Assembly (NCBI GenBank): GCA_035477215.1
Contig: DATIKU010000047.1
Span: 1-64,000, forward strand
Direction of reading: 5' to 3'
DNA from: Spirochaetota bacterium
GTDB lineage: Bacteria; Spirochaetota; UBA4802; UBA5368
DNA length: 64,000 nucleotides
The number at the start of each line of letters is the position of its first letter. The stretch's first letter is position 1. Positions 1-64,000 of the stretch are shown here, one piece after another. Both the position numbers and the translations under genes were made by a program. The notes below the pieces were generated by a model, which saw only the letters and a program-made list of their open reading frames with translations, had not been told where the DNA came from and searched no databases.

Positions 1-1
1 C

Positions 2-145
2 CGGGACAGGGTGAAGATCGCCATCGGCGGCGCATGCTGTACGCAGTCGCTTGCCGATGAGATGGGTGTCGACGCGTATGGGGAATCGGCGGTCGCAGCG
101 GTGAGGATATTCGACGGTTTTACCACCGCGTTAAAGACGGATTAA
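2..145 (+). CDS. C-terminal end of a corrinoid (B12-binding) protein, 5' truncated by the window edge
   Basis: Reading from base 2, an open frame of 47 codons ends at TAA 143-145. Its residues include VKIAIGGACCTQSLADEMG and DAYGESAVAAVRIFDGF. This pattern of a GGA turn, TQ, ADE(I/M)G and DAY is the last beta-alpha units of the cobalamin-binding Rossmann domain in methyltransferase corrinoid proteins (MtaC/MtbC/MtmC type). Such proteins shuttle a methyl group between a substrate methyltransferase and an acceptor. The cobalt-ligating DxHxxG motif would lie upstream, outside the window, so the substrate class cannot be judged. Confidence 0.75.
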   Translation, partial: RDRVKIAIGGACCTQSLADEMGVDAYGESAVAAVRIFDGFTTALKTD

Positions 146-165
146 TACATATGGCGGGAGGTATT

Positions 166-2166
166 ATGAAAAAGACAGTGCTTGTGGTCGGCTGCGTTTT
201 TCTGATCGCCGGCCTCGCAGGATGCGGCGAAGGAGGTGGTGGCGGGAAGCAGTATCCCCGCTTTGCCGGGGGCGACAATGAGATAATAGACTTTTCGTTT
301 CCCGCGTCGTTGAATGCGTCCCTGGGCGGCGACGTGTCCGGCGTCATCAGCGGCGACACCATTTCACTCACCGTGCCGCATTCCGTGCCGGTCGACTCGC
401 TTGTGGCCGACTACCTTACCAACAGCGTGACGGTTGAAGTGAACGGTGTCGTGCAGAGCCGCGGGATTACGGCGAACGATTTCGGTTCGCCTGTCGTTTA
501 TCGCGTAATCGCGGACAACGGCGATACGCAGGATTATACCGTAACGGTCGGTCGCGCGCCAAGCCCTGAAAAGCGGATAAGCTCGTTTTCCATAAACGGA
601 GTGGACGGGAGCATCGACGCCGATGCCGGCACGATCGCGCTCGACCTCCCGGCCGGGACCGGCCAGTCGTCGCTGGTCGCGCTTTTCTCCGCGGCAGGGA
701 AGAGCGTGACGGTGAACGGTGTCGTTCAGACGAGCGGAAAAAGCGCGAATGACTTCACCCGACCCGTAACGTACACGGTTGTCGCTTACGATGGTTCCAT
801 GCGCGATTATGCAGTGACGGTCCGCATACTTCCGGCTCCGTGGAAGGAAATCACCTCGTTCGCGTTTTTAGCGGACGGAAATCCTGGCCTCGGGATTGAT
901 GTGCCGGGAGTGATCGATAATTCCGACATATCGGTTGTCCTGCCGCACGGATCGGATCCGACCGCCCTTGTCGCATCGTATGCCACCACGGGAAAAAGCG
1001 TAACCGTGAAAGGTGAAATTCAGGAGTCGGGCGTCAGCCCCAACGATTATTCCGCGCCGCTCGCGTTCCTGGTGGCCGCCGAGGATGGAAGCACCCGCGA
1101 ATACTTGGTGGCCGCCACCATCGCCAAAAGCGATGCGAAGTCGATCACGCGGTATCAGCTTGACGGCGAACCCGGCCTTATCGACGAATCTGCCCGCTCG
1201 ATACGGGTTGATCTGCCCGCAGGAAAGAACCTCTCGAAACTCACCGCTTCATTTGTGACGACTGGCGTTCTGGTTACCGTAGACGGAAGGGAGCAGAAGA
1301 GCGGTCTTACCCAAAATAATTTCTCGGGCCCCGTGCATTATGACGTTACCGCCGACGATGGTTCGGTGCAAAGCTATGTCGTCGAGGCGCGCCGCACCGA
1401 GGAGTTGGCCGGGCTTTGGAATTTCGAATATCCGGCCGACGGTGAATATCTGATCAGCGGCGCGAGGCCGGTGGAGGGACTGTTCGGCAACGCGCTCTTC
1501 TTCGATGGGCGCGGCGATTACATGCTTGTCCCCGACAGCGACCGGCTCACCCTCGCCGATGCCGGTAGTATAGAGGTTTTCCTCAAGGTGCTGTCGCTCA
1601 GGGACTACGCCGGGATTGTGCACAAAGGAGTAAAGACAGACTTCAGCGACGAAACATATACTTTACAGCTATGGGGGAAGGACGGCACCCTGCGTCTCGG
1701 GATATTCAATGAAAAAGGCCAGTGGGCTTACGTGGATGCCGCGCGTAAGCTTGAAAACGGAGAATGGTATCATATTGTGGCTACCTGGAATTCTTCGGAT
1801 CTGGCTATTTATATGAATGGGAAGCTGGAGGGCACGGTAAAGAATACCGTAGGAGCGGTGCGTGACAGCGCGGGCGGACTGGTTATAGGGGCCCAGCTGG
1901 ACAAGAAATACAACAGCACCTACGGCAATCTGGGCTTCCATGGAATATTCGACAGAGTGGCGTTGTACGCAAGCGCGATGAACGCGGAAGAAGTGGCGAA
2001 CCGGTATGCCGTTTACGAGGCGGCGGGAGGGACGGCGCTGACGGCCTATCTGCTCTCGGCGCCGTCGCGGAATACATCGCTCGTGGTCACTTCGCTTCTC
2101 GGGGTGATAGCGCTTCTGGTGCTCGTATCGGTGTACAACCGGCGGCGCATGCGTTCGGCCGGTTGA
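166..2166 (+). CDS. Surface lipoprotein with four Ig-like repeats, a LamG/concanavalin-like domain and a C-terminal membrane anchor
   Basis: The 666-residue product starts at the ATG at 166, chosen because GGGAGGT lies 6 bases upstream; an in-frame ATG at 151 lacks a site. Residues 1-20 are a lipoprotein signal with lipobox L-A-G-C (Cys20), then a Gly-rich linker. Four diverged repeats of about 90 residues (near 41-131, 137-223, 228-318 and 325-410) share a pattern: hydrophobic start, LP or VP, VTV-x-G, Q-S-G, ND(F/Y), V-T-Y and DG-S-x-x-Y-V-V. They resemble DUF5018/cadherin-like repeats of spirochaetal surface proteins. Residues 415-625 look like a LamG lectin/glucanase fold (GNALFFDGRGDY, W-Y-H-I-V-A-T-W). 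A hydrophobic stretch at 638-657 is followed by RRRMR. Such proteins are usually surface-exposed adhesins or glycan binders; the ligand is unknown. Having both a lipid anchor and a C-terminal membrane segment is odd. Confidence 0.85.
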   Translation: MKKTVLVVGCVFLIAGLAGCGEGGGGGKQYPRFAGGDNEIIDFSFPASLNASLGGDVSGVISGDTISLTVPHSVPVDSLVADYLTNSVTVEVNGVVQSRGITANDFGSPVVYRVIADNGDTQDYTVTVGRAPSPEKRISSFSINGVDGSIDADAGTIALDLPAGTGQSSLVALFSAAGKSVTVNGVVQTSGKSANDFTRPVTYTVVAYDGSMRDYAVTVRILPAPWKEITSFAFLADGNPGLGIDVPGVIDNSDISVVLPHGSDPTALVASYATTGKSVTVKGEIQESGVSPNDYSAPLAFLVAAEDGSTREYLVAATIAKSDAKSITRYQLDGEPGLIDESARSIRVDLPAGKNLSKLTASFVTTGVLVTVDGREQKSGLTQNNFSGPVHYDVTADDGSVQSYVVEARRTEELAGLWNFEYPADGEYLISGARPVEGLFGNALFFDGRGDYMLVPDSDRLTLADAGSIEVFLKVLSLRDYAGIVHKGVKTDFSDETYTLQLWGKDGTLRLGIFNEKGQWAYVDAARKLENGEWYHIVATWNSSDLAIYMNGKLEGTVKNTVGAVRDSAGGLVIGAQLDKKYNSTYGNLGFHGIFDRVALYASAMNAEEVANRYAVYEAAGGTALTAYLLSAPSRNTSLVVTSLLGVIALLVLVSVYNRRRMRSAG

Positions 2167-2192
2167 TCGATCTTCGGGAGATGAATGAAGGA

Positions 2193-2222
2193 GCGGGCGC
2201 GATCAGCGCCCGCTTTCTTTTA
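2193..2222 (+). terminator. Rho-independent terminator of the lipoprotein gene, overlapping the 3' end of the convergent gene
   Basis: Arms GCGGGCGC and GCGCCCGC enclose the loop GATCA, followed by TTTCTTTTATT. The stop codon of the convergent protease gene (2203-2205) lies in the loop, and its last sense codons form the second arm and T-tract, so the two genes share these bases. Confidence 0.85.
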
Positions 2223-4296
2223 TTCTGAGCTCGAGATCGAATTCACCGAGGTATTCCTCGATAGTTGAAACCGTGTCGGAGTCGATCTCATCATCCGCGT
2301 CCTCATTAAGTTCTTCCGACTTCAGGGCCTGGTGGATGTAGCGAAGCAGGTCGTCGGGTGCGGCGGGGATATCCCCGTTCAGGAAACCCGGGTCCAGCTC
2401 GACCGCGTAGGTGGAATCGATGCGATTCTGGCCGAGCATCCCGAGCACGAGCAGCAATGCGTTTCTCGCCTTCCAGCTCCTCACGCTCAGCAGCTTGCTC
2501 ATGTAGTCCATACTTTCCGACAGCGCCGCCTGGCTCTGGTCGACCCTGTGCGCGAGCTTTTGCGCGAGGGCAAGGGCGAAATCGGGATTGTTCTTTATCA
2601 GCGCCTCGAGGTTGTCCGCCGAGGCCTGGGCAAGGATGCAGCGTGTCTCACACACCACGGTTACCGTACGCTTCGTATCTCCGAGCAGGGCGAGCTCGTT
2701 GAATATCTGGCCCTGTTCCATGGACTCGAGGAACACCCGCTCTCCGGATTCGAGCTCCCTGTAGAAATTGATCCTTCCTTTTCTGATGAAATAGAAGGTG
2801 TTAACCTCGTCGCCCTGTCTGAATACGACCGCCCCGGGCTGATAGGCAACCTCCTTCTGCATTACGGTGGCGGGCCGCATGAAGAGCCGCCGTATCCCCT
2901 CGAATCCCGGAAGTTTGAGATTGAAGACCAATCCCTTCTTAAGCCTGTACAGGTAATAACGCGCGAGAAAGCGATAAAAGGCCGTCCCGGCGCCGATAAG
3001 CCTGACTATCGAACCCGTGGGGCCGTTCTGCGGCAGATGGTTTTCCCAGATGAGTGAAACGGGTATTTCGGGCGAGCGGAAGCTTCGTGTCTCGAAGTAT
3101 ATGGTCAATGCGCCCGTGGAGGGGAAGGGCTCGAATGTCCGGAGAAAGCAGTTCGCCGCCGTGATGTCGAAGGTTACCAGGTTCTCCTCGGTGTCATCGC
3201 GACGCAGGACGGCGTCGAAGATTATCGGAATGCGCATGGCCGAGTACTTGAAAAATGACGGGTTGACGGTACCGACCATCATGAGAATGAATCCGATCGA
3301 GGCCGGATATATGGACACTATCAGCACCCGCTCCTCCGACGCCATCTCCAGTCCCAGCAGGGAAATGAGCTCGTTCCTGAACGGGAACAGAATCACGGCC
3401 GCGATAATGAACAGCGCCGTCAATGCCCAGAGCCCGGCGCCTCCCTGCGATTTGAACAGACGGGCCCCGGAACCGGTGGGTGTCCCCATGGAATTCAGTA
3501 TCCAGCGTTCATACCGGGGCTGGCGAAAGAGCACGTGCCAGTCTTCCAGTCGAAGCCCCATGCCGTCAAGCTGCGCGCGCTCCGGGATCATCTTGGCCCG
3601 GGCTATGAGCAGTTCGAGCGCCCCCACGGTAAAAATGATGAGCGGGCCGATCCAGTACGAGTGCGTTCCGCCACTGATGAGTAAAAGGTCAAACAGGCCG
3701 TGCAGGATCAGCGGTATGAAAACGGCGCGCGCCAGGTTCAGCATTCGGCTGGAACCGCTGTCACTTAGTCTCCATAGGCCGATGAAATAACCGATGAGCG
3801 CGCACGTGGTGAGGTGAAGAGGCACGGAAAAAAGGATGCGCACAAGAATGACCGAGGGACCGTAATTGGACGCATAAAAAACATTTTCGACCATGGAAAA
3901 ACCGACTCCCACCGAAATGCCGCAGATAACGCAGTCCAGCAGTCGCATGGGAGATTTGGTTTTGATGATAAATAACAATGCGATCAGGGCGCCGAGCTTC
4001 TCGACCAGGGCGGCTTTAATAAACGCCTCCGTAACGATTGACTGTGTTGAGACCATCGAATTGATGAATGGCGCCAGCAGGATGATGATGAGCGCGAGGG
4101 CAATCCCGCAAAGAAGCGACTCGAGGTGCCGGGCGTACTCGGGGGTGATGGATTCCCGCCGGTAATGTTTGAAAAAATGGCGGAAGTAAATGAGATAAAT
4201 CAGCGGTACGGGCAGGAGGGCTGTGATGAATGAGGTGAGCATGGCTGCTTGCGCCTGAAGCGTGACGCTGGCTTTCTCCGAAAAGGGGCTATACAC
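2203..4296 (-). CDS. PrsW-like glutamic intramembrane protease fused to a cyclic-nucleotide-binding domain
   Basis: The 697-residue product has an N-terminal block of about seven membrane segments (residues 15-235) with PrsW-family marks: E near 90-97 in a VEK motif, GFSMVENVFYA near 134, LHLTT...GY near 162 and LHGLFD near 200. PrsW proteases cut membrane proteins such as anti-sigma factors. Two more hydrophobic segments lie near 285-345. Residues 470-590 form a cNMP/Crp-type beta-roll (PGAVVFRQGDEVNTFYFI, G-R-I-N-F-Y, FNELALLGDTKRTVTV), followed by about 100 residues with an acidic tail. The fusion suggests proteolysis gated by a ligand, which is inference. The start is unsure: GTG at 4296 or ATG at 4242, neither with a strong ribosome site. 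It is convergent with the lipoprotein gene. Confidence 0.8.
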   Translation of the reverse strand: MYSPFSEKASVTLQAQAAMLTSFITALLPVPLIYLIYFRHFFKHYRRESITPEYARHLESLLCGIALALIIILLAPFINSMVSTQSIVTEAFIKAALVEKLGALIALLFIIKTKSPMRLLDCVICGISVGVGFSMVENVFYASNYGPSVILVRILFSVPLHLTTCALIGYFIGLWRLSDSGSSRMLNLARAVFIPLILHGLFDLLLISGGTHSYWIGPLIIFTVGALELLIARAKMIPERAQLDGMGLRLEDWHVLFRQPRYERWILNSMGTPTGSGARLFKSQGGAGLWALTALFIIAAVILFPFRNELISLLGLEMASEERVLIVSIYPASIGFILMMVGTVNPSFFKYSAMRIPIIFDAVLRRDDTEENLVTFDITAANCFLRTFEPFPSTGALTIYFETRSFRSPEIPVSLIWENHLPQNGPTGSIVRLIGAGTAFYRFLARYYLYRLKKGLVFNLKLPGFEGIRRLFMRPATVMQKEVAYQPGAVVFRQGDEVNTFYFIRKGRINFYRELESGERVFLESMEQGQIFNELALLGDTKRTVTVVCETRCILAQASADNLEALIKNNPDFALALAQKLAHRVDQSQAALSESMDYMSKLLSVRSWKARNALLLVLGMLGQNRIDSTYAVELDPGFLNGDIPAAPDDLLRYIHQALKSEELNEDADDEIDSDTVSTIEEYLGEFDLELRIKESGR

Positions 4297-4317
4297 CGGT
4301 CAACCCGGTACCGGCAC

Positions 4318-4326
4318 TGGTATAAT
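4318..4326 (+). promoter_or_regulatory. Possible extended -10 promoter upstream of the rubredoxin-like gene
   Basis: TGGTATAAT is a perfect extended -10 (TGn-TATAAT), but there is no clear -35 17 bases upstream. It would give a leader of about 220 bases before the gene at 4555. The 258 bases between the divergent genes contain no credible ORF. Confidence 0.35.
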
Positions 4327-4554
4327 GATCGATATAATCCGGTTGAAAATTTAGAGAATATCTGCGGCAGGGATATGCAGCCTGGGGGCGCTCTCCCGCC
4401 AGCCTGGGAAAGGTGTAATGGAGTTGCCATCGATACTGCTTGACCTTTCCTTCCCGCAATGATATCATGGAATGATACGTGGATCGTTCGGGAATGAACC
4501 TGGGGCCTGCCCGGGTTCCGGTCATTTAACAAAACAGACAGGGAGAAGACACCC

Positions 4555-5112
4555 ATGGCGCAATTAAAATGCAAAGCCTGCGGATATATCATAGACGAAA
4601 AAAGGCTCGGCGATGTCTGCCCCGCCTGCGGAGTTCCGAAAAAAGCTTTCGAGCCGTGGACAGATGACATGTCCCCCCGCAGAAGGACGCTCCTTGCGCT
4701 CAATCTTCATCCTATTGCGCTTCATTTTCCGCAGGCATTCTCGGCCATGATTCCGGTGTTCATCATTGCCGATCTAATGATGCCGCTTCCTTTCGGCTTC
4801 GAGGTGTCGCAGGCGGTGCGGCTGCTTTCGGTCCTGGTGTTCCCTTTTGCGCTTGCGGCCTTTGCCAGCGGCATTATCGACGGGATGACCCGCTTCAAGC
4901 GGCTGGGAGCCCCCTCCCTGGTCCGGAAGATCGTCCTTGGCTGTACATTTCTTGCCGCTTCGTTCCTGCTTTCGCTGGTGGCGATTCTCAATGAGGCGCT
5001 CGACCCGGTGCGCTGGTATGTCTTTGGCCTTGCCGTTCTCTGCATTGGCCTCCAGGTGGCTCTTGCCCAGATAGGGAAACACCTGATGTGCATCTACCTT
5101 CCGGGGAAATAG
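4555..5112 (+). CDS. Rubredoxin-like zinc/iron ribbon fused to a DUF2231-like membrane protein
   Basis: The 185-residue protein begins with a small metal-binding knuckle, CKACG (residues 5-9) and CPACG (about 23-27), like a rubredoxin or zinc ribbon. About four membrane helices follow (residues 50-180). The first starts with HPIALHFPQAF, typical of the DUF2231 family of likely redox or heme-associated membrane proteins. Related rubredoxin-DUF2231 fusions are thought to pass electrons at the membrane, but no function is established. GGGAGA lies 9 bases before the ATG. It is followed after 90 bases by a small ORF on the same strand. Confidence 0.75.
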   Translation: MAQLKCKACGYIIDEKRLGDVCPACGVPKKAFEPWTDDMSPRRRTLLALNLHPIALHFPQAFSAMIPVFIIADLMMPLPFGFEVSQAVRLLSVLVFPFALAAFASGIIDGMTRFKRLGAPSLVRKIVLGCTFLAASFLLSLVAILNEALDPVRWYVFGLAVLCIGLQVALAQIGKHLMCIYLPGK

Positions 5113-5202
5113 GCCCTGCCGGCATTTCTTTCCGTATCTTGAGGTTCCGGGGAATTATGACGATCATTAATATAACATCCCCGGCGAACAAAGAGGTTCG
5201 GA

Positions 5203-5349
5203 ATGAAACAGGAAGAATTGCTGGTAAACGCGCTCGTTTCCAGCGCACGGGCCGAAATCGGCCGCGGAGTCAGGAAAGAGGATATATTGAAATCGCTCGC
5301 ATCGCTTGTGGATTCCGAGCTCTACCGGAGAGTTCGCGAGCGGTTGTAG
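5203..5349 (+). CDS. Small hypothetical protein, 48 residues
   Basis: An ATG at 5203 preceded by AAAGAGG at 5 bases opens 48 codons to TAG. The product is charged and likely helical (RKEDILKSLASLVDSELYR), with no membrane segment or cysteine. The good ribosome site, the position behind the rubredoxin-like gene and the plausible composition argue that it is real. No family is recognised, and translation is unproven. Confidence 0.45.
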   Translation: MKQEELLVNALVSSARAEIGRGVRKEDILKSLASLVDSELYRRVRERL

Positions 5350-5501
5350 CTGCGGAGATCTGCCGAAAACATTGTTATCGAATCCTGCCCGTTTTCCCCG
5401 CGTTTCCAATCACCCTATGGCTCCGGATATGCCTGACTTGCACGACGATTCTGGAATTGATCGGTGTGGCGGGGAAAACCGCGGTGGCTGCGGACGCCAT
5501 T

Positions 5502-5530
5502 TAAGAAGACAGCCCGGGGGCCCCGGGCTG
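5502..5530 (-). terminator. Terminator-like hairpin downstream of tRNA-Thr
   Basis: CAGCCCGGGG and CCCCGGGCTG (5510-5519 and 5521-5530) form a ten-pair palindrome. On the minus strand it is followed by TCTTCTTAA, a modest T-tract, fitting the end of the tRNA transcript. Confidence 0.5.
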
Positions 5531-5555
5531 TTGCGGTAAATCATCTTCCAGGATA

Positions 5556-5628
<73 letters not shown>

Positions 5629-5805
5629 GGAAACCCCTGATACGCGTAAGTCTCTATCGACAGGGCCTCTATTTGTCAAATATATTTATCGCATTCCGGC
5701 ACTGGCCGGTGCCGGGTCCGCTTTTTGGGGAGCCGGCCGGCAGGCCTCTTCGTACAAAAAATACAAATATTCATTAACATAACGGAACCTTATTATTAAT
5801 AACTC

Positions 5806-5833
5806 TTGACAGGATTTTCCGCATTTGTACCAT
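5806..5833 (+). promoter_or_regulatory. Likely promoter of etfBA
   Basis: A consensus TTGACA (5806-5811), 16 bases, then TACCAT (5828-5833), four of six matches to a -10. It would give a leader of about 120 bases containing the palindrome at 5889-5916. Confidence 0.55.
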
Positions 5834-5888
5834 TGCCCCTATGGGCGTATCGGTTTTTTCGGACATTCTTTATTAAATTTGCTTCATT

Positions 5889-5916
5889 CCAGGGAAATTT
5901 CGCGGAATTTCCCTGG
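5889..5916. promoter_or_regulatory. Perfect 11-bp inverted repeat in the etfBA leader
   Basis: CCAGGGAAATT, the spacer TCGCGG, then AATTTCCCTGG. It lies downstream of the promoter and 46 bases before the etfB start. There is no T-run after it, so an operator (for example for a TetR-type fatty-acid regulator) or an RNA stem is likelier than a terminator. The regulator is not visible in the window. Confidence 0.55.
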
Positions 5917-5961
5917 TTTTGAGGCAACTCTATTAAAATCTTACATAAGGGGAGTGGGCCA

Positions 5962-6750
5962 ATGAAGATAGTGGTTTTGGTCAAAGAGGTTCCGGATATG
6001 GAATCCAAATTCAAAATTATTGGCGATGCCAAGATCGACGAATCCCAGATTGCATTCAAGATGAACGACTTCGACGAGTATGCCGTCGAGGCGGCGCTTC
6101 AGCTCAAGGAGAAATTAGGCGGGGAGGTCGTTATCCTGTCCTCCGGTCCCGAGCGTGTAACCAAGGAAGTGCGCCAGGCGTTCGCGATGGGCGCCGACTG
6201 GGGCATCCACGTATGCGATCCGCAGATCGATGAAGGGGACAACTTTGTCGTCGCCGGCGCGCTGGTGAAGGCGATCGAAAGCGTGGGCGGAGTCGACCTG
6301 GTGCTGACGGGCGTTCAGGCGGATGACGATCAGGCGGCGCTTACGGGAGTTTTCGTGGCCGATATGATGAACTTCGTGCACTGCACGAACGTCGTTAAAA
6401 TAGAAGTCGGCGGCGACCAGAAGGCGCTCACCGTCAACCGCGAGCTTGAAGGCGGCCTTAACGAGGTTCTCGAAATGGCCATGCCGGCGGTGCTTAGCAT
6501 TCAGTCCGGCATCAATCAGCCGCGGTATCCCACACTGCCCGGCATCATGAAGGCGAAGAAAAAGAGACTGGATCTCAAGAAGGCCGCGGACCTCGGCGTA
6601 AGCGCCCTTGGCGAAGCCGGCTCCAAGACCAAGTTTCACAAGATGTACTTCCCGGTTTCCGAACACAAGGCCGAGATCATCCAGGGAGACGCGAAGGCCG
6701 CGGCGAAGACTCTTGTCGACAAACTCAGAAATGAAGCGAAAGTGATATAA
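5962..6750 (+). CDS. etfB: Electron transfer flavoprotein, beta subunit
   Basis: The 262 residues match the usual EtfB length. The start MKIVVLVKEVPD is typical. GVQADDDQAALTG near 115-127 is the AMP-binding loop region, and PAVLSIQSGINQPRYP with the following Pro/Lys-rich stretch is the family signature near 175-200. With EtfA it forms a soluble heterodimer taking electrons from acyl-CoA dehydrogenases to the quinone pool, or bifurcating. AAGGGGAG precedes the ATG. etfA follows after 14 bases, so the pair is co-transcribed from the promoter at 5806. Confidence 0.97.
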   Translation: MKIVVLVKEVPDMESKFKIIGDAKIDESQIAFKMNDFDEYAVEAALQLKEKLGGEVVILSSGPERVTKEVRQAFAMGADWGIHVCDPQIDEGDNFVVAGALVKAIESVGGVDLVLTGVQADDDQAALTGVFVADMMNFVHCTNVVKIEVGGDQKALTVNRELEGGLNEVLEMAMPAVLSIQSGINQPRYPTLPGIMKAKKKRLDLKKAADLGVSALGEAGSKTKFHKMYFPVSEHKAEIIQGDAKAAAKTLVDKLRNEAKVI

Positions 6751-6764
6751 GGGGGTGGATGCAC

Positions 6765-7718
6765 ATGGCCAGAATACTCGTAATAGCGGAACAGAGAGAC
6801 GGTAAGCTGAGCGAAGCGACTCTCGAGCTTTGCAAGGCGGCGAAGGAAATCGCTTCGGGACTGGGCGCGACCCCTGCGGCTGCTGTATTTTTTAAGGACG
6901 ACAGCCTCGCGAAAGAAGTCGCAACCTATATTCCCGAAGTTTTCGCGGTTGTTGACGGAAAGCTCGGCGCATACGACGCCGACTACTATTCGCAGGCCGT
7001 AAAGGCCGTTGTCGAGGCTAAGGACGTCAAGGGCGTTCTCATTCCTCACAGCTACGACGGTGTTGACTATGCCGGAAAGGCGGCGCTCGCCATCGGTGCC
7101 GGTATCGTCTCGAACTGCAACAAGGCCGTTGTCGAGGGGGGGGCGGTCGTTTTCACCCGCAATACTTACAACGGAAAGATCCAGGAGCAGAAATCGGTAA
7201 AGACCGATAAGTTCGTCGCTACCTTCGAAAAGGGTGCCTACGACAAGGAAGCCGCCGGCGGAGCGGGCAGTGTGACCGCCGTCTCGGTATCGCTCGTCGA
7301 TTCCCGCCGTAAGATCAAGGAAATCATCGCAACCGTTGCCGGCTCGGTGGACATCAGCCAGGCGAAGGTCATCATTGCGGGCGGTCGCGGAACCAAGGAA
7401 AAGGACAAGTACAACGATGTCATCGTCAATCTCGCCAAGAAGCTCGGCGGCGAGTTCGCGGCATCCCGTCCGGTCGTGGACGCGGGCTGGACAGACGCGG
7501 CGCGCCAGGTGGGGCAGTCGGGCAAGACCGTCGCTCCGGTGCTCTATGTCGCCGCCGGCATCTCCGGTGCCATTCAGCATGTTGCAGGCATGAAGGGCTC
7601 GCAGTGCATCGTAGCCATCAACAAGGACCCCGAGGCGCCGATATTCAACATCGCGACCTACGGGATCGTGGGAGACCTCTTCGAAGTCATCCCCGCGATG
7701 ATGGAAGCGCTTGGCTGA
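6765..7718 (+). CDS. etfA: Electron transfer flavoprotein, alpha subunit
   Basis: The product is 317 residues from the ATG at 6765, preferred over 6759 because GGGGGTGG sits about 8 bases before it. The N-terminal half is the EtfB-like domain. The C-terminal half holds the FAD-binding signatures GGRGTKEKD, ASRPVVDAGW, GQSGKTVAP, GISGAIQH and NKDPEAPIF. It binds FAD and exchanges electrons with dehydrogenases such as the acyl-CoA dehydrogenase encoded 1.5 kb downstream. A strong terminator follows at 7743. Confidence 0.97.
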   Translation: MARILVIAEQRDGKLSEATLELCKAAKEIASGLGATPAAAVFFKDDSLAKEVATYIPEVFAVVDGKLGAYDADYYSQAVKAVVEAKDVKGVLIPHSYDGVDYAGKAALAIGAGIVSNCNKAVVEGGAVVFTRNTYNGKIQEQKSVKTDKFVATFEKGAYDKEAAGGAGSVTAVSVSLVDSRRKIKEIIATVAGSVDISQAKVIIAGGRGTKEKDKYNDVIVNLAKKLGGEFAASRPVVDAGWTDAARQVGQSGKTVAPVLYVAAGISGAIQHVAGMKGSQCIVAINKDPEAPIFNIATYGIVGDLFEVIPAMMEALG

Positions 7719-7742
7719 GCCGTTTTACGGATTGGAACAGAG

Positions 7743-7775
7743 AAGGGCCGCGAAACAGTCGCGGCCCTTTTTATT
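7743..7775 (+). terminator. Rho-independent terminator after etfA
   Basis: AAGGGCCGCGA and TCGCGGCCCTT form an 11-pair stem with loop AACAG, followed by TTTATTT. It may also serve the convergent beta-barrel gene. Confidence 0.9.
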
Positions 7776-7818
7776 TCGATGCAAACAATGTCTCGTTGCA
7801 AATGCTGCGGGTGGCGCG

Positions 7819-8472
7819 TCAGAACGTGCGAAACATTACCCCGGATCGGATTACCGCGCCATAAAGGTGGTCCGAGGCCTCATTGTCCTTGCTGAAGGCG
7901 GTGAGGCAGCGTTCGCCGACCAGCGAGACGAATATGTCGGTGAACCGGCCGACGGCAAACTTGATCTCGAAGCCACCGGCGATGCCGAACTGGGTATTGT
8001 TGATGTATTTTAAAACATCGACATCGATATCGCCAAACTCGATGGACGCGGTCAGGTAGTGGGTCAGATTAAAGCCGGCGAGCAGGCCGAAGGACAGGCG
8101 CCGCCAGTCGGCGGTGGCGAGGAGCATGAACGGAATCGATACCCCCTGGATTTTGGCGGATCCTTCCTCTTCGTATTTAAAATCGATCATCGAGTACCAG
8201 AGGCCCGAGTGAATGCCGAAATGGCGGCTGGCCATCGCTTCGAAGACCAGGCCGCCGCCCAGCGCGACTGATGACTCAATCGCACCAGGGCCGTCGCCGG
8301 CGTTAGCGACGTCATAGGTGCCCGCGAGCGCTCCAATGCCGAATGAAACCCGCGGGGCTGACGGGATGGGTTCCTCCGCGCCGATCGCCGACGCGCAGAA
8401 AACGATCGCGAGGGCCAGGGCAGATGTCCATGCTGCGAAAGGCCGCCTGTTGTACATGGTCCCGGATTTCAT
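7819..8472 (-). CDS. Outer-membrane beta-barrel protein
   Basis: The 217-residue product has a signal peptide (about residues 8-31, ending A-I-G-A). Alternating amphipathic strands follow (FGIGALAGTYD, ALGGGLVFEAM, HFGIHSGLWYSM, SFGLLAGFNLTHY) and it ends in Phe (SGVMFRTF), the usual C-terminal signature for BAM-assembled barrels. At about 185 mature residues it would form an 8- to 10-strand barrel. Its start overlaps the bactofilin stop as ATGA, so the two are translationally coupled. Function is unknown. Confidence 0.8.
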   Translation of the reverse strand: MKSGTMYNRRPFAAWTSALALAIVFCASAIGAEEPIPSAPRVSFGIGALAGTYDVANAGDGPGAIESSVALGGGLVFEAMASRHFGIHSGLWYSMIDFKYEEEGSAKIQGVSIPFMLLATADWRRLSFGLLAGFNLTHYLTASIEFGDIDVDVLKYINNTQFGIAGGFEIKFAVGRFTDIFVSLVGERCLTAFSKDNEASDHLYGAVIRSGVMFRTF

Positions 8473-8825
8473 GGCTTCTCGGTCATTATACAGGTTCCGT
8501 TGAAAACCGAGCCCTTTTCGATAAAAAGCTCGGGACAGATCAGATCGCCGTTGGAGACGCTTTTGTTGAAGAGTTCTATCCTCTGCGTCGCCTTGATCTT
8601 TCCGTTGAAGGCCCCGTTTACCGATACGACGCCCGACTTGACGTCGGCGCTTACCCGGGCCTCCTGTCCGATCATCAGATGGCCCTTCGTCTCGATCTTC
8701 CCCTCGAAAAAGCCCTTTATTTTCAGCGAGCTCTTGAAGATGAGTCTGCCGCGGAACTCGATATCGTCGGCGATGACGGTGGTTATTTTATTCTCGTCCT
8801 CGACGATCTCTCGTATCTCGTTCAT
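8469..8825 (-). CDS. Bactofilin-family cytoskeletal protein
   Basis: The 118 residues are short turns of a right-handed beta-helix with regularly spaced hydrophobics and glycines (IEFRGRLIFKSSLKIKGFF, EGKIETKGHLMIG, GVVSVNGAFNGKIKA), as in the bactofilin/CcmA family (DUF583). These polymerise without nucleotide near the membrane, and in spirochaetes and other curved bacteria they shape the cell. The stop overlaps the start of a beta-barrel gene by 4 bases, suggesting a job tied to the envelope. GGAGC lies just upstream of the ATG. Confidence 0.9.
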   Translation of the reverse strand: MNEIREIVEDENKITTVIADDIEFRGRLIFKSSLKIKGFFEGKIETKGHLMIGQEARVSADVKSGVVSVNGAFNGKIKATQRIELFNKSVSNGDLICPELFIEKGSVFNGTCIMTEKP

Positions 8826-9186
8826 TCGATGCTCCTTTTCGTGATTGTCCCGGATATTAAATGAACACCCCGCGGGGCGGTGTCAATACTATTTCAACAA
8901 CGCCGCGTAGTATCGCAGCGGCGCGGGCGTATGTCAAATTAAAAAGGGCTGCTTTGGCGGGAATGTGAAATAATGCAAATACATCCATCTTAATTAATAT
9001 ACATACAATGCAGGTTAATATACAAATAATAATATATGGTGATATACGACAAAATAGTAAAATCTACTTGAAAAAGACGGGAAACATATAAGCATTGGCC
9101 AGATCTCGGACGCGCCGGTTCCCGTCCCGTGGAACCGGCGCGCGGGATCGGACAAATACGGCATCTTACAATCGAGGAGGGCGTAT
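8826..9186. other. Divergent intergenic region between bactofilin and acyl-CoA dehydrogenase
   Basis: An AT-rich core (about 8990-9060) is flanked by GC-rich palindromes. No ORF with a ribosome site is seen. The hairpin at 9111-9142 is listed separately. A TATAAG at 9087-9092 has no well-spaced -35. Confidence 0.5.
9111..9142 (+). promoter_or_regulatory. Stable hairpin in the acyl-CoA dehydrogenase leader
   Basis: CGCGCCGGTTCC and GGAACCGGCGCG form a 12-pair perfect stem with an 8-base loop, ending 44 bases before the start codon. There is no T-run. It may be an operator or an mRNA-stabilising stem. Confidence 0.5.
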
Positions 9187-11070
9187 ATGGCAAGCTTACT
9201 GGTCGAGAAGCGCGATATTGATTTTATCCTGTACGAACAGTTTGATATTCTGAAGCTTACTAAAAAGGACAAGTTCAGCTATTTTTCGAAAGACGAATTC
9301 GACATGACGATAGAGCAGGCGCTCAAGTTCGCTGAAAACGAGCTGGCCCCCATCAACCAGGACGGCGACCGCATCGGCGCGAAATGGGACAACGGCAAAG
9401 TGACCGTTCCCCCGTCGTTTCACGGGCCGCTGAAGACCTACGGAGAGGCGGGCTGGGTGTCCGCCGCCGACGATACCGAAGTGGACGGACAGGGGCTTCC
9501 GATGTCCGTGTTCACCGCATGTAACGAGATGTTTCACGCCGCAAATACCGCCATCAATCTTTATCCCGGTCTCGCCCACGGCGCGGGGAAACTCATAGAA
9601 CTCTACGGAACCGACGAACAGAAGAGAAAATACCTCGGCAAGGTGTATTCGTTCGAGTGGGGCGGCAGCATGTGCCTGACCGAGTCGGGCGCGGGAAGCG
9701 ATCTGGCGCACATCGCGACGAAGGCAGCGCGGATCGACGACACGCATTATAAAATCTCGGGACAGAAAATATTCATCACCGGCGGCGATTACGACGCCAA
9801 GCCCAACATCGTGCATCCGGTGCTCGCGCGCCGCGAGGGCGATCCCGAGGGGATCAAGGGGATATCGATCTTCATCGTGCCCAAGTACAGGGTAAACGAC
9901 GACGGTTCGATCGGCGGGTACAATGACGTGGCGTGCGCCGGTATCGAGCACAAGATGGGAATCAAGGGATCGGCCACATGCACTCTCAGTTTCGGAGACA
10001 ACGGGGACTGCATCGGCGAGCTCCTGGGGCAGCCCTGTCAGGGCATCGAGGTCATGTTCCACATGATGAATGAGGAGCGGCTCAATGTCGGCGTACAGGC
10101 GCTCGGCATAGCTTCCACGGCGTACCTCAATGCGCTTAAATATTCACAGGAAAGGCTGCAGGGAGCCGACATCCGCCTGAAGGGGAAATCGACCAAGCTC
10201 CTCAACCTCATCAAGCATCCTGACATCCGGCGCGGGCTTCTCTGGATGAAGTCCTACGTTGAGGGACTCAGGGCCCTCAACTACTACGCCGCTTTCTGCA
10301 TGGACCTGCGCAATGCCGAGACCGACGAAGCCGTGGCGAAGACCGCCAACGGGTTCCTCGAATTCCTCACGCCGGTCTGCAAGGCCTACTCCAGCGATAT
10401 GGGATACGACGTCTGCGAGCAGGCGATACAGATTTTCGGCGGCTATGGTTTCTGCGGAGACTATCCGGTGGAACAGTTCGCGCGTGACTGCAAGATCACC
10501 TCGCTCTACGAGGGCACCAACGGCATCCAGGCGATCGACCTCGTGGGCCGGAAGCTCTCGATGGCCAAGGGCGAGTTCTTCAAATATATCGTAGGCCAGA
10601 TGGAAAAGACCATAAACGAGGTGGGCGCAGACATGGCCCTTCAGAAATACGCCAATCTGACAAAGAAGGCGAAGGACGGTATGGTCGATTGCGCACAGCA
10701 CCTCATGGGGCTCATGCAGCAGATGCAGATTCCCGAGGCCTTCGTTTCGGCTACGCCGTTCCTCGAAGTGGTCGGCGACACGATACTCGGCTGGATGCAC
10801 CTGTGGCAGCTTTCCATCGCCCATAAAAAACTCGGCGAGATATTCGAGAAGGCGAACGCGGTGACCGAGGATGAGAAAAAGGCCTTAATCAATGATAATC
10901 GCGAAGCCGCCTTTTATTCCGGCAAGGTGCATTCGGCGCGCTTTTTCATCTCGAAAATCCTTCCCCTGCAGGAGGCCAAGGTCAAGTCGATTAAGGACGA
11001 CGATTTCGCCGCTCTCCAGATCGAGGAAGTGGCCTTCAGCGAAGTGGCCGTTTCTCCGGCAAGCGTATAA
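9187..11070 (+). CDS. Acyl-CoA dehydrogenase, large (about 600-residue) type with C-terminal extension
   Basis: The 627-residue flavoprotein oxidises an acyl-CoA to the trans-2-enoyl-CoA and passes electrons to EtfAB. It shows the N-terminal helical domain, the FAD/substrate beta-domain (CLTESGAGSDLA near 160-170; KIFITGG; MGIKGSATCTLSF) and the helical domain (QIFGGYGFCGDYP). The catalytic base is Glu442 in SLYEGTNGIQ. Residues 470-627 are the extra C-terminal domain of the long subclass that also includes DmdC-like enzymes, so the exact substrate (fatty acyl-CoA or a related thioester) is open. AGGAGGG lies 5 bases before the ATG. The nearby etfBA pair supports a beta-oxidation role. Confidence 0.93.
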   Translation: MASLLVEKRDIDFILYEQFDILKLTKKDKFSYFSKDEFDMTIEQALKFAENELAPINQDGDRIGAKWDNGKVTVPPSFHGPLKTYGEAGWVSAADDTEVDGQGLPMSVFTACNEMFHAANTAINLYPGLAHGAGKLIELYGTDEQKRKYLGKVYSFEWGGSMCLTESGAGSDLAHIATKAARIDDTHYKISGQKIFITGGDYDAKPNIVHPVLARREGDPEGIKGISIFIVPKYRVNDDGSIGGYNDVACAGIEHKMGIKGSATCTLSFGDNGDCIGELLGQPCQGIEVMFHMMNEERLNVGVQALGIASTAYLNALKYSQERLQGADIRLKGKSTKLLNLIKHPDIRRGLLWMKSYVEGLRALNYYAAFCMDLRNAETDEAVAKTANGFLEFLTPVCKAYSSDMGYDVCEQAIQIFGGYGFCGDYPVEQFARDCKITSLYEGTNGIQAIDLVGRKLSMAKGEFFKYIVGQMEKTINEVGADMALQKYANLTKKAKDGMVDCAQHLMGLMQQMQIPEAFVSATPFLEVVGDTILGWMHLWQLSIAHKKLGEIFEKANAVTEDEKKALINDNREAAFYSGKVHSARFFISKILPLQEAKVKSIKDDDFAALQIEEVAFSEVAVSPASV

Positions 11071-11083
11071 GTCCGGACAAAAA

Positions 11084-11115
11084 CGGGCGCGCGGCGCGAT
11101 GTCGCCGCGCGCCCG
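11084..11115 (+). terminator. GC-rich terminator-like hairpin after the acyl-CoA dehydrogenase gene
   Basis: CGGGCGCGCGGCG and CGCCGCGCGCCCG pair perfectly (13 bp) around CGATGT. The following bases (ATTCGTTC) are only weakly T-rich. Confidence 0.55.
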
Positions 11116-11222
11116 ATTCGTTCCGCCCGTCGTTCGAAAAAATCCTTGCAATCCCGTCTCCACTCCGGCTAATGACATCCGGCGGCCGTGAGCGCCGAAT
11201 GCCATTATTCCGGATGAATTCC

Positions 11223-11612
11223 ATGGAAGAAATATTAAACAAAGCGAACGAACTCGGCCTGATGATCCGCGGCACCGATCTGTACAGGCGCTACGAGGAG
11301 CTCTCCGTAAAAATGGACGCAGATGATGCCGCGAAGAAGCTCCTCGAGGAATACGCGCGTGTAAGCGAGGAGCTCTATGTTAAAGAGTCATCGGGCGGTC
11401 CGATCGAGGTCGATGAAAAAAAAGGATTCCAGGAACTTACGGAAAAAGTCTCACAGAACCAGCTTATAAAAGAATACATCGCAACGCAGAGCTATTTTCT
11501 CAACCTGATGATGCAGATACAGAAGATCATCAGCGAGCCCGTGGGCGAGCCGGTCGAACAGGCCCGCATCATCAAGCCGAATTCCGGCGGCAAGATCATC
11601 ACAGATTTTTAG
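11223..11612 (+). CDS. YlbF/YmcA (Com_YlbF) family protein
   Basis: The product is 129 residues from the ATG at 11223, with MEEILNKANELGLMIRGTD as in other family members; earlier in-frame ATGs lack support. The body is almost all helix (YEELSVKMDADDAAKKLLEE; FLNLMMQIQKII), as in this family of small helical proteins. In Bacillus, YlbF, YmcA and YaaT form an Fe-S complex that acts with RNase Y in RNA maturation. The cysteines that bind the clusters in Bacillus are absent here, so only membership is claimed. The ribosome site is weak (GGA at 11 bases). Confidence 0.75.
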   Translation: MEEILNKANELGLMIRGTDLYRRYEELSVKMDADDAAKKLLEEYARVSEELYVKESSGGPIEVDEKKGFQELTEKVSQNQLIKEYIATQSYFLNLMMQIQKIISEPVGEPVEQARIIKPNSGGKIITDF

Positions 11613-11767
11613 CGGCCGGAGAAGCTCGCGTATCTCCCGCCTCCCCCGGAACTTTTCGTATTTTTTTCATTCATCCCCGCCCGATTCCCGGAAATTGTTG
11701 ATTTTTAATCACGCGCCGGGCGTATTAATACCAGAACGTACCATCGAGCAGCAATACAGGAGCGACC

Positions 11768-13099
11768 ATGTCCCCGTATCTGATAATCGCCGTGTTCGCG
11801 ATACTTGTCATCAATCTCATACTTCTGTTGTTCGTCCTCGTCCGGGGGGGACAGCAGGGCGGAGCGTACATCGAGCAGAGACTCGCCGCGCTCGAGAAAA
11901 ACCAGGAGCGCGCCGAGCAGGGAATAAAAGAAGAAATTGCGCGCGGCAGGATGGAGGCCGCCGCCAGCGCGCGTCTGGGCAGGGAGGAGGCCTCGGGTTC
12001 CCTGCGGCTCTTCAGCGACTCGCTCCTTGCGCGCATGAGTGAGATCGCCGGTCTGCAGAAAAACCAGCTCGACACCTTCTCGCAGCAGCTTGCCACGCTT
12101 ACCGCGGCCAACGAGACCAGGCTCGAGCGAATGCGCGCCACGGTTGAGGAGCGCCTCGGGTCGCTGCAGGACGATAATACCCGCAAACTGGAACAGATGC
12201 GCGCGACGGTGGACGAAAAGCTCCAGTCGACGCTCGAGAAGCGCCTGGGCGAATCGTTCAAGCTGGTGAGCGACCGGCTGGAACAGGTATACAGGGGGCT
12301 GGGTGAGATGCAGGTTCTGGCCTCGAACGTCGGTGACCTCAGGAAGATGCTGACCAACGTCAAATCCCGGGGGACATGGGGCGAGATTCAGCTCGGAGCG
12401 TTACTCGACCAGATACTCACGGCCGAGCAGTACGAGTCCAACGTTGCGACAAAACGAGGCAGCCGCGAGCGGGTCGAGTTCGCCATTAAGCTTCCGGGCC
12501 GCGGCGAGGACGAATCCGGGCCGGTCTGGCTTCCCATAGACGCCAAGTTTCCACAAGAGGATTACCAGCGTTTAATTGAAGCCCAGGACCAGGCGAATGC
12601 CCGGGCCGCGGAGGAGGCCGCGAAGGGACTCGAATTGCGGATAAAGGCGTCCGCGAAGGACATCAGGGAGAAGTACCTCAACCCTCCCGAGACCACGGAT
12701 TTCGGGATCATGTACCTGCCCACCGAGGGGCTCTACGCGGAGGTAATACGCAGGAGCGGTCTTACCGAAACCCTGCAGCGCGACTACCGTGTTGTCGTGG
12801 CGGGGCCCACCACGCTCGCCGCGCTCCTGAACAGCCTGCAGATGGGGTTCCGCACCCTCGCCATCGAGAAACGCTCGAGCGAGGTATGGGCGCTCCTCGG
12901 GGCGGTCAAGCTGGAGTTCGGCAGGTTCGGCGACATCCTGGACAGGACGCAGCAGAAGCTCCGCGAGGCGAGCAATACGATAGAGGACGCGGCGCGGAAA
13001 TCGCGTACCATCGAGCGCAAGCTTAAAAAGGTACAGGAGATGCCCGTCCTCGAGACCGCCGGGTTGCTGGCCGAGGACGACGAGGGCGAGGGAGCGTGA
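11768..13099 (+). CDS. rmuC: DNA recombination protein RmuC
   Basis: The 443-residue protein has an N-terminal membrane helix (about 4-27), a long coiled coil (about 32-180; repeated RATVEE/RATVDEKL units) and the RmuC nuclease-like core (about 195-420) with VGDLRKMLTNVKSRGTWGE, LPIDAKFPQEDY and DFGIMYLPTEGLYAEV. RmuC limits DNA inversions at inverted repeats and resembles restriction-endonuclease-fold enzymes. CAGGAG lies 6 bases before the ATG. It is followed by a repeat-rich gap and thiD. Confidence 0.95.
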   Translation: MSPYLIIAVFAILVINLILLLFVLVRGGQQGGAYIEQRLAALEKNQERAEQGIKEEIARGRMEAAASARLGREEASGSLRLFSDSLLARMSEIAGLQKNQLDTFSQQLATLTAANETRLERMRATVEERLGSLQDDNTRKLEQMRATVDEKLQSTLEKRLGESFKLVSDRLEQVYRGLGEMQVLASNVGDLRKMLTNVKSRGTWGEIQLGALLDQILTAEQYESNVATKRGSRERVEFAIKLPGRGEDESGPVWLPIDAKFPQEDYQRLIEAQDQANARAAEEAAKGLELRIKASAKDIREKYLNPPETTDFGIMYLPTEGLYAEVIRRSGLTETLQRDYRVVVAGPTTLAALLNSLQMGFRTLAIEKRSSEVWALLGAVKLEFGRFGDILDRTQQKLREASNTIEDAARKSRTIERKLKKVQEMPVLETAGLLAEDDEGEGA

Positions 13100-13119
13100 G
13101 GGATAAAATCCCCCCGCCT

Positions 13120-13272
13120 CCCTTCGACGAGCTCAGGACAAGCCGGCGCGCCACTTTTAGTAAAGTGGGCTCCTGTTTGATGGGCTAAATGAAAATTCTG
13201 TATTGGACCAGCCGACCAGTTCCATGAATAAGGCTCCCCTTCAGCAAAGGGGAGCTGCCGGGGGCTGAGGGG
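13120..13272. repeat. Cluster of REP-like palindromic elements between rmuC and thiD
   Basis: CCTTCGACGAGCTCAGGACA (13121-13140) matches the widely dispersed intergenic element whose reverse reads as PELVEG in false ORFs. It is followed by CCACTTT-TAGT-AAAGTGG (13151-13168). A second element has GCTCCCCT-TCAGCAA-AGGGGAGC (13233-13255) then TGCCGGGGGCTGAGGGG. These are typical of non-coding dispersed repeats, perhaps RAYT-mobilised. No other copy was noticed in the window. Confidence 0.7.
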
Positions 13273-13297
13273 ATTCCACATCGACAAGGAGAACAGC

Positions 13298-14089
13298 ATG
13301 ACCATACCGCGCGTATTGACCATAGCGGGTTCCGACTCCGGCGGCGGCGCCGGCATACAGGCCGACATCAAGACCATTACCGTGCTTGGCGGCTTCGGTA
13401 TGACGGTTATCACCGCCCTCACCGCGCAGAATACGACGGGAGTGCAGGGCGTGCTCGACATCCCAGTTGAATTTATCGAGCGGCAGTTCGATTCGGTGCT
13501 TTCGGACATCGGCGCCGATGCCGCCAAGACGGGTATGCTCTCCTCGTCGGAGATCATCAAGGCCGTGGTGAGCAAGATCAGGGAATACGGCATCGACCGC
13601 CTGGTCGTGGATCCGGTCATGGTCGCCAAGGGCGGCGCGCACCTGTTGCGCGACGAAGCGCGTGAGAGCCTGATGAGGGACCTTCTGCCGCTCGCGCTCG
13701 TGGCCACCCCTAACGTCCCCGAAGCAACGGCACTGTGCGGCCACCCGATCGAGTCGGTGGACGACATGAAAAAGGCCGCACGCAAGATTCGCGACATGGG
13801 GGCTCGAAACGTCGTGGTGAAGGGCGGCCACTTGGACGGCGATGCGATCGACATCCTCTTCGATGGAAAGGACTTCCACACGTTCAGCGTCGAACGCGTT
13901 GTGACCGGGGATACACACGGCACCGGATGCACCTATTCCGCCGCAATAGCGACGGCCCTGGCGCGCGGTGAAGAGGTGTACGGAGCGGTCGAAAGCGCCA
14001 AGCGATACATCACCGCGGCGATCCGGAATTCGCTGCGGCTGGGCAGCGGGCACGGTCCGACGAACCATCTGTCGCCCATTTTATCCTGA
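13298..14089 (+). CDS. thiD: Hydroxymethylpyrimidine/phosphomethylpyrimidine kinase
   Basis: The 263-residue ribokinase-fold enzyme phosphorylates HMP and HMP-P for thiamine synthesis. AGSDSGGGAGIQADIKT at 10-26 is the substrate-binding signature; GGHLDGDAIDILFDG and VTGDTHGTGCTYSAAIA (near 203-219) hold the ATP anion hole and catalytic Cys. Length is typical. CAAGGAG precedes the ATG. No TPP riboswitch is seen upstream and no other thi gene is nearby. Its last 9 bases overlap the convergent ferredoxin gene. Confidence 0.96.
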   Translation: MTIPRVLTIAGSDSGGGAGIQADIKTITVLGGFGMTVITALTAQNTTGVQGVLDIPVEFIERQFDSVLSDIGADAAKTGMLSSSEIIKAVVSKIREYGIDRLVVDPVMVAKGGAHLLRDEARESLMRDLLPLALVATPNVPEATALCGHPIESVDDMKKAARKIRDMGARNVVVKGGHLDGDAIDILFDGKDFHTFSVERVVTGDTHGTGCTYSAAIATALARGEEVYGAVESAKRYITAAIRNSLRLGSGHGPTNHLSPILS

Positions 14090-14935
14090 TTTCGGCTCTT
14101 TGTCTTGGCCCGGCCCTATATCGGCAAGGCGGTTGATCCGCTCGAGCAGTCTTCCCGCAAGCGTTTCCTCCTCTGCGAGAACAAGCGAGAGCGCGCCTCG
14201 CGGGCACAATTCCACACAGCGGCCGCATCCCTTGCAGTCCGGTCCCATGACCGGTTTGCCGTTTTCCATCCGTATCGCCGCCACAAAGCACCGTTCGGCG
14301 CAGATGCCGCAGCCGTCGCAGGACGCGGCATCGAGCGTGATCGATATCCCGGGAAGCCGCCGGTAGGCCCTGTCGAGGTTCGGTCCGCGCCGCTTCATGT
14401 GCGTTCGGTAAAGGCAGCAGCAGTCGTCGCAGAAACAGATGAACATCAGCCGGTTGAAGGGAGTGAGCATGAAGGCCAGCGGGTCGATCCACACGTGGGC
14501 CACGTTGGCCACCAGCCCGGCGTCGGCTGCATTTTTAACGTGCCCGAAGGCCTCGTCGATAGTGGCCCGGTGTCCGTGCGAGGGATGCATCCGGCCGACG
14601 GCGCTGCCGAGAGCCATGCATCCGATGGTTTTCGGATGGTTTGCGCAGTCGAGTTTTCCGCGGCATATGCATTCGTCAAGGATAAATATCTCGGAAGCCC
14701 CGCGTATCACGCGCTCCACGAGGCGGCGGGGAAGGGGTGCGCTGTCGGGAGCGGGGAGCGATACGTTGATCGGTATGGCCGTTACCTCGTTATGCGGATA
14801 TGCGAAAAACGGATTGATAATCCATTTGAAAACTGGGAAGGCGCTCAGGCGCTTTGCCGCAACGATGATCGGCCATGACAGCCAGACAGCGGTTTTAACG
14901 AATCGTCGTCCGGGGCCGTAGCGGAACGGGTTCAT
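14081..14935 (-). CDS. Multi-cysteine ferredoxin-like protein (paralogue B)
   Basis: The product is 284 residues from the ATG at 14935, chosen over 14956 because GAGGAGG lies 5 bases upstream. A hydrophobic N-terminal third (residues 15-60) may sit on the membrane. Near 105-125 is CxCRxxxxCxxHPxxxGC (CICRGKLDCANHPKTIGC). Near 180 is ICFCDDCCCLY. Residues 215-265 carry two 4Fe-4S sets, CDGCGICAERC and CKGCGRCVELCP. The same order recurs in the gene at 15225. Families with this motif set are of unknown function, likely membrane-linked electron carriers. It is last in a three-gene operon. Confidence 0.75.
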   Translation of the reverse strand: MNPFRYGPGRRFVKTAVWLSWPIIVAAKRLSAFPVFKWIINPFFAYPHNEVTAIPINVSLPAPDSAPLPRRLVERVIRGASEIFILDECICRGKLDCANHPKTIGCMALGSAVGRMHPSHGHRATIDEAFGHVKNAADAGLVANVAHVWIDPLAFMLTPFNRLMFICFCDDCCCLYRTHMKRRGPNLDRAYRRLPGISITLDAASCDGCGICAERCFVAAIRMENGKPVMGPDCKGCGRCVELCPRGALSLVLAEEETLAGRLLERINRLADIGPGQDKEPKSG

Positions 14936-14945
14936 GCTCGCCTCC

Positions 14946-15215
14946 TCATCGGTCAATTACTCCCTTTTTCAGCGGGAGCCACCAGGTAAAGCCGAAGAGC
15001 ATCGTCTTGATCACCGTAGTACGCGCGCTGATTCCTTTCGGCAGCGCTATACGCTTAGCGTGGGGTATCTCGCTGGCATGCAGGACCAGGAGGCCGATAA
15101 GCACCGCGCCGATCAGGGCGGTGTTCGGAATAAAATAAAAACCCGTCAGAACGATCAAATAGAGGCCGATTGCGCCGGCCATGAGCATGTACCAGAAGGG
15201 CTTTTTGTTGAACAT
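14946..15215 (-). CDS. Small integral membrane protein between the two ferredoxins
   Basis: The 89-residue product starts at the ATG at 15215; a GGAG 6 bases upstream partly overlaps the alternative ATG at 15221. Two hydrophobic spans near 10-29 and 32-50 are followed by a basic segment and a further weakly hydrophobic stretch (TVIKTMLFGFTWWLPLKKG). It ends 10 bases before the downstream ferredoxin start, whose ribosome site lies inside its last codons. No family is recognised. It may anchor the ferredoxins, which is inferred only from position. Confidence 0.7.
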   Translation of the reverse strand: MFNKKPFWYMLMAGAIGLYLIVLTGFYFIPNTALIGAVLIGLLVLHASEIPHAKRIALPKGISARTTVIKTMLFGFTWWLPLKKGVIDR

Positions 15216-15224
15216 GGTCATCTC

Positions 15225-16049
15225 CTATTCGAAATTAATGCGTTCCCGTATGCGGCCGACGATCTCGTCGATCGCCGCGTTGACGTCGTTGATGCTGATC
15301 CGCGTGGCCCCGGACGGACACACCGCATCGCAGCGCCCGCAGGCCTTGCAGAGCGCCGTGTCGTGCGCCGGGAAACCACCGCTCATCGAGATCGCACCCA
15401 TAAAGCACTCGGTGACGCATGTCCCGCAACGCGTGCACAGGGACCGGTCGACCGAGATGCCGACGCCCTTCAGGGGCACAAGCGACGCCGAGGCGGTCGC
15501 CGGAAAATATTTTCCGGAATTGAGGATGGTGCAGCAGCAGCGGCAGCAATGGCAGATGGTGAGAAGCTTCCCCCGGTCGCGGACGCCCCAGATGAAATTA
15601 TCGATCTTTACTCGGCCGGTCATCGGGATGAGGCCGTCGCGCAATGTCGCGTGCAGGTGGTCGATCGCTTCATCGACCGATACATGCCTGGCGATGCGTT
15701 CATCGATCTCCCTGGCGCCCTCCCCCAGCAGGGTGCAGCCCATCCCGACCGGATGCGCATCGCACTGACGCGCGTCGCGGCAGGTGCACTTGTTGATGAT
15801 GACGCGGTGTGCCGAGCGGCGAATGAGCTCCTCCACTACGGCGACCGGAAGCGGGGTGCTCCCCGGGGGCGTGAGCGTTTCGTTGATCGGGATGTAGCTG
15901 ACGTTAAAATTTCTGCCGCTGAAGAGAGGAAGCGTAAGGCGAGCGATAAGCCCTCCGACGACCGGCCAGGTCGTGGCCTTTGCGCTCATCCAGGTGATCG
16001 GCCATATCTTCGCCAGCACCGGGAGCCACCATGCGGGTCGTTGTGACAT
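15225..16049 (-). CDS. Multi-cysteine ferredoxin-like protein (paralogue A)
   Basis: The 274-residue product is first in the operon, with AAGGAGG 6 bases before the ATG. Domain order matches paralogue B: a Trp-rich hydrophobic N-terminus, SYIPINETLTPPGSTPLP, then KCTCRDARQCDAHPVGMGC near 100-118, ICHCCRCCC near 172 and two 4Fe-4S sets, CTRCGTCVTECF and CKACGRCDAVCP (about 212-252). At least five cysteine groups suggest two conventional 4Fe-4S clusters plus one or two others. The redox partner is unknown. Confidence 0.75.
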   Translation of the reverse strand: MSQRPAWWLPVLAKIWPITWMSAKATTWPVVGGLIARLTLPLFSGRNFNVSYIPINETLTPPGSTPLPVAVVEELIRRSAHRVIINKCTCRDARQCDAHPVGMGCTLLGEGAREIDERIARHVSVDEAIDHLHATLRDGLIPMTGRVKIDNFIWGVRDRGKLLTICHCCRCCCTILNSGKYFPATASASLVPLKGVGISVDRSLCTRCGTCVTECFMGAISMSGGFPAHDTALCKACGRCDAVCPSGATRISINDVNAAIDEIVGRIRERINFE

Positions 16050-16086
16050 CTGAATCCTCCTTAATTAAACAGTACGGTGCCGCAAT

Positions 16087-17595
16087 TCAGGCGTTCGATT
16101 TTCCCCGGCCTTTCCCGACCGCCGGGGACCCGCCGCGCGTCCTTGCGGCCGCGTGGATCGCCTCGTACATCTTTTCGTACTCGACCGACGCGTCGCTCCA
16201 TGAGTAGCTGAATTCCATCGCGTTTCGCTGGAGCGCCTTCCACGATCGCGTATTGTGAAAACAGCGGATAACATAGCGAATCTTCTCGTACAGTGCCTTC
16301 TCCGTCAGCTCGGCGAATTTGAAGCCGTTTCCGCGCAGGCTTTTATCGTCCCATTCGACCACGGTGTCGTCGAGCCCCCCGGTCGCGCGCACGACCGGAA
16401 TGGTCCCGTACCGCATGCTGTACATCTGGTTGAGCCCGCACGGCTCGTAGCGCGACGGCATGAGGTAGATGTCGAGCCCCGCCTCAATGAGGTGCGACAG
16501 TCCCTCGTCGTATCCGCGGAAAAGGCCCACGCGGCCCGGAAAAAGGCGCTTGAGCTCCGCGAACCTGTCGAGTATCCAGTCATCTCCCTGGCCGAGAAGG
16601 ACGAACTGCAGATTTTCGTCGGCGAGCAGCGGACGAAGCGTGTCGGCGAGCACGTCCATGCCCTTTTGATAGGTGACGCGGGAGATGGTTCCCGCCAGGG
16701 CGGCCGCCGGGTCGATATCGATCCCCATTTTTTGCTGAAGCGCTTCCCGGCACGCCCATTTGCCATCGATCGTTTTCCGGGAATAGCGTGCGGGGATGAA
16801 CGGGTCGGTCTCGGGATTCCACCTCGAGTAATCGACGCCGTTGGTGATACCGCGAAAACGGCCCTTAACCTTTTGAAAAACGTCCGTCAGATCGTAACCG
16901 AAATCGGGCGTTGAAAGCTCGTCGGCATACTTTCTGCTTACGGTCGTGACCGCGTCGGCGAAGAGCACGCCGCCTTTTAAAAAATTCATCTGGTTGAAGA
17001 ACTCGAGCCCGTCATCGGTAAAAAGGCCCGGATCGAGCCGGGTGAGATGAAAGTGTTCGGCCGGAAAGACGCCCTGGTAGCCGGCGTTGTGTACGGTCAT
17101 TACGGTGGCGCTTTTATCAAAAAAAGGATCGTTCTTATACAGTGTTTTATGGTAAACGGGGATCAGTCCCGTCTGCCAGTCGTTGCAGTGGATGATGTCG
17201 GGGACAAAACCGATGTCTTTAAGCGCCCGCATAACGCCGCGGCAGAAGAAAATGAAACGCTCGGCGTTGTCGGCGTATGCGGTGTGCCCGTCATCGTACA
17301 ACCCGTCCCGCCCGAAATAGAATTCGTGTTCGATGAAGTATACGGGGACTTCGGGGATATGGCGTGACTCGAGTACCGCCGCCCACTTCTCGCCGCCGCC
17401 CAGGGGAACGCCGAGAGGCCCCCCGACAACGCGAAGCCCGTAGCGTTCCCGGTCCACAACATAATAGCGCGGCATGATGATCCGAACGTCGTGGCCACGG
17501 CGCGCGAGCGCCACCGGCAGGGCGTTGGAGACATCGGCGAGCCCGCCTGTCTTGGCGAAGGGATAGGCCTCGGATGTCGCGAACGCGATTTTCAT
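16087..17595 (-). CDS. glgA: Glycogen synthase (ADP-glucose type)
   Basis: The 502-residue GT5 enzyme adds glucose from ADP-glucose to alpha-1,4-glucan. KTGGLADVSNALP near 15-27 is the nucleotide-sugar loop; HCNDWQTGL, TVHNAGYQGVF, ITNGVDYSRWNP and SRYEPCGLNQMYSMRYGT follow in the usual order over two Rossmann domains. Length is slightly above the usual 480. The start overlaps the gpmI stop by 4 bases (ATGA), so the two are coupled, linking glycogen storage to lower glycolysis. A short basic tail ends the protein. Confidence 0.96.
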   Translation of the reverse strand: MKIAFATSEAYPFAKTGGLADVSNALPVALARRGHDVRIIMPRYYVVDRERYGLRVVGGPLGVPLGGGEKWAAVLESRHIPEVPVYFIEHEFYFGRDGLYDDGHTAYADNAERFIFFCRGVMRALKDIGFVPDIIHCNDWQTGLIPVYHKTLYKNDPFFDKSATVMTVHNAGYQGVFPAEHFHLTRLDPGLFTDDGLEFFNQMNFLKGGVLFADAVTTVSRKYADELSTPDFGYDLTDVFQKVKGRFRGITNGVDYSRWNPETDPFIPARYSRKTIDGKWACREALQQKMGIDIDPAAALAGTISRVTYQKGMDVLADTLRPLLADENLQFVLLGQGDDWILDRFAELKRLFPGRVGLFRGYDEGLSHLIEAGLDIYLMPSRYEPCGLNQMYSMRYGTIPVVRATGGLDDTVVEWDDKSLRGNGFKFAELTEKALYEKIRYVIRCFHNTRSWKALQRNAMEFSYSWSDASVEYEKMYEAIHAAARTRGGSPAVGKGRGKSNA

Positions 17596-19247
17596 GCGGG
17601 CTCAATCAGCGGCGGCAGATAGTCGTCCGGGGGTTCGTGGCCCAGAAAGCAAAGGAGTGTCGCCGCGACATTGGCCAGTCCGGGCGGCTCGGAAAAGGCG
17701 CGCATACGGTATTCGCCGGCGAAGGATGGGTCGTATACGATAAAGGGGACCGGGTTCAGCGTATGGGACGTCTTGTTGAGGGAACGCCCTGTTATTTTAT
17801 CGGTCTTTATAGAGCCATCCGCCGCAAGCTCGTACATCTGGTCGATATTGCCGTGATCCGCGGTGATGAGCGCGAACCCCCCGCGCGCGGCGATTGCCGG
17901 CAGCAGCCTCGCGATGCACAAATCAACCGTTTCCGCCGCGATTACCGAGGAGTGAAAGTTGCCCGTGTGTCCCACCATGTCGCCGTTGGCGAAATTGAGC
18001 CGCAGAAAATCATAGCGGCCGCTTTTAAGGGCGCCGAGCATCGAGTCGGTTATTTCCGCCGCTTTCATCCATGGGCGCTGGTCGAACTGTACCCTGTCGG
18101 AAGGTATCTCCTCGTAGGTTTCAGTGTTCTCATCGAAGCGACCGCTGCGGTTGCCGTTCCAGAAATAAGTGACATGGCCGAATTTCTGCGTTTCCGAGAC
18201 CGCGTACTGACGGCGGCCCGCGAGCGCCAGGTATTCGCTGATGGAGCTATCGATCGACGGCGGCCGGACCAGGTAATTGTGAGGAATTTTCAAGTCGCCG
18301 TCGTACTCCATCATCCCGGCGAATATGACGTCCGGACGGCGCATGCGGTCGAATGAATTAAAAGTCCCCTCGTCGAAGGCGCGGGACAACTGTATCGCCC
18401 GGTCCCCCCTGAAGTTGAACAGTATCACCGAATCTCCGTCCATCACGGGGCCCACCGGGGTGCCGGTGCCATCGGCAATGGTGAAGGCGGGAAGGTACTG
18501 GTCGGCTATTCCCGTTTCTTCTGCGCGAAAGGTCTCGATCGCCTCGCGCGCGGATTTGAATTTCCGCGCGCGTCCAAGAACGTGCGCTTCCCAGCCCCTT
18601 TGCACAATGCTCCAGTCCGCCTCGTAGCGGTCCATGGTGGTTACCATCCGTCCGCCGCCCGATGCGATTCGGTAGTCGTTTCCGTCCCGCACAAAGCCGG
18701 CCAGAAACTCCTCCAGCCGGTCGATGTAAATGAGCGCGGAGGTCTCGGGAACGTCGCGTCCGTCGAGCAGAATATGCACGCGGACACGGCGCACTCCGTC
18801 GCGGTGACAGGCGGAAACGAGCGCGAAGAGCTGGTCGATATGCGAATGGACGTTGCCGTCTGAAAGGAGCCCGATGAGATGAAGCGCGGCCCCTGTTGAT
18901 GACGGGCGCGATACGAGGCGCCGCCAGAGGTCCGAAGCGAAAAGCGAACCCGAAGCGACCGCCGCGTTGACGAGCTTGGCGCCCTGGTCGAAGATCCTTC
19001 CCGCGCCGAGCGCGTTATGGCCGACCTCGGAGTTGCCCATGTCGTCGTCGCCGGGAAGCCCCACGGCATTGCCGTGGGCCATGAGCGTGGTCGCCATACC
19101 GCCGGCAATGAGGCGGTCAAGGCAGGGAGTCCGCGCGGCGAAGAACGCGTTCGTATGGTCCTGGCGGCCGATGCCGATGCCGTCCATGATAATGAGGACA
19201 ACGGGGCCGTTTCTTGTCAGCCATGTGGATGGTTTGAGCTTTTTCAT
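17592..19247 (-). CDS. gpmI: 2,3-bisphosphoglycerate-independent phosphoglycerate mutase
   Basis: The 551-residue alkaline-phosphatase-fold enzyme interconverts 3- and 2-phosphoglycerate using two metal ions. IIMDGIGIG near 19-27 carries the first metal Asp; the phospho-acceptor Ser is in DDMGNSEVGHNALGAG near 70; LLDGRDVPE, NFRGDRA and TADHGNIDQM complete the sites. Slightly longer than the usual 510 residues. It is the first gene of the gpmI-glgA pair; 147 bases upstream hold no gene. Confidence 0.96.
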   Translation of the reverse strand: MKKLKPSTWLTRNGPVVLIIMDGIGIGRQDHTNAFFAARTPCLDRLIAGGMATTLMAHGNAVGLPGDDDMGNSEVGHNALGAGRIFDQGAKLVNAAVASGSLFASDLWRRLVSRPSSTGAALHLIGLLSDGNVHSHIDQLFALVSACHRDGVRRVRVHILLDGRDVPETSALIYIDRLEEFLAGFVRDGNDYRIASGGGRMVTTMDRYEADWSIVQRGWEAHVLGRARKFKSAREAIETFRAEETGIADQYLPAFTIADGTGTPVGPVMDGDSVILFNFRGDRAIQLSRAFDEGTFNSFDRMRRPDVIFAGMMEYDGDLKIPHNYLVRPPSIDSSISEYLALAGRRQYAVSETQKFGHVTYFWNGNRSGRFDENTETYEEIPSDRVQFDQRPWMKAAEITDSMLGALKSGRYDFLRLNFANGDMVGHTGNFHSSVIAAETVDLCIARLLPAIAARGGFALITADHGNIDQMYELAADGSIKTDKITGRSLNKTSHTLNPVPFIVYDPSFAGEYRMRAFSEPPGLANVAATLLCFLGHEPPDDYLPPLIEPA

Positions 19248-19394
19248 TCCAGCAATGCATCCATGCCGGTATCGCCCGGGGACGGTGACGTGCCGACAGA
19301 AAGATATCTAACAGATCGAGGTGAAGCTGTCCACCGAATTTTTCGACAGGCCTCGTGCAGTCGTTGCGGTGGCGGGAAGAGGCGTTTACGGCAC

Positions 19395-19727
19395 TTACAG
19401 ATAACGCTCGGCGAACTCTTCGGTCGATAGCAGGGGGACGTAATCGCGCGAAAACACCTTTTCGATCAGCATATGGACGCGCGCATTCATTCCATAAAGA
19501 ATGAAATGCAGCCTGGCCTCGTCGGCGATCTTGAGCATGGACAATAGAGCGGCCATGCAGGCGGAATTGAGGTTGTCGACCCCCGCCAGGTCTATTGCAA
19601 CGAGGTCGGGTGCCTCCTCGACGGAATGGCGCATCGCCGTCAGGAGCTTCGACTCGTCGTGATATTCAAAAATTCCGGAAAGATGGATTATCGCGACCTT
19701 TCTGCCGGTGCTTCGGGTTATTTCCAT
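19395..19727 (-). CDS. STAS-domain anti-sigma-factor antagonist
   Basis: The 110-residue protein is a single STAS fold: VAIIHLSGIFEYHDESKL, VAIDLAGVDNLNSACMAALLSML. The phospho-acceptor Ser of SpoIIAA/RsbV proteins corresponds to the Ser in DNLNSAC (about residue 54), which is present. It is the last gene of the operon with an RsbW-like kinase and a membrane protein. It is expected to be phosphorylated by the kinase and to release the kinase's target when dephosphorylated. AGGAA lies 5 bases before the ATG. Confidence 0.88.
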   Translation of the reverse strand: MEITRSTGRKVAIIHLSGIFEYHDESKLLTAMRHSVEEAPDLVAIDLAGVDNLNSACMAALLSMLKIADEARLHFILYGMNARVHMLIEKVFSRDYVPLLSTEEFAERYL

Positions 19728-19745
19728 TTCGTTCCTCTATACGGA

Positions 19746-20456
19746 TCATGAAATTAATTTTTCGAGTGTTTCTCGCAGGCGTCCAATGCGTTCCTTGCTC
19801 TCTTCTGAAACCGCGACCGGGTCATTCGCGCCGCAACCGGCGGCGTCCCCCGACAGCGAGGCCAGAAGCCCCAGGCATTCGTCCTCGACGCGGCGCGAGA
19901 GGAAGCGGATTTCCTCGCGGCTTTTCGGCGTCGCCGTCCCGGCCTCGACCCGGCGGGAACGCGCCGCGGCAAGCGCGCGTTTCGCCAGCGGGGGTGCCCA
20001 GCGGCGGAGGATCAGGTACGAGAAGTAGGGAACGAGCAGGTAGAGGTTCGCGGCGGCCATGCCCAGGGAATAGGCAAACATCTCCGCGCTCGCGCTTTTA
20101 CCCCAGGCGAACCAGAGTGCATTGACGAGCGAGAGCGAAATGAAGAATGACGCCCTGCCGCGCGGTATGCCTATCGCTGCGAAACCGGCGGAAAAAAGCA
20201 GCACAAAAAAGAGAAGCGCCAGCGCGCGCGGATCGACCAGATCGGCGATCGTGCGCACCACCGAGGAAACGCTCTCCCCGAAGCGCCAGACCCCCCCGAA
20301 AGTATCCTTTATCTCCAGGAGCGTCTGCCGGATCTCCGCGAACATTGACGATGTCTCGCCCAGGATAACCGCCCCCTCGGCAGGCCCGGAGTGGAAAAAA
20401 AGGAAAATGACGGTGACCGGCACCGCGGCGATGGCGGCGAATGAAAAGCGCTTCAT
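19746..20456 (-). CDS. Membrane protein between RsbW-like and STAS genes
   Basis: The product is 236 residues from the ATG at 20456, eight bases after the upstream stop. It has a hydrophobic N-terminus with a possible signal anchor (about 5-30), a lumenal stretch of about 45 residues, and three or four membrane helices between about 75 and 160 (ALALLFFVLLFSAGFAAIG). A charged cytoplasmic C-terminal tail is rich in Arg and Glu. No family is recognised. Its place between switch kinase and antagonist suggests a sensor or phosphatase-recruiting role, but no catalytic motif is seen. Confidence 0.7.
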   Translation of the reverse strand: MKRFSFAAIAAVPVTVIFLFFHSGPAEGAVILGETSSMFAEIRQTLLEIKDTFGGVWRFGESVSSVVRTIADLVDPRALALLFFVLLFSAGFAAIGIPRGRASFFISLSLVNALWFAWGKSASAEMFAYSLGMAAANLYLLVPYFSYLILRRWAPPLAKRALAAARSRRVEAGTATPKSREEIRFLSRRVEDECLGLLASLSGDAAGCGANDPVAVSEESKERIGRLRETLEKLIS

Positions 20457-20464
20457 GGCGGGTC

Positions 20465-20884
20465 TTATGCCAGATCGATGATGAGTTCTATACAGTTTCC
20501 GCAGTCGTTCCATCTGGGTCTGCAGAACTGACGGATGATTTTAATGCCCCTTCCTCTGATGGTCAGTGGCTCCATTTCTGCGCAGGTATTCGAAGTTGTA
20601 CCCAAGGCGAAGCCGGCCCCCTCGTCGCTTACACTGATATTGAGATGGCTCGGGTTTTTCGTTACGATAACCGACACCATTTTGTCGGGGTTCCATTTGT
20701 TGCCATGCTCCATGGCGTTGGTGACCGCCTCGTCGATAAGGAGATAGAGCTCGTCGCGCGAGAGCTTCGTGGACAGGCCATTTTCAAGTATTTTTTCGAT
20801 TACCGCGTTAACGACTCCCTTTCGTGAGTCCTTGAGCGACGGGAACGAAACATTGTATATCTCTTCCGCTTTGATGTCTGGCAT
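20465..20884 (-). CDS. RsbW-like anti-sigma/serine kinase (HATPase_c_2)
   Basis: The 139-residue GHKL ATPase domain has the N box DEAVTNAMEHGN (about 52-63), G1 box VSDEGAGF (about 86-93) and a GRGIKIIRQF loop. RsbW/SpoIIAB proteins bind a sigma factor or other partner and phosphorylate the STAS antagonist. Here the STAS gene is two genes downstream in the same operon. No sigma-factor gene is nearby, so the final output is unknown. The promoter carries a palindrome (20999-21028). Confidence 0.9.
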   Translation of the reverse strand: MPDIKAEEIYNVSFPSLKDSRKGVVNAVIEKILENGLSTKLSRDELYLLIDEAVTNAMEHGNKWNPDKMVSVIVTKNPSHLNISVSDEGAGFALGTTSNTCAEMEPLTIRGRGIKIIRQFCRPRWNDCGNCIELIIDLA

Positions 20885-21194
20885 ATCCGGTTACTTGCTT
20901 TCCCCGCTCATCGTGGGTCACCGACAAGATACTGCCCCGCTGATTTAACGGTTTGCAGGCACGGTCTTTATCTTTATCTGATCAACGGGGTTCGTAACAT
21001 TTCGAATTGAATATACTAAATTCGAAATATAATTCAAGCGAAATTACCGAAACACCCCAAGTCATAATGACCAGTCGATTCAATATCGGAGAATCCTGGG
21101 TTAATATTCAGTAAGGGCGCCTAATTTCGTATATTTTATCTTTATAGCGCGGCCCGCATCCGGCGGTCTCGGCTTCGACCCGGAAAAAGCCATG
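20885..21194. other. Region between the partner-switching operon and tRNA-Pro
   Basis: AT-rich and without a credible ORF. It holds the minus-strand promoter and operator described below, and probably the end of the tRNA-Pro transcript. Confidence 0.6.
20999..21037 (-). promoter_or_regulatory. Promoter with overlapping operator-like palindrome for the RsbW-like/STAS operon
   Basis: On the minus strand, TTGAAT (21032-21037) and TATATT (21010-21015) are 16 bases apart. A perfect inverted repeat, ATTTCGAATT (20999-21008) and AATTCGAAAT (21019-21028) with 10 bases between, straddles the -10: one arm in the spacer, one near the start of transcription. This is the usual layout for a repressor site. 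Confidence 0.65.
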
Positions 21195-21268
21195 TCGGGA
21201 TGGGGAGATTCGAACTCCCGGCTTCTGCGTCCCGAACGCAGCGCGCTACCTGGCTGCGCTACATCCCG
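21195..21268 (-). tRNA. tRNA-Pro, anticodon CGG
   Basis: The acceptor CGGGATG pairs with CATCCCG, followed by discriminator A. Anticodon stem CTGCG/CGCAG encloses TTCGGGA, giving CGG. T arm is GGGAG-TTCGAAT-CTCCC. CCA is not encoded. It reads CCG codons. Confidence 0.97.
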
Positions 21269-21753
21269 ATATAACCTTCCCGGTATTTACTTCCGGCGTG
21301 GCATTATTTTTCAATCGTTTTTTTACATACTCGCGTAAATTTAGCCGCATGTCCGGACCGGTACCTTGCACCTCTGCCGTGGCTTTATGCAAAAAGGAGT
21401 GAGAAAATGATGAATAATCCGGATAAATGTTAAATATTAAAATAATGCATATAATATATTTACTATATTCAGCCTCCGGGAGGCCAAAAATTACTTGCCA
21501 TATTTGGACCGGGCTGACTGAATACCGCAATGGCACCGGCGTCAGGTGAGGTACTGAATGGAATGCAATACCACGTTGCATATCGGTCAGAAGGGTGCAT
21601 CTATTACTGATTCTTGAAAATCGATAAAAGCTTACAATCAATGAAATGGGCGCTATCGGTGAAGTACGATGGTGGAGAGTTTTGTCTTTTCGCTTAACCG
21701 CGTTTCCGCGGTTTTAATTCGCCGGCGGTTGGAAAGATCAGGAGCGGAAACTA
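21269..21753. other. 485-base region upstream of plsB
   Basis: The AT-rich left part (21415-21475) has poly-AT runs and the right part holds the plsB leader. No well-spaced promoter was found (TTGAAA and TACAAT near 21614-21638 are only 13 apart). A 43-codon frame starting at 21669 runs into plsB; see findings. Confidence 0.5.
21696..21717 (+). terminator. Small hairpin with T-run in the plsB leader
   Basis: AACCGCG and CGCGGTT pair around TTTC; the second arm runs into TTTTAATT. It lies 37 bases before the plsB start, so it would act as an attenuator, or end a transcript from upstream. Confidence 0.45.
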
Positions 21754-24378
21754 ATGAAGAATGGCGGCGATTCGGGGATCATCACCTCGAACATATATGA
21801 CGGCGAGATATACAACAGGCTCAACCCGGTTGTCGAAAAGATCGCGGGAGTGCTTTTTCGCAACGTTGATTTCGACGCCGAGAGCCTAAAGACGCTCCGG
21901 GACTGCTCGTCCGAGAAGCGCCATATCGTCTATGCCTCCTTCCACAGCTCCAACATCTCGCTTCTCATCCTTTACAATCTGCTGAAGCGGCACGGCTTCG
22001 AACCGCCGGTATTTTCACTCGAATACAATCCTTTCATGTTGCAGACGGTATCGTTCGTCTGGAAGCGCATCGTCAAGCTCTTCGACCAGGTTGTGTTGAG
22101 GCGTAAATATAAGTTTGTCCTCGACACCGATCATGTCAGGGAGCTCATCCTCGGCGGGAAGGGTATAATCCTTTCACTCATGTCGCGGCGTTTTTTTATC
22201 AAGAGGTACATGGAGATCAAGTACGATTCGATCCTGCACCTGATCGAGGTGCAGAAGCGGATAGATACCCCCATATACCTTCTCCCGCAGATGATCTTCT
22301 GGAACCGCAACCCCGAGCGGACCGGAGGCAAGAACGTCATATGGACTTCCCACCGCGACATTCTAACGTCGAAGGCGACCGGGGACAAGGGGCTTATCTC
22401 GGGATGGATAGCGACCCTCAAGAGCACATCGCCAGCGTACGTTCGCATAACGAAGCCCGTCAGCCTGCGGGAAGAGATTGAGGCGTCGAAGTCCGATGAT
22501 TCGCGGCAGATCGCCATCGAGGTCCGCAACAAGCTTCTCGGCATCTATCATCACGAAAAACGGACCACCCTGGGCCCTGTGATTAAGTCCCATCAGGAAA
22601 TGATGGAGAAGGTGCTCTATCACAAAAACGTGCTCGATGAGATCGCCCGGCTGGTGCGCGAGGACGGGGCCTCCGAACGCAAGCTGCGGAAAAAGGCGTA
22701 CAAGTATTACCGCGAGATAGCCGCGGACTATTCACAGGTGTATATAAGCTATTTCGCCAAATCGGTGGGCGTGATGCTCCGAAAGATATTCGACGGGATA
22801 ACGTACGACCCGGAGTCCATAAAGATGCTCCGCGAGGCCGCCCAGAAGGGGCCGCTTGTTTTCACCCCGTGCCACAAGAGCCATATGGATTATCTCATCA
22901 TCTCGTTCATTCTGTTCATGAACAACATGTTCCCCCCGCATATCGCGGCCGGGGTAAATTTAAGTTTCTGGCCGATGGGCGTGATTTTCAGGCATTCCGG
23001 CGCGTTTTTTCTGCGCCGCTCGTTCAAGGGATTGAAGCTCTATCCGGTCGTATTCAGGCAGTATGTCAAGACCCTCGTTTCCGAGGGTTACAGCATCGAG
23101 TTCTTCATAGAGGGCGGCCGCACCAGAACCGGCAAGCTTGCGCTGCCCAAGCTCGGTTTTCTGAACTACCTGATGGAAGCGATCGACGAGGGCTACAACA
23201 CCGATCTCATGTTCGTTCCGGTGGCGATCAATTACGACCGCATTCTCGAGGAGCAGAGCTATGTCGCCGAGGTGAAGGGGCGCGAGAAGGAAACCGAATC
23301 AGTGTCGGCGATGGTGGAGAGCCGGAAGCTTTTAAAGAGGAAATACGGCAGGGTATACGTCACTTTCAATAAGCCGTTCAGCGTCAATGAGATAAGGGAT
23401 AGCGGCGTCGAGAAGGAGCGCGTTCCTCTCGAGGTGGCGAATACGGTTATACGGCGCATCAACGAGGTTACCGTCGTCACACCGTTCGCGCTCACCACCA
23501 CGGCGGTGCTGATTTCCTCGGTTAAGGGCTTCTCGCGGCAAATGCTCGTTGAGAGGATCCTGTGTATCCACCGATACCTTTCGGCGGCGGAAATTCTGAT
23601 GTCCGAATCGCTGCACAATCTCTCGAACCTCGACGAAATAGTTGATTATGTTCTGAGCGCCTATATGGAGGACCGGATTGTGGAGGAGCTGCGCGTAGAG
23701 GGCAGCAGGAAGAAAGAAGTGGTGAAGGATTTTTACCTGCTGAGGGAAGACAACAGGGCCCGAATCGTTTTCTATAAAAACAGCATCATCCACTACCTTG
23801 TGCCGCTCTGCATTGCCTCGGCCGCGATTCTGACCTCGCGGAAGAAAGGCGACACGGGACATGCCGCGCTGAAGAAAGAATGCGAAACGCTCAGGCATCT
23901 TTTCTCCCACGAGTTCATCCTCCCCGTCGTTGAAGAGGACGGCCTTCCGTTCGACCGCAAAGTCTATGATCATATCCGCGCGGAAAGCATAGTCGCTGAA
24001 GAGGGCGGCGCGCTCACCATCGTTGATGACGGGGCGGAGACACTCAGGTATCACGCCAAGATCATACAGGAGTATTTTGAGTCATACCTCGTTGTGTTGC
24101 ATACGGTACTGAACCAGCGCGTGCGGAAGCTTGGCAGGAAGGACCTCGTCGCCGATGTCAGGAAAAGCGGCGTACGGTTGTACCATACCGGCGAAATGCG
24201 ACTCTCCGAATCGCTTTCAATGCCGAACTACGAAAGCGCCATTCGCAGTCTCGTCGACGACGGGATTCTCGTGCAGAAGGGCGCCGGTCAGAAAAATCCC
24301 GAGATAAGCATGGTCGACAAGGACCGCGCCCTCGAGCGGTATGGCACGGTGAAATCGTGTCTTGAGGTCATCGCATAA
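21754..24378 (+). CDS. plsB: Glycerol-3-phosphate acyltransferase, PlsB type
   Basis: The 874-residue protein has the GPAT/DHAPAT acyltransferase core between about 365 and 560: CHKSHMDYL holds the catalytic HxxxxD, then GVNLSFWP, GAFFLRRSF, FFIEGGRTRTGKL (glycerol-3-phosphate binding) and VPVAINYDR. Residues 1-230 look like a degenerate first acyltransferase-like region without HxxxxD. The C-terminal 250 residues are helical, as in PlsB. It makes lysophosphatidic acid at the inner membrane. CAGGAG lies 9 bases upstream of the ATG. Convergent with fbp 10 bases away. Confidence 0.92.
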   Translation: MKNGGDSGIITSNIYDGEIYNRLNPVVEKIAGVLFRNVDFDAESLKTLRDCSSEKRHIVYASFHSSNISLLILYNLLKRHGFEPPVFSLEYNPFMLQTVSFVWKRIVKLFDQVVLRRKYKFVLDTDHVRELILGGKGIILSLMSRRFFIKRYMEIKYDSILHLIEVQKRIDTPIYLLPQMIFWNRNPERTGGKNVIWTSHRDILTSKATGDKGLISGWIATLKSTSPAYVRITKPVSLREEIEASKSDDSRQIAIEVRNKLLGIYHHEKRTTLGPVIKSHQEMMEKVLYHKNVLDEIARLVREDGASERKLRKKAYKYYREIAADYSQVYISYFAKSVGVMLRKIFDGITYDPESIKMLREAAQKGPLVFTPCHKSHMDYLIISFILFMNNMFPPHIAAGVNLSFWPMGVIFRHSGAFFLRRSFKGLKLYPVVFRQYVKTLVSEGYSIEFFIEGGRTRTGKLALPKLGFLNYLMEAIDEGYNTDLMFVPVAINYDRILEEQSYVAEVKGREKETESVSAMVESRKLLKRKYGRVYVTFNKPFSVNEIRDSGVEKERVPLEVANTVIRRINEVTVVTPFALTTTAVLISSVKGFSRQMLVERILCIHRYLSAAEILMSESLHNLSNLDEIVDYVLSAYMEDRIVEELRVEGSRKKEVVKDFYLLREDNRARIVFYKNSIIHYLVPLCIASAAILTSRKKGDTGHAALKKECETLRHLFSHEFILPVVEEDGLPFDRKVYDHIRAESIVAEEGGALTIVDDGAETLRYHAKIIQEYFESYLVVLHTVLNQRVRKLGRKDLVADVRKSGVRLYHTGEMRLSESLSMPNYESAIRSLVDDGILVQKGAGQKNPEISMVDKDRALERYGTVKSCLEVIA

Positions 24379-24388
24379 CGGTAATGGT

Positions 24389-26215
24389 TCAGAATTCCCC
24401 GTTGGCGGACGCGTATTCCCCGAGCTCCACCCGCAGCAAGTTTCTCTTTTCTTTCAGCTGCTTGCCTGCATAAGTGTCACTTACCCGCAGGGGCGTTTCG
24501 AAGGTGTCGATTGTCTCCACCATGAGCCTGACCGGCTCCCGCTTCACCCTTGCTTCCCTGATTTCCTGCGACGTGGGAAGGATGATCGCGTAGATTGAGT
24601 AGGGCGTGTGGATGAGCGCGTGCCCGCGGCTGAGGTACGCGTCTGCGAAGCCGCCGTCGATGTTTATGGCGCGCCCGTCGGCCGAGGCGATCTTTTCACC
24701 TTTCTTAAAATCGACGGGAGTGTGGCCGTAGACGATGCGCCGGACGTCGAACTCGCGCATGATCATGTCCATAAAATCCGGTCTCTTGAGGTTCTCGCCC
24801 CAGTAGAGGAGCTTCTCCTTGTGGGTCGCCTTGTCGGAGAAAAAGTACCGCTCGAAAGTCTTCATCGCGTCCTTGCCGAAGAAGGGCGACTTCGGTCCGC
24901 ACCAGAGGTAGAACATTATCGCAAGGTCGCGTTCATCCTGCTCCTTCCCTTGAAAATAATTCACACCGATGTTATTGATCATATTTTGGAGATAATCGAA
25001 GAGCTCTTTTCCCCGGCGGCCCAGAAACTCCTCGAACCTGCCGTCGGCCGTACTGGGTATCAGTGCGTGTATGTTGAGGATGTAGTTGTTGATATGATAC
25101 ATGCTTCCCCGGTCGAAGAAGAAGCGCATGATTGACTTGAGGCGCTCGCTGTTGGTGAACTGGCGCGCGAGGTCGTCGATTACCGCCGCCTCTTCCGCGC
25201 TGAGCCGAGGAGGGTTGTCGAGGTCAAGGGTGGGGAAATGCGTGTCGGTCAGGCCGCCGGTATGTCTTTTCCTTATCATGTCCGCCAGCCTGTCCAGCCA
25301 GAGGCGCGACTCCATGGCGAGGTCGGGATTGGCGCGGATGGTCTTTTCCTCCAGTTTGAACTGGATCATCGCGAGCGTCTTTTCAAGCTTGCGCGTGGAC
25401 TCCTTTTTGGCCTTGAAGCTTCCTCCGACGTCGTCCGGATACAGGCGTTGTGCGAATTCCACCAGCTTCGACAGATCGATCCCGAGGCGCCCGATGAAAT
25501 CCAGATTGTCGTAGCGTACGCTTATGCGCAACGCTTCCGCGATCATCGAACGGTTGCCGGCCGCGGCGCCCATCCACAATATGTCGTGGTTACCCCATAC
25601 CAGCTTGACATACGGGCGTATCTCGCGGCTGTTGAGAATGCGCACGATCTTGTCGGGCTCGTCGCCGCGGTCGAATATGTCGCCCAGGACGATCAGGTTT
25701 CCCAATATCACCTGTTTCACGATCTTGCACAGCGCGGATATCACCCGGTCGGCGATAAGCCGGTTTTCGTAAACGATATTGGGTACGGGGAAGTTGAGTA
25801 TGAGGTTTTCGAGGACCAGCTTGAGATCCCTGTTGATATTGTTTCGTATCTGGTCGAAGTCTCCAGCATTCTGGACGCGGTACTGGATTATCTTGACCAG
25901 CGATGATATGACGTCCTGACGCTCCATAGCGTAGGTCTCGGCCCGGAAATATTTTTCCTTGCGGATTATTCTTCCGAGGTACTCAATTTTTTCGTTGGAG
26001 AAGGTCTTGGGGAGCGCCTCGTAACAGATGCGCCAGACCACTCCGAATCGTCCCTTGAGGATCGACACGAAGCGGTCGCCGGCGCCGTGCGGGTCGCTGA
26101 TCCACATGGTTACGTCGATGAAGGAATCGAGCCTGGTTTCTATCTCGGTGAGTTCGCGGATGATATCGTGCATCCGGGCGATGTTTTTCCCGGCCGGTAC
26201 GGAGCGAGTGGGCAT
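24389..26215 (-). CDS. fbp: Fructose-1,6-bisphosphatase, class III
   Basis: The 608-residue metallophosphatase is of the Firmicutes-type FBPase_2 family. Metal-binding motifs are GDIFDRGDEPDKI (about 178), VWGNHDILWMG (about 205) and YGHTPVDFKKG (about 500), with AINIDGGFADAY and SIYAI near the end. It hydrolyses fructose-1,6-bisphosphate in gluconeogenesis. Length is slightly below the usual 640-670. GGAGG lies 6 bases before the ATG at 26215. It fits with gpmI, glgA and glgP in sugar storage. Confidence 0.95.
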   Translation of the reverse strand: MPTRSVPAGKNIARMHDIIRELTEIETRLDSFIDVTMWISDPHGAGDRFVSILKGRFGVVWRICYEALPKTFSNEKIEYLGRIIRKEKYFRAETYAMERQDVISSLVKIIQYRVQNAGDFDQIRNNINRDLKLVLENLILNFPVPNIVYENRLIADRVISALCKIVKQVILGNLIVLGDIFDRGDEPDKIVRILNSREIRPYVKLVWGNHDILWMGAAAGNRSMIAEALRISVRYDNLDFIGRLGIDLSKLVEFAQRLYPDDVGGSFKAKKESTRKLEKTLAMIQFKLEEKTIRANPDLAMESRLWLDRLADMIRKRHTGGLTDTHFPTLDLDNPPRLSAEEAAVIDDLARQFTNSERLKSIMRFFFDRGSMYHINNYILNIHALIPSTADGRFEEFLGRRGKELFDYLQNMINNIGVNYFQGKEQDERDLAIMFYLWCGPKSPFFGKDAMKTFERYFFSDKATHKEKLLYWGENLKRPDFMDMIMREFDVRRIVYGHTPVDFKKGEKIASADGRAINIDGGFADAYLSRGHALIHTPYSIYAIILPTSQEIREARVKREPVRLMVETIDTFETPLRVSDTYAGKQLKEKRNLLRVELGEYASANGEF

Positions 26216-26274
26216 TGCATCCTCCGCAAAATAATGGTAGGGTTTTCGCTAAACCCGGGAGTTTCCGCCACGTG

Positions 26275-26312
26275 CCCGCCGACGGCGGGAGTAAGCCCCC
26301 GGGTGCCCGGGG
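26275..26312. other. Two adjacent GC palindromes between the nuclease gene and fbp
   Basis: CCCGCC-GAC-GGCGGG (26275-26289) and CCCCGGG-TG-CCCGGGG (26297-26312). Neither is followed by a T-run on the minus strand, so they may slow transcription between the genes rather than end it. Confidence 0.4.
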
Positions 26313-26362
26313 TGAACTAAAAGTCGGATTTGTTCGCGAATACGCGGTGCTCTGACGACGTT

Positions 26363-26851
26363 TTACATGATCTTTCCGTCGACATCGTCGATATCGATGT
26401 TCTCGAGCATCTCTTTGAGCGTATCCGCGTCATATTTATGAGCGGCCCTGTCCAGACCCATCGAAAGTCCGAAGACCTTTTTTCTGACAAACATCGGCGA
26501 TTTGGTCCGAAGCGCGAGCGCGATGGCGTCGCTGGGCCTGCTGTCGATCTCGATTCGCTCTCCTTTCCTCTCGAGCAGTATCTTGGCGTAGAATATATTC
26601 TCGCGTAAATCGTCCACCACGATGGACTCCACCCGCCAGGCGAGCCGGTTTATGATGCTTGCCAGCAGGTCGTGAGTGAGCGGCCTCACCGGCTTTTTGC
26701 CTTCGATTTCAATGGCTATGAGGCTTGCCTCGAGCGGGGCGACGAGTATCGGCAGAACATCCCCCGAATCCCTGTCTTGAAGAAGGACCACGGGAGAGCC
26801 CGAGTTCTGATCGAGAAAGACGTTGATCACGTCGACCCTGCATAGCGACAT
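26363..26851 (-). CDS. Bifunctional nuclease family protein (DUF151)
   Basis: The product is 162 residues from the second of two adjacent ATGs (26851), which is 5 bases after AAGGAG; 26854 is the alternative. The BFN fold is clear: NSGSPVVLLQDRDSGDVLPI, DLLASIINRL and IEIDSRPSDAIALALR (the acidic RPSDAIALA signature). Family members have DNase/RNase activity in some species, with an unknown cellular role. It sits upstream of fbp in the same direction. Confidence 0.92.
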   Translation of the reverse strand: MSLCRVDVINVFLDQNSGSPVVLLQDRDSGDVLPILVAPLEASLIAIEIEGKKPVRPLTHDLLASIINRLAWRVESIVVDDLRENIFYAKILLERKGERIEIDSRPSDAIALALRTKSPMFVRKKVFGLSMGLDRAAHKYDADTLKEMLENIDIDDVDGKIM

Positions 26852-26943
26852 CATGGCTCCTTCCTTGCCGGGACATGCCGACCCTGCAAATAAAATATGA
26901 CCTGGCCGTGGAAAGAGCAAGTAATTTAAGCCGCGCGCCGGCG

Positions 26944-27807
26944 TTATATCTCGAGATAATCGCGTTTATTGATGAAAGCGACGATGAGCTCGCCGGCCTT
27001 TTCGCTGTGCGTTTCCTTGTTGCTCGCAAGCTCCCGGTACGACGCGCGCGGGAGCGCCCCGACCATTTTCCTCAGAGCCTCGTTACCGTGCAGCTTGTCG
27101 AGCGCGGCTCCCACGACGAGGACCGGCGTCGATACGGCGGGAAGTATGTGCCATATCGAATAGTTTCGGATCGCGATCGCGTTGTATTTAAGCTTGTATG
27201 GGTCGGCCGCGTCCAGTGTGGCCTCGTATTTTTTGACCTGTTCCTGCTCGTTTTTCTTGTCCAGCCTGAAGTTGCGCAGGTACCATTTTATGATTGGCTT
27301 TAATGCAAGATAGAAAGACGGCGGAAACGCGGGTATGACACGCCCCAGAAACATCGGGAACCTGAATTCCGCATTGGGGCCCACGAGGATGGCGCAGAGA
27401 GGTTTTCGCCATTTTTCGGCAAGGTATTCGAGAATGGCCGTGCCTCCCAGCGAGCTTCCCGCCAGTATGAACGTGCGACGGGGAGGAATGAGCCCGTCGA
27501 TCGTTTCCCTGATATCGGCTGAAAGCCGGTCCATGGCGAAACCGACCTTCTTGTTTTTTGGGATGATGGATGATCGCTTCTCGCGGGTCTCGAGGTAGAT
27601 GGTGCGGTATTGCGAGCTTATCACCTTCAGAACGCCCCGCCATCCCGAGATCGCCGATATCCAACCGGCCACGAAGAATATCACCGGTCGCTTGTCGTTG
27701 TCGCGCCGCGGGATAAAGTCAATTATTTTCAGCGCCACGCCGTCGGATACGGTGAAGTGATAGTCCTTGACCGTACAGTCGTCGCCTGCATATACCGAGT
27801 AATCCAC
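26944..27807 (-). CDS. Alpha/beta hydrolase
   Basis: The product is 287 residues from GTG at 27807, chosen because GGGA lies 7 bases upstream and it follows the stop of the dehydrogenase gene by 10 bases; the longer frame to 27891 would overlap that gene. The nucleophile elbow is AGSSLGG (near 140), with acid and His candidates in ALDKLHG and KETHSEK. VIFFVAGWISAISGW gives the oxyanion strand. The family includes esterases and lipases; substrate unknown. It is likely co-transcribed with the dehydrogenase. Confidence 0.82.
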   Translation of the reverse strand: MDYSVYAGDDCTVKDYHFTVSDGVALKIIDFIPRRDNDKRPVIFFVAGWISAISGWRGVLKVISSQYRTIYLETREKRSSIIPKNKKVGFAMDRLSADIRETIDGLIPPRRTFILAGSSLGGTAILEYLAEKWRKPLCAILVGPNAEFRFPMFLGRVIPAFPPSFYLALKPIIKWYLRNFRLDKKNEQEQVKKYEATLDAADPYKLKYNAIAIRNYSIWHILPAVSTPVLVVGAALDKLHGNEALRKMVGALPRASYRELASNKETHSEKAGELIVAFINKRDYLEI

Positions 27808-27817
27808 TGTATCATCC

Positions 27818-28861
27818 CTATAGTTTTTTAACAATATCGTCGCCGACCGCGGAGGCGGAGTCCGAGCCGCCGCGGTCCGGAGTCCGTACATTTCCCTCCG
27901 CCAGATGTGTTCGCACGGCGGTGCGAACGCGTTCGGCGCAGTCCACCTCTCCCAGGAACTCGCACAGCATGGCGGCGGAGAGGACCGCCGCTATGGGGTT
28001 CGCCTTGCCGGTGCCTGCGATATCCGGCGCGGAGCCGTGCACCGGCTCGAACATGGATGGGTATTTGCGCGTCGGATTGATGTTCGCGCTTCCCGCAAAA
28101 CCCATCCCGCCGACTATGATCGCCGCTATGTCGGTGAGGATGTCTCCGAAAAGGTTTGAGCTTACTACCACGTCGAAGATGCGCGGTGATCGCACGAAGT
28201 TCATGGCTGCCGCGTCCACGAGCATGGAGATGCATGTTACGTCGGGATAATCCTTTGCGACGTCGGCGAGCACCGCGTCCCAGAACACCATGCTGTATTT
28301 CAGGGCGTTTGATTTGGTGATGCTGGTAACGTGCCTGCGCTCGCGTTTGCGCGCGGTTTCGAAGGCGTAGCGTATGATTCGCTCGGTCCCCATTCGCGTG
28401 AAATAATTGACCTGCATCGCCGCTTCGTGCGGCGTTCCCACGTAGTGACGGCCGCCGAGGCTGGTATACTCGCCCTCGGTGTTCTCGCGGATGACGACCA
28501 TGTCGATTTCGCCGGGCTTTACGTTTTTCAGCGGGCAGTCAACGCCTTCGAAGAGCACGGCGGGCCTGATGTTCACATACTGGTCGAAGCCCTTGCGCAT
28601 GGCCAGAAGCGGCTCGACGGCGATATGGTCGGGAGCCTTCGCCGCGTCTCCGAGGGCCCCGAGGAGTATTGCGTCAAAGGGCGTGAGGCGGTCGAGATAG
28701 TCTTCGGGGGCGCATCTGCCGGTCGAGGCGTAAAGGCCGCAGTTCCAGTCGAAAATCGTGAAATCGAAGGAAACCGGAAGGGCCTCGAGCACCCTGCGTG
28801 CCTCGGCGATGACCTCGGGGCCGACCCCGTCTCCGGGATACAAAGCGATTTTATATGACAT
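27818..28861 (-). CDS. Tartrate/D-malate/isopropylmalate-type dehydrogenase
   Basis: The product is 347 residues from the ATG at 28861 (AGGACGG upstream). It is a beta-decarboxylating dehydrogenase: YPGDGVGPEV, QYVNIRPAVLFEGVDCPL, IRENTEGEYTSLGGR, the catalytic Lys in SITKSNALKYS and metal-binding GDILTDIAA. The YVNIRP with ENTEGEYTSLGGR pattern is closer to tartrate dehydrogenase/decarboxylase and D-malate dehydrogenase (TtuC/DmlA) than to LeuB. No leu genes are adjacent. It uses NAD and a divalent metal to oxidise and decarboxylate a 2-hydroxyacid. Exact substrate is unsure. Confidence 0.85.
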   Translation of the reverse strand: MSYKIALYPGDGVGPEVIAEARRVLEALPVSFDFTIFDWNCGLYASTGRCAPEDYLDRLTPFDAILLGALGDAAKAPDHIAVEPLLAMRKGFDQYVNIRPAVLFEGVDCPLKNVKPGEIDMVVIRENTEGEYTSLGGRHYVGTPHEAAMQVNYFTRMGTERIIRYAFETARKRERRHVTSITKSNALKYSMVFWDAVLADVAKDYPDVTCISMLVDAAAMNFVRSPRIFDVVVSSNLFGDILTDIAAIIVGGMGFAGSANINPTRKYPSMFEPVHGSAPDIAGTGKANPIAAVLSAAMLCEFLGEVDCAERVRTAVRTHLAEGNVRTPDRGGSDSASAVGDDIVKKL

Positions 28862-28924
28862 CAAGCCGTCCTTATGGTTTGATTTTCGATTGCGGTGCGG
28901 CGCCCGGGAGCGCCGTATGCCGAC

Positions 28925-28954
28925 ACTGTATGCGGCCATTGTCGCTTCTGTAAA
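28925..28954 (-). promoter_or_regulatory. Possible promoter of the dehydrogenase/hydrolase operon
   Basis: On the minus strand TTTACA (28949-28954) and TACAGT (28925-28930) are 18 bases apart, about 60 bases before the start at 28861. Confidence 0.45.
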
Positions 28955-29041
28955 CAAAAAAACGGCACGTGCGTCCGCAGACAAGCGGTTGACAGAACGG
29001 CCGGACTATGATCAGATGATTCCCGGCGATGGAGGTGGAAA

Positions 29042-30655
29042 ATGGGAATGGACTGGCTCTGGTGGAAGCACGGCGTGATCTATCAGATTTACCCGCGAAG
29101 CTTTTACGACTCCAACGGTGACGGCGTGGGCGATATCGCCGGCATTATTGAAAAGCTCGCTTACCTTTCTGACCTGGGGATCGACGGCATCTGGCTCTCC
29201 CCGATAAATACTTCGCCGATGTTCGATTTCGGTTACGATATCAGCGACTACCGTGGTATCGACCCGGTTTTCGGCACACAGCGGGATTTCGACACATTTA
29301 TCGAAGCAGCGCATCGAAGGGGCATTCGCGTGATACTGGATCTCGTAATGAACCACACCTCGCACCTCCATCCATGGTTCGTGGAATCCCGTTCATCGCG
29401 CGATAATCCGAAGCGCGACTGGTATATATGGCGCGACGGCAGGAAGGGGAGATATCCCAACAACTGGATGGCGGCCTTCGGCGGACGCGCGTGGGAATGG
29501 GATGAAAAGACGCAACAGTATTACCTGCATTCGTTTTTAAAAGAGCAGCCCGACGTCAACTGGCGAAATCCCGAGTTGAAGAAGGCCATGTTCGCTGAGA
29601 TACGCTTCTGGCTGGACAGGGGGGTGGACGGTTTTCGCCTCGATGTTGTGAACCAGTTCGTAAAAGACGACCGCTTCCGCAACAATCCCTTCTCCTTGGG
29701 CCCTTATCCCAGGCCATACGACCTCCAGCGGCACGTCTTCGACCGCGACCGTCCGGAGTTGCACGATATACTTAAAGAGTTCCGCAGCCTTCTCGATTCC
29801 TATGATGAGAGGATGTCGGTCGGCGAGGTGAACGCGGGCGTTCCTGGAGACTCCGCGCTGGCGGCGGGTTATCTCGGTTCCGGAGACGAGCTTCACCTCT
29901 CGTTCGATTTTTCGTTTGTCTTCCAGTCATGGAGTGCGCGCGGCTTCCTCAGGCGCATCGCGGAGTGGGATGCCCTCATTCCGGTAAACTCGTGGCCGTG
30001 CGTCGTACTCAACAATCACGACCAGCCCCGAAGCCGAAGCCGTTTCGGCGGCGGCACCGACGCGCCCGCGCGCGCAAAACTCGCCGCGGCCATGCTGCTC
30101 ACGCTCCGCGGTACGCCCTTTCTGTACTATGGCGAGGAGATAGGCATGAGCAACGGGAATATCCCCCGCAAGGAGATACAAGACCCGGTCGGTAAGCGCT
30201 ACTGGCCCTTTCACCCGGGGCGCGATCCGGAGCGAACGCCCATGCAGTGGTCGGCGGAGCCGAACGCCGGTTTTTCGAGCGGCAAGCCCTGGCTTCGCGT
30301 GAACGGGGATTACCGCGGGGTGAACGTGGAGCTGCAGTCGGGCGATGGGGGTTCGGTGCTCGAGTTCTACCGGAAGCTCATCGCGCTCCGGCGCTCATGT
30401 CCCGCACTCAACCGCGGAAGCTGGGAAAGCGCAGGCGACGCGAAGAACGACGTTCTATGTTATACGCGAACGCACGAACGGGAAAAGATGTTCGTCGCGC
30501 TCAATTTTTCAGCGTCGCCGCGCCGGATCCGACCCGCCCTCGGGGGGGCGTGGCGCGTGGCGCTCTCCACGCACAAGTCCGTGGCGATCGAGTATCCGAC
30601 GCTCGACATGGGCCTGGCCCCGTACGAGGCGACGGTGCTGGAGCGGGTGAGCTGA
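29042..30655 (+). CDS. GH13 alpha-glucosidase (oligo-1,6-glucosidase/maltase-like)
   Basis: The 537-residue (beta/alpha)8 hydrolase shows WWKHGVIYQIYPRSFYDSNG, LDLVMNHTS, DGFRLDVVNQF (nucleophile Asp), SVGEVNAG (acid Glu), NNHDQPR (transition-state Asp) and a C-terminal beta domain. GH13 subfamilies with these motifs cut alpha-1,4 or alpha-1,6 ends of malto-oligosaccharides, or sucrose and trehalose. Subfamily cannot be fixed here. No signal peptide, so cytoplasmic. GGAGGTGG lies before the ATG. It may act on products of the glycogen phosphorylase encoded at 52 kb. Confidence 0.92.
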   Translation: MGMDWLWWKHGVIYQIYPRSFYDSNGDGVGDIAGIIEKLAYLSDLGIDGIWLSPINTSPMFDFGYDISDYRGIDPVFGTQRDFDTFIEAAHRRGIRVILDLVMNHTSHLHPWFVESRSSRDNPKRDWYIWRDGRKGRYPNNWMAAFGGRAWEWDEKTQQYYLHSFLKEQPDVNWRNPELKKAMFAEIRFWLDRGVDGFRLDVVNQFVKDDRFRNNPFSLGPYPRPYDLQRHVFDRDRPELHDILKEFRSLLDSYDERMSVGEVNAGVPGDSALAAGYLGSGDELHLSFDFSFVFQSWSARGFLRRIAEWDALIPVNSWPCVVLNNHDQPRSRSRFGGGTDAPARAKLAAAMLLTLRGTPFLYYGEEIGMSNGNIPRKEIQDPVGKRYWPFHPGRDPERTPMQWSAEPNAGFSSGKPWLRVNGDYRGVNVELQSGDGGSVLEFYRKLIALRRSCPALNRGSWESAGDAKNDVLCYTRTHEREKMFVALNFSASPRRIRPALGGAWRVALSTHKSVAIEYPTLDMGLAPYEATVLERVS

Positions 30656-30723
30656 GGGGAGGCGCCGGTTCCCCGGCCGGAAAACGGCGCAACGCCCGAA
30701 ACGGCCGGGTCGGTCTGCCCGCT

Positions 30724-31343
30724 CTAAAAATGATGCATGAGCGAAAAGATCAGGCCGTAGTCCCGCCCCGCGAGTGGGTACTTTATCCCCGCACCGAATC
30801 CCGCGTGGTCGTAATCGAACTGGAAAACACGGAATCCGGCGGCGATGTCGAGGTTGTTCTCGCTGCGCTCCTCTCCGCGGACGATCCTTTCGCCAAGTAT
30901 CTCGCCTGTGATATGCAGCCGTTCCCAAACCATCGCCAGCATATACGTCGTATACTTCAGCGTTGTGTCTTCGTCGCCGTCCCGGAAAGGGATCTCCGGG
31001 GAAAGGCGAACGGCGCCATGCCCCTCCAGGTTTTTATTAAGCTCCCCGATCCTTTTTCGGTATGCGCGTTTTTCCCTTTCGAGCACGGCGCAGCGATTGC
31101 GTATGGCGTTCAACTCGTCGATGGCGGCGCGGGTTGCCGCCCGTTGATATGCGAGAGCATGTGTACTTCTCCGGAATGGCGCTTTTCAAGGGATTCGATC
31201 TGCGAGGATGAGAGCCTGTGCACCTGCCCCAGGTCAATCACGGAGGGGCCGAATCCGGCTCCATGGTATGCGTGGTGGAAGAGCTCCAGGGCCTTGTCGG
31301 AGCGCGTTCGGGAATTTGATATTTCACGCGAAGCAAGAGTGGT
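30724..31343 (-). pseudogene. Frameshifted, 5'-truncated outer-membrane protein gene
   Basis: The last 129 codons (31113-30724) encode a coiled-coil segment (ELNAIRNRCAVLEREKRAYR) then beta strands ending GLIFSLMHHF, with C-terminal Phe as in outer-membrane barrels. Upstream, another frame (from 31343) encodes ALELFHHAYHGAGFGPS and QIESLEKRHSGEVHMLSHIN. One extra G near 31139 (AACGGGCGG to AACGGGGCGG) would join the two frames into one protein. The joined frame still lacks a start codon and signal peptide, since an in-frame TGA lies at 31344-31346. It is either a decaying gene or a sequencing error in a G-run plus a missed 5' end. Confidence 0.6.
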
Positions 31344-31400
31344 TCATAAACCGCACATCGGTTAATGATACGCCCGCGTGTGGCCTGTTTCCTGCGGCCG

Positions 31401-32297
31401 TCAGCCGAAGAAAAGCGCGACCCCGGAAACGGCGAGGGCCGAACCGGCCATCTCGCGGGCGGTAATCTTCTCGCGAAAGATGAGCATCGCCGGCGCGATG
31501 ATTAGTACGGGGACTATTCCCATGATGGTCGAGGCGATTCCCGTGGCGGTGCGCTGAACGGCGAAAAGTGAAAACGAAACCCCGAGAAAGGGGCCGAAAA
31601 AGGCACCGAGCGTTATGCGCGACATCGCGGGCGGGTTTTTAAGCCCGGACGCCACGCGCGGCCAGAAACCCATGATGCTGAAAAGGGCGGCGAAACCGAC
31701 CGTGCCGGCGATTACCCGTATCTGCGTTGATGCGAACGGGTCGTAGTCGGACATGCCGTACTTACTGAGTATAAGCCCGCCCGCCTGTCCCAGCGCCCCT
31801 CCGAAGGCGAGGAGTATTCCGGTAATGGAGTGCGTCAGCGCGAAGCGCCGGCTTCCCTTTTCCCTTTTAAGCACGACCAGGATGATCCCCGCTACCGTAA
31901 TCGCCATGCCGGCCATGCTTCGCGCGGAGAGCGTCTCCCCGAGCGCCGCCCATCCGATAAGCGCGGTGATAGGCGGCACCAGCGCCATCATGAGCATCGA
32001 CACGCGCGCACCGACCACCACGAGCGCCCGGAAGAGGAGCAAGTCGCCGATGGTAAAGCCCACCAGTCCGGATAGCGAGAGCCAGAGCCATGCGTGCGAG
32101 GGTGCGTCGAGCGGAAAGAGCGAGCCCCGCATTAAGAGCGAAAAAACCGCATGGAAGAGCAGAGCGAGAACGAGGCGGATGAAATTGACCGCGAGCGACC
32201 CCACGCGTCTGCCCGCCGCCTCGAACGACATGGCGGCCACGGTCCAGCAGAGGGCTGTCAGGAGGGCGAATAATTCGCCGGCATGAGGATGTACCAT
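31401..32297 (-). CDS. EamA/DMT-superfamily transporter
   Basis: The 298-residue protein is ten hydrophobic helices in two EamA repeats (about 8-140 and 152-295), with the usual LLTALCWTVAAMSF start and paired GA-rich helices. Members export or import amino acids, nucleosides and other small metabolites; substrate is not predictable. A modest GAGG lies upstream of the ATG. It has no clear functional neighbour. Confidence 0.85.
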   Translation of the reverse strand: MVHPHAGELFALLTALCWTVAAMSFEAAGRRVGSLAVNFIRLVLALLFHAVFSLLMRGSLFPLDAPSHAWLWLSLSGLVGFTIGDLLLFRALVVVGARVSMLMMALVPPITALIGWAALGETLSARSMAGMAITVAGIILVVLKREKGSRRFALTHSITGILLAFGGALGQAGGLILSKYGMSDYDPFASTQIRVIAGTVGFAALFSIMGFWPRVASGLKNPPAMSRITLGAFFGPFLGVSFSLFAVQRTATGIASTIMGIVPVLIIAPAMLIFREKITAREMAGSALAVSGVALFFG

Positions 32298-32358
32298 CTT
32301 ATCGTGCCTCGCGGATAAACAGGCTGTAAAAAGTGTCAGTCGGGTGATTTTTACAATC

Positions 32359-33027
32359 TTATTTTACACGCCGGCGTTTCCGCGGGCTTTTCCCGTCTTT
32401 ATCTTTGCCGGGAATGACGGGGGGGATGTCCGTTCGTTCCAGTGACTTCCATCCCCGGGAAACGATCGCCGCGGCCATGGCGGGATACCAGTCGGGCCGA
32501 TCGCACGGGCGCGCCAGCCGCAGCAGGGCATTCAGTACGACCAGATCCATTACGCGCAGAATCGCGGGTTCGCCGTCGACGAGAAGCTGTATGCGCTCAC
32601 CGAATCGAAGCGCCCTCGGGATTACAACCGCGCTTCCGGCCCCCCATCCGAGCTCCCTCACGGCGACAGCCCTGGTGAGGCTGAACGCTCCTTTCCGTAC
32701 CATGCCCCGCGTAAATGCGAGCCTGCGCTCCCGCAGTCCCAGGCGGGTGACCGCGCGGTAAATGAATTCGATCATGCCGCGCGGAACGTCGCGCGTAAAG
32801 GCGCAGTTACCCTTGCGCACTGTGAGCGCCTTGAAGCGGCGGCGCGGTCCCTTCGTTCCCTGCCCCGAAGGAAAGAGCCCCCAGTGGTCGCATGGTTCGC
32901 GCCAGTCGAGCGGCACGACGACGGAATGCGGTGAAACTTTGCCCATGGCGCCGATCGTGTCCCAGGGCGCGGCATTCGGCAAGCATATAATGAATGATCC
33001 GCTGAACGGCGTGGTTCGTGAAAACAT
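32359..33027 (-). CDS. Hypothetical protein, basic, divergent from the Rrf2 gene
   Basis: The product is about 222 residues if read from the ATG at 33027; ATG 32946 is an alternative. Neither has a clear ribosome site. The sequence is basic, has no membrane segment, and ends KSPRKRRRVK. A stretch PLDWREPCDHWGLFPSGQG and the repeated FTRGMVRKG/FTRDVPRG elements look like folded protein. No family is recognised. If 33027 is right, its start lies only 6 bases from the -35 of the divergent rrf2 promoter. Confidence 0.55.
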   Translation of the reverse strand: MFSRTTPFSGSFIICLPNAAPWDTIGAMGKVSPHSVVVPLDWREPCDHWGLFPSGQGTKGPRRRFKALTVRKGNCAFTRDVPRGMIEFIYRAVTRLGLRERRLAFTRGMVRKGAFSLTRAVAVRELGWGAGSAVVIPRALRFGERIQLLVDGEPAILRVMDLVVLNALLRLARPCDRPDWYPAMAAAIVSRGWKSLERTDIPPVIPGKDKDGKSPRKRRRVK

Positions 33028-33033
33028 AAATAG

Positions 33034-33062
33034 TTGACAAAAAGATGAAGATATCATATAAA
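33034..33062 (+). promoter_or_regulatory. Strong promoter of the Rrf2-regulator operon
   Basis: TTGACA (33034-33039), 17 bases, TATAAA (33057-33062). The start codon cannot be at 33045 because the -10 lies downstream of it, so GTG 33093 is used. Rrf2 proteins commonly bind their own promoters. Confidence 0.85.
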
Positions 33063-33092
33063 TGCCCGAATATCGACGCAGGGAGAACGCCC

Positions 33093-33533
33093 GTGCTTTC
33101 ACAAACCGCGCTCTATTCGATTCGTGCAATGTCTTATATCGCGGCTTTCGGAATGGAGAAACCCGTACTCGCGAAGACAATCGGTGAGGAAATGGATATA
33201 CCGCTTAATTTTTTATCCAAGATCGCGAACAGGCTGGTGCAGGCGGGGCTGTTGCATTCGGTGCGCGGTAAAAACGGCGGTTTCGTCCTGGCCCGGCATC
33301 CCGGCGATATTCACCTGGGTGAGATCGTGTCGCTCTTCATGAATCTCGGCGATATCAGAGGGTGTTTTTTGGGCTTGAACCGGTGTTCTACCGGGTGTGC
33401 GATACACGAAAAATGGACATCGATTGTGGATCAGTTCCAGGCCATCATAAATGAAACGACGATCGACCAGGTGCTGAAAACCGGAGAATGCCGGAAGGCA
33501 AAATCATCAAAAGGAGGAAAGACGCATGAGTGA
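33093..33533 (+). CDS. Rrf2-family, NsrR/IscR-like iron-sulfur regulator
   Basis: The product is 146 residues from GTG at 33093, with AGGGAGA 6 bases upstream and a strong promoter just before. It has the Rrf2 winged helix (LSQTALYSIRAMSYIA; IPLNFLSKIANRLVQAGLL; SVRGKNGGFVLAR). Three cysteines in GCFLGLNRCSTGC (C-x6-C-x3-C) are placed like the cluster ligands of NsrR/IscR. Such regulators sense nitric oxide or Fe-S status. It overlaps the DUF438 gene by 8 bases, and a ruined flavodiiron gene follows, which favours an NO-sensing role; that is inference. Confidence 0.9.
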   Translation: MLSQTALYSIRAMSYIAAFGMEKPVLAKTIGEEMDIPLNFLSKIANRLVQAGLLHSVRGKNGGFVLARHPGDIHLGEIVSLFMNLGDIRGCFLGLNRCSTGCAIHEKWTSIVDQFQAIINETTIDQVLKTGECRKAKSSKGGKTHE

Positions 33534-34758
33534 ACTTATCGACAACGCGAAGAAGAAGCGGGAAATACTTAAAGACCTTATACGCAGGCTGCACGACGGC
33601 CAGGCCGAGAGCGAGGTGCGAAGCCAGTTGCAGCAGTTGCTGGGAAGCATCCCTTACGAGGACGTCGTGAAGGCGGAACAGGAGCTCATCAACGAGGGCC
33701 TTCCCGCGGAGGAGGTGATCAAGCTTTGCGATGTGCACACATCCGTACTGAAGGGGAGCATCGACCAGTCGGGCACAAAAGACGCTCCCGAAGGCCACCC
33801 GGTCCATACGTTCCGCCAGGAGAACATCGCGCTCAACCGGGAGGCGGGAGCGCTCGGGGCGCTGTATGAGAAGGCGCCAGCCATCGGCCGTGATGGCGCG
33901 GAGGGGTATATCAATACGATGCGCGGGCACTTCAATGCGCTTATGGATGTTGACAAGCACTACCGGAGAAAGGAATACCTGCTCTTTCCATTTCTCGAAA
34001 AACACGGGATAACGGGACCGCCCAAGGTGATGTGGGCCAAGCACGACGAGGCGCGGGCCATGCTGAAGAAGGCGCTTGCCGCCCTGGAGACCGCCCTGAA
34101 AAATCCGGAGAACCTACAAAGGCTTGTCGATGCGGATCTCAAGCCGGCCTCCGGGGCGGTGCTCGACATGATCTACAAGGAGGAGCAGATCCTCCTGCCG
34201 ACGAGCATTGACACGCTTGGCGAGGATGAATGGTACGAGGTTTACCGCCAGAGCGACGAGATCGGGTATTGCCTGTACGATCCGAAGACGAAGTGGATGC
34301 CGGAGAAGATTTCCGCTGAAGCGATGACGAGCGCGGCGGTCGCAAAGAGCGGCCGTATCCAGCTTCCTTCGGGAAGCTTCACCGCGCAGGAGCTTACCGC
34401 CATGCTGAACTCTCTTCCGGTCGACATCACCTTCGTCGATGCGGACGACACCGTGCGCTATTTCTCCCAGGGTCCCCATCGCATCTTCGATCGGAACCGC
34501 GCCATACTGGGAAGAAAGGTGCAGCTCTGTCATCCGCCGCACAGCGTGAACATCGTCGAGCGCATAATCAGAGATTTTCGCATCGGCGCGGAGGACAGTG
34601 CGGCCTTCTGGATACGGATGAATAAGAGGTTCATTCATATCGAATACTTCGCGCTGCGGGACGAGGAGGGCGCTTACCTGGGAACTATGGAGGTCTCCCA
34701 GGACCTTACGGAGAAGCGCCGTCTGGAAGGAGAGCAGCGTCTGTTGAACTACAAATAA
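33526..34758 (+). CDS. DUF438 / hemerythrin / PAS protein
   Basis: The 410-residue protein has an N-terminal DUF438 domain (about 1-75; LKDLIRRLHDG, HTSVLKGSI), a hemerythrin-like HHE domain (about 95-235) with His/Glu ligands in RGHFNALMDVDKHYRRKEY, WAKHDEARAM and IYKEEQILLP, and a C-terminal PAS-like domain (about 285-400; VDITFVDADDTVRYFS). Related proteins bind diiron or heme and are regulated with nitric-oxide or oxygen defence. AAGGAGG is 7 bases before the ATG, inside the rrf2 end. Confidence 0.92.
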   Translation: MSELIDNAKKKREILKDLIRRLHDGQAESEVRSQLQQLLGSIPYEDVVKAEQELINEGLPAEEVIKLCDVHTSVLKGSIDQSGTKDAPEGHPVHTFRQENIALNREAGALGALYEKAPAIGRDGAEGYINTMRGHFNALMDVDKHYRRKEYLLFPFLEKHGITGPPKVMWAKHDEARAMLKKALAALETALKNPENLQRLVDADLKPASGAVLDMIYKEEQILLPTSIDTLGEDEWYEVYRQSDEIGYCLYDPKTKWMPEKISAEAMTSAAVAKSGRIQLPSGSFTAQELTAMLNSLPVDITFVDADDTVRYFSQGPHRIFDRNRAILGRKVQLCHPPHSVNIVERIIRDFRIGAEDSAAFWIRMNKRFIHIEYFALRDEEGAYLGTMEVSQDLTEKRRLEGEQRLLNYK

Positions 34759-34761
34759 GAT

Positions 34762-35240
34762 TATGAGAGGGCAAAACATATAAGCATCAACATCAAAAAC
34801 AATGTTTGCCGGGTCGGGAAAGTCGACCGGGAGCTAAGGCGCTTCCACGGCAGCGGGTATTCCACCCACAGGGGCTCCGCTTACAACTCGTACCTGGTCC
34901 GCGAAGGAAAGACAGCGCTTGTTGATACCGTGCGGGCGCCGTACGCAAGGGAATATGTCGGCAATCTGGAGAAGACGCCCACGGTAAACCGGGGAGTTAT
35001 GAGCTCGCTCGCCGGGCTCCTGGAGGATGTCCGCGGACTCGGGTTCAAGGGGAAAAGTCCGCGGCTTTAGGAACCTGCGGATGGAGCGGCGAATCGATAA
35101 AGATGCCTGAAGGGATGTTGAAGAACTCCGGCTTCGAGGTGATGGAAGGCGGTCCGCGCGTTCTGTGGAACCCGGACGGGGATGCGGTCGCGCGTTGCCG
35201 CGATTTCGGCAGGCAGATTGTCGCTTTCTTCGCTCCTTGA
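34762..35240 (+). pseudogene. Remnant of an A-type flavodiiron protein gene (FprA/ROO-like), internally deleted and frameshifted
   Basis: From about 34762 one frame gives AKHISINIKNNVCRVGKVD, then FHGSGYSTHRGSAYNSYLVREG and ALVDTVRAPYA, matching the N-terminus of flavodiiron NO/O2 reductases. It jumps directly to TPTVNRGVMSSLAGLLEDVR, the late flavodoxin domain. A frame change in GGGGAAAAG near 35053 leads to GTCGWSGESIKMPEGMLKNS and CRDFGRQIVAFFAP, the usual C-terminus. Missing are about 240 residues: the diiron ligands and the FMN P-loop. No start codon is in frame. The intact gene would be about 1,190 bases; this is 479. It is downstream of the DUF438 gene by 3 bases, as an operon member would be. 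Confidence 0.85.
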
Positions 35241-35383
35241 CTCCGGGTAAGCCGGTCGTTGCCGGCAACCGAAATTTTCCTCGGCCCGGCGAAATCCTCT
35301 TGCGTTCGGCGCGTTCCCGCGCAAACATAACCGGAGTTTTCCGGCGATATCGCGCTATTTTCATGTTTTCCGGGGGGATTCCA

Positions 35384-36193
35384 ATGAAGTCACTTGAAAA
35401 AAAGGTCGCCGTAATAACCGGCGCCGCGTCCGGTATCGGCCGCAGCCTTGCGCTCGGACTGGTGAAGGAAGGATGCTTTCTTGCGCTTGCCGACCATAAT
35501 AAAAAGGGGCTCGACGAAACCGTCCGCATGGTCAAGGAGGCCGGAGGTGCGGCCATGTCGCAGGTCATCGATGTCGCCAATCGATCCCAGGTTGAGCGCT
35601 TCGCCGCCGCGGTAATTAAAAAATACAAGCAGGCCGACATCATCGTCAACAACGCGGGTGTTACGCTTTTCGGCAGGCTCGAGGATGTGAGTTATCGTGA
35701 AATCGAGTGGATAATGGGCATCAACCTGTGGGGGGTGGTGTACGGCACGCGCGCCTTCCTTCCCCATCTCAAAAACCGCCCCGAGGCGTGGGTGGTGAAC
35801 CTCTCGAGCGCGTTCGGACTTATCGGCGTGCCCTCTCAGACCACCTATTGCGCAACTAAATTCGCGGTGAGGGGCTTCACCGAGGCGCTCCAGCGCGAGC
35901 TGAAGGGCGCAAAGGTCACCGCCATCTCCGTTCATCCCGGGGGGATTAAGACAAATATAGCGCATAACGCGAAATTCGCCTCGCGGTTCGGGAAGGACGC
36001 CGGCAAGAAGTTCGCCAAAAGCTTCGATCGCATAGCGCGGACGAGCGCGGACGATGCCGCGAATGCGATAATCGGCGCCATAAAAAAGAAGAAAAGGCGC
36101 ATTCTCATCGGATCGGATGCGAAGCTCATCGACATCGTACAGCGTCTCTTTCCGACGTCGTACGGAAAAATCATGGACCTCCTGTACGGGTAG
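35384..36193 (+). CDS. Short-chain dehydrogenase/reductase
   Basis: The product is 269 residues from the ATG at 35384 (CGGGGGGA 5 bases upstream); ATG 35363 is a weaker option. It is a classical SDR: TGAASGIGRS near 12-21 (NAD(P) binding), NNAGV near 90, catalytic Ser in VNLSSAFG, Tyr/Lys in TYCATKFAV. A C-terminal basic extension (IIGAIKKKKRRIL) is common in SDRs acting on lipids and in YqjQ/SadH-like members. Substrate is unknown. Confidence 0.9.
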   Translation: MKSLEKKVAVITGAASGIGRSLALGLVKEGCFLALADHNKKGLDETVRMVKEAGGAAMSQVIDVANRSQVERFAAAVIKKYKQADIIVNNAGVTLFGRLEDVSYREIEWIMGINLWGVVYGTRAFLPHLKNRPEAWVVNLSSAFGLIGVPSQTTYCATKFAVRGFTEALQRELKGAKVTAISVHPGGIKTNIAHNAKFASRFGKDAGKKFAKSFDRIARTSADDAANAIIGAIKKKKRRILIGSDAKLIDIVQRLFPTSYGKIMDLLYG

Positions 36194-36513
36194 GCGGCGC
36201 GCGGCGGGCGCACCGATCCGCGGCGGCCACTACTCGGTCGGTTGTCAGGCCATGGGCGATGATGTGATCGAGGAACTCTTCCCGCCGGCAAATGCATTCA
36301 TTCCCCCGGGAGGGGCGCCCTCAGGACCGGCGAACTGTATCGAAGATTGCGCGCGGAGCCCGAAAAGATCGGGCTGGCGAATAATCCGAGCCATGGGCGG
36401 CGGCCTTCGGTCCGCAACCGGCTTTCGGTAATATGAAAAGAAGACGATAACGACCGATGGCGCTCCCGTTGCCGGTAGCCGCGCACGGGCTCGAAAACAG
36501 CGAATCCACGCGC
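36194..36513. other. 320-base intergenic region with no identifiable gene
   Basis: Between convergent SDR and mutS2 genes. AGCCCGA-AAAGA-TCGGGCT (36358-36376) is a short hairpin. A few 30-60-codon frames exist on both strands but none has a ribosome site or a recognisable product. Confidence 0.5.
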
Positions 36514-38934
36514 TCAATCCCCCAGCAGGGCGATTGAGACGCCGTCGCCTCCCTCGCCGTACTCGCCCGAACGGAAGTCGCTGACGTAGGATGAGTGGGC
36601 GAGCTGCGCGCGCACGGCCTCTTTCAGCGCTCCGGTCCCGTGCCCGTGGATGATGATGACCGAGCGGATGCCCGAGCGTACCATGCGGTCCAGGTCGCGT
36701 CCCATGCGCTCGAGCGCTTCGTCGACGCGAAGCCCCCGAAGGTCGATGGTATTGTAGCTCGTCTGCACCGTCAACGGCACAGGTTTTGCCGCGGCCAACG
36801 GCTCTTTTTTGCCGGTTTTCCCGGCGCCCTTTTTCGGGGACGGCGCGGGCGCTCCTCTCTCCGCTCGTGCGAGAATGTCGCGGAATTTAAAGCGCGCGCG
36901 GATGGAATTTCCAAGCCGCAGCTCGGCGCTCTCGCCGTCTAAATCGAGGCTCTCTATCACAGCCTCTTTCTCGAGCGATACGATGAATACGCGGTCGCCG
37001 GCTTTCGTCAAGGCGGGGTCGAGCGGCGCGTAGTCGCGAGAAAACCGCTTCCGCGCGCTGTCAGCGATCTCGGTCTCAATCGCTTTCTGAATCTCACCTA
37101 TATCGCGCCGAAACTCGCCGGCCGAGCGAAGGTCCGCCTGCTGGAGTTCACGTATCCTCGCTGCGATCGAACGCCGGTGCTCTTTTATTTCGTCGAGGAA
37201 GAGCGTTCCCTCTCCCCGGGTGATGTTTTCAATCAGCTCGGCCTGTTTCCGCTGAAGGTCAATATAGCGCTCCTTCTCGCGTGTTGCGGCGGCCCTCGCT
37301 TCGGCAAGGCGCTCGCGCTCGCCGGCGATTTCCTGTTCATGTTTCTGGGTCTTCTCGATGAGCGCCTCTACGCTGATTTCCCGTTCGTCGAGCAGGGCCT
37401 TGGCACGGCCGAGGATGTCCTCGGGGATGCCGTATATCCGCGCGATCTCCAGCGCATAGCTTACGCCGGGAATCCCGGTCATGAGGCGGTAGGCGGGCGC
37501 CAGCGTTTCGGGATCAAACGAAACGGAGGCGTTCTTAAAGCGTTCGTCGCGCGAAGCGAGCTCCTTGAGCTCGTTGTAGTGCGTGGTCACGATGATTCTG
37601 GCGCCGGTTGCGGCAAGCGTTTCCACCACAGCCTGCGCGAGCGAGGCGCCCTGCCGTGGATTGGTACCCACCACAATCTCGTCGATGAGGATGAGAGCCG
37701 ATGAGCGCGCTCTGTCCATCATTTCTTTAAGGATGACGATCTGTCCGCTGAACGATGAAAGCGACTGCTGTATGCTCTGGTCATCGCCTATGTCCGCCAT
37801 GATCGGATCGAAAATCCCCATGCGCGAATCCGGCCCCGCGGGGATGTGCAGTCCGTGACGCAGCATAAGCGCGCAGAGCCCGGCCGTTTTCAGGAGCACG
37901 GTCTTGCCGCCTGTGTTCGCCCCCGAAATGATGAGACAGTTGTACGACTCGCCAAGGGTAAGGTCGTTCGCCACAACGGCGTCTCCGAGCATGAGGTAGA
38001 GCAGGGGGTGCCTCGCGCCATAAAGGCGCATGACCGGCTCGTCGGTAAGCTCGGGTTCGCTGGCGCGAATGGCCGTCGAGAAGCGCGCCGCCCCCGCCAG
38101 GAGGTCGAGCCCGGCCAGGATGGAGAGGTTTTCGACGAGCCCGGCGGCGCCGCTTCCCACCTGCCGGGAAAGCTCGCGCATGATGCGCGATGTTTCGATC
38201 TGGAGGTCGAAATTGAGTCCGATAAGGCGGTTGTTGAGCGGTTGAATTTCCTCGGGCTCGATAAAGAGCGTCGCGCCGCTGGCCGAGACGTCCAGGCCGG
38301 CGCCGCGGACCCGGCTTCGCATGGTCGATTTAACAAGGAGCACGTAGCGGTCATTGCGCGTGGTGAATACCTTCTCCTGTAACGCCTTTTCGAGCGCGGC
38401 CGAGTGGACCATCGCGTTCATGCGCTTTTCGATTTCGCCGCGCGTCTGGTAAATGTCGCTTCGAATGCGTCGCAGCTTCGGGAACCGGCCGTCGTTCAAC
38501 TCGCCGTTATCGGTGATTGCGGGGATTAGGACCTCTCCCTCTCTTTTGAGGGGATCGAGACGCTCGCGCTCTTCGGCCAGGGAGGGGAGCGCGTCGTCGT
38601 ACTGCTTCAGGAAGGCCTGGATGCGCTGCGAGACCATGATGAACGAGCGCAGTGTGAAGAGTTCGGGAAGGCCGAGCACCGCTCCCTTCGCCGCGCGGTT
38701 GACGGGGTCCTCGATGTCGCGAAGTCCCCTGAAGTCGAATGATCCGCCGCGCTCGATGAGCCCGCGTATTTCGCTTATCTTGCGCAGGCGCTTTCGGATG
38801 AGATCGGGGGCCAGCGGAACCAGTCCGGAGGCCGCCTTTTTGCCGGGGTCGGAGGCGCACCTCGCCGCGATCTCGGCAACGATCGAGTCCCACTCGAGTA
38901 CCGAATGGAGTCGCTCGTCGGCATGCATGGTCAT
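36514..38934 (-). CDS. mutS2: Endonuclease MutS2
   Basis: The 806-residue protein has the MutS clamp/lever region, ATPase (about 330-520) with SGANTGGKTVLLKTAG (Walker A), LILIDEIVVGTNPRQGASLA (Walker B and signature) and TTHYNELKELA, a coiled coil (about 520-640) and a C-terminal Smr nuclease domain (about 730-806; TIDLRGLRVDEAL, IIHGHGTGALKEAV). MutS2 splits collided ribosomes or suppresses recombination in other bacteria. The start overlaps the terC stop by 4 bases. Confidence 0.96.
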   Translation of the reverse strand: MTMHADERLHSVLEWDSIVAEIAARCASDPGKKAASGLVPLAPDLIRKRLRKISEIRGLIERGGSFDFRGLRDIEDPVNRAAKGAVLGLPELFTLRSFIMVSQRIQAFLKQYDDALPSLAEERERLDPLKREGEVLIPAITDNGELNDGRFPKLRRIRSDIYQTRGEIEKRMNAMVHSAALEKALQEKVFTTRNDRYVLLVKSTMRSRVRGAGLDVSASGATLFIEPEEIQPLNNRLIGLNFDLQIETSRIMRELSRQVGSGAAGLVENLSILAGLDLLAGAARFSTAIRASEPELTDEPVMRLYGARHPLLYLMLGDAVVANDLTLGESYNCLIISGANTGGKTVLLKTAGLCALMLRHGLHIPAGPDSRMGIFDPIMADIGDDQSIQQSLSSFSGQIVILKEMMDRARSSALILIDEIVVGTNPRQGASLAQAVVETLAATGARIIVTTHYNELKELASRDERFKNASVSFDPETLAPAYRLMTGIPGVSYALEIARIYGIPEDILGRAKALLDEREISVEALIEKTQKHEQEIAGERERLAEARAAATREKERYIDLQRKQAELIENITRGEGTLFLDEIKEHRRSIAARIRELQQADLRSAGEFRRDIGEIQKAIETEIADSARKRFSRDYAPLDPALTKAGDRVFIVSLEKEAVIESLDLDGESAELRLGNSIRARFKFRDILARAERGAPAPSPKKGAGKTGKKEPLAAAKPVPLTVQTSYNTIDLRGLRVDEALERMGRDLDRMVRSGIRSVIIIHGHGTGALKEAVRAQLAHSSYVSDFRSGEYGEGGDGVSIALLGD

Positions 38935-39875
38935 TTCGCCGGGGTCCCGCTGGGCGCCTGTTCCAACTTTTTCGGGAACAGGACCGATGCGATTACCGAG
39001 ACGGCCAGCACGCCCGCGATAACGCCAAGGGCGATGGCGACGGGGATCTTGACGATATCCGAAAGCATCATTTTACAGCCGACAAAAACCAGAATGAAGG
39101 CGAGGCCGTAATTCAGGTAATGGAAAAGCCGCATAACGCCGGCAACGGCGAAATAGAGGGCCCGAAGTCCCAGGATCGCGAACACGTTCGAGGTGTACAC
39201 GATGAAGGGGTCGTGGCTGATCGCCAGGACGGCGGGTATTGAATCCACCGCGAACACGACATCGGTGGCTTCAATGACGAGCAGGGCGATAAAAAGGGGC
39301 GTCGCCGCTACACGGCCCGCTTTCCGAACAAAGAAGTGATGCCCGTAGAATTCTTTGGTCACCGGCATGAACCGGCGGAATAATTTCAGCACGGGATTTT
39401 TCTCCGGATGTATCTCCTTCTCCTTTTCCAGCGCCATTTTTATCCCGATGAAGATCAGAAACGCGCCGAAAACGTAGATGATCCAGTGGATCCGCGTGAC
39501 GAGCGCGACGCCGACCAGTATGAACGCCGCGCGCATGATGAGCGCGCCGAGGATCCCCCAGAACAGCACCCTGTGCTGGTACTTTGCGGGAATTCCGAAG
39601 TACGAGAAGATCATCAGGAACACGAATATGTTGTCGACACTCAGGGATTTCTCGATAAGGTACGCGGTCAGGAACTCGAGTGCCTTCTGGGACCCCTCGA
39701 AATAATAGACGCCCGCGTTGAAGCAGAGAGCGAGGACAATCCAGAACCCGGTCCATGCGAGCGCCTCCCGCACCTTTATATCGCGATCATCTTTTTGAAG
39801 CACTTTGAGGTCGAGGACCAGCAGGCCGACGATGAAGAGGACGAAGCCGCCCCACAGGAGATATGGATTTACCAT
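38931..39875 (-). CDS. TerC/Alx-family membrane protein
   Basis: The 314 residues form about eight or nine membrane helices with family marks SVDNIFVFLMIFSYF, EATDVVFAVDSIPAVLAI and SNVFAILGLRALYF. Conserved Asp residues in the VDN and ATD helices are thought to bind a metal; family members are linked to manganese export or metallation of secreted enzymes, and to tellurite resistance. The gene has its own promoter and a short leader. No yybP-ykoY-type manganese riboswitch signature was seen in the leader. Confidence 0.93.
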   Translation of the reverse strand: MVNPYLLWGGFVLFIVGLLVLDLKVLQKDDRDIKVREALAWTGFWIVLALCFNAGVYYFEGSQKALEFLTAYLIEKSLSVDNIFVFLMIFSYFGIPAKYQHRVLFWGILGALIMRAAFILVGVALVTRIHWIIYVFGAFLIFIGIKMALEKEKEIHPEKNPVLKLFRRFMPVTKEFYGHHFFVRKAGRVAATPLFIALLVIEATDVVFAVDSIPAVLAISHDPFIVYTSNVFAILGLRALYFAVAGVMRLFHYLNYGLAFILVFVGCKMMLSDIVKIPVAIALGVIAGVLAVSVIASVLFPKKLEQAPSGTPAK

Positions 39876-39923
39876 CTATATACCTTCGTGTGCCGCGGTG
39901 ATGAACGGCACGATACGATTTCT

Positions 39924-40004
39924 GGCCGGTACTGCGACCGGCCGGTGCGCATAAGCTGCATTTCAGGAAATTTACATTATACATTCAAGCATTAATTAAA
40001 CGAA
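39924..40004 (-). promoter_or_regulatory. Promoter and leader hairpin of terC
   Basis: On the minus strand a perfect TATAAT lies at 39976-39981 with TTCGTT (39999-40004) 17 bases upstream. The leader of about 95 bases contains GGCCGGT-CGCAGT-ACCGGCC (39924-39943). Confidence 0.6.
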
Positions 40005-40016
40005 CGAGACGGGTGC

Positions 40017-41081
40017 TCATATCCATTTTTTTTTCTTGAAATAAACGAACATGGACACACCGATCACCGCCATGAGGGCGATCACCACATGATAGGCCCC
40101 GCGCCACTCGAGCTCGGGCATGAAACGGAAGTTCATTCCGTATACGCCGGCGATAAAGCTGAGCGGTATGAAGATCGTCGTGATGACTGTGAGGAGCTTC
40201 ATGACCTCGTTTAGGCGGTTGTTCACGCTGGTAAGGTAGATGTCGAGCATGCCGGAAAGCATGTCCCTGAGGAGCTCGATGGTGTCGATGACCTGGACGA
40301 TGTGGTCGCGTATGTCCTTGAGGTACACGATCGTGGAGTCGCTGAACGCGCCGCCCTCTCCACGCTCAAGCCTTGTTATGACCTCCCTGAGCGGCCATAC
40401 CGATTTCCGGAGGAAAATCATCTCGCTTTTAAGGGCGTGGATGCGGTGGATTGTCTCGCGCTTTGGGTCGCTCAGGAGTTCGTCCTCCAGCGCTTCTATC
40501 CGGTCGCCCAGCCGCTCCAGTATGCCGAAATAATTGTCGATGATCGAATCGATTATCGCGTAGACAAGAAAGTCCGCGCCGAGCTTTCGTATCCTGCCCC
40601 TGTCGTTGATGATGCGGTCGATCACCGGGAGGAAGTCGTCTCCCTCCATTTCCTGAAAGCTTATAACGGTGTCTCCCTTCAGCACCAGGCTTACCTGTTC
40701 GGCGGTAATTTCGTCGCTGACCTCGTCGTAGTGCAGCGCCTTTAAGACGATGAACGAGTAATCTCCCCAGTCGTCGAGCTTAGGTCGCTGGCTGGTGTTC
40801 AGGATGTCTTCCATTACCAGGGGATGGAAGTCGTAGACGCTCCCGGCCTCGGCGACCACGTCGACGCGGTCGATGCCCACGATGTCGATCCAGCGCACCG
40901 TTGGGTTTTCAATCTGCGAACTGAAGGCGGTGATGCTCTCCGTGTCGCAGATGTTATAGCTGTTTTCGTTGTACTCGATGACGAGTATTTTTGTCTTCTC
41001 GGTTTTTCTATCGCCGACGTGGACGAGGGTCCCCGGCGGGAGGCCCTTCTTTTTCGACACTCTGCCGGTGAGTTTTCTCAT
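40017..41081 (-). CDS. corA: CorA magnesium/cobalt transporter
   Basis: The 354-residue protein has a large cytoplasmic N-terminal domain (about 1-285), a long stalk helix and two C-terminal membrane helices with the pore signature YGMNF near 318, ending in a Lys-rich tail. LMEDILNTSQRPKLDDW (about 90-106) and the ERLGDRIEALEDELL stalk are typical. It forms a pentameric Mg2+ (Co2+, Ni2+) channel. It follows the Smr gene by 54 bases in the same direction. Confidence 0.95.
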   Translation of the reverse strand: MRKLTGRVSKKKGLPPGTLVHVGDRKTEKTKILVIEYNENSYNICDTESITAFSSQIENPTVRWIDIVGIDRVDVVAEAGSVYDFHPLVMEDILNTSQRPKLDDWGDYSFIVLKALHYDEVSDEITAEQVSLVLKGDTVISFQEMEGDDFLPVIDRIINDRGRIRKLGADFLVYAIIDSIIDNYFGILERLGDRIEALEDELLSDPKRETIHRIHALKSEMIFLRKSVWPLREVITRLERGEGGAFSDSTIVYLKDIRDHIVQVIDTIELLRDMLSGMLDIYLTSVNNRLNEVMKLLTVITTIFIPLSFIAGVYGMNFRFMPELEWRGAYHVVIALMAVIGVSMFVYFKKKKWI

Positions 41082-41135
41082 GGACGTTTTCCCGCAGTCA
41101 TGGTGGTGAAATAATAAAAGTTTCCACTAACGGCC

Positions 41136-41408
41136 TCATTCACGGATACGCAGACGCGCCCTTGTCGCACCCCAGTTCGCGCCGTCGTCGCCGAATTCCT
41201 CGACGTCGGGGTTTTTGCCGAGCTCCTCGGCGACCATATTCTTGATGACCGACCTTCCCCTGCCATGCACGATCCGCACCTCAGCCTTGCAGCGCTTTAC
41301 GGAAATGTCAATAAATTCCCTGAGCACGGCCTTCGCGTCGCGGGGATGGAAGTGATGGAGGTCTATTTCGCCGTCCAGATCGATTTCGACGGGTTCATCG
41401 CTCATCAC
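41136..41408 (-). CDS. Stand-alone Smr-domain protein
   Basis: The product is 90 residues from GTG 41408 (GGAGG 8 bases upstream) or ATG 41405. A single Smr nuclease-like domain: EIDLHHFHPRDAKAVLREF and VRIVHGRGRSVIKNMVAEEL give the LDLHG-like and HGxG motifs; in the first, LHHF replaces the usual LHG. Small Smr proteins cut DNA or mRNA at stalled ribosomes in other bacteria. MutS2, with its own Smr domain, is encoded 2.2 kb downstream. Confidence 0.85.
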   Translation of the reverse strand: MMSDEPVEIDLDGEIDLHHFHPRDAKAVLREFIDISVKRCKAEVRIVHGRGRSVIKNMVAEELGKNPDVEEFGDDGANWGATRARLRIRE

Positions 41409-41465
41409 CGGGGCATCCTCCGTGCGGATTTTTGTGCCGGCGCCGGACGGCGGCCGCGGGCGGAC

Positions 41466-42440
41466 CTACCAGATGAACAAAAGCGGATCGATCATCTGGC
41501 CGTGCCGCATGGTCATAAAATGAAGGTGCGATCCGGTCGAACGGCCGGTCGAGCCCACGAGGGCGATGACATCCTTCCTGGTGACCCAGTCGCCGCGCTT
41601 TACCTTTATTGTCGAACAGTGGCCGTACCAGGTGACGTACCCGTCCCAGTGCTGTACCACCACCGTCTGGCCGTAGCCGTCCATCCAGCCCGTGAACGAA
41701 ACCATGCCCTCGCGCGCGGGACGGATCGGGGTCCCCATGCGCGTCATGATGTCGATGCCGTTGTGGAAGGCCATTCCTTCGAACATCGGGTCCACGCGGT
41801 CCCCGTAGAGTGAGGAATAGAGGCCCCCGCGGATCGGGTTCTGGAATATCCGCCTGATGTTGTACAGCGCCTGGAGTTTTTCGCTTACCAGCATCGGGCG
41901 GGCGTCGGGAAGAAAGGCGAAGCGGATGTTGTCGGGGGAGATGATTCTGAATATCGACTGACGGTAGTCGCCCCTGATGCCGCCGTCGTGCTCGACCATT
42001 CGGGCCATTCTATGCACGTCGTAGAAGTTGTCAACCGCCAGAAGCACGCCGTCCTCGCGCGGAACCGCTATAATGGCGCCCTCGCGCGCGACGAGTGATC
42101 CGAGAAACGGGTTGGCCCCGAGGATCGTATCGATTGTCACGTGATAGCGCCGCGCCACGTCCCAGTACGATTCGTTCATGCGCATGGCATGGAGGATGAT
42201 CTCAACCCCCGGATCGTGCGGATATGATTTGATTAGCCGAATGTACGCGTCGTGAGCGGTGAAGATCGGGAAGCCTTCGCGAAGCCGGTACGCCGCGCTG
42301 TCGACGCGCACCTTCGAGATGAAAATCGCGGCGACGATGTTGCCGACGACGATAACGATGACAGAAAGGGATACAATAGCCTTGAGGGCCTTTTTAGCCT
42401 GCCATATGTGATAGTTGGTAATGGGCCAGCCGCCGCTCAA
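41466..42440 (-). CDS. M23-family peptidase with LysM-like domain
   Basis: The 324-residue protein has an N-terminal membrane anchor (about 18-43), a LysM-like region (about 90-128; ESYWDVARRYHVTIDTILGAN) and a C-terminal M23 domain (about 195-324) with zinc-binding FHNGIDI and GSHLHF, plus TGWMDGYGQTVVVQHWDG. The HxxxD and HxH ligands are present, so it is likely an active endopeptidase cutting peptidoglycan cross-links in the periplasm. The start overlaps the proC stop (ATGA). Confidence 0.92.
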   Translation of the reverse strand: MSGGWPITNYHIWQAKKALKAIVSLSVIVIVVGNIVAAIFISKVRVDSAAYRLREGFPIFTAHDAYIRLIKSYPHDPGVEIILHAMRMNESYWDVARRYHVTIDTILGANPFLGSLVAREGAIIAVPREDGVLLAVDNFYDVHRMARMVEHDGGIRGDYRQSIFRIISPDNIRFAFLPDARPMLVSEKLQALYNIRRIFQNPIRGGLYSSLYGDRVDPMFEGMAFHNGIDIMTRMGTPIRPAREGMVSFTGWMDGYGQTVVVQHWDGYVTWYGHCSTIKVKRGDWVTRKDVIALVGSTGRSTGSHLHFMTMRHGQMIDPLLFIW

Positions 42441-43249
42441 TATTTCTCTCCTAACTTCGCGGATTTCAGCGCCGCGGCCTCGACGGCGTCCATCACAATG
42501 CCGGAGAACCCCGCGCGATCCATAACGTGCAGCCCCTCTATGGTGGTCCCGCCCGGGGATGCGACCCTGCCGCGAAGCACGGCCGGATCGTCCCCGGTCT
42601 CGAGCACCATTCGCGCCGCGCCCAGCACCGTCTGCGCGGCAAGCAGGATCGCCCGCTCGCGGGGGATGCCCGTCTTCACGCCGCCGTCGGCCATCGCCTG
42701 GATCATCGTGAAGGCGTAGGCGGGCCCGCTTCCGGAAAGGCCCGTAACCGCGTTCATCAGGCGCTCGGGCAGCACCATCGTCTTTCCGATATTCAAAAAC
42801 AATTCCTCGGCAAGGGCCATGGAGTCCGCGTCAGCGTGAGCGCCCGCCGACAGCACCGTCATGCCTTCTCCGACCATGGCCGGTGTGTTGGGCATGACAC
42901 GGACGACCTTCTGCGCGGGGGGCAGCGTTTTTTCCATAAGTTCGGTCGAAGCGCCCGCGACGACGGAGACGACGAGCTTCCCGGGCGAAATCCCCTTGAG
43001 CTCCTTCAGCACCGCCTGCAGCGCGTCGGGTTTGACCGCCAGGATGATGATGCCGCACGCGCCGGCCAGCTCACCGATGGAGGAGGCCGTCTCAACGCCG
43101 AAGCCGCGCACAAGCGCCTCGGAGCGGGCCGCATCGGAGTCGAAACAGCGAATGCGTACTCCGCCCGGCGCCCGGGAGAGCCCCGCTGCGATCGCGCCGC
43201 CCATGTTGCCGGCGCCGATGATGCCGATTGTGTGCCCGGCGAGACTCAT
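42437..43249 (-). CDS. proC: Pyrroline-5-carboxylate reductase
   Basis: The 270-residue enzyme makes proline from pyrroline-5-carboxylate. GIIGAGNMGGAIAAGL near 9-24 is the NADPH-binding loop; VVRVMPNTPAMVGEGMT and LSGSGPAYAFTMIQAMADGGV are signature stretches, with SPGGTTIEGLHVMD near the C-terminus. It is coupled by ATGA overlaps to yggS upstream and the M23 gene downstream; yggS-proC pairing is common in bacteria. Confidence 0.97.
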   Translation of the reverse strand: MSLAGHTIGIIGAGNMGGAIAAGLSRAPGGVRIRCFDSDAARSEALVRGFGVETASSIGELAGACGIIILAVKPDALQAVLKELKGISPGKLVVSVVAGASTELMEKTLPPAQKVVRVMPNTPAMVGEGMTVLSAGAHADADSMALAEELFLNIGKTMVLPERLMNAVTGLSGSGPAYAFTMIQAMADGGVKTGIPRERAILLAAQTVLGAARMVLETGDDPAVLRGRVASPGGTTIEGLHVMDRAGFSGIVMDAVEAAALKSAKLGEKY

Positions 43250-43935
43250 TCCCCGTAGCTCCTTTCTCCAAAAATCGCGCTGCCTATGCGCACCAGCGTG
43301 GCGCCCTCGTCGACGGCCGTAAGATAATCTCCCGACATACCCATCGAAAGTTCGTCGAGGCGGACCCCCAGACGCCTGGCGATATCGTCGCGAAGCTCCC
43401 GAAGCAGCGCGAACGAAGCGCGCACCGCGCGCTCGTCACCCCCCAGGGGGCCTATGGTCATAAGACCCATAAGCTCGATGCCGGGGATCGATGCGACCTC
43501 TCCGCAGAGCTCGAATGCGCCCGAGGGATCGATCCCGCTCTTGGTGTCCTCGTCCGAGGTGTTCACCTGGATCAGGATCCTTTGCATCTTGCCGATGCGC
43601 GCCGCCTCCTCACCGACCCTGCGCGCGGTGGGGGCCTTGTCGATGGAATGGATGAGATCGAAAAGGCGGACCGCGTCCCGTGCCTTGTTCGACTGCAGAT
43701 GGCCGACAAGGTGAAAGCTAAAATCGCCCGACAGCGCGGGGATCTTGCCCTTCGCCTCCTGTACCTTGCTTTCGCCGAAGAGCCTGATGCCCTGGTCGAT
43801 CGCCGCCAGCAGCGCTTCCGGCGGAAAGGTCTTCGACACGGCGACTATTCGTATATTCTCCGGATTCCGTCCCGCCGCACGGGCCCGGTCGTCGATCCTG
43901 TTTCGAATGTGGCTGTAGTTCTGGAAATAATCCAT
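43246..43935 (-). CDS. yggS: YggS-family pyridoxal phosphate-binding protein
   Basis: The 229-residue single-domain TIM-barrel protein keeps PLP homeostasis and has no known catalytic activity. The PLP lysine lies in IVAVSKTFPPE (about 36), with HLVGHLQSNKARDAVRLFD, HSIDKAPTARRV, LIQVNTSDEDTKSG and SMGMSGDYLTAVDEGATLVR, all family features. It is first in the yggS-proC-M23 operon, and has a promoter at 44010-44039. Confidence 0.96.
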   Translation of the reverse strand: MDYFQNYSHIRNRIDDRARAAGRNPENIRIVAVSKTFPPEALLAAIDQGIRLFGESKVQEAKGKIPALSGDFSFHLVGHLQSNKARDAVRLFDLIHSIDKAPTARRVGEEAARIGKMQRILIQVNTSDEDTKSGIDPSGAFELCGEVASIPGIELMGLMTIGPLGGDERAVRASFALLRELRDDIARRLGVRLDELSMGMSGDYLTAVDEGATLVRIGSAIFGERSYGE

Positions 43936-44009
43936 TACGGGACTTGCGGGCTCCGATTGTTGTAGGACGGGGAGCGAACGAAAACCGGACCCCTATCCAC
44001 TCCGGGTGT

Positions 44010-44039
44010 ACTATACATCAGTTCAATTTTGTACGTCAA
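44010..44039 (-). promoter_or_regulatory. Promoter of the yggS-proC operon
   Basis: On the minus strand TTGACG (44034-44039) and TATAGT (44010-44015) are 18 bases apart. The ribosome site before yggS is weak (GGAG 14 bases away). Confidence 0.65.
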
Positions 44040-44113
44040 TTATCTTTTTATATGCAGGGCGGGCCTGCGCCGGCCGGCAGTTCGGTCGATCATCCGGCGC
44101 GCCCTTCGATTTT

Positions 44114-44142
44114 TTGTTCGTCCGGGGCTTTTTTGCTATACT
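44114..44142 (+). promoter_or_regulatory. Promoter of mtaB
   Basis: TTGTTC (44114-44119), 17 bases, TATACT (44137-44142) with an extended TGC just before the -10. It drives the divergent mtaB gene with a leader of about 70 bases. Confidence 0.65.
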
Positions 44143-44218
44143 CATGATGCCTGACCGGTATCACCATGGTTAAGGACCGTTTCAAGAGCCGGGGCGCACC
44201 CGGTTAAAAAGAGTATCG

Positions 44219-45559
44219 ATGAGAAGAACCTTTTCCATTAAAACACTCGGCTGCAAGCTCAACCAGTACGAATCCGCCCTCATCGCCAGGCAGTTCGACG
44301 CTTCGGGCTGGGAGGCGAGGCCGTTCGGCGAGCTCGTGGACGTGGTCGTCATCAACACCTGCACCGTGACTGACCGCAGCGACAAAAAGTGCCGCAATTA
44401 CATCCGCCAGGGTGCGCGCCTCTCGCGGCTCGGGAAGGCCGTGGTGACCGGCTGCATGGTGGAGCGCGAACGGAAGGAGGCGGCGCTGATGGATGAGGTT
44501 CTTGCCGTATTCGGCAACGACGACAAGCGCGCGATCGTCCGGAAAATCACCGCGTACGTGGAGTATGCCGAGGAGCTGCGTGAAACGGGCGGCGGGGACG
44601 ACGACGCGAGGGCCGCTTTCATGGCGCACTCGGGCGCCTGGGACGGTGAGGACGGCTTCGACGAGGCCGCCGTCGCGCCGCTGTACCGTACGCGCGCCTA
44701 CCTGCGCGTCCAGGACGGCTGCGACGGCACGTGCTCCTACTGCGTCGTGCCGTCGGTGCGGGGCGCGCCGCGGAGCAGGCCTTTCGCCGAAGTGATTGAT
44801 CACGCGCGGCGCCTGGTGGCGACGGGCTGCCCGGAGCTCGTGCTGACGGGCATCACGATCGGACAGTACGATGATGGCGGCGCGGACCTTGCCGCGCTTG
44901 TGGAAGCGATTGCGGCGATCCAGGGTGAGTTCAGGGTGCGCGTAACATCCATTGAGCCCTCACATGTCACCGACCGGCTGATCGGGCTTCTCGGTTCGCC
45001 GAAGGTGTGCCGGCACATCCATCTCCCTCTACAGTCGGGCTCGGACAGTATACTCGCCGCCATGAACCGCCCCTATACGCTTGAAGGCTATATGGAGGTC
45101 GTGGACCGAATCCACACGCACGATCCAGATATCGCGATAGGAACTGATATTATAGTCGGATTTCCCGGCGAAACCGATGAGGATTTCGCCGCGGGCATCG
45201 ATGCGGTCGCGCGCGCGGAATTTGCGTACGTGCACCAGTTCAGTTTTTCGCCGCGCACCGGCACCCCGGCGGCCGCGGGCGTCTTCTGCGGCGAGCGTGC
45301 GATTGCGAGGCGAAGCGCCCTTCTGCGGCGGTCGGCCGCGGAGACGGGGCGGGGCTATCGCCGCCGTTTCGAGGGCGCGCTCCTTCCATGCGTTGTTGAG
45401 CGGAGAAAAGACGGCGTCGGCCATACGGCCGTAAGCGACAATTACATAAGAATAAAGCTTTCGGAGTCGCCTGCAAACGAGGCGCGCGAAGGGACGATCG
45501 CGTCGGTGCGGCTTGCAGGCGTAGGGTACGACGAAAACATGGGCGGTATCGAGCCGTGA
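44219..45559 (+). CDS. mtaB: tRNA t6A37 methylthiotransferase MtaB
   Basis: The 446-residue radical SAM enzyme adds a methylthio group to t6A37 of tRNA for ANN codons. The N-terminal UPF0004 domain has LGCKLNQYE, NTCTVTDRS and TGCM cysteines; the radical SAM motif is CDGTCSYC near 166, with RGAPRSRP, LTGITIGQYD and HLPLQSGSDSILAAMNR. The C-terminal part is TRAM-like. The insert DDDARAAFMAHSGAWDGEDG before the CxxxCxxC is longer than in most members. AAAGAG is a weak ribosome site. Confidence 0.94.
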   Translation: MRRTFSIKTLGCKLNQYESALIARQFDASGWEARPFGELVDVVVINTCTVTDRSDKKCRNYIRQGARLSRLGKAVVTGCMVERERKEAALMDEVLAVFGNDDKRAIVRKITAYVEYAEELRETGGGDDDARAAFMAHSGAWDGEDGFDEAAVAPLYRTRAYLRVQDGCDGTCSYCVVPSVRGAPRSRPFAEVIDHARRLVATGCPELVLTGITIGQYDDGGADLAALVEAIAAIQGEFRVRVTSIEPSHVTDRLIGLLGSPKVCRHIHLPLQSGSDSILAAMNRPYTLEGYMEVVDRIHTHDPDIAIGTDIIVGFPGETDEDFAAGIDAVARAEFAYVHQFSFSPRTGTPAAAGVFCGERAIARRSALLRRSAAETGRGYRRRFEGALLPCVVERRKDGVGHTAVSDNYIRIKLSESPANEAREGTIASVRLAGVGYDENMGGIEP

Positions 45560-45934
45560 GTGCGCCGTTCGGGCGTCATTATTATGTCGCCAATAAAAAA
45601 TATGGCGCCTTTTAATAATTTTCTTGCGTCATGGAAAATTTTCTTGCTATATATCTAATTATTGTTGAAAAATGCGCCGTGTTCATTTGTATGGTTGCAT
45701 TCCTGAAAAGGGGGGGGTGATATTTCATCCGGGCGGAAACGCCACCAATAATGAAGATTGAATCAACAATCAGAATGAATTGATGGAACGCGGGGGGACC
45801 CTTGTTCTGTCTGTTCTGCGTAGCTGAGTGGGATCACTAATCCCCAGGGCAAATCTTCAATTTTAAGTAGTTTATTAAAATTGCATACACTCACACAAGT
45901 GTAGAAGATATTCGGTAACAAAGAGGTAGTTGCC
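45560..45934. other. 375-base leader region of the speD operon
   Basis: No credible ORF. A possible extended -10 promoter (TTGCGT 45624-45629, 18 bases, TGC-TATATA ending at 45653) would leave a leader of about 270 bases. The leader contains a G-run (GGGGGGG near 45712) and a short stem GGGAT-CACTA-ATCCC (45830-45844). No known SAM riboswitch core was recognised. Confidence 0.45.
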
Positions 45935-46345
45935 ATGGAGGGTTTGGGTACGCATCTAATAGCGGAACTCTTCGACTGTAATGAGTTGCACCTGAACGAC
46001 GTCAAGAAGGTTGAGGAGGTAATGATGGCCGCTGCCGAACTCTCTAGTGCCACGATTATAAAACCCTTCTTCCACAAGTTTTCACCCTATGGAATCAGCG
46101 GAGTGATCGTGATCGCTGAGTCCCATTTCACCATTCACACATGGCCCGAGTACGGATATGCGGCGGTCGACGTGTTTACCTGCGGCGACCTCGAGTACCA
46201 GAAAGCGGTCGATTACATCAAGTCCGAGCTGGAAGCCGAGCGATGCTCGATTTTTCAATTCCAGCGGGGCATTCTTGCCAACACCGATCGGGTGAAAGGG
46301 CTTTCGGCATTCAGGGAGGTTGAAAATGCAGGCTACGTTGAATAG
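45935..46345 (+). CDS. speD: S-adenosylmethionine decarboxylase proenzyme
   Basis: The 136-residue prokaryotic-type AdoMetDC is cut at the Glu-Ser bond in AESHFTIHTWPEYG (near 62-75) to make the pyruvoyl cofactor from Ser; the catalytic Cys is in VDVFTCGD near 87. GTHLIAELFDCN and HKFSPYGISGVIVI match the family. It supplies decarboxylated SAM for the spermidine synthase encoded downstream. AAAGAGGT lies before the ATG. Its last 20 bases overlap the next gene. Confidence 0.96.
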   Translation: MEGLGTHLIAELFDCNELHLNDVKKVEEVMMAAAELSSATIIKPFFHKFSPYGISGVIVIAESHFTIHTWPEYGYAAVDVFTCGDLEYQKAVDYIKSELEAERCSIFQFQRGILANTDRVKGLSAFREVENAGYVE

Positions 46346-46745
46346 CAGGAAAATACTCGAGACGATTCCCACTATCGAGAACTTCGAGGAGATGGGGGCA
46401 TGGGGCCTCTACTCGAGCGTGGATATACATAACTGCGATCCGGAAATCATCCGCGACGCGGAGATGATCCGCCAGTACGTGATTCAGCTCTGCGACGTTA
46501 TCGGGATGAAACGCTTCGGCGAGACGCAGGTGGTGAATTTCGGGGAGGACGAAAGGGTCGCGGGTTTCTCCATGACCCAGCTTATCGAGACGTCGCTCAT
46601 CTCCGGTCACTTCGCCAACCTCAGCAACACGTCGTACATCGACGTCTTCAGCTGTAAGTATTACGACCCCGAGGTTGTCGCTCATTTTTCGCTGAGCTAT
46701 TTTAAGGGCAGCGACTACAACCTCAATATCGCCCTTCGCAAGTAG
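46326..46745 (+). CDS. SpeD-like paralogue with altered self-cleavage site
   Basis: The product is 139 residues from the ATG at 46326 (GGGAGGT 5 bases upstream), overlapping the end of speD. It shares the AdoMetDC fold: the N-terminal WGLYSSVDIHNCDPE, central RVAGFSMTQLIETSLISGHF and TSYIDVFSCKYYDPE, where VFSC aligns with VFTC of SpeD. At the cleavage point the alignment gives Glu-Thr-Ser rather than Glu-Ser-His, and the IHTWPE stretch is absent. Some SpeD homologues have become arginine or ornithine decarboxylases; whether this is one, or a partner subunit, cannot be told. Confidence 0.8.
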   Translation: MQATLNSRKILETIPTIENFEEMGAWGLYSSVDIHNCDPEIIRDAEMIRQYVIQLCDVIGMKRFGETQVVNFGEDERVAGFSMTQLIETSLISGHFANLSNTSYIDVFSCKYYDPEVVAHFSLSYFKGSDYNLNIALRK

Positions 46746-46762
46746 TTCCGGGCTATCGAACG

Positions 46763-46786
46763 CCGCGGCGGCGCTTGCCGCCGCGG
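46763..46786 (+). other. Stable hairpin between the SpeD-like gene and speE
   Basis: CCGCGGCGGC and GCCGCCGCGG form ten pairs with loop GCTT; outer AGTTCCG/CGGAACT may extend it. There is no T-run, so it may affect mRNA stability between the genes. Confidence 0.5.
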
Positions 46787-46825
46787 AACTTTCCGTCGCG
46801 ACAATACTGATACAGGGAGGACGCC

Positions 46826-47683
46826 ATGCGGATTGAATCGCAGTTATGGTTTGAAGAAATACTGGAAATCGCCAACGGCCGTGCGTTCAAGATTAAGATA
46901 AACGATATGATCGAGAGATTCGACTCGGAGTTTCAGCGCATCGAAATCTACGATACGAAACCGTTCGGAAAGATGCTTGTGCTCGACGGCGTTATCATGT
47001 GCACCGAGTGGGACGAACATTCCTACCACGAGATGATAGCGCACGTGCCCATGTTTACGCACCCGAAACCGGAGAATGTGCTGGTAATCGGCGGCGGCGA
47101 CGGCGGCACCATCCGCGAGGCGCTGCGGCACCCCGGGACGAAACGCGTCGACATCTGCGAGATCGACGGCGATGTGGTGCGGCTGTGCAAAAAACACCTT
47201 CCCACCATGTCGTCATCCTTCGACGATCCACGAGTAACGCTCTATACCGAAGACGGCGCCAGGTTCATGAAGGAGCGCAAGGGCACCTATGACGTCATTT
47301 TGGTCGATTCGTCGGACCCCATCGGTCCCGCCGCGGTGCTTTTTTCAGAGGAGTTCTATGTGGATATGAAGGACGCGCTGAAGGACGACGGCCTCATCGC
47401 CACCCAGTGCGAGTCCTTCTTCTACCATGGCGATATCATCGAACGCATCACCGGTTACGCGAAAAAGCACTTCGCCATTCCCGGCTATTACTACACCGTG
47501 GTGCCCACCTATCCCAGCGGCATCATCGGCTACTGTTTCGCCTCGAAGAAATATCATCCAACAAAGGACTTCAGGCCGGAGCGGGTGAGCGCGATGCAGG
47601 CGCAGCTTCGCTATTACAACGCCGACCTTCACCGGGCGGCCTTTGCGCTGCCAAGCTTCATTCGGGACAGGATTAGGCTTTAG
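46826..47683 (+). CDS. speE: Spermidine synthase
   Basis: The 285-residue aminopropyltransferase transfers the aminopropyl group of decarboxylated SAM to putrescine. It has an N-terminal beta domain (IEIYDTKPFGKMLVLDGVIM), the GGGDGGTIREAL nucleotide loop near 90-101, EIDGDV, the catalytic Asp in LVDSSDPIGPA near 156 and TYPSGIIGY. AGGGAGG lies 6 bases before the ATG. It forms a spermidine operon with speD; no gene for putrescine synthesis is in the window unless the SpeD-like paralogue supplies it. Confidence 0.96.
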   Translation: MRIESQLWFEEILEIANGRAFKIKINDMIERFDSEFQRIEIYDTKPFGKMLVLDGVIMCTEWDEHSYHEMIAHVPMFTHPKPENVLVIGGGDGGTIREALRHPGTKRVDICEIDGDVVRLCKKHLPTMSSSFDDPRVTLYTEDGARFMKERKGTYDVILVDSSDPIGPAAVLFSEEFYVDMKDALKDDGLIATQCESFFYHGDIIERITGYAKKHFAIPGYYYTVVPTYPSGIIGYCFASKKYHPTKDFRPERVSAMQAQLRYYNADLHRAAFALPSFIRDRIRL

Positions 47684-47776
47684 GCAAAATTAATCGTTGG
47701 ATTAAATAGCCGTCCGGGGCGATAGTTGGCGGGCGCCGGTGTCCGGCCGGCGCCAAACAACTGCGGCAGGCCAATC

Positions 47777-49273
47777 ATGAAGCGGCTTTTTCGGACTAAA
47801 AGCATTGAACGCCTCATCTCCGAATCGGAGAACACCGACCATAAACTGCGGCGGAGCCTTGGCCCGTGGTCGCTCGTCGCGCTCGGCATTGGCGCCATCA
47901 TCGGAACCGGTGTCTTCATCCTTACCGGCACCGCCGCCGCGGGCGAGGTGCTGCAGTTCGAATCCATCCTCAAGGCGCCGCTTCTGGACGTGCTCATGCA
48001 CGGCAAAAACGCCGTCAGCATGACGGGGCGCCCGGGCGCGGGGCCGGGTATAGCGCTTTCCTTTTTCCTTGTGGCGGTCGTCTGCGCTCTGGCCGGTCTC
48101 TGCTACGCCGAGCTCGCGTCCATGATTCCGGTCGCCGGGAGCGCCTACACGTATGCCTACGCCACAATGGGCGAGTTCGTCGCGTGGATCATCGGCTGGG
48201 ACCTCATACTGGAATACGCGGTGAGCAACATGGCCTCCGCGGTGGGCTTCTCGGCCTACGTCCATTCGCTTTTACTGACCCTCGGGATACATCTTCCCGA
48301 GACGCTCATGCAGCCGGTGTTCGCCAACGGCACGCTCACCGGGGCGTACTTCAACCTGCCGGGCTTTCTCATCATCATGGTCATGACCATTATCCTCGTC
48401 ATCGGCATCCGCGAGAGCGCAGGGGCGAACAACCTGATGGTAGTGGTGAAAATTACGGCCATACTCGTCTTCGTAATCGCCGCGAGCCGTTATATTGAGG
48501 TAAAGAACTGGAGCCCCTTCATGCCCAATGGCTGGCAGGGAGTGCTCACGGGCGGCGCGATCGTGTTTTTCACCTATATCGGCTTCGATTCGGTGTCCAC
48601 CGCCTCGGAGGAGGCGCGAAACCCGCAGCGCGACATTCCCTTCGCCATCATCGCTTCGCTCATCGTCTGCGCCACGCTCTACGTGATGGTGGCGCTGGTG
48701 CTCACCGGCATCCAGCACTGGCCGACGCTGCGCAACGCGGCACCTGTCGCCAACGCCCTCAACGCCCTGGGCCTCGAGTCCGTGCAGCGCTGGGTGACCA
48801 TCGGCGCTCTCACCGGCATGATAAGCTCCATGCTGGTCTATCAGTTCGGCCAGGCGCGCATCTGGTTCTGCATGTCGCGCGACGGCCTCCTGCCGGGCGC
48901 CTTCGCGCGCGTGCATCCGCGCTTCCGCACCCCGTACATAAGCACGTTGACGGCGGGGCTTTTCGTCGCGATCCCCGCGGGTCTCTTCGACATCGGCACG
49001 CTCGCCGACCTTTCGAACATCGGCACGCTCTTCGCCTTCACGCTGGTGTCGGTCAGCGTGCTCGTCTTCCGGCGCACCAGGCCGGACTACCGCCGCGTGT
49101 TCCGCACGCCCTGGGTGCCCTTCGTTCCGATCGCTTCGATTGTATGCTGCTTCATTCTCATGGCGAGCCTTCCCATCGAGACGTGGCTTCGCTTCTTCGT
49201 ATGGCTTTCGATAGGGCTGGTTATTTACTTCGTCTACGGCAGGCGTCACAGCGCCTTCGAGCGCGTGGCGTGA
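47777..49273 (+). CDS. APC-family amino acid/polyamine permease
   Basis: The product is 498 residues from the ATG at 47777; a longer frame from 47726 has no start signal. It has 12-14 membrane helices beginning SLGPWSLVALGIGAIIGTGVFILTGTAA, the APC superfamily substrate-binding helix 1 (GIGAIIGTG), then FFTYIGFDSVSTASEEARNP (helix 6 region). It resembles cationic amino acid transporters (CAT type). Its position behind the spermidine genes suggests arginine, ornithine or polyamine uptake. A terminator follows at 49342. Confidence 0.9.
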   Translation: MKRLFRTKSIERLISESENTDHKLRRSLGPWSLVALGIGAIIGTGVFILTGTAAAGEVLQFESILKAPLLDVLMHGKNAVSMTGRPGAGPGIALSFFLVAVVCALAGLCYAELASMIPVAGSAYTYAYATMGEFVAWIIGWDLILEYAVSNMASAVGFSAYVHSLLLTLGIHLPETLMQPVFANGTLTGAYFNLPGFLIIMVMTIILVIGIRESAGANNLMVVVKITAILVFVIAASRYIEVKNWSPFMPNGWQGVLTGGAIVFFTYIGFDSVSTASEEARNPQRDIPFAIIASLIVCATLYVMVALVLTGIQHWPTLRNAAPVANALNALGLESVQRWVTIGALTGMISSMLVYQFGQARIWFCMSRDGLLPGAFARVHPRFRTPYISTLTAGLFVAIPAGLFDIGTLADLSNIGTLFAFTLVSVSVLVFRRTRPDYRRVFRTPWVPFVPIASIVCCFILMASLPIETWLRFFVWLSIGLVIYFVYGRRHSAFERVA

Positions 49274-49341
49274 CGGCGGTCGGGCAGGGGCCGGTCCGGG
49301 ATGCAGTACCGGAAGGCCCGGGTGTATGCATGTAAAACGGT

Positions 49342-49370
49342 GCCGGTCAGGCGATGCCCCGGCCTTTTTT
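49342..49370 (+). terminator. Terminator of the permease gene
   Basis: GCCGG-TCA-GGC-GAT-GCC-CCGGC forms a bulged stem, followed by CTTTTTT. Confidence 0.75.
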
Positions 49371-49622
49371 GTTGTGAGCAGAGTGGCACTGCATAGGTCG
49401 CGGGTTTTCACTGTCGGTGAGAACTGACTTTGTAGAAGTCTGCGTCTTCGAGGACCAGGGCGATACGGAAATTACCACAGCGGTCGTCAGTATCGCAATT
49501 AACATCTTTAAAAAATGCCGGGGTATCGTTATTAAGTCACCCCTCCACCGTACTCTTTCCAGACCGTGCAATAAGTCCATACTCCGGATCGAAAGAAATA
49601 CACACCCATGCCGGCGGTTTGT

Positions 49623-49651
49623 TTGACGAATACCTTTTTTTTATGTACATT
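49623..49651 (+). promoter_or_regulatory. Promoter of the Tat-signal radical SAM gene
   Basis: TTGACG (49623-49628), 17 bases, TACATT (49646-49651), 34 bases before the start codon. Confidence 0.6.
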
Positions 49652-49685
49652 GATCGAAAATAAACAAAAATGCAGGCACTGATTC

Positions 49686-50756
49686 ATGAGCAGGGAAACG
49701 CGTCGTTCTTTTATCGGTAAAATGGTCATGATCGCGCTGGCCTTCGCGGGATGGAGTGGTTTTGGAAAGGGAACTAAAAGCGTCTTTTCTCAAAAAATGA
49801 CGCCCGTGAAAGGAGGCAAAGCGCCCGTCGCGTCCTTCCGCCCGGGGTATCTTCGTCTTCACGAAACCGACGAGCTCAGAAAACGCGGCAGGGAATTATG
49901 GGCTATGATGAGCGCCTGCCGCCTCTGTCCCCGGGAGTGCGGGGTTAATCGGTTAAAGGGAACTGCCGGCTTTTGCGGTGCCGCTTCCGACCTGGTGATA
50001 TCTTCCCACGGCCCGCACTATGGCGAGGAGCGCCCCCTGGTGGGAAGGGGCGGTTCGGGCGCCGTCTTCATGTCCCACTGCGGCCTTCGATGCGTGTTCT
50101 GCATCAACTGGGAAGTGGCGCACGAGGGCATGGGAAGCGCCGTCACGATTGAGCGGTTTGCCGCGATGATGCTTGAACTGCAACGGCGCGGCTGTTCCAA
50201 TATCAACATCGTCACGCCCTCGCATTACTCGGCCCACGTGCTCCTGGCCCTTGACCGCGCCGCGTCCGGTGGACTGCGCCTCCCACTGGTGTACAACACC
50301 CATGGATGGGAGCGCCCTGAAATACTCCGGCTTCTGGACGGAGTTGTGGACATATACCTGCCCGATTTCAAATACGCCGACGGCGCTATGGCGGCGCGGT
50401 ACTCTTCCGGTGCGCAATCGTACCCGGAAATTACGAGAAACGCACTTCGGGAAATGCACCGTCAGGTCGGCATCGCCCATCACGCGCCGGACGGGCTGAT
50501 GTACCGGGGGCTCATGATACGTCATCTTGTCCTTCCGGGTAACGCGAGCGGAACAAGGGAAGTGCTTCGCTGGATTGCGGGAAACCTTCCACGGAACACC
50601 TATGTAAATCTCATGTCGCAGTACCGGCCGGTTTACCGCGCCGGGGAGTTTCCAGAGATAGCCAGGCGCGTCCGCAGAGGGGAATATGAAAACGCCGTCC
50701 GCTGGGCCCGGGAAGCCGGCCTTACCAACCTTGACATCCAGGCAAGCCCCTTTTGA
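49686..50756 (+). CDS. Radical SAM protein (PflA/PflX-like) with a twin-arginine signal
   Basis: The 356-residue protein begins MSRETRRSFIGKM followed by a hydrophobic stretch, a good Tat signal (RRxFxxK). Next come CRLCPRECGVNRLKGTAGFC (about 78-97), an accessory cysteine set, and the radical SAM motif CGLRCVFC near 138-145. TPSHYSAHVL, YNTHGWE, DFKYAD and LVLPGNASGT place it near COG1313 PflX-type proteins. Most radical SAM enzymes are cytoplasmic, so export through Tat, if real, is unusual. The target is unknown. Confidence 0.85.
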   Translation: MSRETRRSFIGKMVMIALAFAGWSGFGKGTKSVFSQKMTPVKGGKAPVASFRPGYLRLHETDELRKRGRELWAMMSACRLCPRECGVNRLKGTAGFCGAASDLVISSHGPHYGEERPLVGRGGSGAVFMSHCGLRCVFCINWEVAHEGMGSAVTIERFAAMMLELQRRGCSNINIVTPSHYSAHVLLALDRAASGGLRLPLVYNTHGWERPEILRLLDGVVDIYLPDFKYADGAMAARYSSGAQSYPEITRNALREMHRQVGIAHHAPDGLMYRGLMIRHLVLPGNASGTREVLRWIAGNLPRNTYVNLMSQYRPVYRAGEFPEIARRVRRGEYENAVRWAREAGLTNLDIQASPF

Positions 50757-50994
50757 TCCGAATTGTGCATTCGACTCTTGTCCCGATAATGCGGAAAAAT
50801 AGGGTTTGAGGTTACCGTATGAAATCCCTGTCACGAAAAAATAAAATTTTTTGGGACCACGGAGACAGGGCTTTCTTGCGGGGCGAGTGGACTTTTTTCA
50901 GGAGGGAACTTCCGATCGCAAGCCCTGTGTCGGGTGGAGACTTGCTCCGGATTGGGGTAAATTCCCGATATATTAAGTTTTGGTTTCGTTCGTT

Positions 50995-51729
50995 TTACTT
51001 GACCTCAACGCATTGCAGTCCCGCCTCAAACGGTATGATCATGGCGCTGTCCTCCTCCTCAGGCTTAACCCGGTAGAGCACGCCCTCCGGCGAGGCCACG
51101 AGGCTTCGCGCCTGCAGAAAGTTTTTATAGTCCGATTTCACGCCGCACACCTTGACAATGAGCGCGTCGGCGAGCCTCGCGCCGCGCACGAATATTTCCT
51201 CGTCGCGCCGGTGCTTGTCCTCCACGCTCTCCTCGCGTTTGAGCGAGAAGGTGGGAATGAAGATGATTTTCGCGCCGAGGCGCTTCATCTCGAGGAAGCT
51301 TTCATCCTTGAAAACATCGGCGCAGATGAGCACGCCGAAGGTTACGCCGCAGGCCGTAAAAACGCTGAACCGGTCGCCCGGCGTGATCTTTCCTTCCTCG
51401 GCGAAGAAGAGATTGCGCTTGCGGTAGAAGCCGAGGCGCTCCCCCCGCGAATAGACGAAGCTGGTGTTGTGAAGCAGGTCCCCGGCGAGCTCGGGCATGG
51501 TGCCGCCGACGACCGTGGTGTCGAAGGCGCGCGACATGACGCGCATGCGCGAGAGCTGACGCGCCTGGTTGTGCGCCGTCTGGACGTGGTTCCCGAGGCG
51601 TTTGTTGACGAAGAAGTACTCGGGAAAGCACATGAAGTGCGGTCCGAAGGCGCGGATCGGCGCCGCCTCCAGGTGCGTGAGGCGCTCGCCAAGCGGCATC
51701 TGGCACAGGACGATTCTGACCGTTTCCAT
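50995..51729 (-). CDS. Carbon-nitrogen hydrolase (nitrilase superfamily)
   Basis: The 244-residue enzyme has the Glu-Lys-Cys triad: Glu in FPEYFF (about 37), Lys in YRKRNLFF (about 104) and Cys in LICADVFKDESF (about 136), in the usual alpha-beta-beta-alpha order. Members hydrolyse amides or nitriles, including omega-amidase and N-carbamoylputrescine amidase. The nearest clues do not favour one substrate. It is divergent from glgP, with a large palindrome between them. Confidence 0.87.
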   Translation of the reverse strand: METVRIVLCQMPLGERLTHLEAAPIRAFGPHFMCFPEYFFVNKRLGNHVQTAHNQARQLSRMRVMSRAFDTTVVGGTMPELAGDLLHNTSFVYSRGERLGFYRKRNLFFAEEGKITPGDRFSVFTACGVTFGVLICADVFKDESFLEMKRLGAKIIFIPTFSLKREESVEDKHRRDEEIFVRGARLADALIVKVCGVKSDYKNFLQARSLVASPEGVLYRVKPEEEDSAMIIPFEAGLQCVEVK

Positions 51730-51777
51730 GACGGGGAACCCTGCACCGGGCTTCGCCGGGTGTCAAACAGAAAAGAA

Positions 51778-51827
51778 GCGGCGGTTCAGAAGGTGCGGAT
51801 TCGAATCCGCGCCTTCTGAACCGCCGC
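51778..51827. repeat. 50-bp near-perfect palindrome between divergent nitrilase and glgP
   Basis: Each arm is 25 bases, GCGGCGGTTCAGAAGGTGCG-GATTC against GAATC-CGCGCCTTCTGAACCGCCGC, with one mismatch (T opposite G) and no spacer. It lies 49 bases before the nitrilase start and 122 before the glgP start. Downstream on the minus strand is a T-rich run (TTCTTTTCTGTTT). Confidence 0.85.
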
Positions 51828-51948
51828 CCACTCAAAATAAATACTTGATATGCCCCTGAAGTTGGGCTTTACTGATCGAACGCGGCCGATAACGCCGCAA
51901 TCCGGGCGCCGCGTCATCGCGGAGCGGCGCCGCGCATACGAGGTCTTG

Positions 51949-54504
51949 ATGAGCAGAATCCAGAAATTCAGGGTCATACCATATCTTCCCGAAAGGCTTA
52001 AACCGCTCGAAAATATCGCACGCAACATGTGGTGGGTTTGGAATTACGAGGCTATTGAGCTCTTTCGCAGGCTCGATGTGGAGCTGTGGAGGGAGTACGA
52101 CCATAATCCTGTGGCGCTGCTCGGCGCCATATCGCAGAAGGACCTGGACGCCGCCGCCGAATCCGAGAGCTTCCTGGCCCACATGCGCCGCGTCGAGGAG
52201 GAGCTGGACTGGCACCTCACCAAGAAGTCATGGTTCGAGGAGAACTATCCCGACTTCGAGGGCGGCGAGATCGCATATTTCTCGGCCGAGTTCGGCATCC
52301 ACGAAAGCCTTCCGATCTACTCCGGGGGGCTCGGCGTTCTTGCCGGCGACCACCTCAAGTCGGCGAGCGAGCTCGGGCTTCCGCTCTACGGCGTGGGGCT
52401 TCTCTACAGGCTCGGGTATTTCCACCAGTATCTCACCATCGACGGCTGGCAGCAGGAGCGGTTCCCCGAAACGGATTTCTACAATATCCCGGTTACATTG
52501 CTGAAGGACGCTGCGGGGAAACCGCTGATGATATCGGTCGAGTTTCCCGGCAGGGACGTCCACGCACAGGTGTGGGAGGCGACGGTGGGGAGGGTGAGGC
52601 TTTATCTTCTCGACACCAACATCGACGCCAACGACATAGAGGACAAGGCGATCACCGACCAGCTCTATGGCGGCGACACGGAGATGCGTATAAAACAGGA
52701 AATGCTTCTGGGAATCGGGGGCGTGCGGGCGCTCGGGGCCCTGGGCAAGAACATCACCGTGTACCATATGAATGAAGGCCATTCGGCCTTCCTCGCCGTG
52801 GAGCGGATACACATGGCGATGACCTCGCACGATATGAACTTCAACGAGGCTCTCGAGTTCGTGTTTCCCGGGAACGTCTTCACCACGCACACGCCGGTTC
52901 CGGCCGGGAACGACCGCTTTGCTGCCGAGCTCATCGACAGGTACCTCTCGCATTATTACGGGAAGCTCGGCATCACACGCGAGGAGTTCCTCGCCCTGGG
53001 GCGCGAGAATCCTTTCGATAAAAGCGAGACCTTCTGTATGACGGTGCTGGCAATAAAGACCGCAGCCGCGTGCAACGGCGTTTCGAAGCTGCACGGCTCG
53101 GTGTCCCGCAACATGTGGAGGAACATCTGGCCCTCGCTCCCCGTGCACGAAGTGCCGGTCAGCCACGTCACCAACGGCGTGCAGATACTGTCGTGGACGT
53201 CGGACGAGATGATGCGCCTGCTCAACCGTTACCTGGGGCCGCGCTGGATCGACAACCCGGTGGACAAAGACATGTGGCTCAACGTCGACTCCATTCCCGA
53301 CTCGGAGCTGTGGCGCTGCAGGGAGCGCCTGAGGGAGCGTCTGGTCGGCTTTTCGCGCAAGAAGCTCAAGGAGCAGCTCTATTCGCGGGGAGCGCCGAAG
53401 ACCGAGGCCGAGAAGTCCGACGCGGTGCTCGACAGCGAGGCGCTCACCATCGGTTTCGCCCGGCGTTTCGCCACGTACAAGCGGGCGACACTCATCCTGC
53501 GCAGCATGCCGCGCCTGGAGAAGCTCCTCCTCGACAAGGAGCGGCCCATCCAGCTCGTCTTCGCCGGCAAGGCCCATCCCCGCGACGCGGCCGGGAAGGA
53601 GCTCATCAAGCATATCGTCAACCTGGTCCGCGATGACCGCTTCAGGAATAAGATCGTCTTCATAGAGGATTACGACGTCAATATCGCACGATACCTGGTG
53701 CAGGGCGTGGATATCTGGCTGAACACCCCCGTTCGGCCGCTCGAGGCCTCGGGCACCAGCGGCATGAAGGTCGTGCCCAACGGCGCTCTCAACATCAGCA
53801 CGCTCGACGGCTGGTGGGTGGAGGGATACAACGGCACCAACGGCTGGGCCATCGGCAAGGGCGAGGAGTACGACGATTCCGATTACCAGGACGATGTGGA
53901 GAGCCTCTCGCTATACAACATCCTCGAAAAAGAGGTCATCCCCATGTTCTATAACCGCGGCGCCGACGGCCTCCCGCGCGAGTGGATAGGCCGGATCAAG
54001 GAGTCGATGAAGACGCTGTGCCCGCAGTTCAACACCAACCGCATGGTGCGGGAATACACGGAGCGCTATTACCTTAATGCCAACAAGAATTTCCGCAAGT
54101 TTTCGAATGATGGCTTCCGCAGGGCGCGCGATCTGGCCCAGTGGAGAAAGAAGGTCCGCGGCGCCTGGGGGAAGGTCGCCATAAAGGACATCATCTTCGG
54201 CGAGGAAAAGGAGGTTACGGTGGGAAGCAGACTCACCGTCAGGGGCATGGCGAACCTTGGCGACCTCACGCCTGAGGATGTGCAGGTGGAGCTTTATTTC
54301 GGCGGGCTTAACGCCGCCGGCGTCATTGTGGATGGCGTGGCGCTTCCAATGTACATGGCCGAAAAGACGGGCGACGGCCTGTTTGTATACGAAGGCCACA
54401 TGCTCTGCCTCAAGTCCGGCCAGTTCGGGTGCACCGTGCGGGTCATTCCGGCGCACCGGGGCCTGGTGCGCAAGTTCGAACCGGGGCTTATCATGTGGGC
54501 GTAA
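51949..54504 (+). CDS. glgP: Alpha-glucan (glycogen/maltodextrin) phosphorylase
   Basis: The product is 851 residues from the ATG at 51949 (GAGG upstream); a longer frame to 51850 has no site. It belongs to the GT35 subgroup with an N-terminal DUF3417 region (about 1-110; PYLPERLKPLENIARNMWW). IAYFSAEFGIHESLPIYSGG, AGDHLKSASELGLPLYG, HMNEGHSAFLAVER and FTTHTPVPAGNDRF precede the PLP lysine, Lys607 in GTSGMKVVPNGALN. It releases glucose-1-phosphate from alpha-1,4-glucan, complementing GlgA. Confidence 0.95.
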   Translation: MSRIQKFRVIPYLPERLKPLENIARNMWWVWNYEAIELFRRLDVELWREYDHNPVALLGAISQKDLDAAAESESFLAHMRRVEEELDWHLTKKSWFEENYPDFEGGEIAYFSAEFGIHESLPIYSGGLGVLAGDHLKSASELGLPLYGVGLLYRLGYFHQYLTIDGWQQERFPETDFYNIPVTLLKDAAGKPLMISVEFPGRDVHAQVWEATVGRVRLYLLDTNIDANDIEDKAITDQLYGGDTEMRIKQEMLLGIGGVRALGALGKNITVYHMNEGHSAFLAVERIHMAMTSHDMNFNEALEFVFPGNVFTTHTPVPAGNDRFAAELIDRYLSHYYGKLGITREEFLALGRENPFDKSETFCMTVLAIKTAAACNGVSKLHGSVSRNMWRNIWPSLPVHEVPVSHVTNGVQILSWTSDEMMRLLNRYLGPRWIDNPVDKDMWLNVDSIPDSELWRCRERLRERLVGFSRKKLKEQLYSRGAPKTEAEKSDAVLDSEALTIGFARRFATYKRATLILRSMPRLEKLLLDKERPIQLVFAGKAHPRDAAGKELIKHIVNLVRDDRFRNKIVFIEDYDVNIARYLVQGVDIWLNTPVRPLEASGTSGMKVVPNGALNISTLDGWWVEGYNGTNGWAIGKGEEYDDSDYQDDVESLSLYNILEKEVIPMFYNRGADGLPREWIGRIKESMKTLCPQFNTNRMVREYTERYYLNANKNFRKFSNDGFRRARDLAQWRKKVRGAWGKVAIKDIIFGEEKEVTVGSRLTVRGMANLGDLTPEDVQVELYFGGLNAAGVIVDGVALPMYMAEKTGDGLFVYEGHMLCLKSGQFGCTVRVIPAHRGLVRKFEPGLIMWA

Positions 54505-54561
54505 GGCGCCTCCGGCGTCAACGGCCGCTGGTCCCGGCGCAGACATCTCCACTTCGTTCAA

Positions 54562-54586
54562 CCGCCGGCCGGAATCAGGCCGGCGG
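54562..54586. terminator. Hairpin between convergent glgP and carB
   Basis: CCGCCGGCC-GGAATCA-GGCCGGCGG, nine pairs. It includes the carB stop codon. No clear T-run on either strand. Confidence 0.5.
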
Positions 54587-57500
54587 TGCCGCGTGGTAGC
54601 TCTGCAGCGAGCGCACCTCAAGGTGCCCGTGCTCGCGGGCGCGTATGCTCTTTACCGCCGCCGTGGCCGCGGCCATGGTGGTGATATAGGGGATGCGATA
54701 CTTGATCGCGGCCTTTCTGATATAGGAGTCGTCATGCTCGCTTTGCCGTCCCTGCGGCGAGTTGATGAGGAGGTGGATCTCGTTGTTCTTTATATGGTCG
54801 ATGATGTTGGGCCGTCCCTGGTGGAGTTTCATCACCATCGTCGAATTCAGCCCGCTTTCGGCCATAAACCGGCCGGTGCCGTTGGTCGTCATGATGGTAA
54901 AGCCAAGGCCCGCGAGCTCCCGCGCCACCTCCAGGGCCTGCGGCCTGTCCTTCTTGTTGACGGTGATGAGCACGGTGCCGCGCATGGGCAGTATCTGCTG
55001 CGCGGCGGCCTGGGCCTTGAAGTAGGCCAGACCGAAGTTTTCCGACATCCCAAGCACCTCTCCGGTCGAGCGCATCTCGGGTCCCAGCACCGGGTCCACC
55101 TCCGAGAACATGTTAAACGGGAACACCGACTCCTTGACGCCGAAATGGCGTATGCGCACGCTCTTGAGCACCATGTCGATAATTTTGGAGCCCATCATCA
55201 CGCGCGTGGCGATCTTCGCCATGGGGATGTTGCACACCTTGGAAACCAGCGGCACCGTGCGTGAGGCCCGCGGGTTGGCCTCGAGTATGTAGACCGTCTC
55301 TCCGAGGATTGCGTACTGGATGTTCATGAGGCCGACGACGTTGAGCTCGACGGCGATACGCCGTGTGTAATCCTCGATGGTCCAGATGTGCTTTTCGCCG
55401 ATGCTCACCGGCGGAATGACACAGGCCGAATCGCCCGAGTGGATTCCCGCAAGCTCAATATGCTCCATCACCGCGGGGACGAAAGCGTTCTCTCCATCGC
55501 ATATGGCGTCGGCCTCCGTCTCTATTGCGTTCTCGAGAAACTTGTCGATGAGAATGGGGCGCTCGGGCGAGACCTCCACCGCCGCCTCCATGTACTGCTT
55601 GAGCATTTCGGGATAGTGGATGATCTCCATGGCCCGCCCACCCAGGACGTACGACGGGCGCACGATGAGCGGATAGCCTATTTCCTCGCCGATTGAAAGC
55701 GCCTGCTTCAGGGTGCTCGCCATGCCCGAGCGGGGCTGGGGAATGCCGAGCCGGTCGATGACCTTGCGGAAGCGGTCGCGGTCCTCGGCCAGGTCGATGG
55801 ATTCGGGCGTGGTGCCGATGATTTTTACACCCGCGCGCAACAGCTCGCCCGCGATGTTCAGCGGCGTCTGTCCGCCGAACTGGACGATGATTCCCTCGGG
55901 CTTCTCCTTTTCGTAGATGGAGAGCACGTCCTCCACGGTGAGCGGTTCGAAGTAGAGTTTGTCCGAGGTGTCGTAGTCGGTCGAGACCGTCTCGGGATTG
56001 CAGTTTACCATGATGGATTCGTAGCCCATGTCGCGGAGCGTGAAGGCCGCGTGAACGCAGCAGTAATCGAACTCGATCCCCTGGCCGATGCGGTTGGGGC
56101 CTCCGCCCAGCACCATGATCTTGCGGTGGTCGGAGACGCCGACGCGGTCCTCGCCGATATAGGTCGAATAATAGTATGCGGCGTTTTCCACGCCGCTCAC
56201 CGGAATGGCGTCCCACGCCTGCCGTATTCCGAACGCAAGCCGGCGCTGCCGAAGTTCGCTTTCCGCCATTCCCGTTATCCGGGCGAGATACCGGTCCGAA
56301 AAGCCGTCACGCTTGGCCCTTCGGAGCAGTTCCTCCGGCAGATCCTTCCCCCCGTAAGCGAGTATTTCCTCTTCGAGGTCCACGAGCTCCTTCATCTGCT
56401 CGATGAACCAGCGCTTGATGTACGTCCTCGAGGAAAGCGTGTCGATGTCCGCGCCCTTGCGGAGCGCCTCATACATGATGAACTGACGCTCGCTGGTGGC
56501 GTCGCCGAGCATTGCCATAAGCTCATCGAGGCCGCGCTCGTGGAAGTCCCTGGCGAAGCCGAGGCCGTAGCGTCCGGTCTCCATGGAGCGTATGGCCTTA
56601 TGCAGAGCCTCCTTGTAGTTTTTACCGATGCTCATGGCCTCGCCCACCGAGCGCATCTGCGTGCCGAGACGGTCCTGTACGCCCTCGAATTTCTCGAAGC
56701 CCCAGCGCGGGAATTTCACGACAACGTAGTCGCCCGAGGGCGTGTATTTGTCGAGCGTACCGTCGCGCCAGTAGGGGATCTCGTCGAGCGTAATCCCGCA
56801 CGCCAGAAGCGACGAGACGAAGGCGATCGGAAAGCCGGTGGCCTTTGATGCCAGCGCCGACGAGCGGGAGGTGCGCGGATTGATCTCGATGACCACGATG
56901 CGGCCGGTGGCCGGGTCGTGGGCGAACTGCACGTTGGTTCCGCCGATCACCTCGATCGACTCGACGATTGAGTATGAATACTCTTGAAGTTTCTTCTGGA
57001 GCTCCGCGCTGATGGTGAGCATCGGAGCCACGCAGAACGAGTCGCCCGTGTGGACGCCCATTGCGTCGACGTTCTCGATGAAGCACACCGTTATCATCTT
57101 ACCCTTCGAATCGCGCACAACCTCGAGTTCCAGTTCCTCCCAGCCGAGGACCGACTCCTCGACCAGTACCTGGCCCACCGGGCTCGCCGATAGCCCGCGC
57201 GATACGATGACGCGCAGCTCCTCCAGGTTATAGACGAGCCCGCCGCCGGTGCCGCCCATTGTGTAGGCGGGGCGGATGACCATTGGAAAGCCGATCCGCT
57301 CGGCGATTCTCTCGGCCTCCTGCACGCTGTAGGCCGGCTCGCTCTTCGGCGTGGCAATGCCGAGCCTGTTCATGGTTTCCTTGAAGGCGATACGGTCCTC
57401 GCCGCGCTCGATCGCGTCCGCCTGCACGCCGACGATTTGCACGCCGTATTTGTCGAGGATGCCCTTTTTGTGCAGTTCGGACGAGAGGTTGAGGGCGGTC

Positions 57501-57778
57501 TGGCCCCCGAGGTTGGGGAGGAGCGCATCGGGCCGCTCCTTTTCAATAATCATCTCCAGCATCTCCATGTTCAGCGGTTCGATGTAGGTGGCGTCAGCCA
57601 TGTCGGGATCGGTCATGATCGTCGCCGGGTTGGAGTTGACCAGCACGATGGAATAACCGAGCGAGCGGAGCGCCTTGCAGGCCTGGGTTCCGGAATAATC
57701 AAACTCGCAGGCCTGTCCGATCACGATGGGGCCCGAACCGATTATGAGTATCTTGTTGATGTCGGTGCGTTTGGGCAT
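54575..57778 (-). CDS. carB: Carbamoyl-phosphate synthase large subunit
   Basis: The 1067 residues match the usual length. Two ATP-grasp halves: IGSGPIVIGQACEFDYSG near 12-29 and LGGGPNRIGQGIEFDYCC near 555-572 start the paired halves; MGGTGGGLVYN, VIEINPRTSRSSALASKATG and ILEANPRASRTVPLVSKV are signatures. The last 130 residues form the allosteric MGS domain. It makes carbamoyl phosphate for arginine and pyrimidines. carA is not in the window. GAGG lies 6 bases before the ATG. Confidence 0.98.
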   Translation of the reverse strand: MPKRTDINKILIIGSGPIVIGQACEFDYSGTQACKALRSLGYSIVLVNSNPATIMTDPDMADATYIEPLNMEMLEMIIEKERPDALLPNLGGQTALNLSSELHKKGILDKYGVQIVGVQADAIERGEDRIAFKETMNRLGIATPKSEPAYSVQEAERIAERIGFPMVIRPAYTMGGTGGGLVYNLEELRVIVSRGLSASPVGQVLVEESVLGWEELELEVVRDSKGKMITVCFIENVDAMGVHTGDSFCVAPMLTISAELQKKLQEYSYSIVESIEVIGGTNVQFAHDPATGRIVVIEINPRTSRSSALASKATGFPIAFVSSLLACGITLDEIPYWRDGTLDKYTPSGDYVVVKFPRWGFEKFEGVQDRLGTQMRSVGEAMSIGKNYKEALHKAIRSMETGRYGLGFARDFHERGLDELMAMLGDATSERQFIMYEALRKGADIDTLSSRTYIKRWFIEQMKELVDLEEEILAYGGKDLPEELLRRAKRDGFSDRYLARITGMAESELRQRRLAFGIRQAWDAIPVSGVENAAYYYSTYIGEDRVGVSDHRKIMVLGGGPNRIGQGIEFDYCCVHAAFTLRDMGYESIMVNCNPETVSTDYDTSDKLYFEPLTVEDVLSIYEKEKPEGIIVQFGGQTPLNIAGELLRAGVKIIGTTPESIDLAEDRDRFRKVIDRLGIPQPRSGMASTLKQALSIGEEIGYPLIVRPSYVLGGRAMEIIHYPEMLKQYMEAAVEVSPERPILIDKFLENAIETEADAICDGENAFVPAVMEHIELAGIHSGDSACVIPPVSIGEKHIWTIEDYTRRIAVELNVVGLMNIQYAILGETVYILEANPRASRTVPLVSKVCNIPMAKIATRVMMGSKIIDMVLKSVRIRHFGVKESVFPFNMFSEVDPVLGPEMRSTGEVLGMSENFGLAYFKAQAAAQQILPMRGTVLITVNKKDRPQALEVARELAGLGFTIMTTNGTGRFMAESGLNSTMVMKLHQGRPNIIDHIKNNEIHLLINSPQGRQSEHDDSYIRKAAIKYRIPYITTMAAATAAVKSIRAREHGHLEVRSLQSYHAAPPA

Positions 57779-57868
57779 GGGAATCCTCTATGGTTTAGCG
57801 TTACTGACAAGATATTAAGTACAGCTAAAATAGCGACGGGCGGGACGGCCTTCTGTCAACAAAAATAT

Positions 57869-59239
57869 TCAGACCGCGGCGGCGAATGAGGCGAGGGTCC
57901 GGACCGCTATGCCGGGGTCTTTTTTGCGCGGATCGAGACCGCATTTTACCCAGTGGTCCGCAAGCGCGCGGAACATGGCGAAGGGGCCGGCAAAGCGCGG
58001 CGCGAGATTCAGAAGCATGTCGCGGAAGCGGCCCGAATTGTACAGCGAATCGACGAGGCCCTCCACGCGGTGAAGGAGGGCGATTTCGCCCGCAAAGAGC
58101 CAGCGGTTCGAGATGACCTCGTACGGCGGCTCGGGATTGAACGATAATTCATAGTCGACTGCGCGCTCGCGCATCTCGGTTCCCGGCAGTACCTTTAAAA
58201 AGCCGAGCTGCAGATGGTCCGGCCGAAGTGAATGCGCCTCGTCGAAGGAGCGCGCGATCGTTTCGAGGGTATCGTACGGAAGGCCGGCGATGAGGTCCAG
58301 GTGCGTGCGGATATTGCCCGGCGCGATAAGGCGCGCGATGGCGCGGCGCGATGCCGGCCAGTCCTCCGCGCGGTGCACCGCGCGGAGGGTCTCCTCGTTC
58401 GTGGACTGAACGCCGACTTCGAACTGGAAGAGCCCCGGCCGCGCGGTTTCGAGCAGAGCGAGGTCTTCGTCCGCGAGGAGCGCCGGATGCACTTCGAAAT
58501 GGAAGCGTTTTTCCGTCCCCGAGTCGATGAGGTGCCGCCAGATCGCACGCGCCCGTTCGGGCCGGGCGTTGAAGGTGCGGTCGACGAACTTGACGGTGCC
58601 GGGCGCCTTCGCGATCAGAACGTCGAGCTCGCGAAGTACCATGGAGAGTTCGCGGAATTCCAGGCGCGCGTCGCCGCGCGATGAGAGGCAGTAGGCGCAG
58701 CGGTACGGACAACCGCGGCCGGACTCGTAATAGACGTAGCGGTTGGCGAAGCGCGCGAAGTCGGTGTCGTCGTAGAGGAAAGGGAGTTCGGTGAACGGAG
58801 GATTGGCGCCGCGGATGAGTCTCTCGCGGATGTTGAAATCACCCGAGGCGATTTTCCGAAAGGCCGCCTCGCCGGGGCCCGCCACCACGCAGTCGACCCC
58901 GCTCATCGAAAGCCACTCCGCGGGCGCGTGCGTGACCTCGGGCCCGCCGAGCACAACGCGACAATCGGGCAGTGCGGTCTTTATCCCCGGAAGAAGCCCG
59001 CGCACCACGCGTGCGTTCCAGATGTACACCGAGATTCCGACGAGGCCGGGACGCGAGGCGATGACGTCCGCGAGTATTCTGTTGGACGCTGCGTTTATGC
59101 TCGTTTCGAGGATTTCGATGCGCCGGTCGAGCCCGCGGCAGTACGCGCGCAGGGAGTAGAGCGCAGGATTGGAATGCGAGTAACGCGCATTGATGCCGAG
59201 GAGAATGATGTCCGGGTATTTCTCAATGCGCGTCGTCAT
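57869..59239 (-). CDS. B12-binding-domain radical SAM protein (DUF4080 type)
   Basis: The product is 456 residues from the ATG at 59239; a longer frame to 59272 has no better site. The N-terminal B12-binding-like domain (about 5-140) has LLGINARYSHSNPALYSLR and VVLGGPEVTHAPAEWL. The radical SAM motif CPYRCAYC lies near 180. QFEVGVQSTNEETLRAVHR and DLIAGLPYDT are typical of the radical SAM family. The C-terminal 90 residues resemble DUF4080. The His that ligates cobalt (DxHxxG) is not seen. Substrate unknown. Confidence 0.88.
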   Translation of the reverse strand: MTTRIEKYPDIILLGINARYSHSNPALYSLRAYCRGLDRRIEILETSINAASNRILADVIASRPGLVGISVYIWNARVVRGLLPGIKTALPDCRVVLGGPEVTHAPAEWLSMSGVDCVVAGPGEAAFRKIASGDFNIRERLIRGANPPFTELPFLYDDTDFARFANRYVYYESGRGCPYRCAYCLSSRGDARLEFRELSMVLRELDVLIAKAPGTVKFVDRTFNARPERARAIWRHLIDSGTEKRFHFEVHPALLADEDLALLETARPGLFQFEVGVQSTNEETLRAVHRAEDWPASRRAIARLIAPGNIRTHLDLIAGLPYDTLETIARSFDEAHSLRPDHLQLGFLKVLPGTEMRERAVDYELSFNPEPPYEVISNRWLFAGEIALLHRVEGLVDSLYNSGRFRDMLLNLAPRFAGPFAMFRALADHWVKCGLDPRKKDPGIAVRTLASFAAAV

Positions 59240-59287
59240 GACGTAATGTACCGGCCGCCCGACGCAGGCCACGGGCGGCCGGGGCGC

Positions 59288-60040
59288 TTATTTTGCACGG
59301 ATCTCCGAGATGCAGGTATCGCGGTATTTGCTTCCCGGATATACCGACAGAATCTCGATCGCGACGAAGGTCGTATGCTGATCGAGACAGGATGGGGACG
59401 GTTTCGTTTTTAGCGGTTTGTGCGCGGGAAGCAACAGCGGCTGATAACCGTTTATATCTTTAAGCTCAATCGTGTGCCGGGCGAGGACGGTGACATCCGT
59501 GAAGATTTCGGAGTACTGGCCCACCGCACAATCCACGGCCTGGAGAACATAGACGTTCGCCTTCCGCGGCCTGCCGTTTTCGCGATAGAGCTTTTCGGAC
59601 TTGCCCAGTCCCGTCCATATCTCGAGCGGCGTTTTCGTGTCCACGCGGGCGATCACGATCTCGCCCGTGCCGTCGCCCTTCGCCCCCTCGGCCCAGCAGG
59701 TTTCAGGCGAGCCGTCGGTGAGCCGCCCGGCGGCGTACATGCAGCTCCACTCCATGTAGGCGCGTCTGGCCGGGAAGTCGTCTTCATCGTTTTCAGCGTC
59801 CGCCGGCGGCTTTGGTCTGGCCGGTGGTTTACCCGTGGCGGCGAGGGTCGACGTGGCCCAGGCGCACTGGTAGCCGTACCAGGGGTCAAGGGCGGGAATG
59901 ACGTCACCGGGTTTAAGGCCTTTTTTAAGGGACTGCTTCGCGCACGCGCAGTCGCGTATCCCGTGGTAGGAGTGACCGGGGAAACCGCCCGCAGTGCACA
60001 GAAAGACCGACGCGGCGAAGACCAGAATGAAACGTTTCAT
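59288..60040 (-). CDS. Secreted protein with NADase-type glycan-binding domain
   Basis: The product is 250 residues from the ATG at 60040, with AGGTGG 6 bases upstream. Residues 1-20 are a signal peptide. After a Pro-rich linker (about 68-85), residues 100-200 match the discoidin-like NADase-type glycan-binding domain: RRAYMEWSCMYAAGRLTDG, ETCWAEGAKGDGTGE, LGKSEKLYRENGRPRKANVY. Seven or more cysteines may form disulfides. Such proteins are numerous in Leptospira and relatives. It likely acts in the periplasm or outside; ligand unknown. Confidence 0.8.
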   Translation of the reverse strand: MKRFILVFAASVFLCTAGGFPGHSYHGIRDCACAKQSLKKGLKPGDVIPALDPWYGYQCAWATSTLAATGKPPARPKPPADAENDEDDFPARRAYMEWSCMYAAGRLTDGSPETCWAEGAKGDGTGEIVIARVDTKTPLEIWTGLGKSEKLYRENGRPRKANVYVLQAVDCAVGQYSEIFTDVTVLARHTIELKDINGYQPLLLPAHKPLKTKPSPSCLDQHTTFVAIEILSVYPGSKYRDTCISEIRAK

Positions 60041-60323
60041 GGCGCACCACCTCTCGAAAGATTGATTCCGGACAGCACAGGGTATGATAGTTTCTCCGGA
60101 ATGTAAAGGATTAATCAGGGGGGAATCGCCAAGGCGTGGCGCCGGTCGCCCCAATTTCATGAAACACTATGTGTTGGAATGAGCCATTTGATCATCTCGT
60201 GATATCTCTTTACGCCACTCGCGGGGAATAACGATTGACTTTTTGCGGGTATGAACATAAAGGTATAAATGTACCGGTTCATAATATACAGGCGGCGCCA
60301 TGCCGCATTCCCGGAGGGAAGGT

Positions 60324-61034
60324 ATGAAACGAAATAAATCCGTGCTGTGCGCCGCGATGCTCGCGGTGCTGTTCGCGTTTTCCGCTGTCGCCCATGCGGC
60401 CGATCTCAGCGTAGGGGCATCCACCTGGTATTCATGGTGGCGTTTAGAGGATAGGGACGGGACGCAAACGTTCGACCCGGCCCTTCTTTACGGCCCGGTC
60501 CTTGCGCTCGGATTCGGCGGCCCCTGGAGTCTGTCCTCGATTTTTCTCTACGGCAGATTCGACATGGACAACGAGGGCGATAAGAGCGAGAAAATCGACC
60601 GCTACGATTCCGATACCGCGCTCAATTACTCCATCAACCGGTATATCAAGTTCTTCGGCGGCGCTAAGTTCATGGGCTATGCCATGCAGGGGAGCTCGTT
60701 TTCGCACATGGCGCTCGGTCCGGCGCTCGGCATAGGGGTAACCCTTCCGGTTTCCGACAGCCTTTTCATCCTGTGGAACGCCTCCGGGGCGTTTCTGTTC
60801 GGGAAGCACCAGGAGGAAGACAGCGGGGTGAAAATGAAATCGGATTACACCGAACCGGGCGTCAACACCAACCTGTCGCTCGCCTGGTACATCGAGTCCA
60901 TGTCGACGACCATCACCCTGGGATTCCGATACCAGTTATTCGGGACGTTTTACAATAAGGAGGAGAACTTTACCGACATGACCCACCAGTTCTATGGTAT
61001 AACGCTATCGGCCGTGTACGCGTTCGCGCTGTAA
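60324..61034 (+). CDS. Outer-membrane beta-barrel protein, tandem paralogue 1
   Basis: The product is 236 residues from the ATG at 60324 (GGAGGGAAGG just upstream). Signal peptide to about residue 25 (VAHA|ADLSVG). Repeated amphipathic strands follow: LSVGASTWYSWW, LLYGPVLALGFGG, YIKFFGGAKFMGYAM, LGPALGIGVTLPVSDSLFIL, TTITLGFRYQLF, FYGITLSAVYAFAL. Closely related to the next gene through ADLSVG, LLYGPV/FLYGPV, RYDSD-ALNYSINRY and SLFxLWN. About ten to twelve strands are likely. Function unknown. Confidence 0.85.
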   Translation: MKRNKSVLCAAMLAVLFAFSAVAHAADLSVGASTWYSWWRLEDRDGTQTFDPALLYGPVLALGFGGPWSLSSIFLYGRFDMDNEGDKSEKIDRYDSDTALNYSINRYIKFFGGAKFMGYAMQGSSFSHMALGPALGIGVTLPVSDSLFILWNASGAFLFGKHQEEDSGVKMKSDYTEPGVNTNLSLAWYIESMSTTITLGFRYQLFGTFYNKEENFTDMTHQFYGITLSAVYAFAL

Positions 61035-61097
61035 CGGGGTCCCGGCGGGAAGGGCCCTGATGTTCTATCAGATTGGTTGATATATCAGGAGGATTGC

Positions 61098-61802
61098 ATG
61101 AAAGCCTTGCGTCGCATCGTTCCCGGGCTGTTTATGATCGCTTTACTGCTGTTCCCCGTTGCCGCGGGCGCCGCCGATCTCAGCGTCGGCGGTTCGGTCT
61201 GGTACGCTTGGTATAGCGAAAACCAGATCAATAACAGCGACCCATCGGTGGATCCGACATTCCTCTACGGACCCGTGTTCGCTCTCGGCTTCGCCCCCAA
61301 ATGGAGCCTCACGGCGGTGTTTTTGTACGGAGTCTACGATTATCCCATGATGTCGGGAGAAACCGAGCCGTTGCGACGGTACGACTCCGATATCGCACTC
61401 AATTATTCCATCAATCGTTACGTAAAGCTGTTCGGTGGTGCGAAAATAATGGGCTATACATTCGATAGCGGTAGCCATTACGGCGTGGGGCCTGCGCTCG
61501 GGCTGGGTGTTACCATCCCGCTTTCGGACAGCCTCTTCCTTCTATGGAATGTGTCGGGAGTGTACGGATTCGGTCGCGAGGAGCACGATGGGGGTTCGTC
61601 CTCGGACGCGCGCGAGGCTGGCTTCAATACGACGCTCTCGCTCGCGTACTACATCGAGTCGGCGTCCACCACAATCACCCTGGGAGGGCGTTATCAGTGG
61701 TTTAATATTAATTATGAGAAAGACGATCCCGACGAGTTTCCCGAATCGAATATAACTTTCTACGGAATCACGTTCTCGGCGGTGTATTCGTTCGAATTAT
61801 GA
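61098..61802 (+). CDS. Outer-membrane beta-barrel protein, tandem paralogue 2
   Basis: The product is 234 residues from the ATG at 61098 (CAGGAGG 5 bases upstream). It has a signal peptide (VAAGA|ADLSVG) and the same strand order as the previous gene, sharing SDIALNYSINRYVKLFGGAK, GPALGLGVTIPLSDSLFLLW and IESASTTITLGGRYQWF, ending AVYSFEL. The pair arose by tandem duplication and has since diverged, especially in loops. A hairpin terminator follows. Confidence 0.85.
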   Translation: MKALRRIVPGLFMIALLLFPVAAGAADLSVGGSVWYAWYSENQINNSDPSVDPTFLYGPVFALGFAPKWSLTAVFLYGVYDYPMMSGETEPLRRYDSDIALNYSINRYVKLFGGAKIMGYTFDSGSHYGVGPALGLGVTIPLSDSLFLLWNVSGVYGFGREEHDGGSSSDAREAGFNTTLSLAYYIESASTTITLGGRYQWFNINYEKDDPDEFPESNITFYGITFSAVYSFEL

Positions 61803-61810
61803 TCCTGGCT

Positions 61811-61839
61811 CGCCGCGGCCCGTGAACCAGGCCGCGGCG
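61811..61839 (+). terminator. Hairpin between convergent barrel and small-protein genes
   Basis: CGCCGCGGCC-CGTGAACCA-GGCCGCGGCG, ten pairs. It is not followed by a strong T-run. Confidence 0.6.
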
Positions 61840-61848
61840 ATAACGGGT

Positions 61849-62103
61849 CTACCTCTTTTCGAGCGAACCGTCCTTTATAACGACCGTTTCCGAGCCGCTC
61901 GCTTTGACGCTTCCCACCCCGACCACCTCGATCTCGCAGTCGGAGCACACGCTCATCTGTGTGGTGCTGCTCTCGATTGAAGTGTGCGTCGTGCCGCCCG
62001 AGTGGATCTTCACCTCGTAGCGGCGCGAGTCCTCGTTCCGTAAATCGACCGCCCAGACCGAGGCGGCGCATAAAAGTACGAGTAAAACCACGATCTTTTT
62101 CAT
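61849..62103 (-). CDS. Small secreted protein, unknown
   Basis: The product is 84 residues from the ATG at 62103; GGGAGG is best spaced for this start, and 62106 is the alternative. Residues 1-18 are a signal peptide (KKIVVLLVLLCAASVWA). The mature 66 residues are Ser/Thr-rich with CSDC in the middle and VGSVKASGSETVVIKDGSLEK, suggesting a small beta protein with a disulfide or metal site. No family is recognised. Confidence 0.7.
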   Translation of the reverse strand: MKKIVVLLVLLCAASVWAVDLRNEDSRRYEVKIHSGGTTHTSIESSTTQMSVCSDCEIEVVGVGSVKASGSETVVIKDGSLEKR

Positions 62104-62341
62104 CATCTCCTCCCTTTGTTTAATTTATACGCGGATGGGACACCCGGACGGCGTGGAAGTCAATTTCAATTTATCGCGGGCGGGGACGCGGCTCGGTAAC
62201 GTTGAGCACGCCGCACACTGGCTTTTGTCCACGATATTTTCGGTCCACGGGAAAAGGAATTGCGCACCGCGCCCTTTTCCGCACTATTGGAAGGGGGGCG
62301 GGCGCGATCCATGGCCGGAAGCAGGGCGTCCGATGGGGGGC

Positions 62342-62839
62342 ATGAAGATACTGGTAATTTCCGATTCACACGGCAGCGTCGTCATGTTGCAGCGCATAAT
62401 CGAGCGCGAAGCCCAGTTCGATTGCCTCGTACACTGCGGCGACGGCGTTGCCGACCTGCTGAACGTGCGCCTTCCGCACGGCGTGCCGGTGACTCGCGTG
62501 TCGGGAAATGTGGACCGCGCGAGGGGAATAGTTCTTCCGGCGGCGGAGGCGCTGGAGGCGGAAGGGCTGCGCATTCTCGTAACGCACGGCGATGCCTTTC
62601 GGGTCGAGAACGATTATGGCATTCTCATTGAGGCGGCGAGGGCGCACGGGTTCGACCTGGCGCTGTTCGGACATACGCACATCAAGTATCTGAGGAACCA
62701 CAGACCGGTTCTTTTCAATCCCGGGCCGGCCATCGGCGGATCATACGGAGTGGTTGAGATTCTGGATGGAGCGCCGGTTTTTCGTCATGAGCGCTGCGAG
62801 GACACCGAAGACGCGGCTACTGGAGGCTCCCTCGCTTGA
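62342..62839 (+). CDS. YfcE/MJ0936-type metallophosphoesterase
   Basis: The product is 165 residues from the ATG at 62342, next to GGGGGG; a longer frame to 62135 has no ribosome site. All motifs of the calcineurin-like fold are present: ISDSHGS, HCGDGVADLL, VSGNVDRA, LVTHGDAF, LFGHTHIKY. These small phosphodiesterases act on cyclic dinucleotide-like or artificial diester substrates; the true substrate is not known. Its end overlaps the convergent HD-GYP gene by 23 bases. Confidence 0.92.
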   Translation: MKILVISDSHGSVVMLQRIIEREAQFDCLVHCGDGVADLLNVRLPHGVPVTRVSGNVDRARGIVLPAAEALEAEGLRILVTHGDAFRVENDYGILIEAARAHGFDLALFGHTHIKYLRNHRPVLFNPGPAIGGSYGVVEILDGAPVFRHERCEDTEDAATGGSLA

Positions 62840-64000
62840 GTGACGCGAACTCTCCTTCAAGCTTCATGAAGGCATCCACCACCGCGGAGTCGAAGTGTGT
62901 GCCCGAGCTTTCCTGGATAATGTTCACCGCGGTTTCGTGCGGATAGGCTTCCTTGTAAGGCCGCTTGCTGATAAGCGCGTCATAGACGTCCGAAACGGCC
63001 ACGATCCGCGCGGAGAGCGGGATATCCCTGCCCTGAAGGCCCTGCGGATATCCAGTGCCGTCCCACCGCTCGTGGTGATAATAGGCGATCTCCTTTCCCA
63101 GGTTGAGGTATGACCTCCCGCGCACCTTCTTCTCCGCCTCGGCGATGGTGTCGCCGCCGATGACCGAATGCCGCTTGATGATCTCGAACTCGTCAGGCGA
63201 GAGGCGGGCCGGCTTGTGGAGTATCACGTCGGGGATGCCGACCTTTCCGATGTCGTGCAACGGGCACGAGTTTACCAGGTCGATTATGTAGTCCTCGGAG
63301 ATGTAATCCCGGTATTCGTCGGTCAGCGAGAGCTCGCGCGCCAGTATCTCCGTGTACTTCATTATCCGCTCCAGGTGGAGCCCCGTCTCGATATCGCGAT
63401 ATTCCGCGAGCTTGGCGAGCGACACGATCGTGATGAGCTGCGCCTGCTGAAGCCTGAAGGTGAGCTCGCGCCACTTCTCTTCCAGGCGCGCCTTCTCTCC
63501 GTTGTCGAAAAAGAAGGCGATGACCGCGATCGGGCGGTCCTTCTCGTCCTTCATGGCCGACTCGATGTACATGATGTCGACGGCGCCTTCGCCCTTTTTG
63601 CGCATTTTCATCTCGCGGTTACGCTGGGCGGCGAGCGGGTCGCGCGATAAGAATTCGTGGTAGACGGGTCTGTCATCGTTTATCACGAATTCGGCTATAT
63701 TCCTGTCCAGCGTCTCTGACGCACCGTATCCGAGTATGAGCGAGGCGCCGGTGTTCCAGCTCGTTATCTTTCCCGAGAGGTCGGTGGTGATGATGCCGAT
63801 AAAATCGTTCTGGAGTATCTTCTCCTGGAAGGCCGAAAGGTTCCCCACCAGCGTCTCGAGGCTCTTGCGGCGGGTGATGTCGCGCGCGACGATCTGAAAC
63901 CCCTGCATTTCGCGCGAGACGGAGTTAACCATCATCTCTATCCACAGCTCGCCGCGGGACTGGGTCTTCATCCGGAGCTCGAGCGGCTCGGTGGGCGAGC
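62817..64000 (-). CDS. PAS-PAS-HD-GYP cyclic-di-GMP phosphodiesterase, 5' end beyond the window
   Basis: At least 393 residues, continuing past base 64000. The visible start is the end of a first PAS domain (PTEPLELRMKTQSRGELW...), then a second PAS (about 50-175; FIGIITTDLSGKITSWNTGAS). The HD-GYP domain (about 195-375) has HLERIMKYTEILAREL, HDIGKVGIPD, HSVIGGDTI, HHERWDGTGYP (the GYP motif) and VSDVYDALISKRPYKEAY. The key His/Asp metal ligands are present, so it is likely active on cyclic di-GMP. The last codons overlap the phosphoesterase gene by 23 bases. Confidence 0.93.
   Translation of the reverse strand, partial: SPTEPLELRMKTQSRGELWIEMMVNSVSREMQGFQIVARDITRRKSLETLVGNLSAFQEKILQNDFIGIITTDLSGKITSWNTGASLILGYGASETLDRNIAEFVINDDRPVYHEFLSRDPLAAQRNREMKMRKKGEGAVDIMYIESAMKDEKDRPIAVIAFFFDNGEKARLEEKWRELTFRLQQAQLITIVSLAKLAEYRDIETGLHLERIMKYTEILARELSLTDEYRDYISEDYIIDLVNSCPLHDIGKVGIPDVILHKPARLSPDEFEIIKRHSVIGGDTIAEAEKKVRGRSYLNLGKEIAYYHHERWDGTGYPQGLQGRDIPLSARIVAVSDVYDALISKRPYKEAYPHETAVNIIQESSGTHFDSAVVDAFMKLEGEFASLKRGSLQ

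Follow-up and report, generated by a model that had tools for sequence, protein, structure and literature searches.

Recent loss of a NorV-type flavodiiron gene in an anaerobic spirochaete that keeps the adjoining Rrf2 regulator and DUF438-hemerythrin-PAS genes

In several bacteria the ric genes are repressed by NsrR (PMC9268430), for which an operator of the form gATGyAT-N5-ATrCATc has been published (PMC1274295). The locus described here has genes of comparable kinds, and one of them is broken. The window analysed is a stretch of 64,000 nucleotides within contig C47 of a single MAG from an anaerobic spirochaete (G000; 3.57 Mb, 95.5% complete), and comparison was made with four congeners (G001 to G004), G004 being only 77% complete. 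Between positions 33034 and 36193, all on the forward strand, are found in order a promoter, a gene for an Rrf2-family regulator, a gene for a DUF438-hemerythrin-PAS protein, the remnant of a flavodiiron gene, and a gene of the SDR family (35384 to 36193) that marks the edge of the locus here and in three of the congeners and provides a synteny anchor.

The joined two-frame translation of 34765 to 35240 matches E. coli flavorubredoxin (E=8e-32) in two separate pieces, with the N-terminal part of the remnant covering residues 2-64 and the C-terminal part residues 307-394. Both ends thus belong to a single flavodiiron family, as a preliminary description of this DNA had proposed in calling them the ends of one FprA-type gene. 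A Pfam search did not recognise the remnant. Three of the four congeners (G001-G003) have an intact orthologue of 400-407 amino acids at the same site, between the DUF438-HHE-PAS and SDR genes, to which the remnant is 65-75% identical, and the G003 protein passes the NCBIfam model PRK11921, "anaerobic nitric oxide reductase flavorubredoxin", with 720 bits against a cut-off of 635. In G004, at 77% completeness, neither a DUF438 gene nor a NorV-type flavodiiron gene was found. We read 34786 to 35240 as a unitary pseudogene of a NorV-type flavodiiron protein, formerly third in an operon of the order rrf2-DUF438/HHE/PAS-flavodiiron, and assign this reading a probability of about 0.93.

Alignment with the congener DNA revealed lesions along the length of the remnant. 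The start codon ATG has become ATA at 34786, and no in-frame ATG, GTG or TTG lies ahead of the conserved part. A spacing of 3 bases from the DUF438 gene, given in the preliminary description, proved wrong, since it rests on an ATG at 34763 that is out of frame and meets a stop after six codons; the codon that aligns with the congener starts is the ATA. The 5' remnant (34786 to 34977) ends at a deletion junction (34976 to 34979, in CTGGAGAAGACGCCCACG at 34966-34983), where 244 codons (732 bp, residues 70-313 of the G003 protein) have been removed in frame, in good accord with the approximately 240 central codons first estimated. The diiron-ligand motifs (HxExDH...H...D...H), at about 81-233 of the G003 protein, all fall within the deleted segment, and the window copy does not carry the ligands of a working flavodiiron enzyme. 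The first part of the 3' remnant (34978 to 35069) runs into a one-base frameshift somewhere in the G/A run at 35050-35056 of GGGGAAAAG, where the window is one base shorter than all three congeners, and the frame change earlier noticed near 35053 is therefore real. This lesion is separate from the deletion, being about 75 bases away from the junction. The second part (35070 to 35240; GTCGWSGESIK...) continues in the frame of 34764 and has a TGA at its end.

Protein-level constraint on the remaining sequence has been lost as well. At residues common to the three congeners, the remaining 141 codons of the remnant have 17 amino-acid changes (the congeners themselves have 3, 3 and 11), including W to R three times, Y to C twice and L to P twice. 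Changes at the three codon positions number 10/9/6 in the remnant versus 13/10/33 in the DUF438 gene (Fisher p=0.004), and the dN of the remnant is higher on the G000 branch than on that of G003 by 0.065 (95% interval 0.020 to 0.111). Disabling lesions thus occur together with relaxed constraint relative to intact orthologues, a pattern that is one of drift without constraint rather than of sequencing noise or simple assembly collapse. Among the lineage-specific changes at codon positions 1 and 2 of the remnant, 11 are A:T to G:C and 2 are G:C to A:T transitions, which are small numbers; this excess is the reverse of what mutation bias usually produces and of what the neighbouring genes show.

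The preliminary description had left the choice between lineage loss and a collapsed assembly, and the first part of that alternative is the one that stands. The contig does come from a MAG, and in principle the organism might have an intact gene and the contig be collapsed or misjoined, but a misjoin would not also cost the start codon, shift the frame some 75 bases off and leave 17 conserved-site changes. Moreover, the missing segment, with the catalytic domain, is absent from all other contigs of G000 when the genome is searched, and any repeat at the junction is at most a few bases long. Given start loss, deletion and frameshift as several independent lesions, together with radical substitutions and lost codon periodicity by comparison with intact congeners, an assembly artefact is therefore highly improbable. 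Even less credence is given to the idea that the remnant encodes a new short protein, retained for another use. The in-frame deletion would suit such a product, as would a 5' part that is free of stops when read in frame with the DUF438 gene; the remnant, however, has no usable start codon and is frameshifted in its middle, its changes are even over codon positions, and its dN is elevated. The loss of the gene at 34786-35240 is true, recent and well documented, and is ordinary in kind.

The genes upstream of the pseudogene have fared differently. The Rrf2 and DUF438-HHE-PAS proteins are 82-86% and 83-87% identical in the congeners, respectively, and neither gene shows decay on the G000 branch, the dN excess over G003 being -0.004 (-0.030 to 0.028) for Rrf2 and 0.010 (-0.010 to 0.030) for DUF438. 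For the SDR gene the excess is mild, and its interval includes zero. That the reductase was lost while the regulator and its DUF438 partner were kept, as first described, is thus supported. With regard to the retention half only, the two genes could be merely lagging and already useless, and the loss is indeed recent, at approximately one fifth of the time since the G003 split by a rough calculation. Joint neutrality, however, predicts a dN excess near 0.065, and the excess of about 0.01 or none in Rrf2 and DUF438 indicates that they were not neutral together with the reductase; in addition, the promoter retains a good -35/-10 pair. We consider lagging of this kind unlikely. Operator decay in G000 was considered and rejected: the palindrome is weaker than in G002 and G003, but it is equally weak in G001, where the reductase is intact.

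The Rrf2 regulator (33093 to 33533; Pfam Rrf2, 92.6 bits) has a probable GTG start at 33093, placed from the promoter position and the alignment, and its three Cys (CX6CX3C) are conserved in four species. The promoter/operator element upstream of rrf2 (33034 to 33062) consists of TTGACA, 17 bp and TATAAA, with the core GATGAAGAWRT, and when aligned with the three congeners, TTGACA-N4-GATGAAGAWRT is present upstream of rrf2 in all four species. The Rrf2 protein would repress this element and release it upon NO or similar stress. The same element precedes a COX1-family protein of 746-752 amino acids in G001 and G002, a putative quinol-type NO reductase (qNor) judging from its Pfam COX1 match, its length and our reading of the sequence; no NCBIfam model reached its threshold with this protein. 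With zero mismatches, the pattern occurs in the five genomes only upstream of rrf2 and of the qNor gene in G001 and G002, the few control hits being listed without their mismatches. As the sites at qNor are orthologues of each other and were both in view when the pattern was drawn up, they amount to one independent observation. The putative qNor was not found in G000, where flanks of both congener locations occur without it: contig C49 continues past the DAGK and cation transporter genes (L148:1586-2166 = L159:3698-4278), and contig C48 has the purB-side flank. A small Rrf2-controlled NO regulon is likely, lacking both reductases here and keeping the regulator and the DUF438 protein. A qNor site common to the ancestor was not upheld, since qNor in G003 occupies a different place, has no such operator and lies close to a gene for rubredoxin. 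In that region of G003 (L149:657-3793), a Usp-like gene and one for a YtfE-like hemerythrin protein also accompany the qNor gene, which was perhaps acquired separately.

The DUF438-hemerythrin(HHE)-PAS protein (33526 to 34758, 410 amino acids) is encoded by a gene that overlaps the end of rrf2 by 8 nt, and it matches Pfam DUF438 (84.9 bits, cut-off 25), Hemerythrin and PAS_10. A search of the available literature on DUF438 function found no functional study. A flavodiiron gene adjoins the DUF438 gene in 5 of 63 fetched relatives (L036-L038, L057 and L083), and the rrf2-DUF438-flavodiiron order recurs in L083, a Bipolaricaulota contig. As DUF438 proteins are commonly without a flavodiiron neighbour, retention of the gene in G000 is not strange. 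The protein most likely binds NO or O2 at the HHE diiron site and signals or helps repair iron centres, and would still be useful alone. A tentative proposal, to which we give somewhat less than even odds, is that it serves as an independent NO/O2-responsive effector of Rrf2, the sole known output left to the regulon, and has stayed under selection since the death of the reductase. In other phyla or families (L040, L041, L044, L057), DUF438 genes often adjoin a small gene whose product has VSRT...G.VTLFAFD.G..LSEHTAPFD, appears cupin-like by eye and may be another partner.

The intact enzyme would have reduced NO with electrons from rubredoxin, its preference for NO or O2 being uncertain from sequence, and presumably became dispensable in the G000 lineage, with any need for NO removal perhaps covered by NrfA or a second flavodiiron protein, or with NO supply low. 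NrfA is retained in G000. Flavodiiron capacity was not lost altogether, since contig C61 encodes a second, different flavodiiron protein of 386 amino acids, followed by rubredoxin and by genes that we read as probable cydAB and rubrerythrin. This protein has 73% identity with a G005 protein and about 40% with the NorV type, and falls below the NorV cut-off (385 versus 635 bits); its context suggests a role in oxygen defence. Replacement of the dead gene by this second gene was not upheld, the related genome G006 carrying a gene of each type. Loss of Hcp was likewise set aside: PF03063 matches in the congeners resembled Hcp, but the one tested is a CO dehydrogenase (TIGR01702). In the congeners (L134, L135, L136), CO dehydrogenase has a large ACS-sized gene beside it, and a PF03063 search of G000, at 95.5% completeness, returned nothing, a possible loss of the Wood-Ljungdahl pathway.

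The locus provides a clean case in which an NO reductase has been lost while its regulator and partner remain under selection, and it indicates that the DUF438-hemerythrin-PAS family, which is poorly studied, has a function separable from the reductase that accompanies it in the genus. It further offers a two-promoter regulon with a directly testable operator motif, and a warning for annotation that an Rrf2-DUF438 pair is not proof of a working flavodiiron reductase.

Among known systems, E. coli NorV is the nearest solved structure to both remnant ends and to the intact congener orthologues. In the congeners the protein stops at about residue 400 and so lacks the rubredoxin domain that E. coli NorV has at its C-terminus; the window copy, unlike NorV, is without the whole catalytic core. 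The DUF438-HHE-PAS protein resembles YtfE/RIC in having a hemerythrin-like HHE domain within an NO-associated operon, but differs in its N-terminal DUF438 and C-terminal PAS domains and matches no NCBIfam RIC model. As in NsrR regulons, an Rrf2 regulator with conserved Cys is found beside a hemerythrin-domain gene and NO reductases; however, the name NsrR-like, used in the preliminary description, does not apply in a strict sense, as the protein reaches 54 bits with the curated NsrR model, whose cut-off is 182, has the Cys spacing CX6CX3C, and is associated with an operator, GATGAAGAWRTCTTAT, that is unlike the published NsrR motif (PMC1274295).
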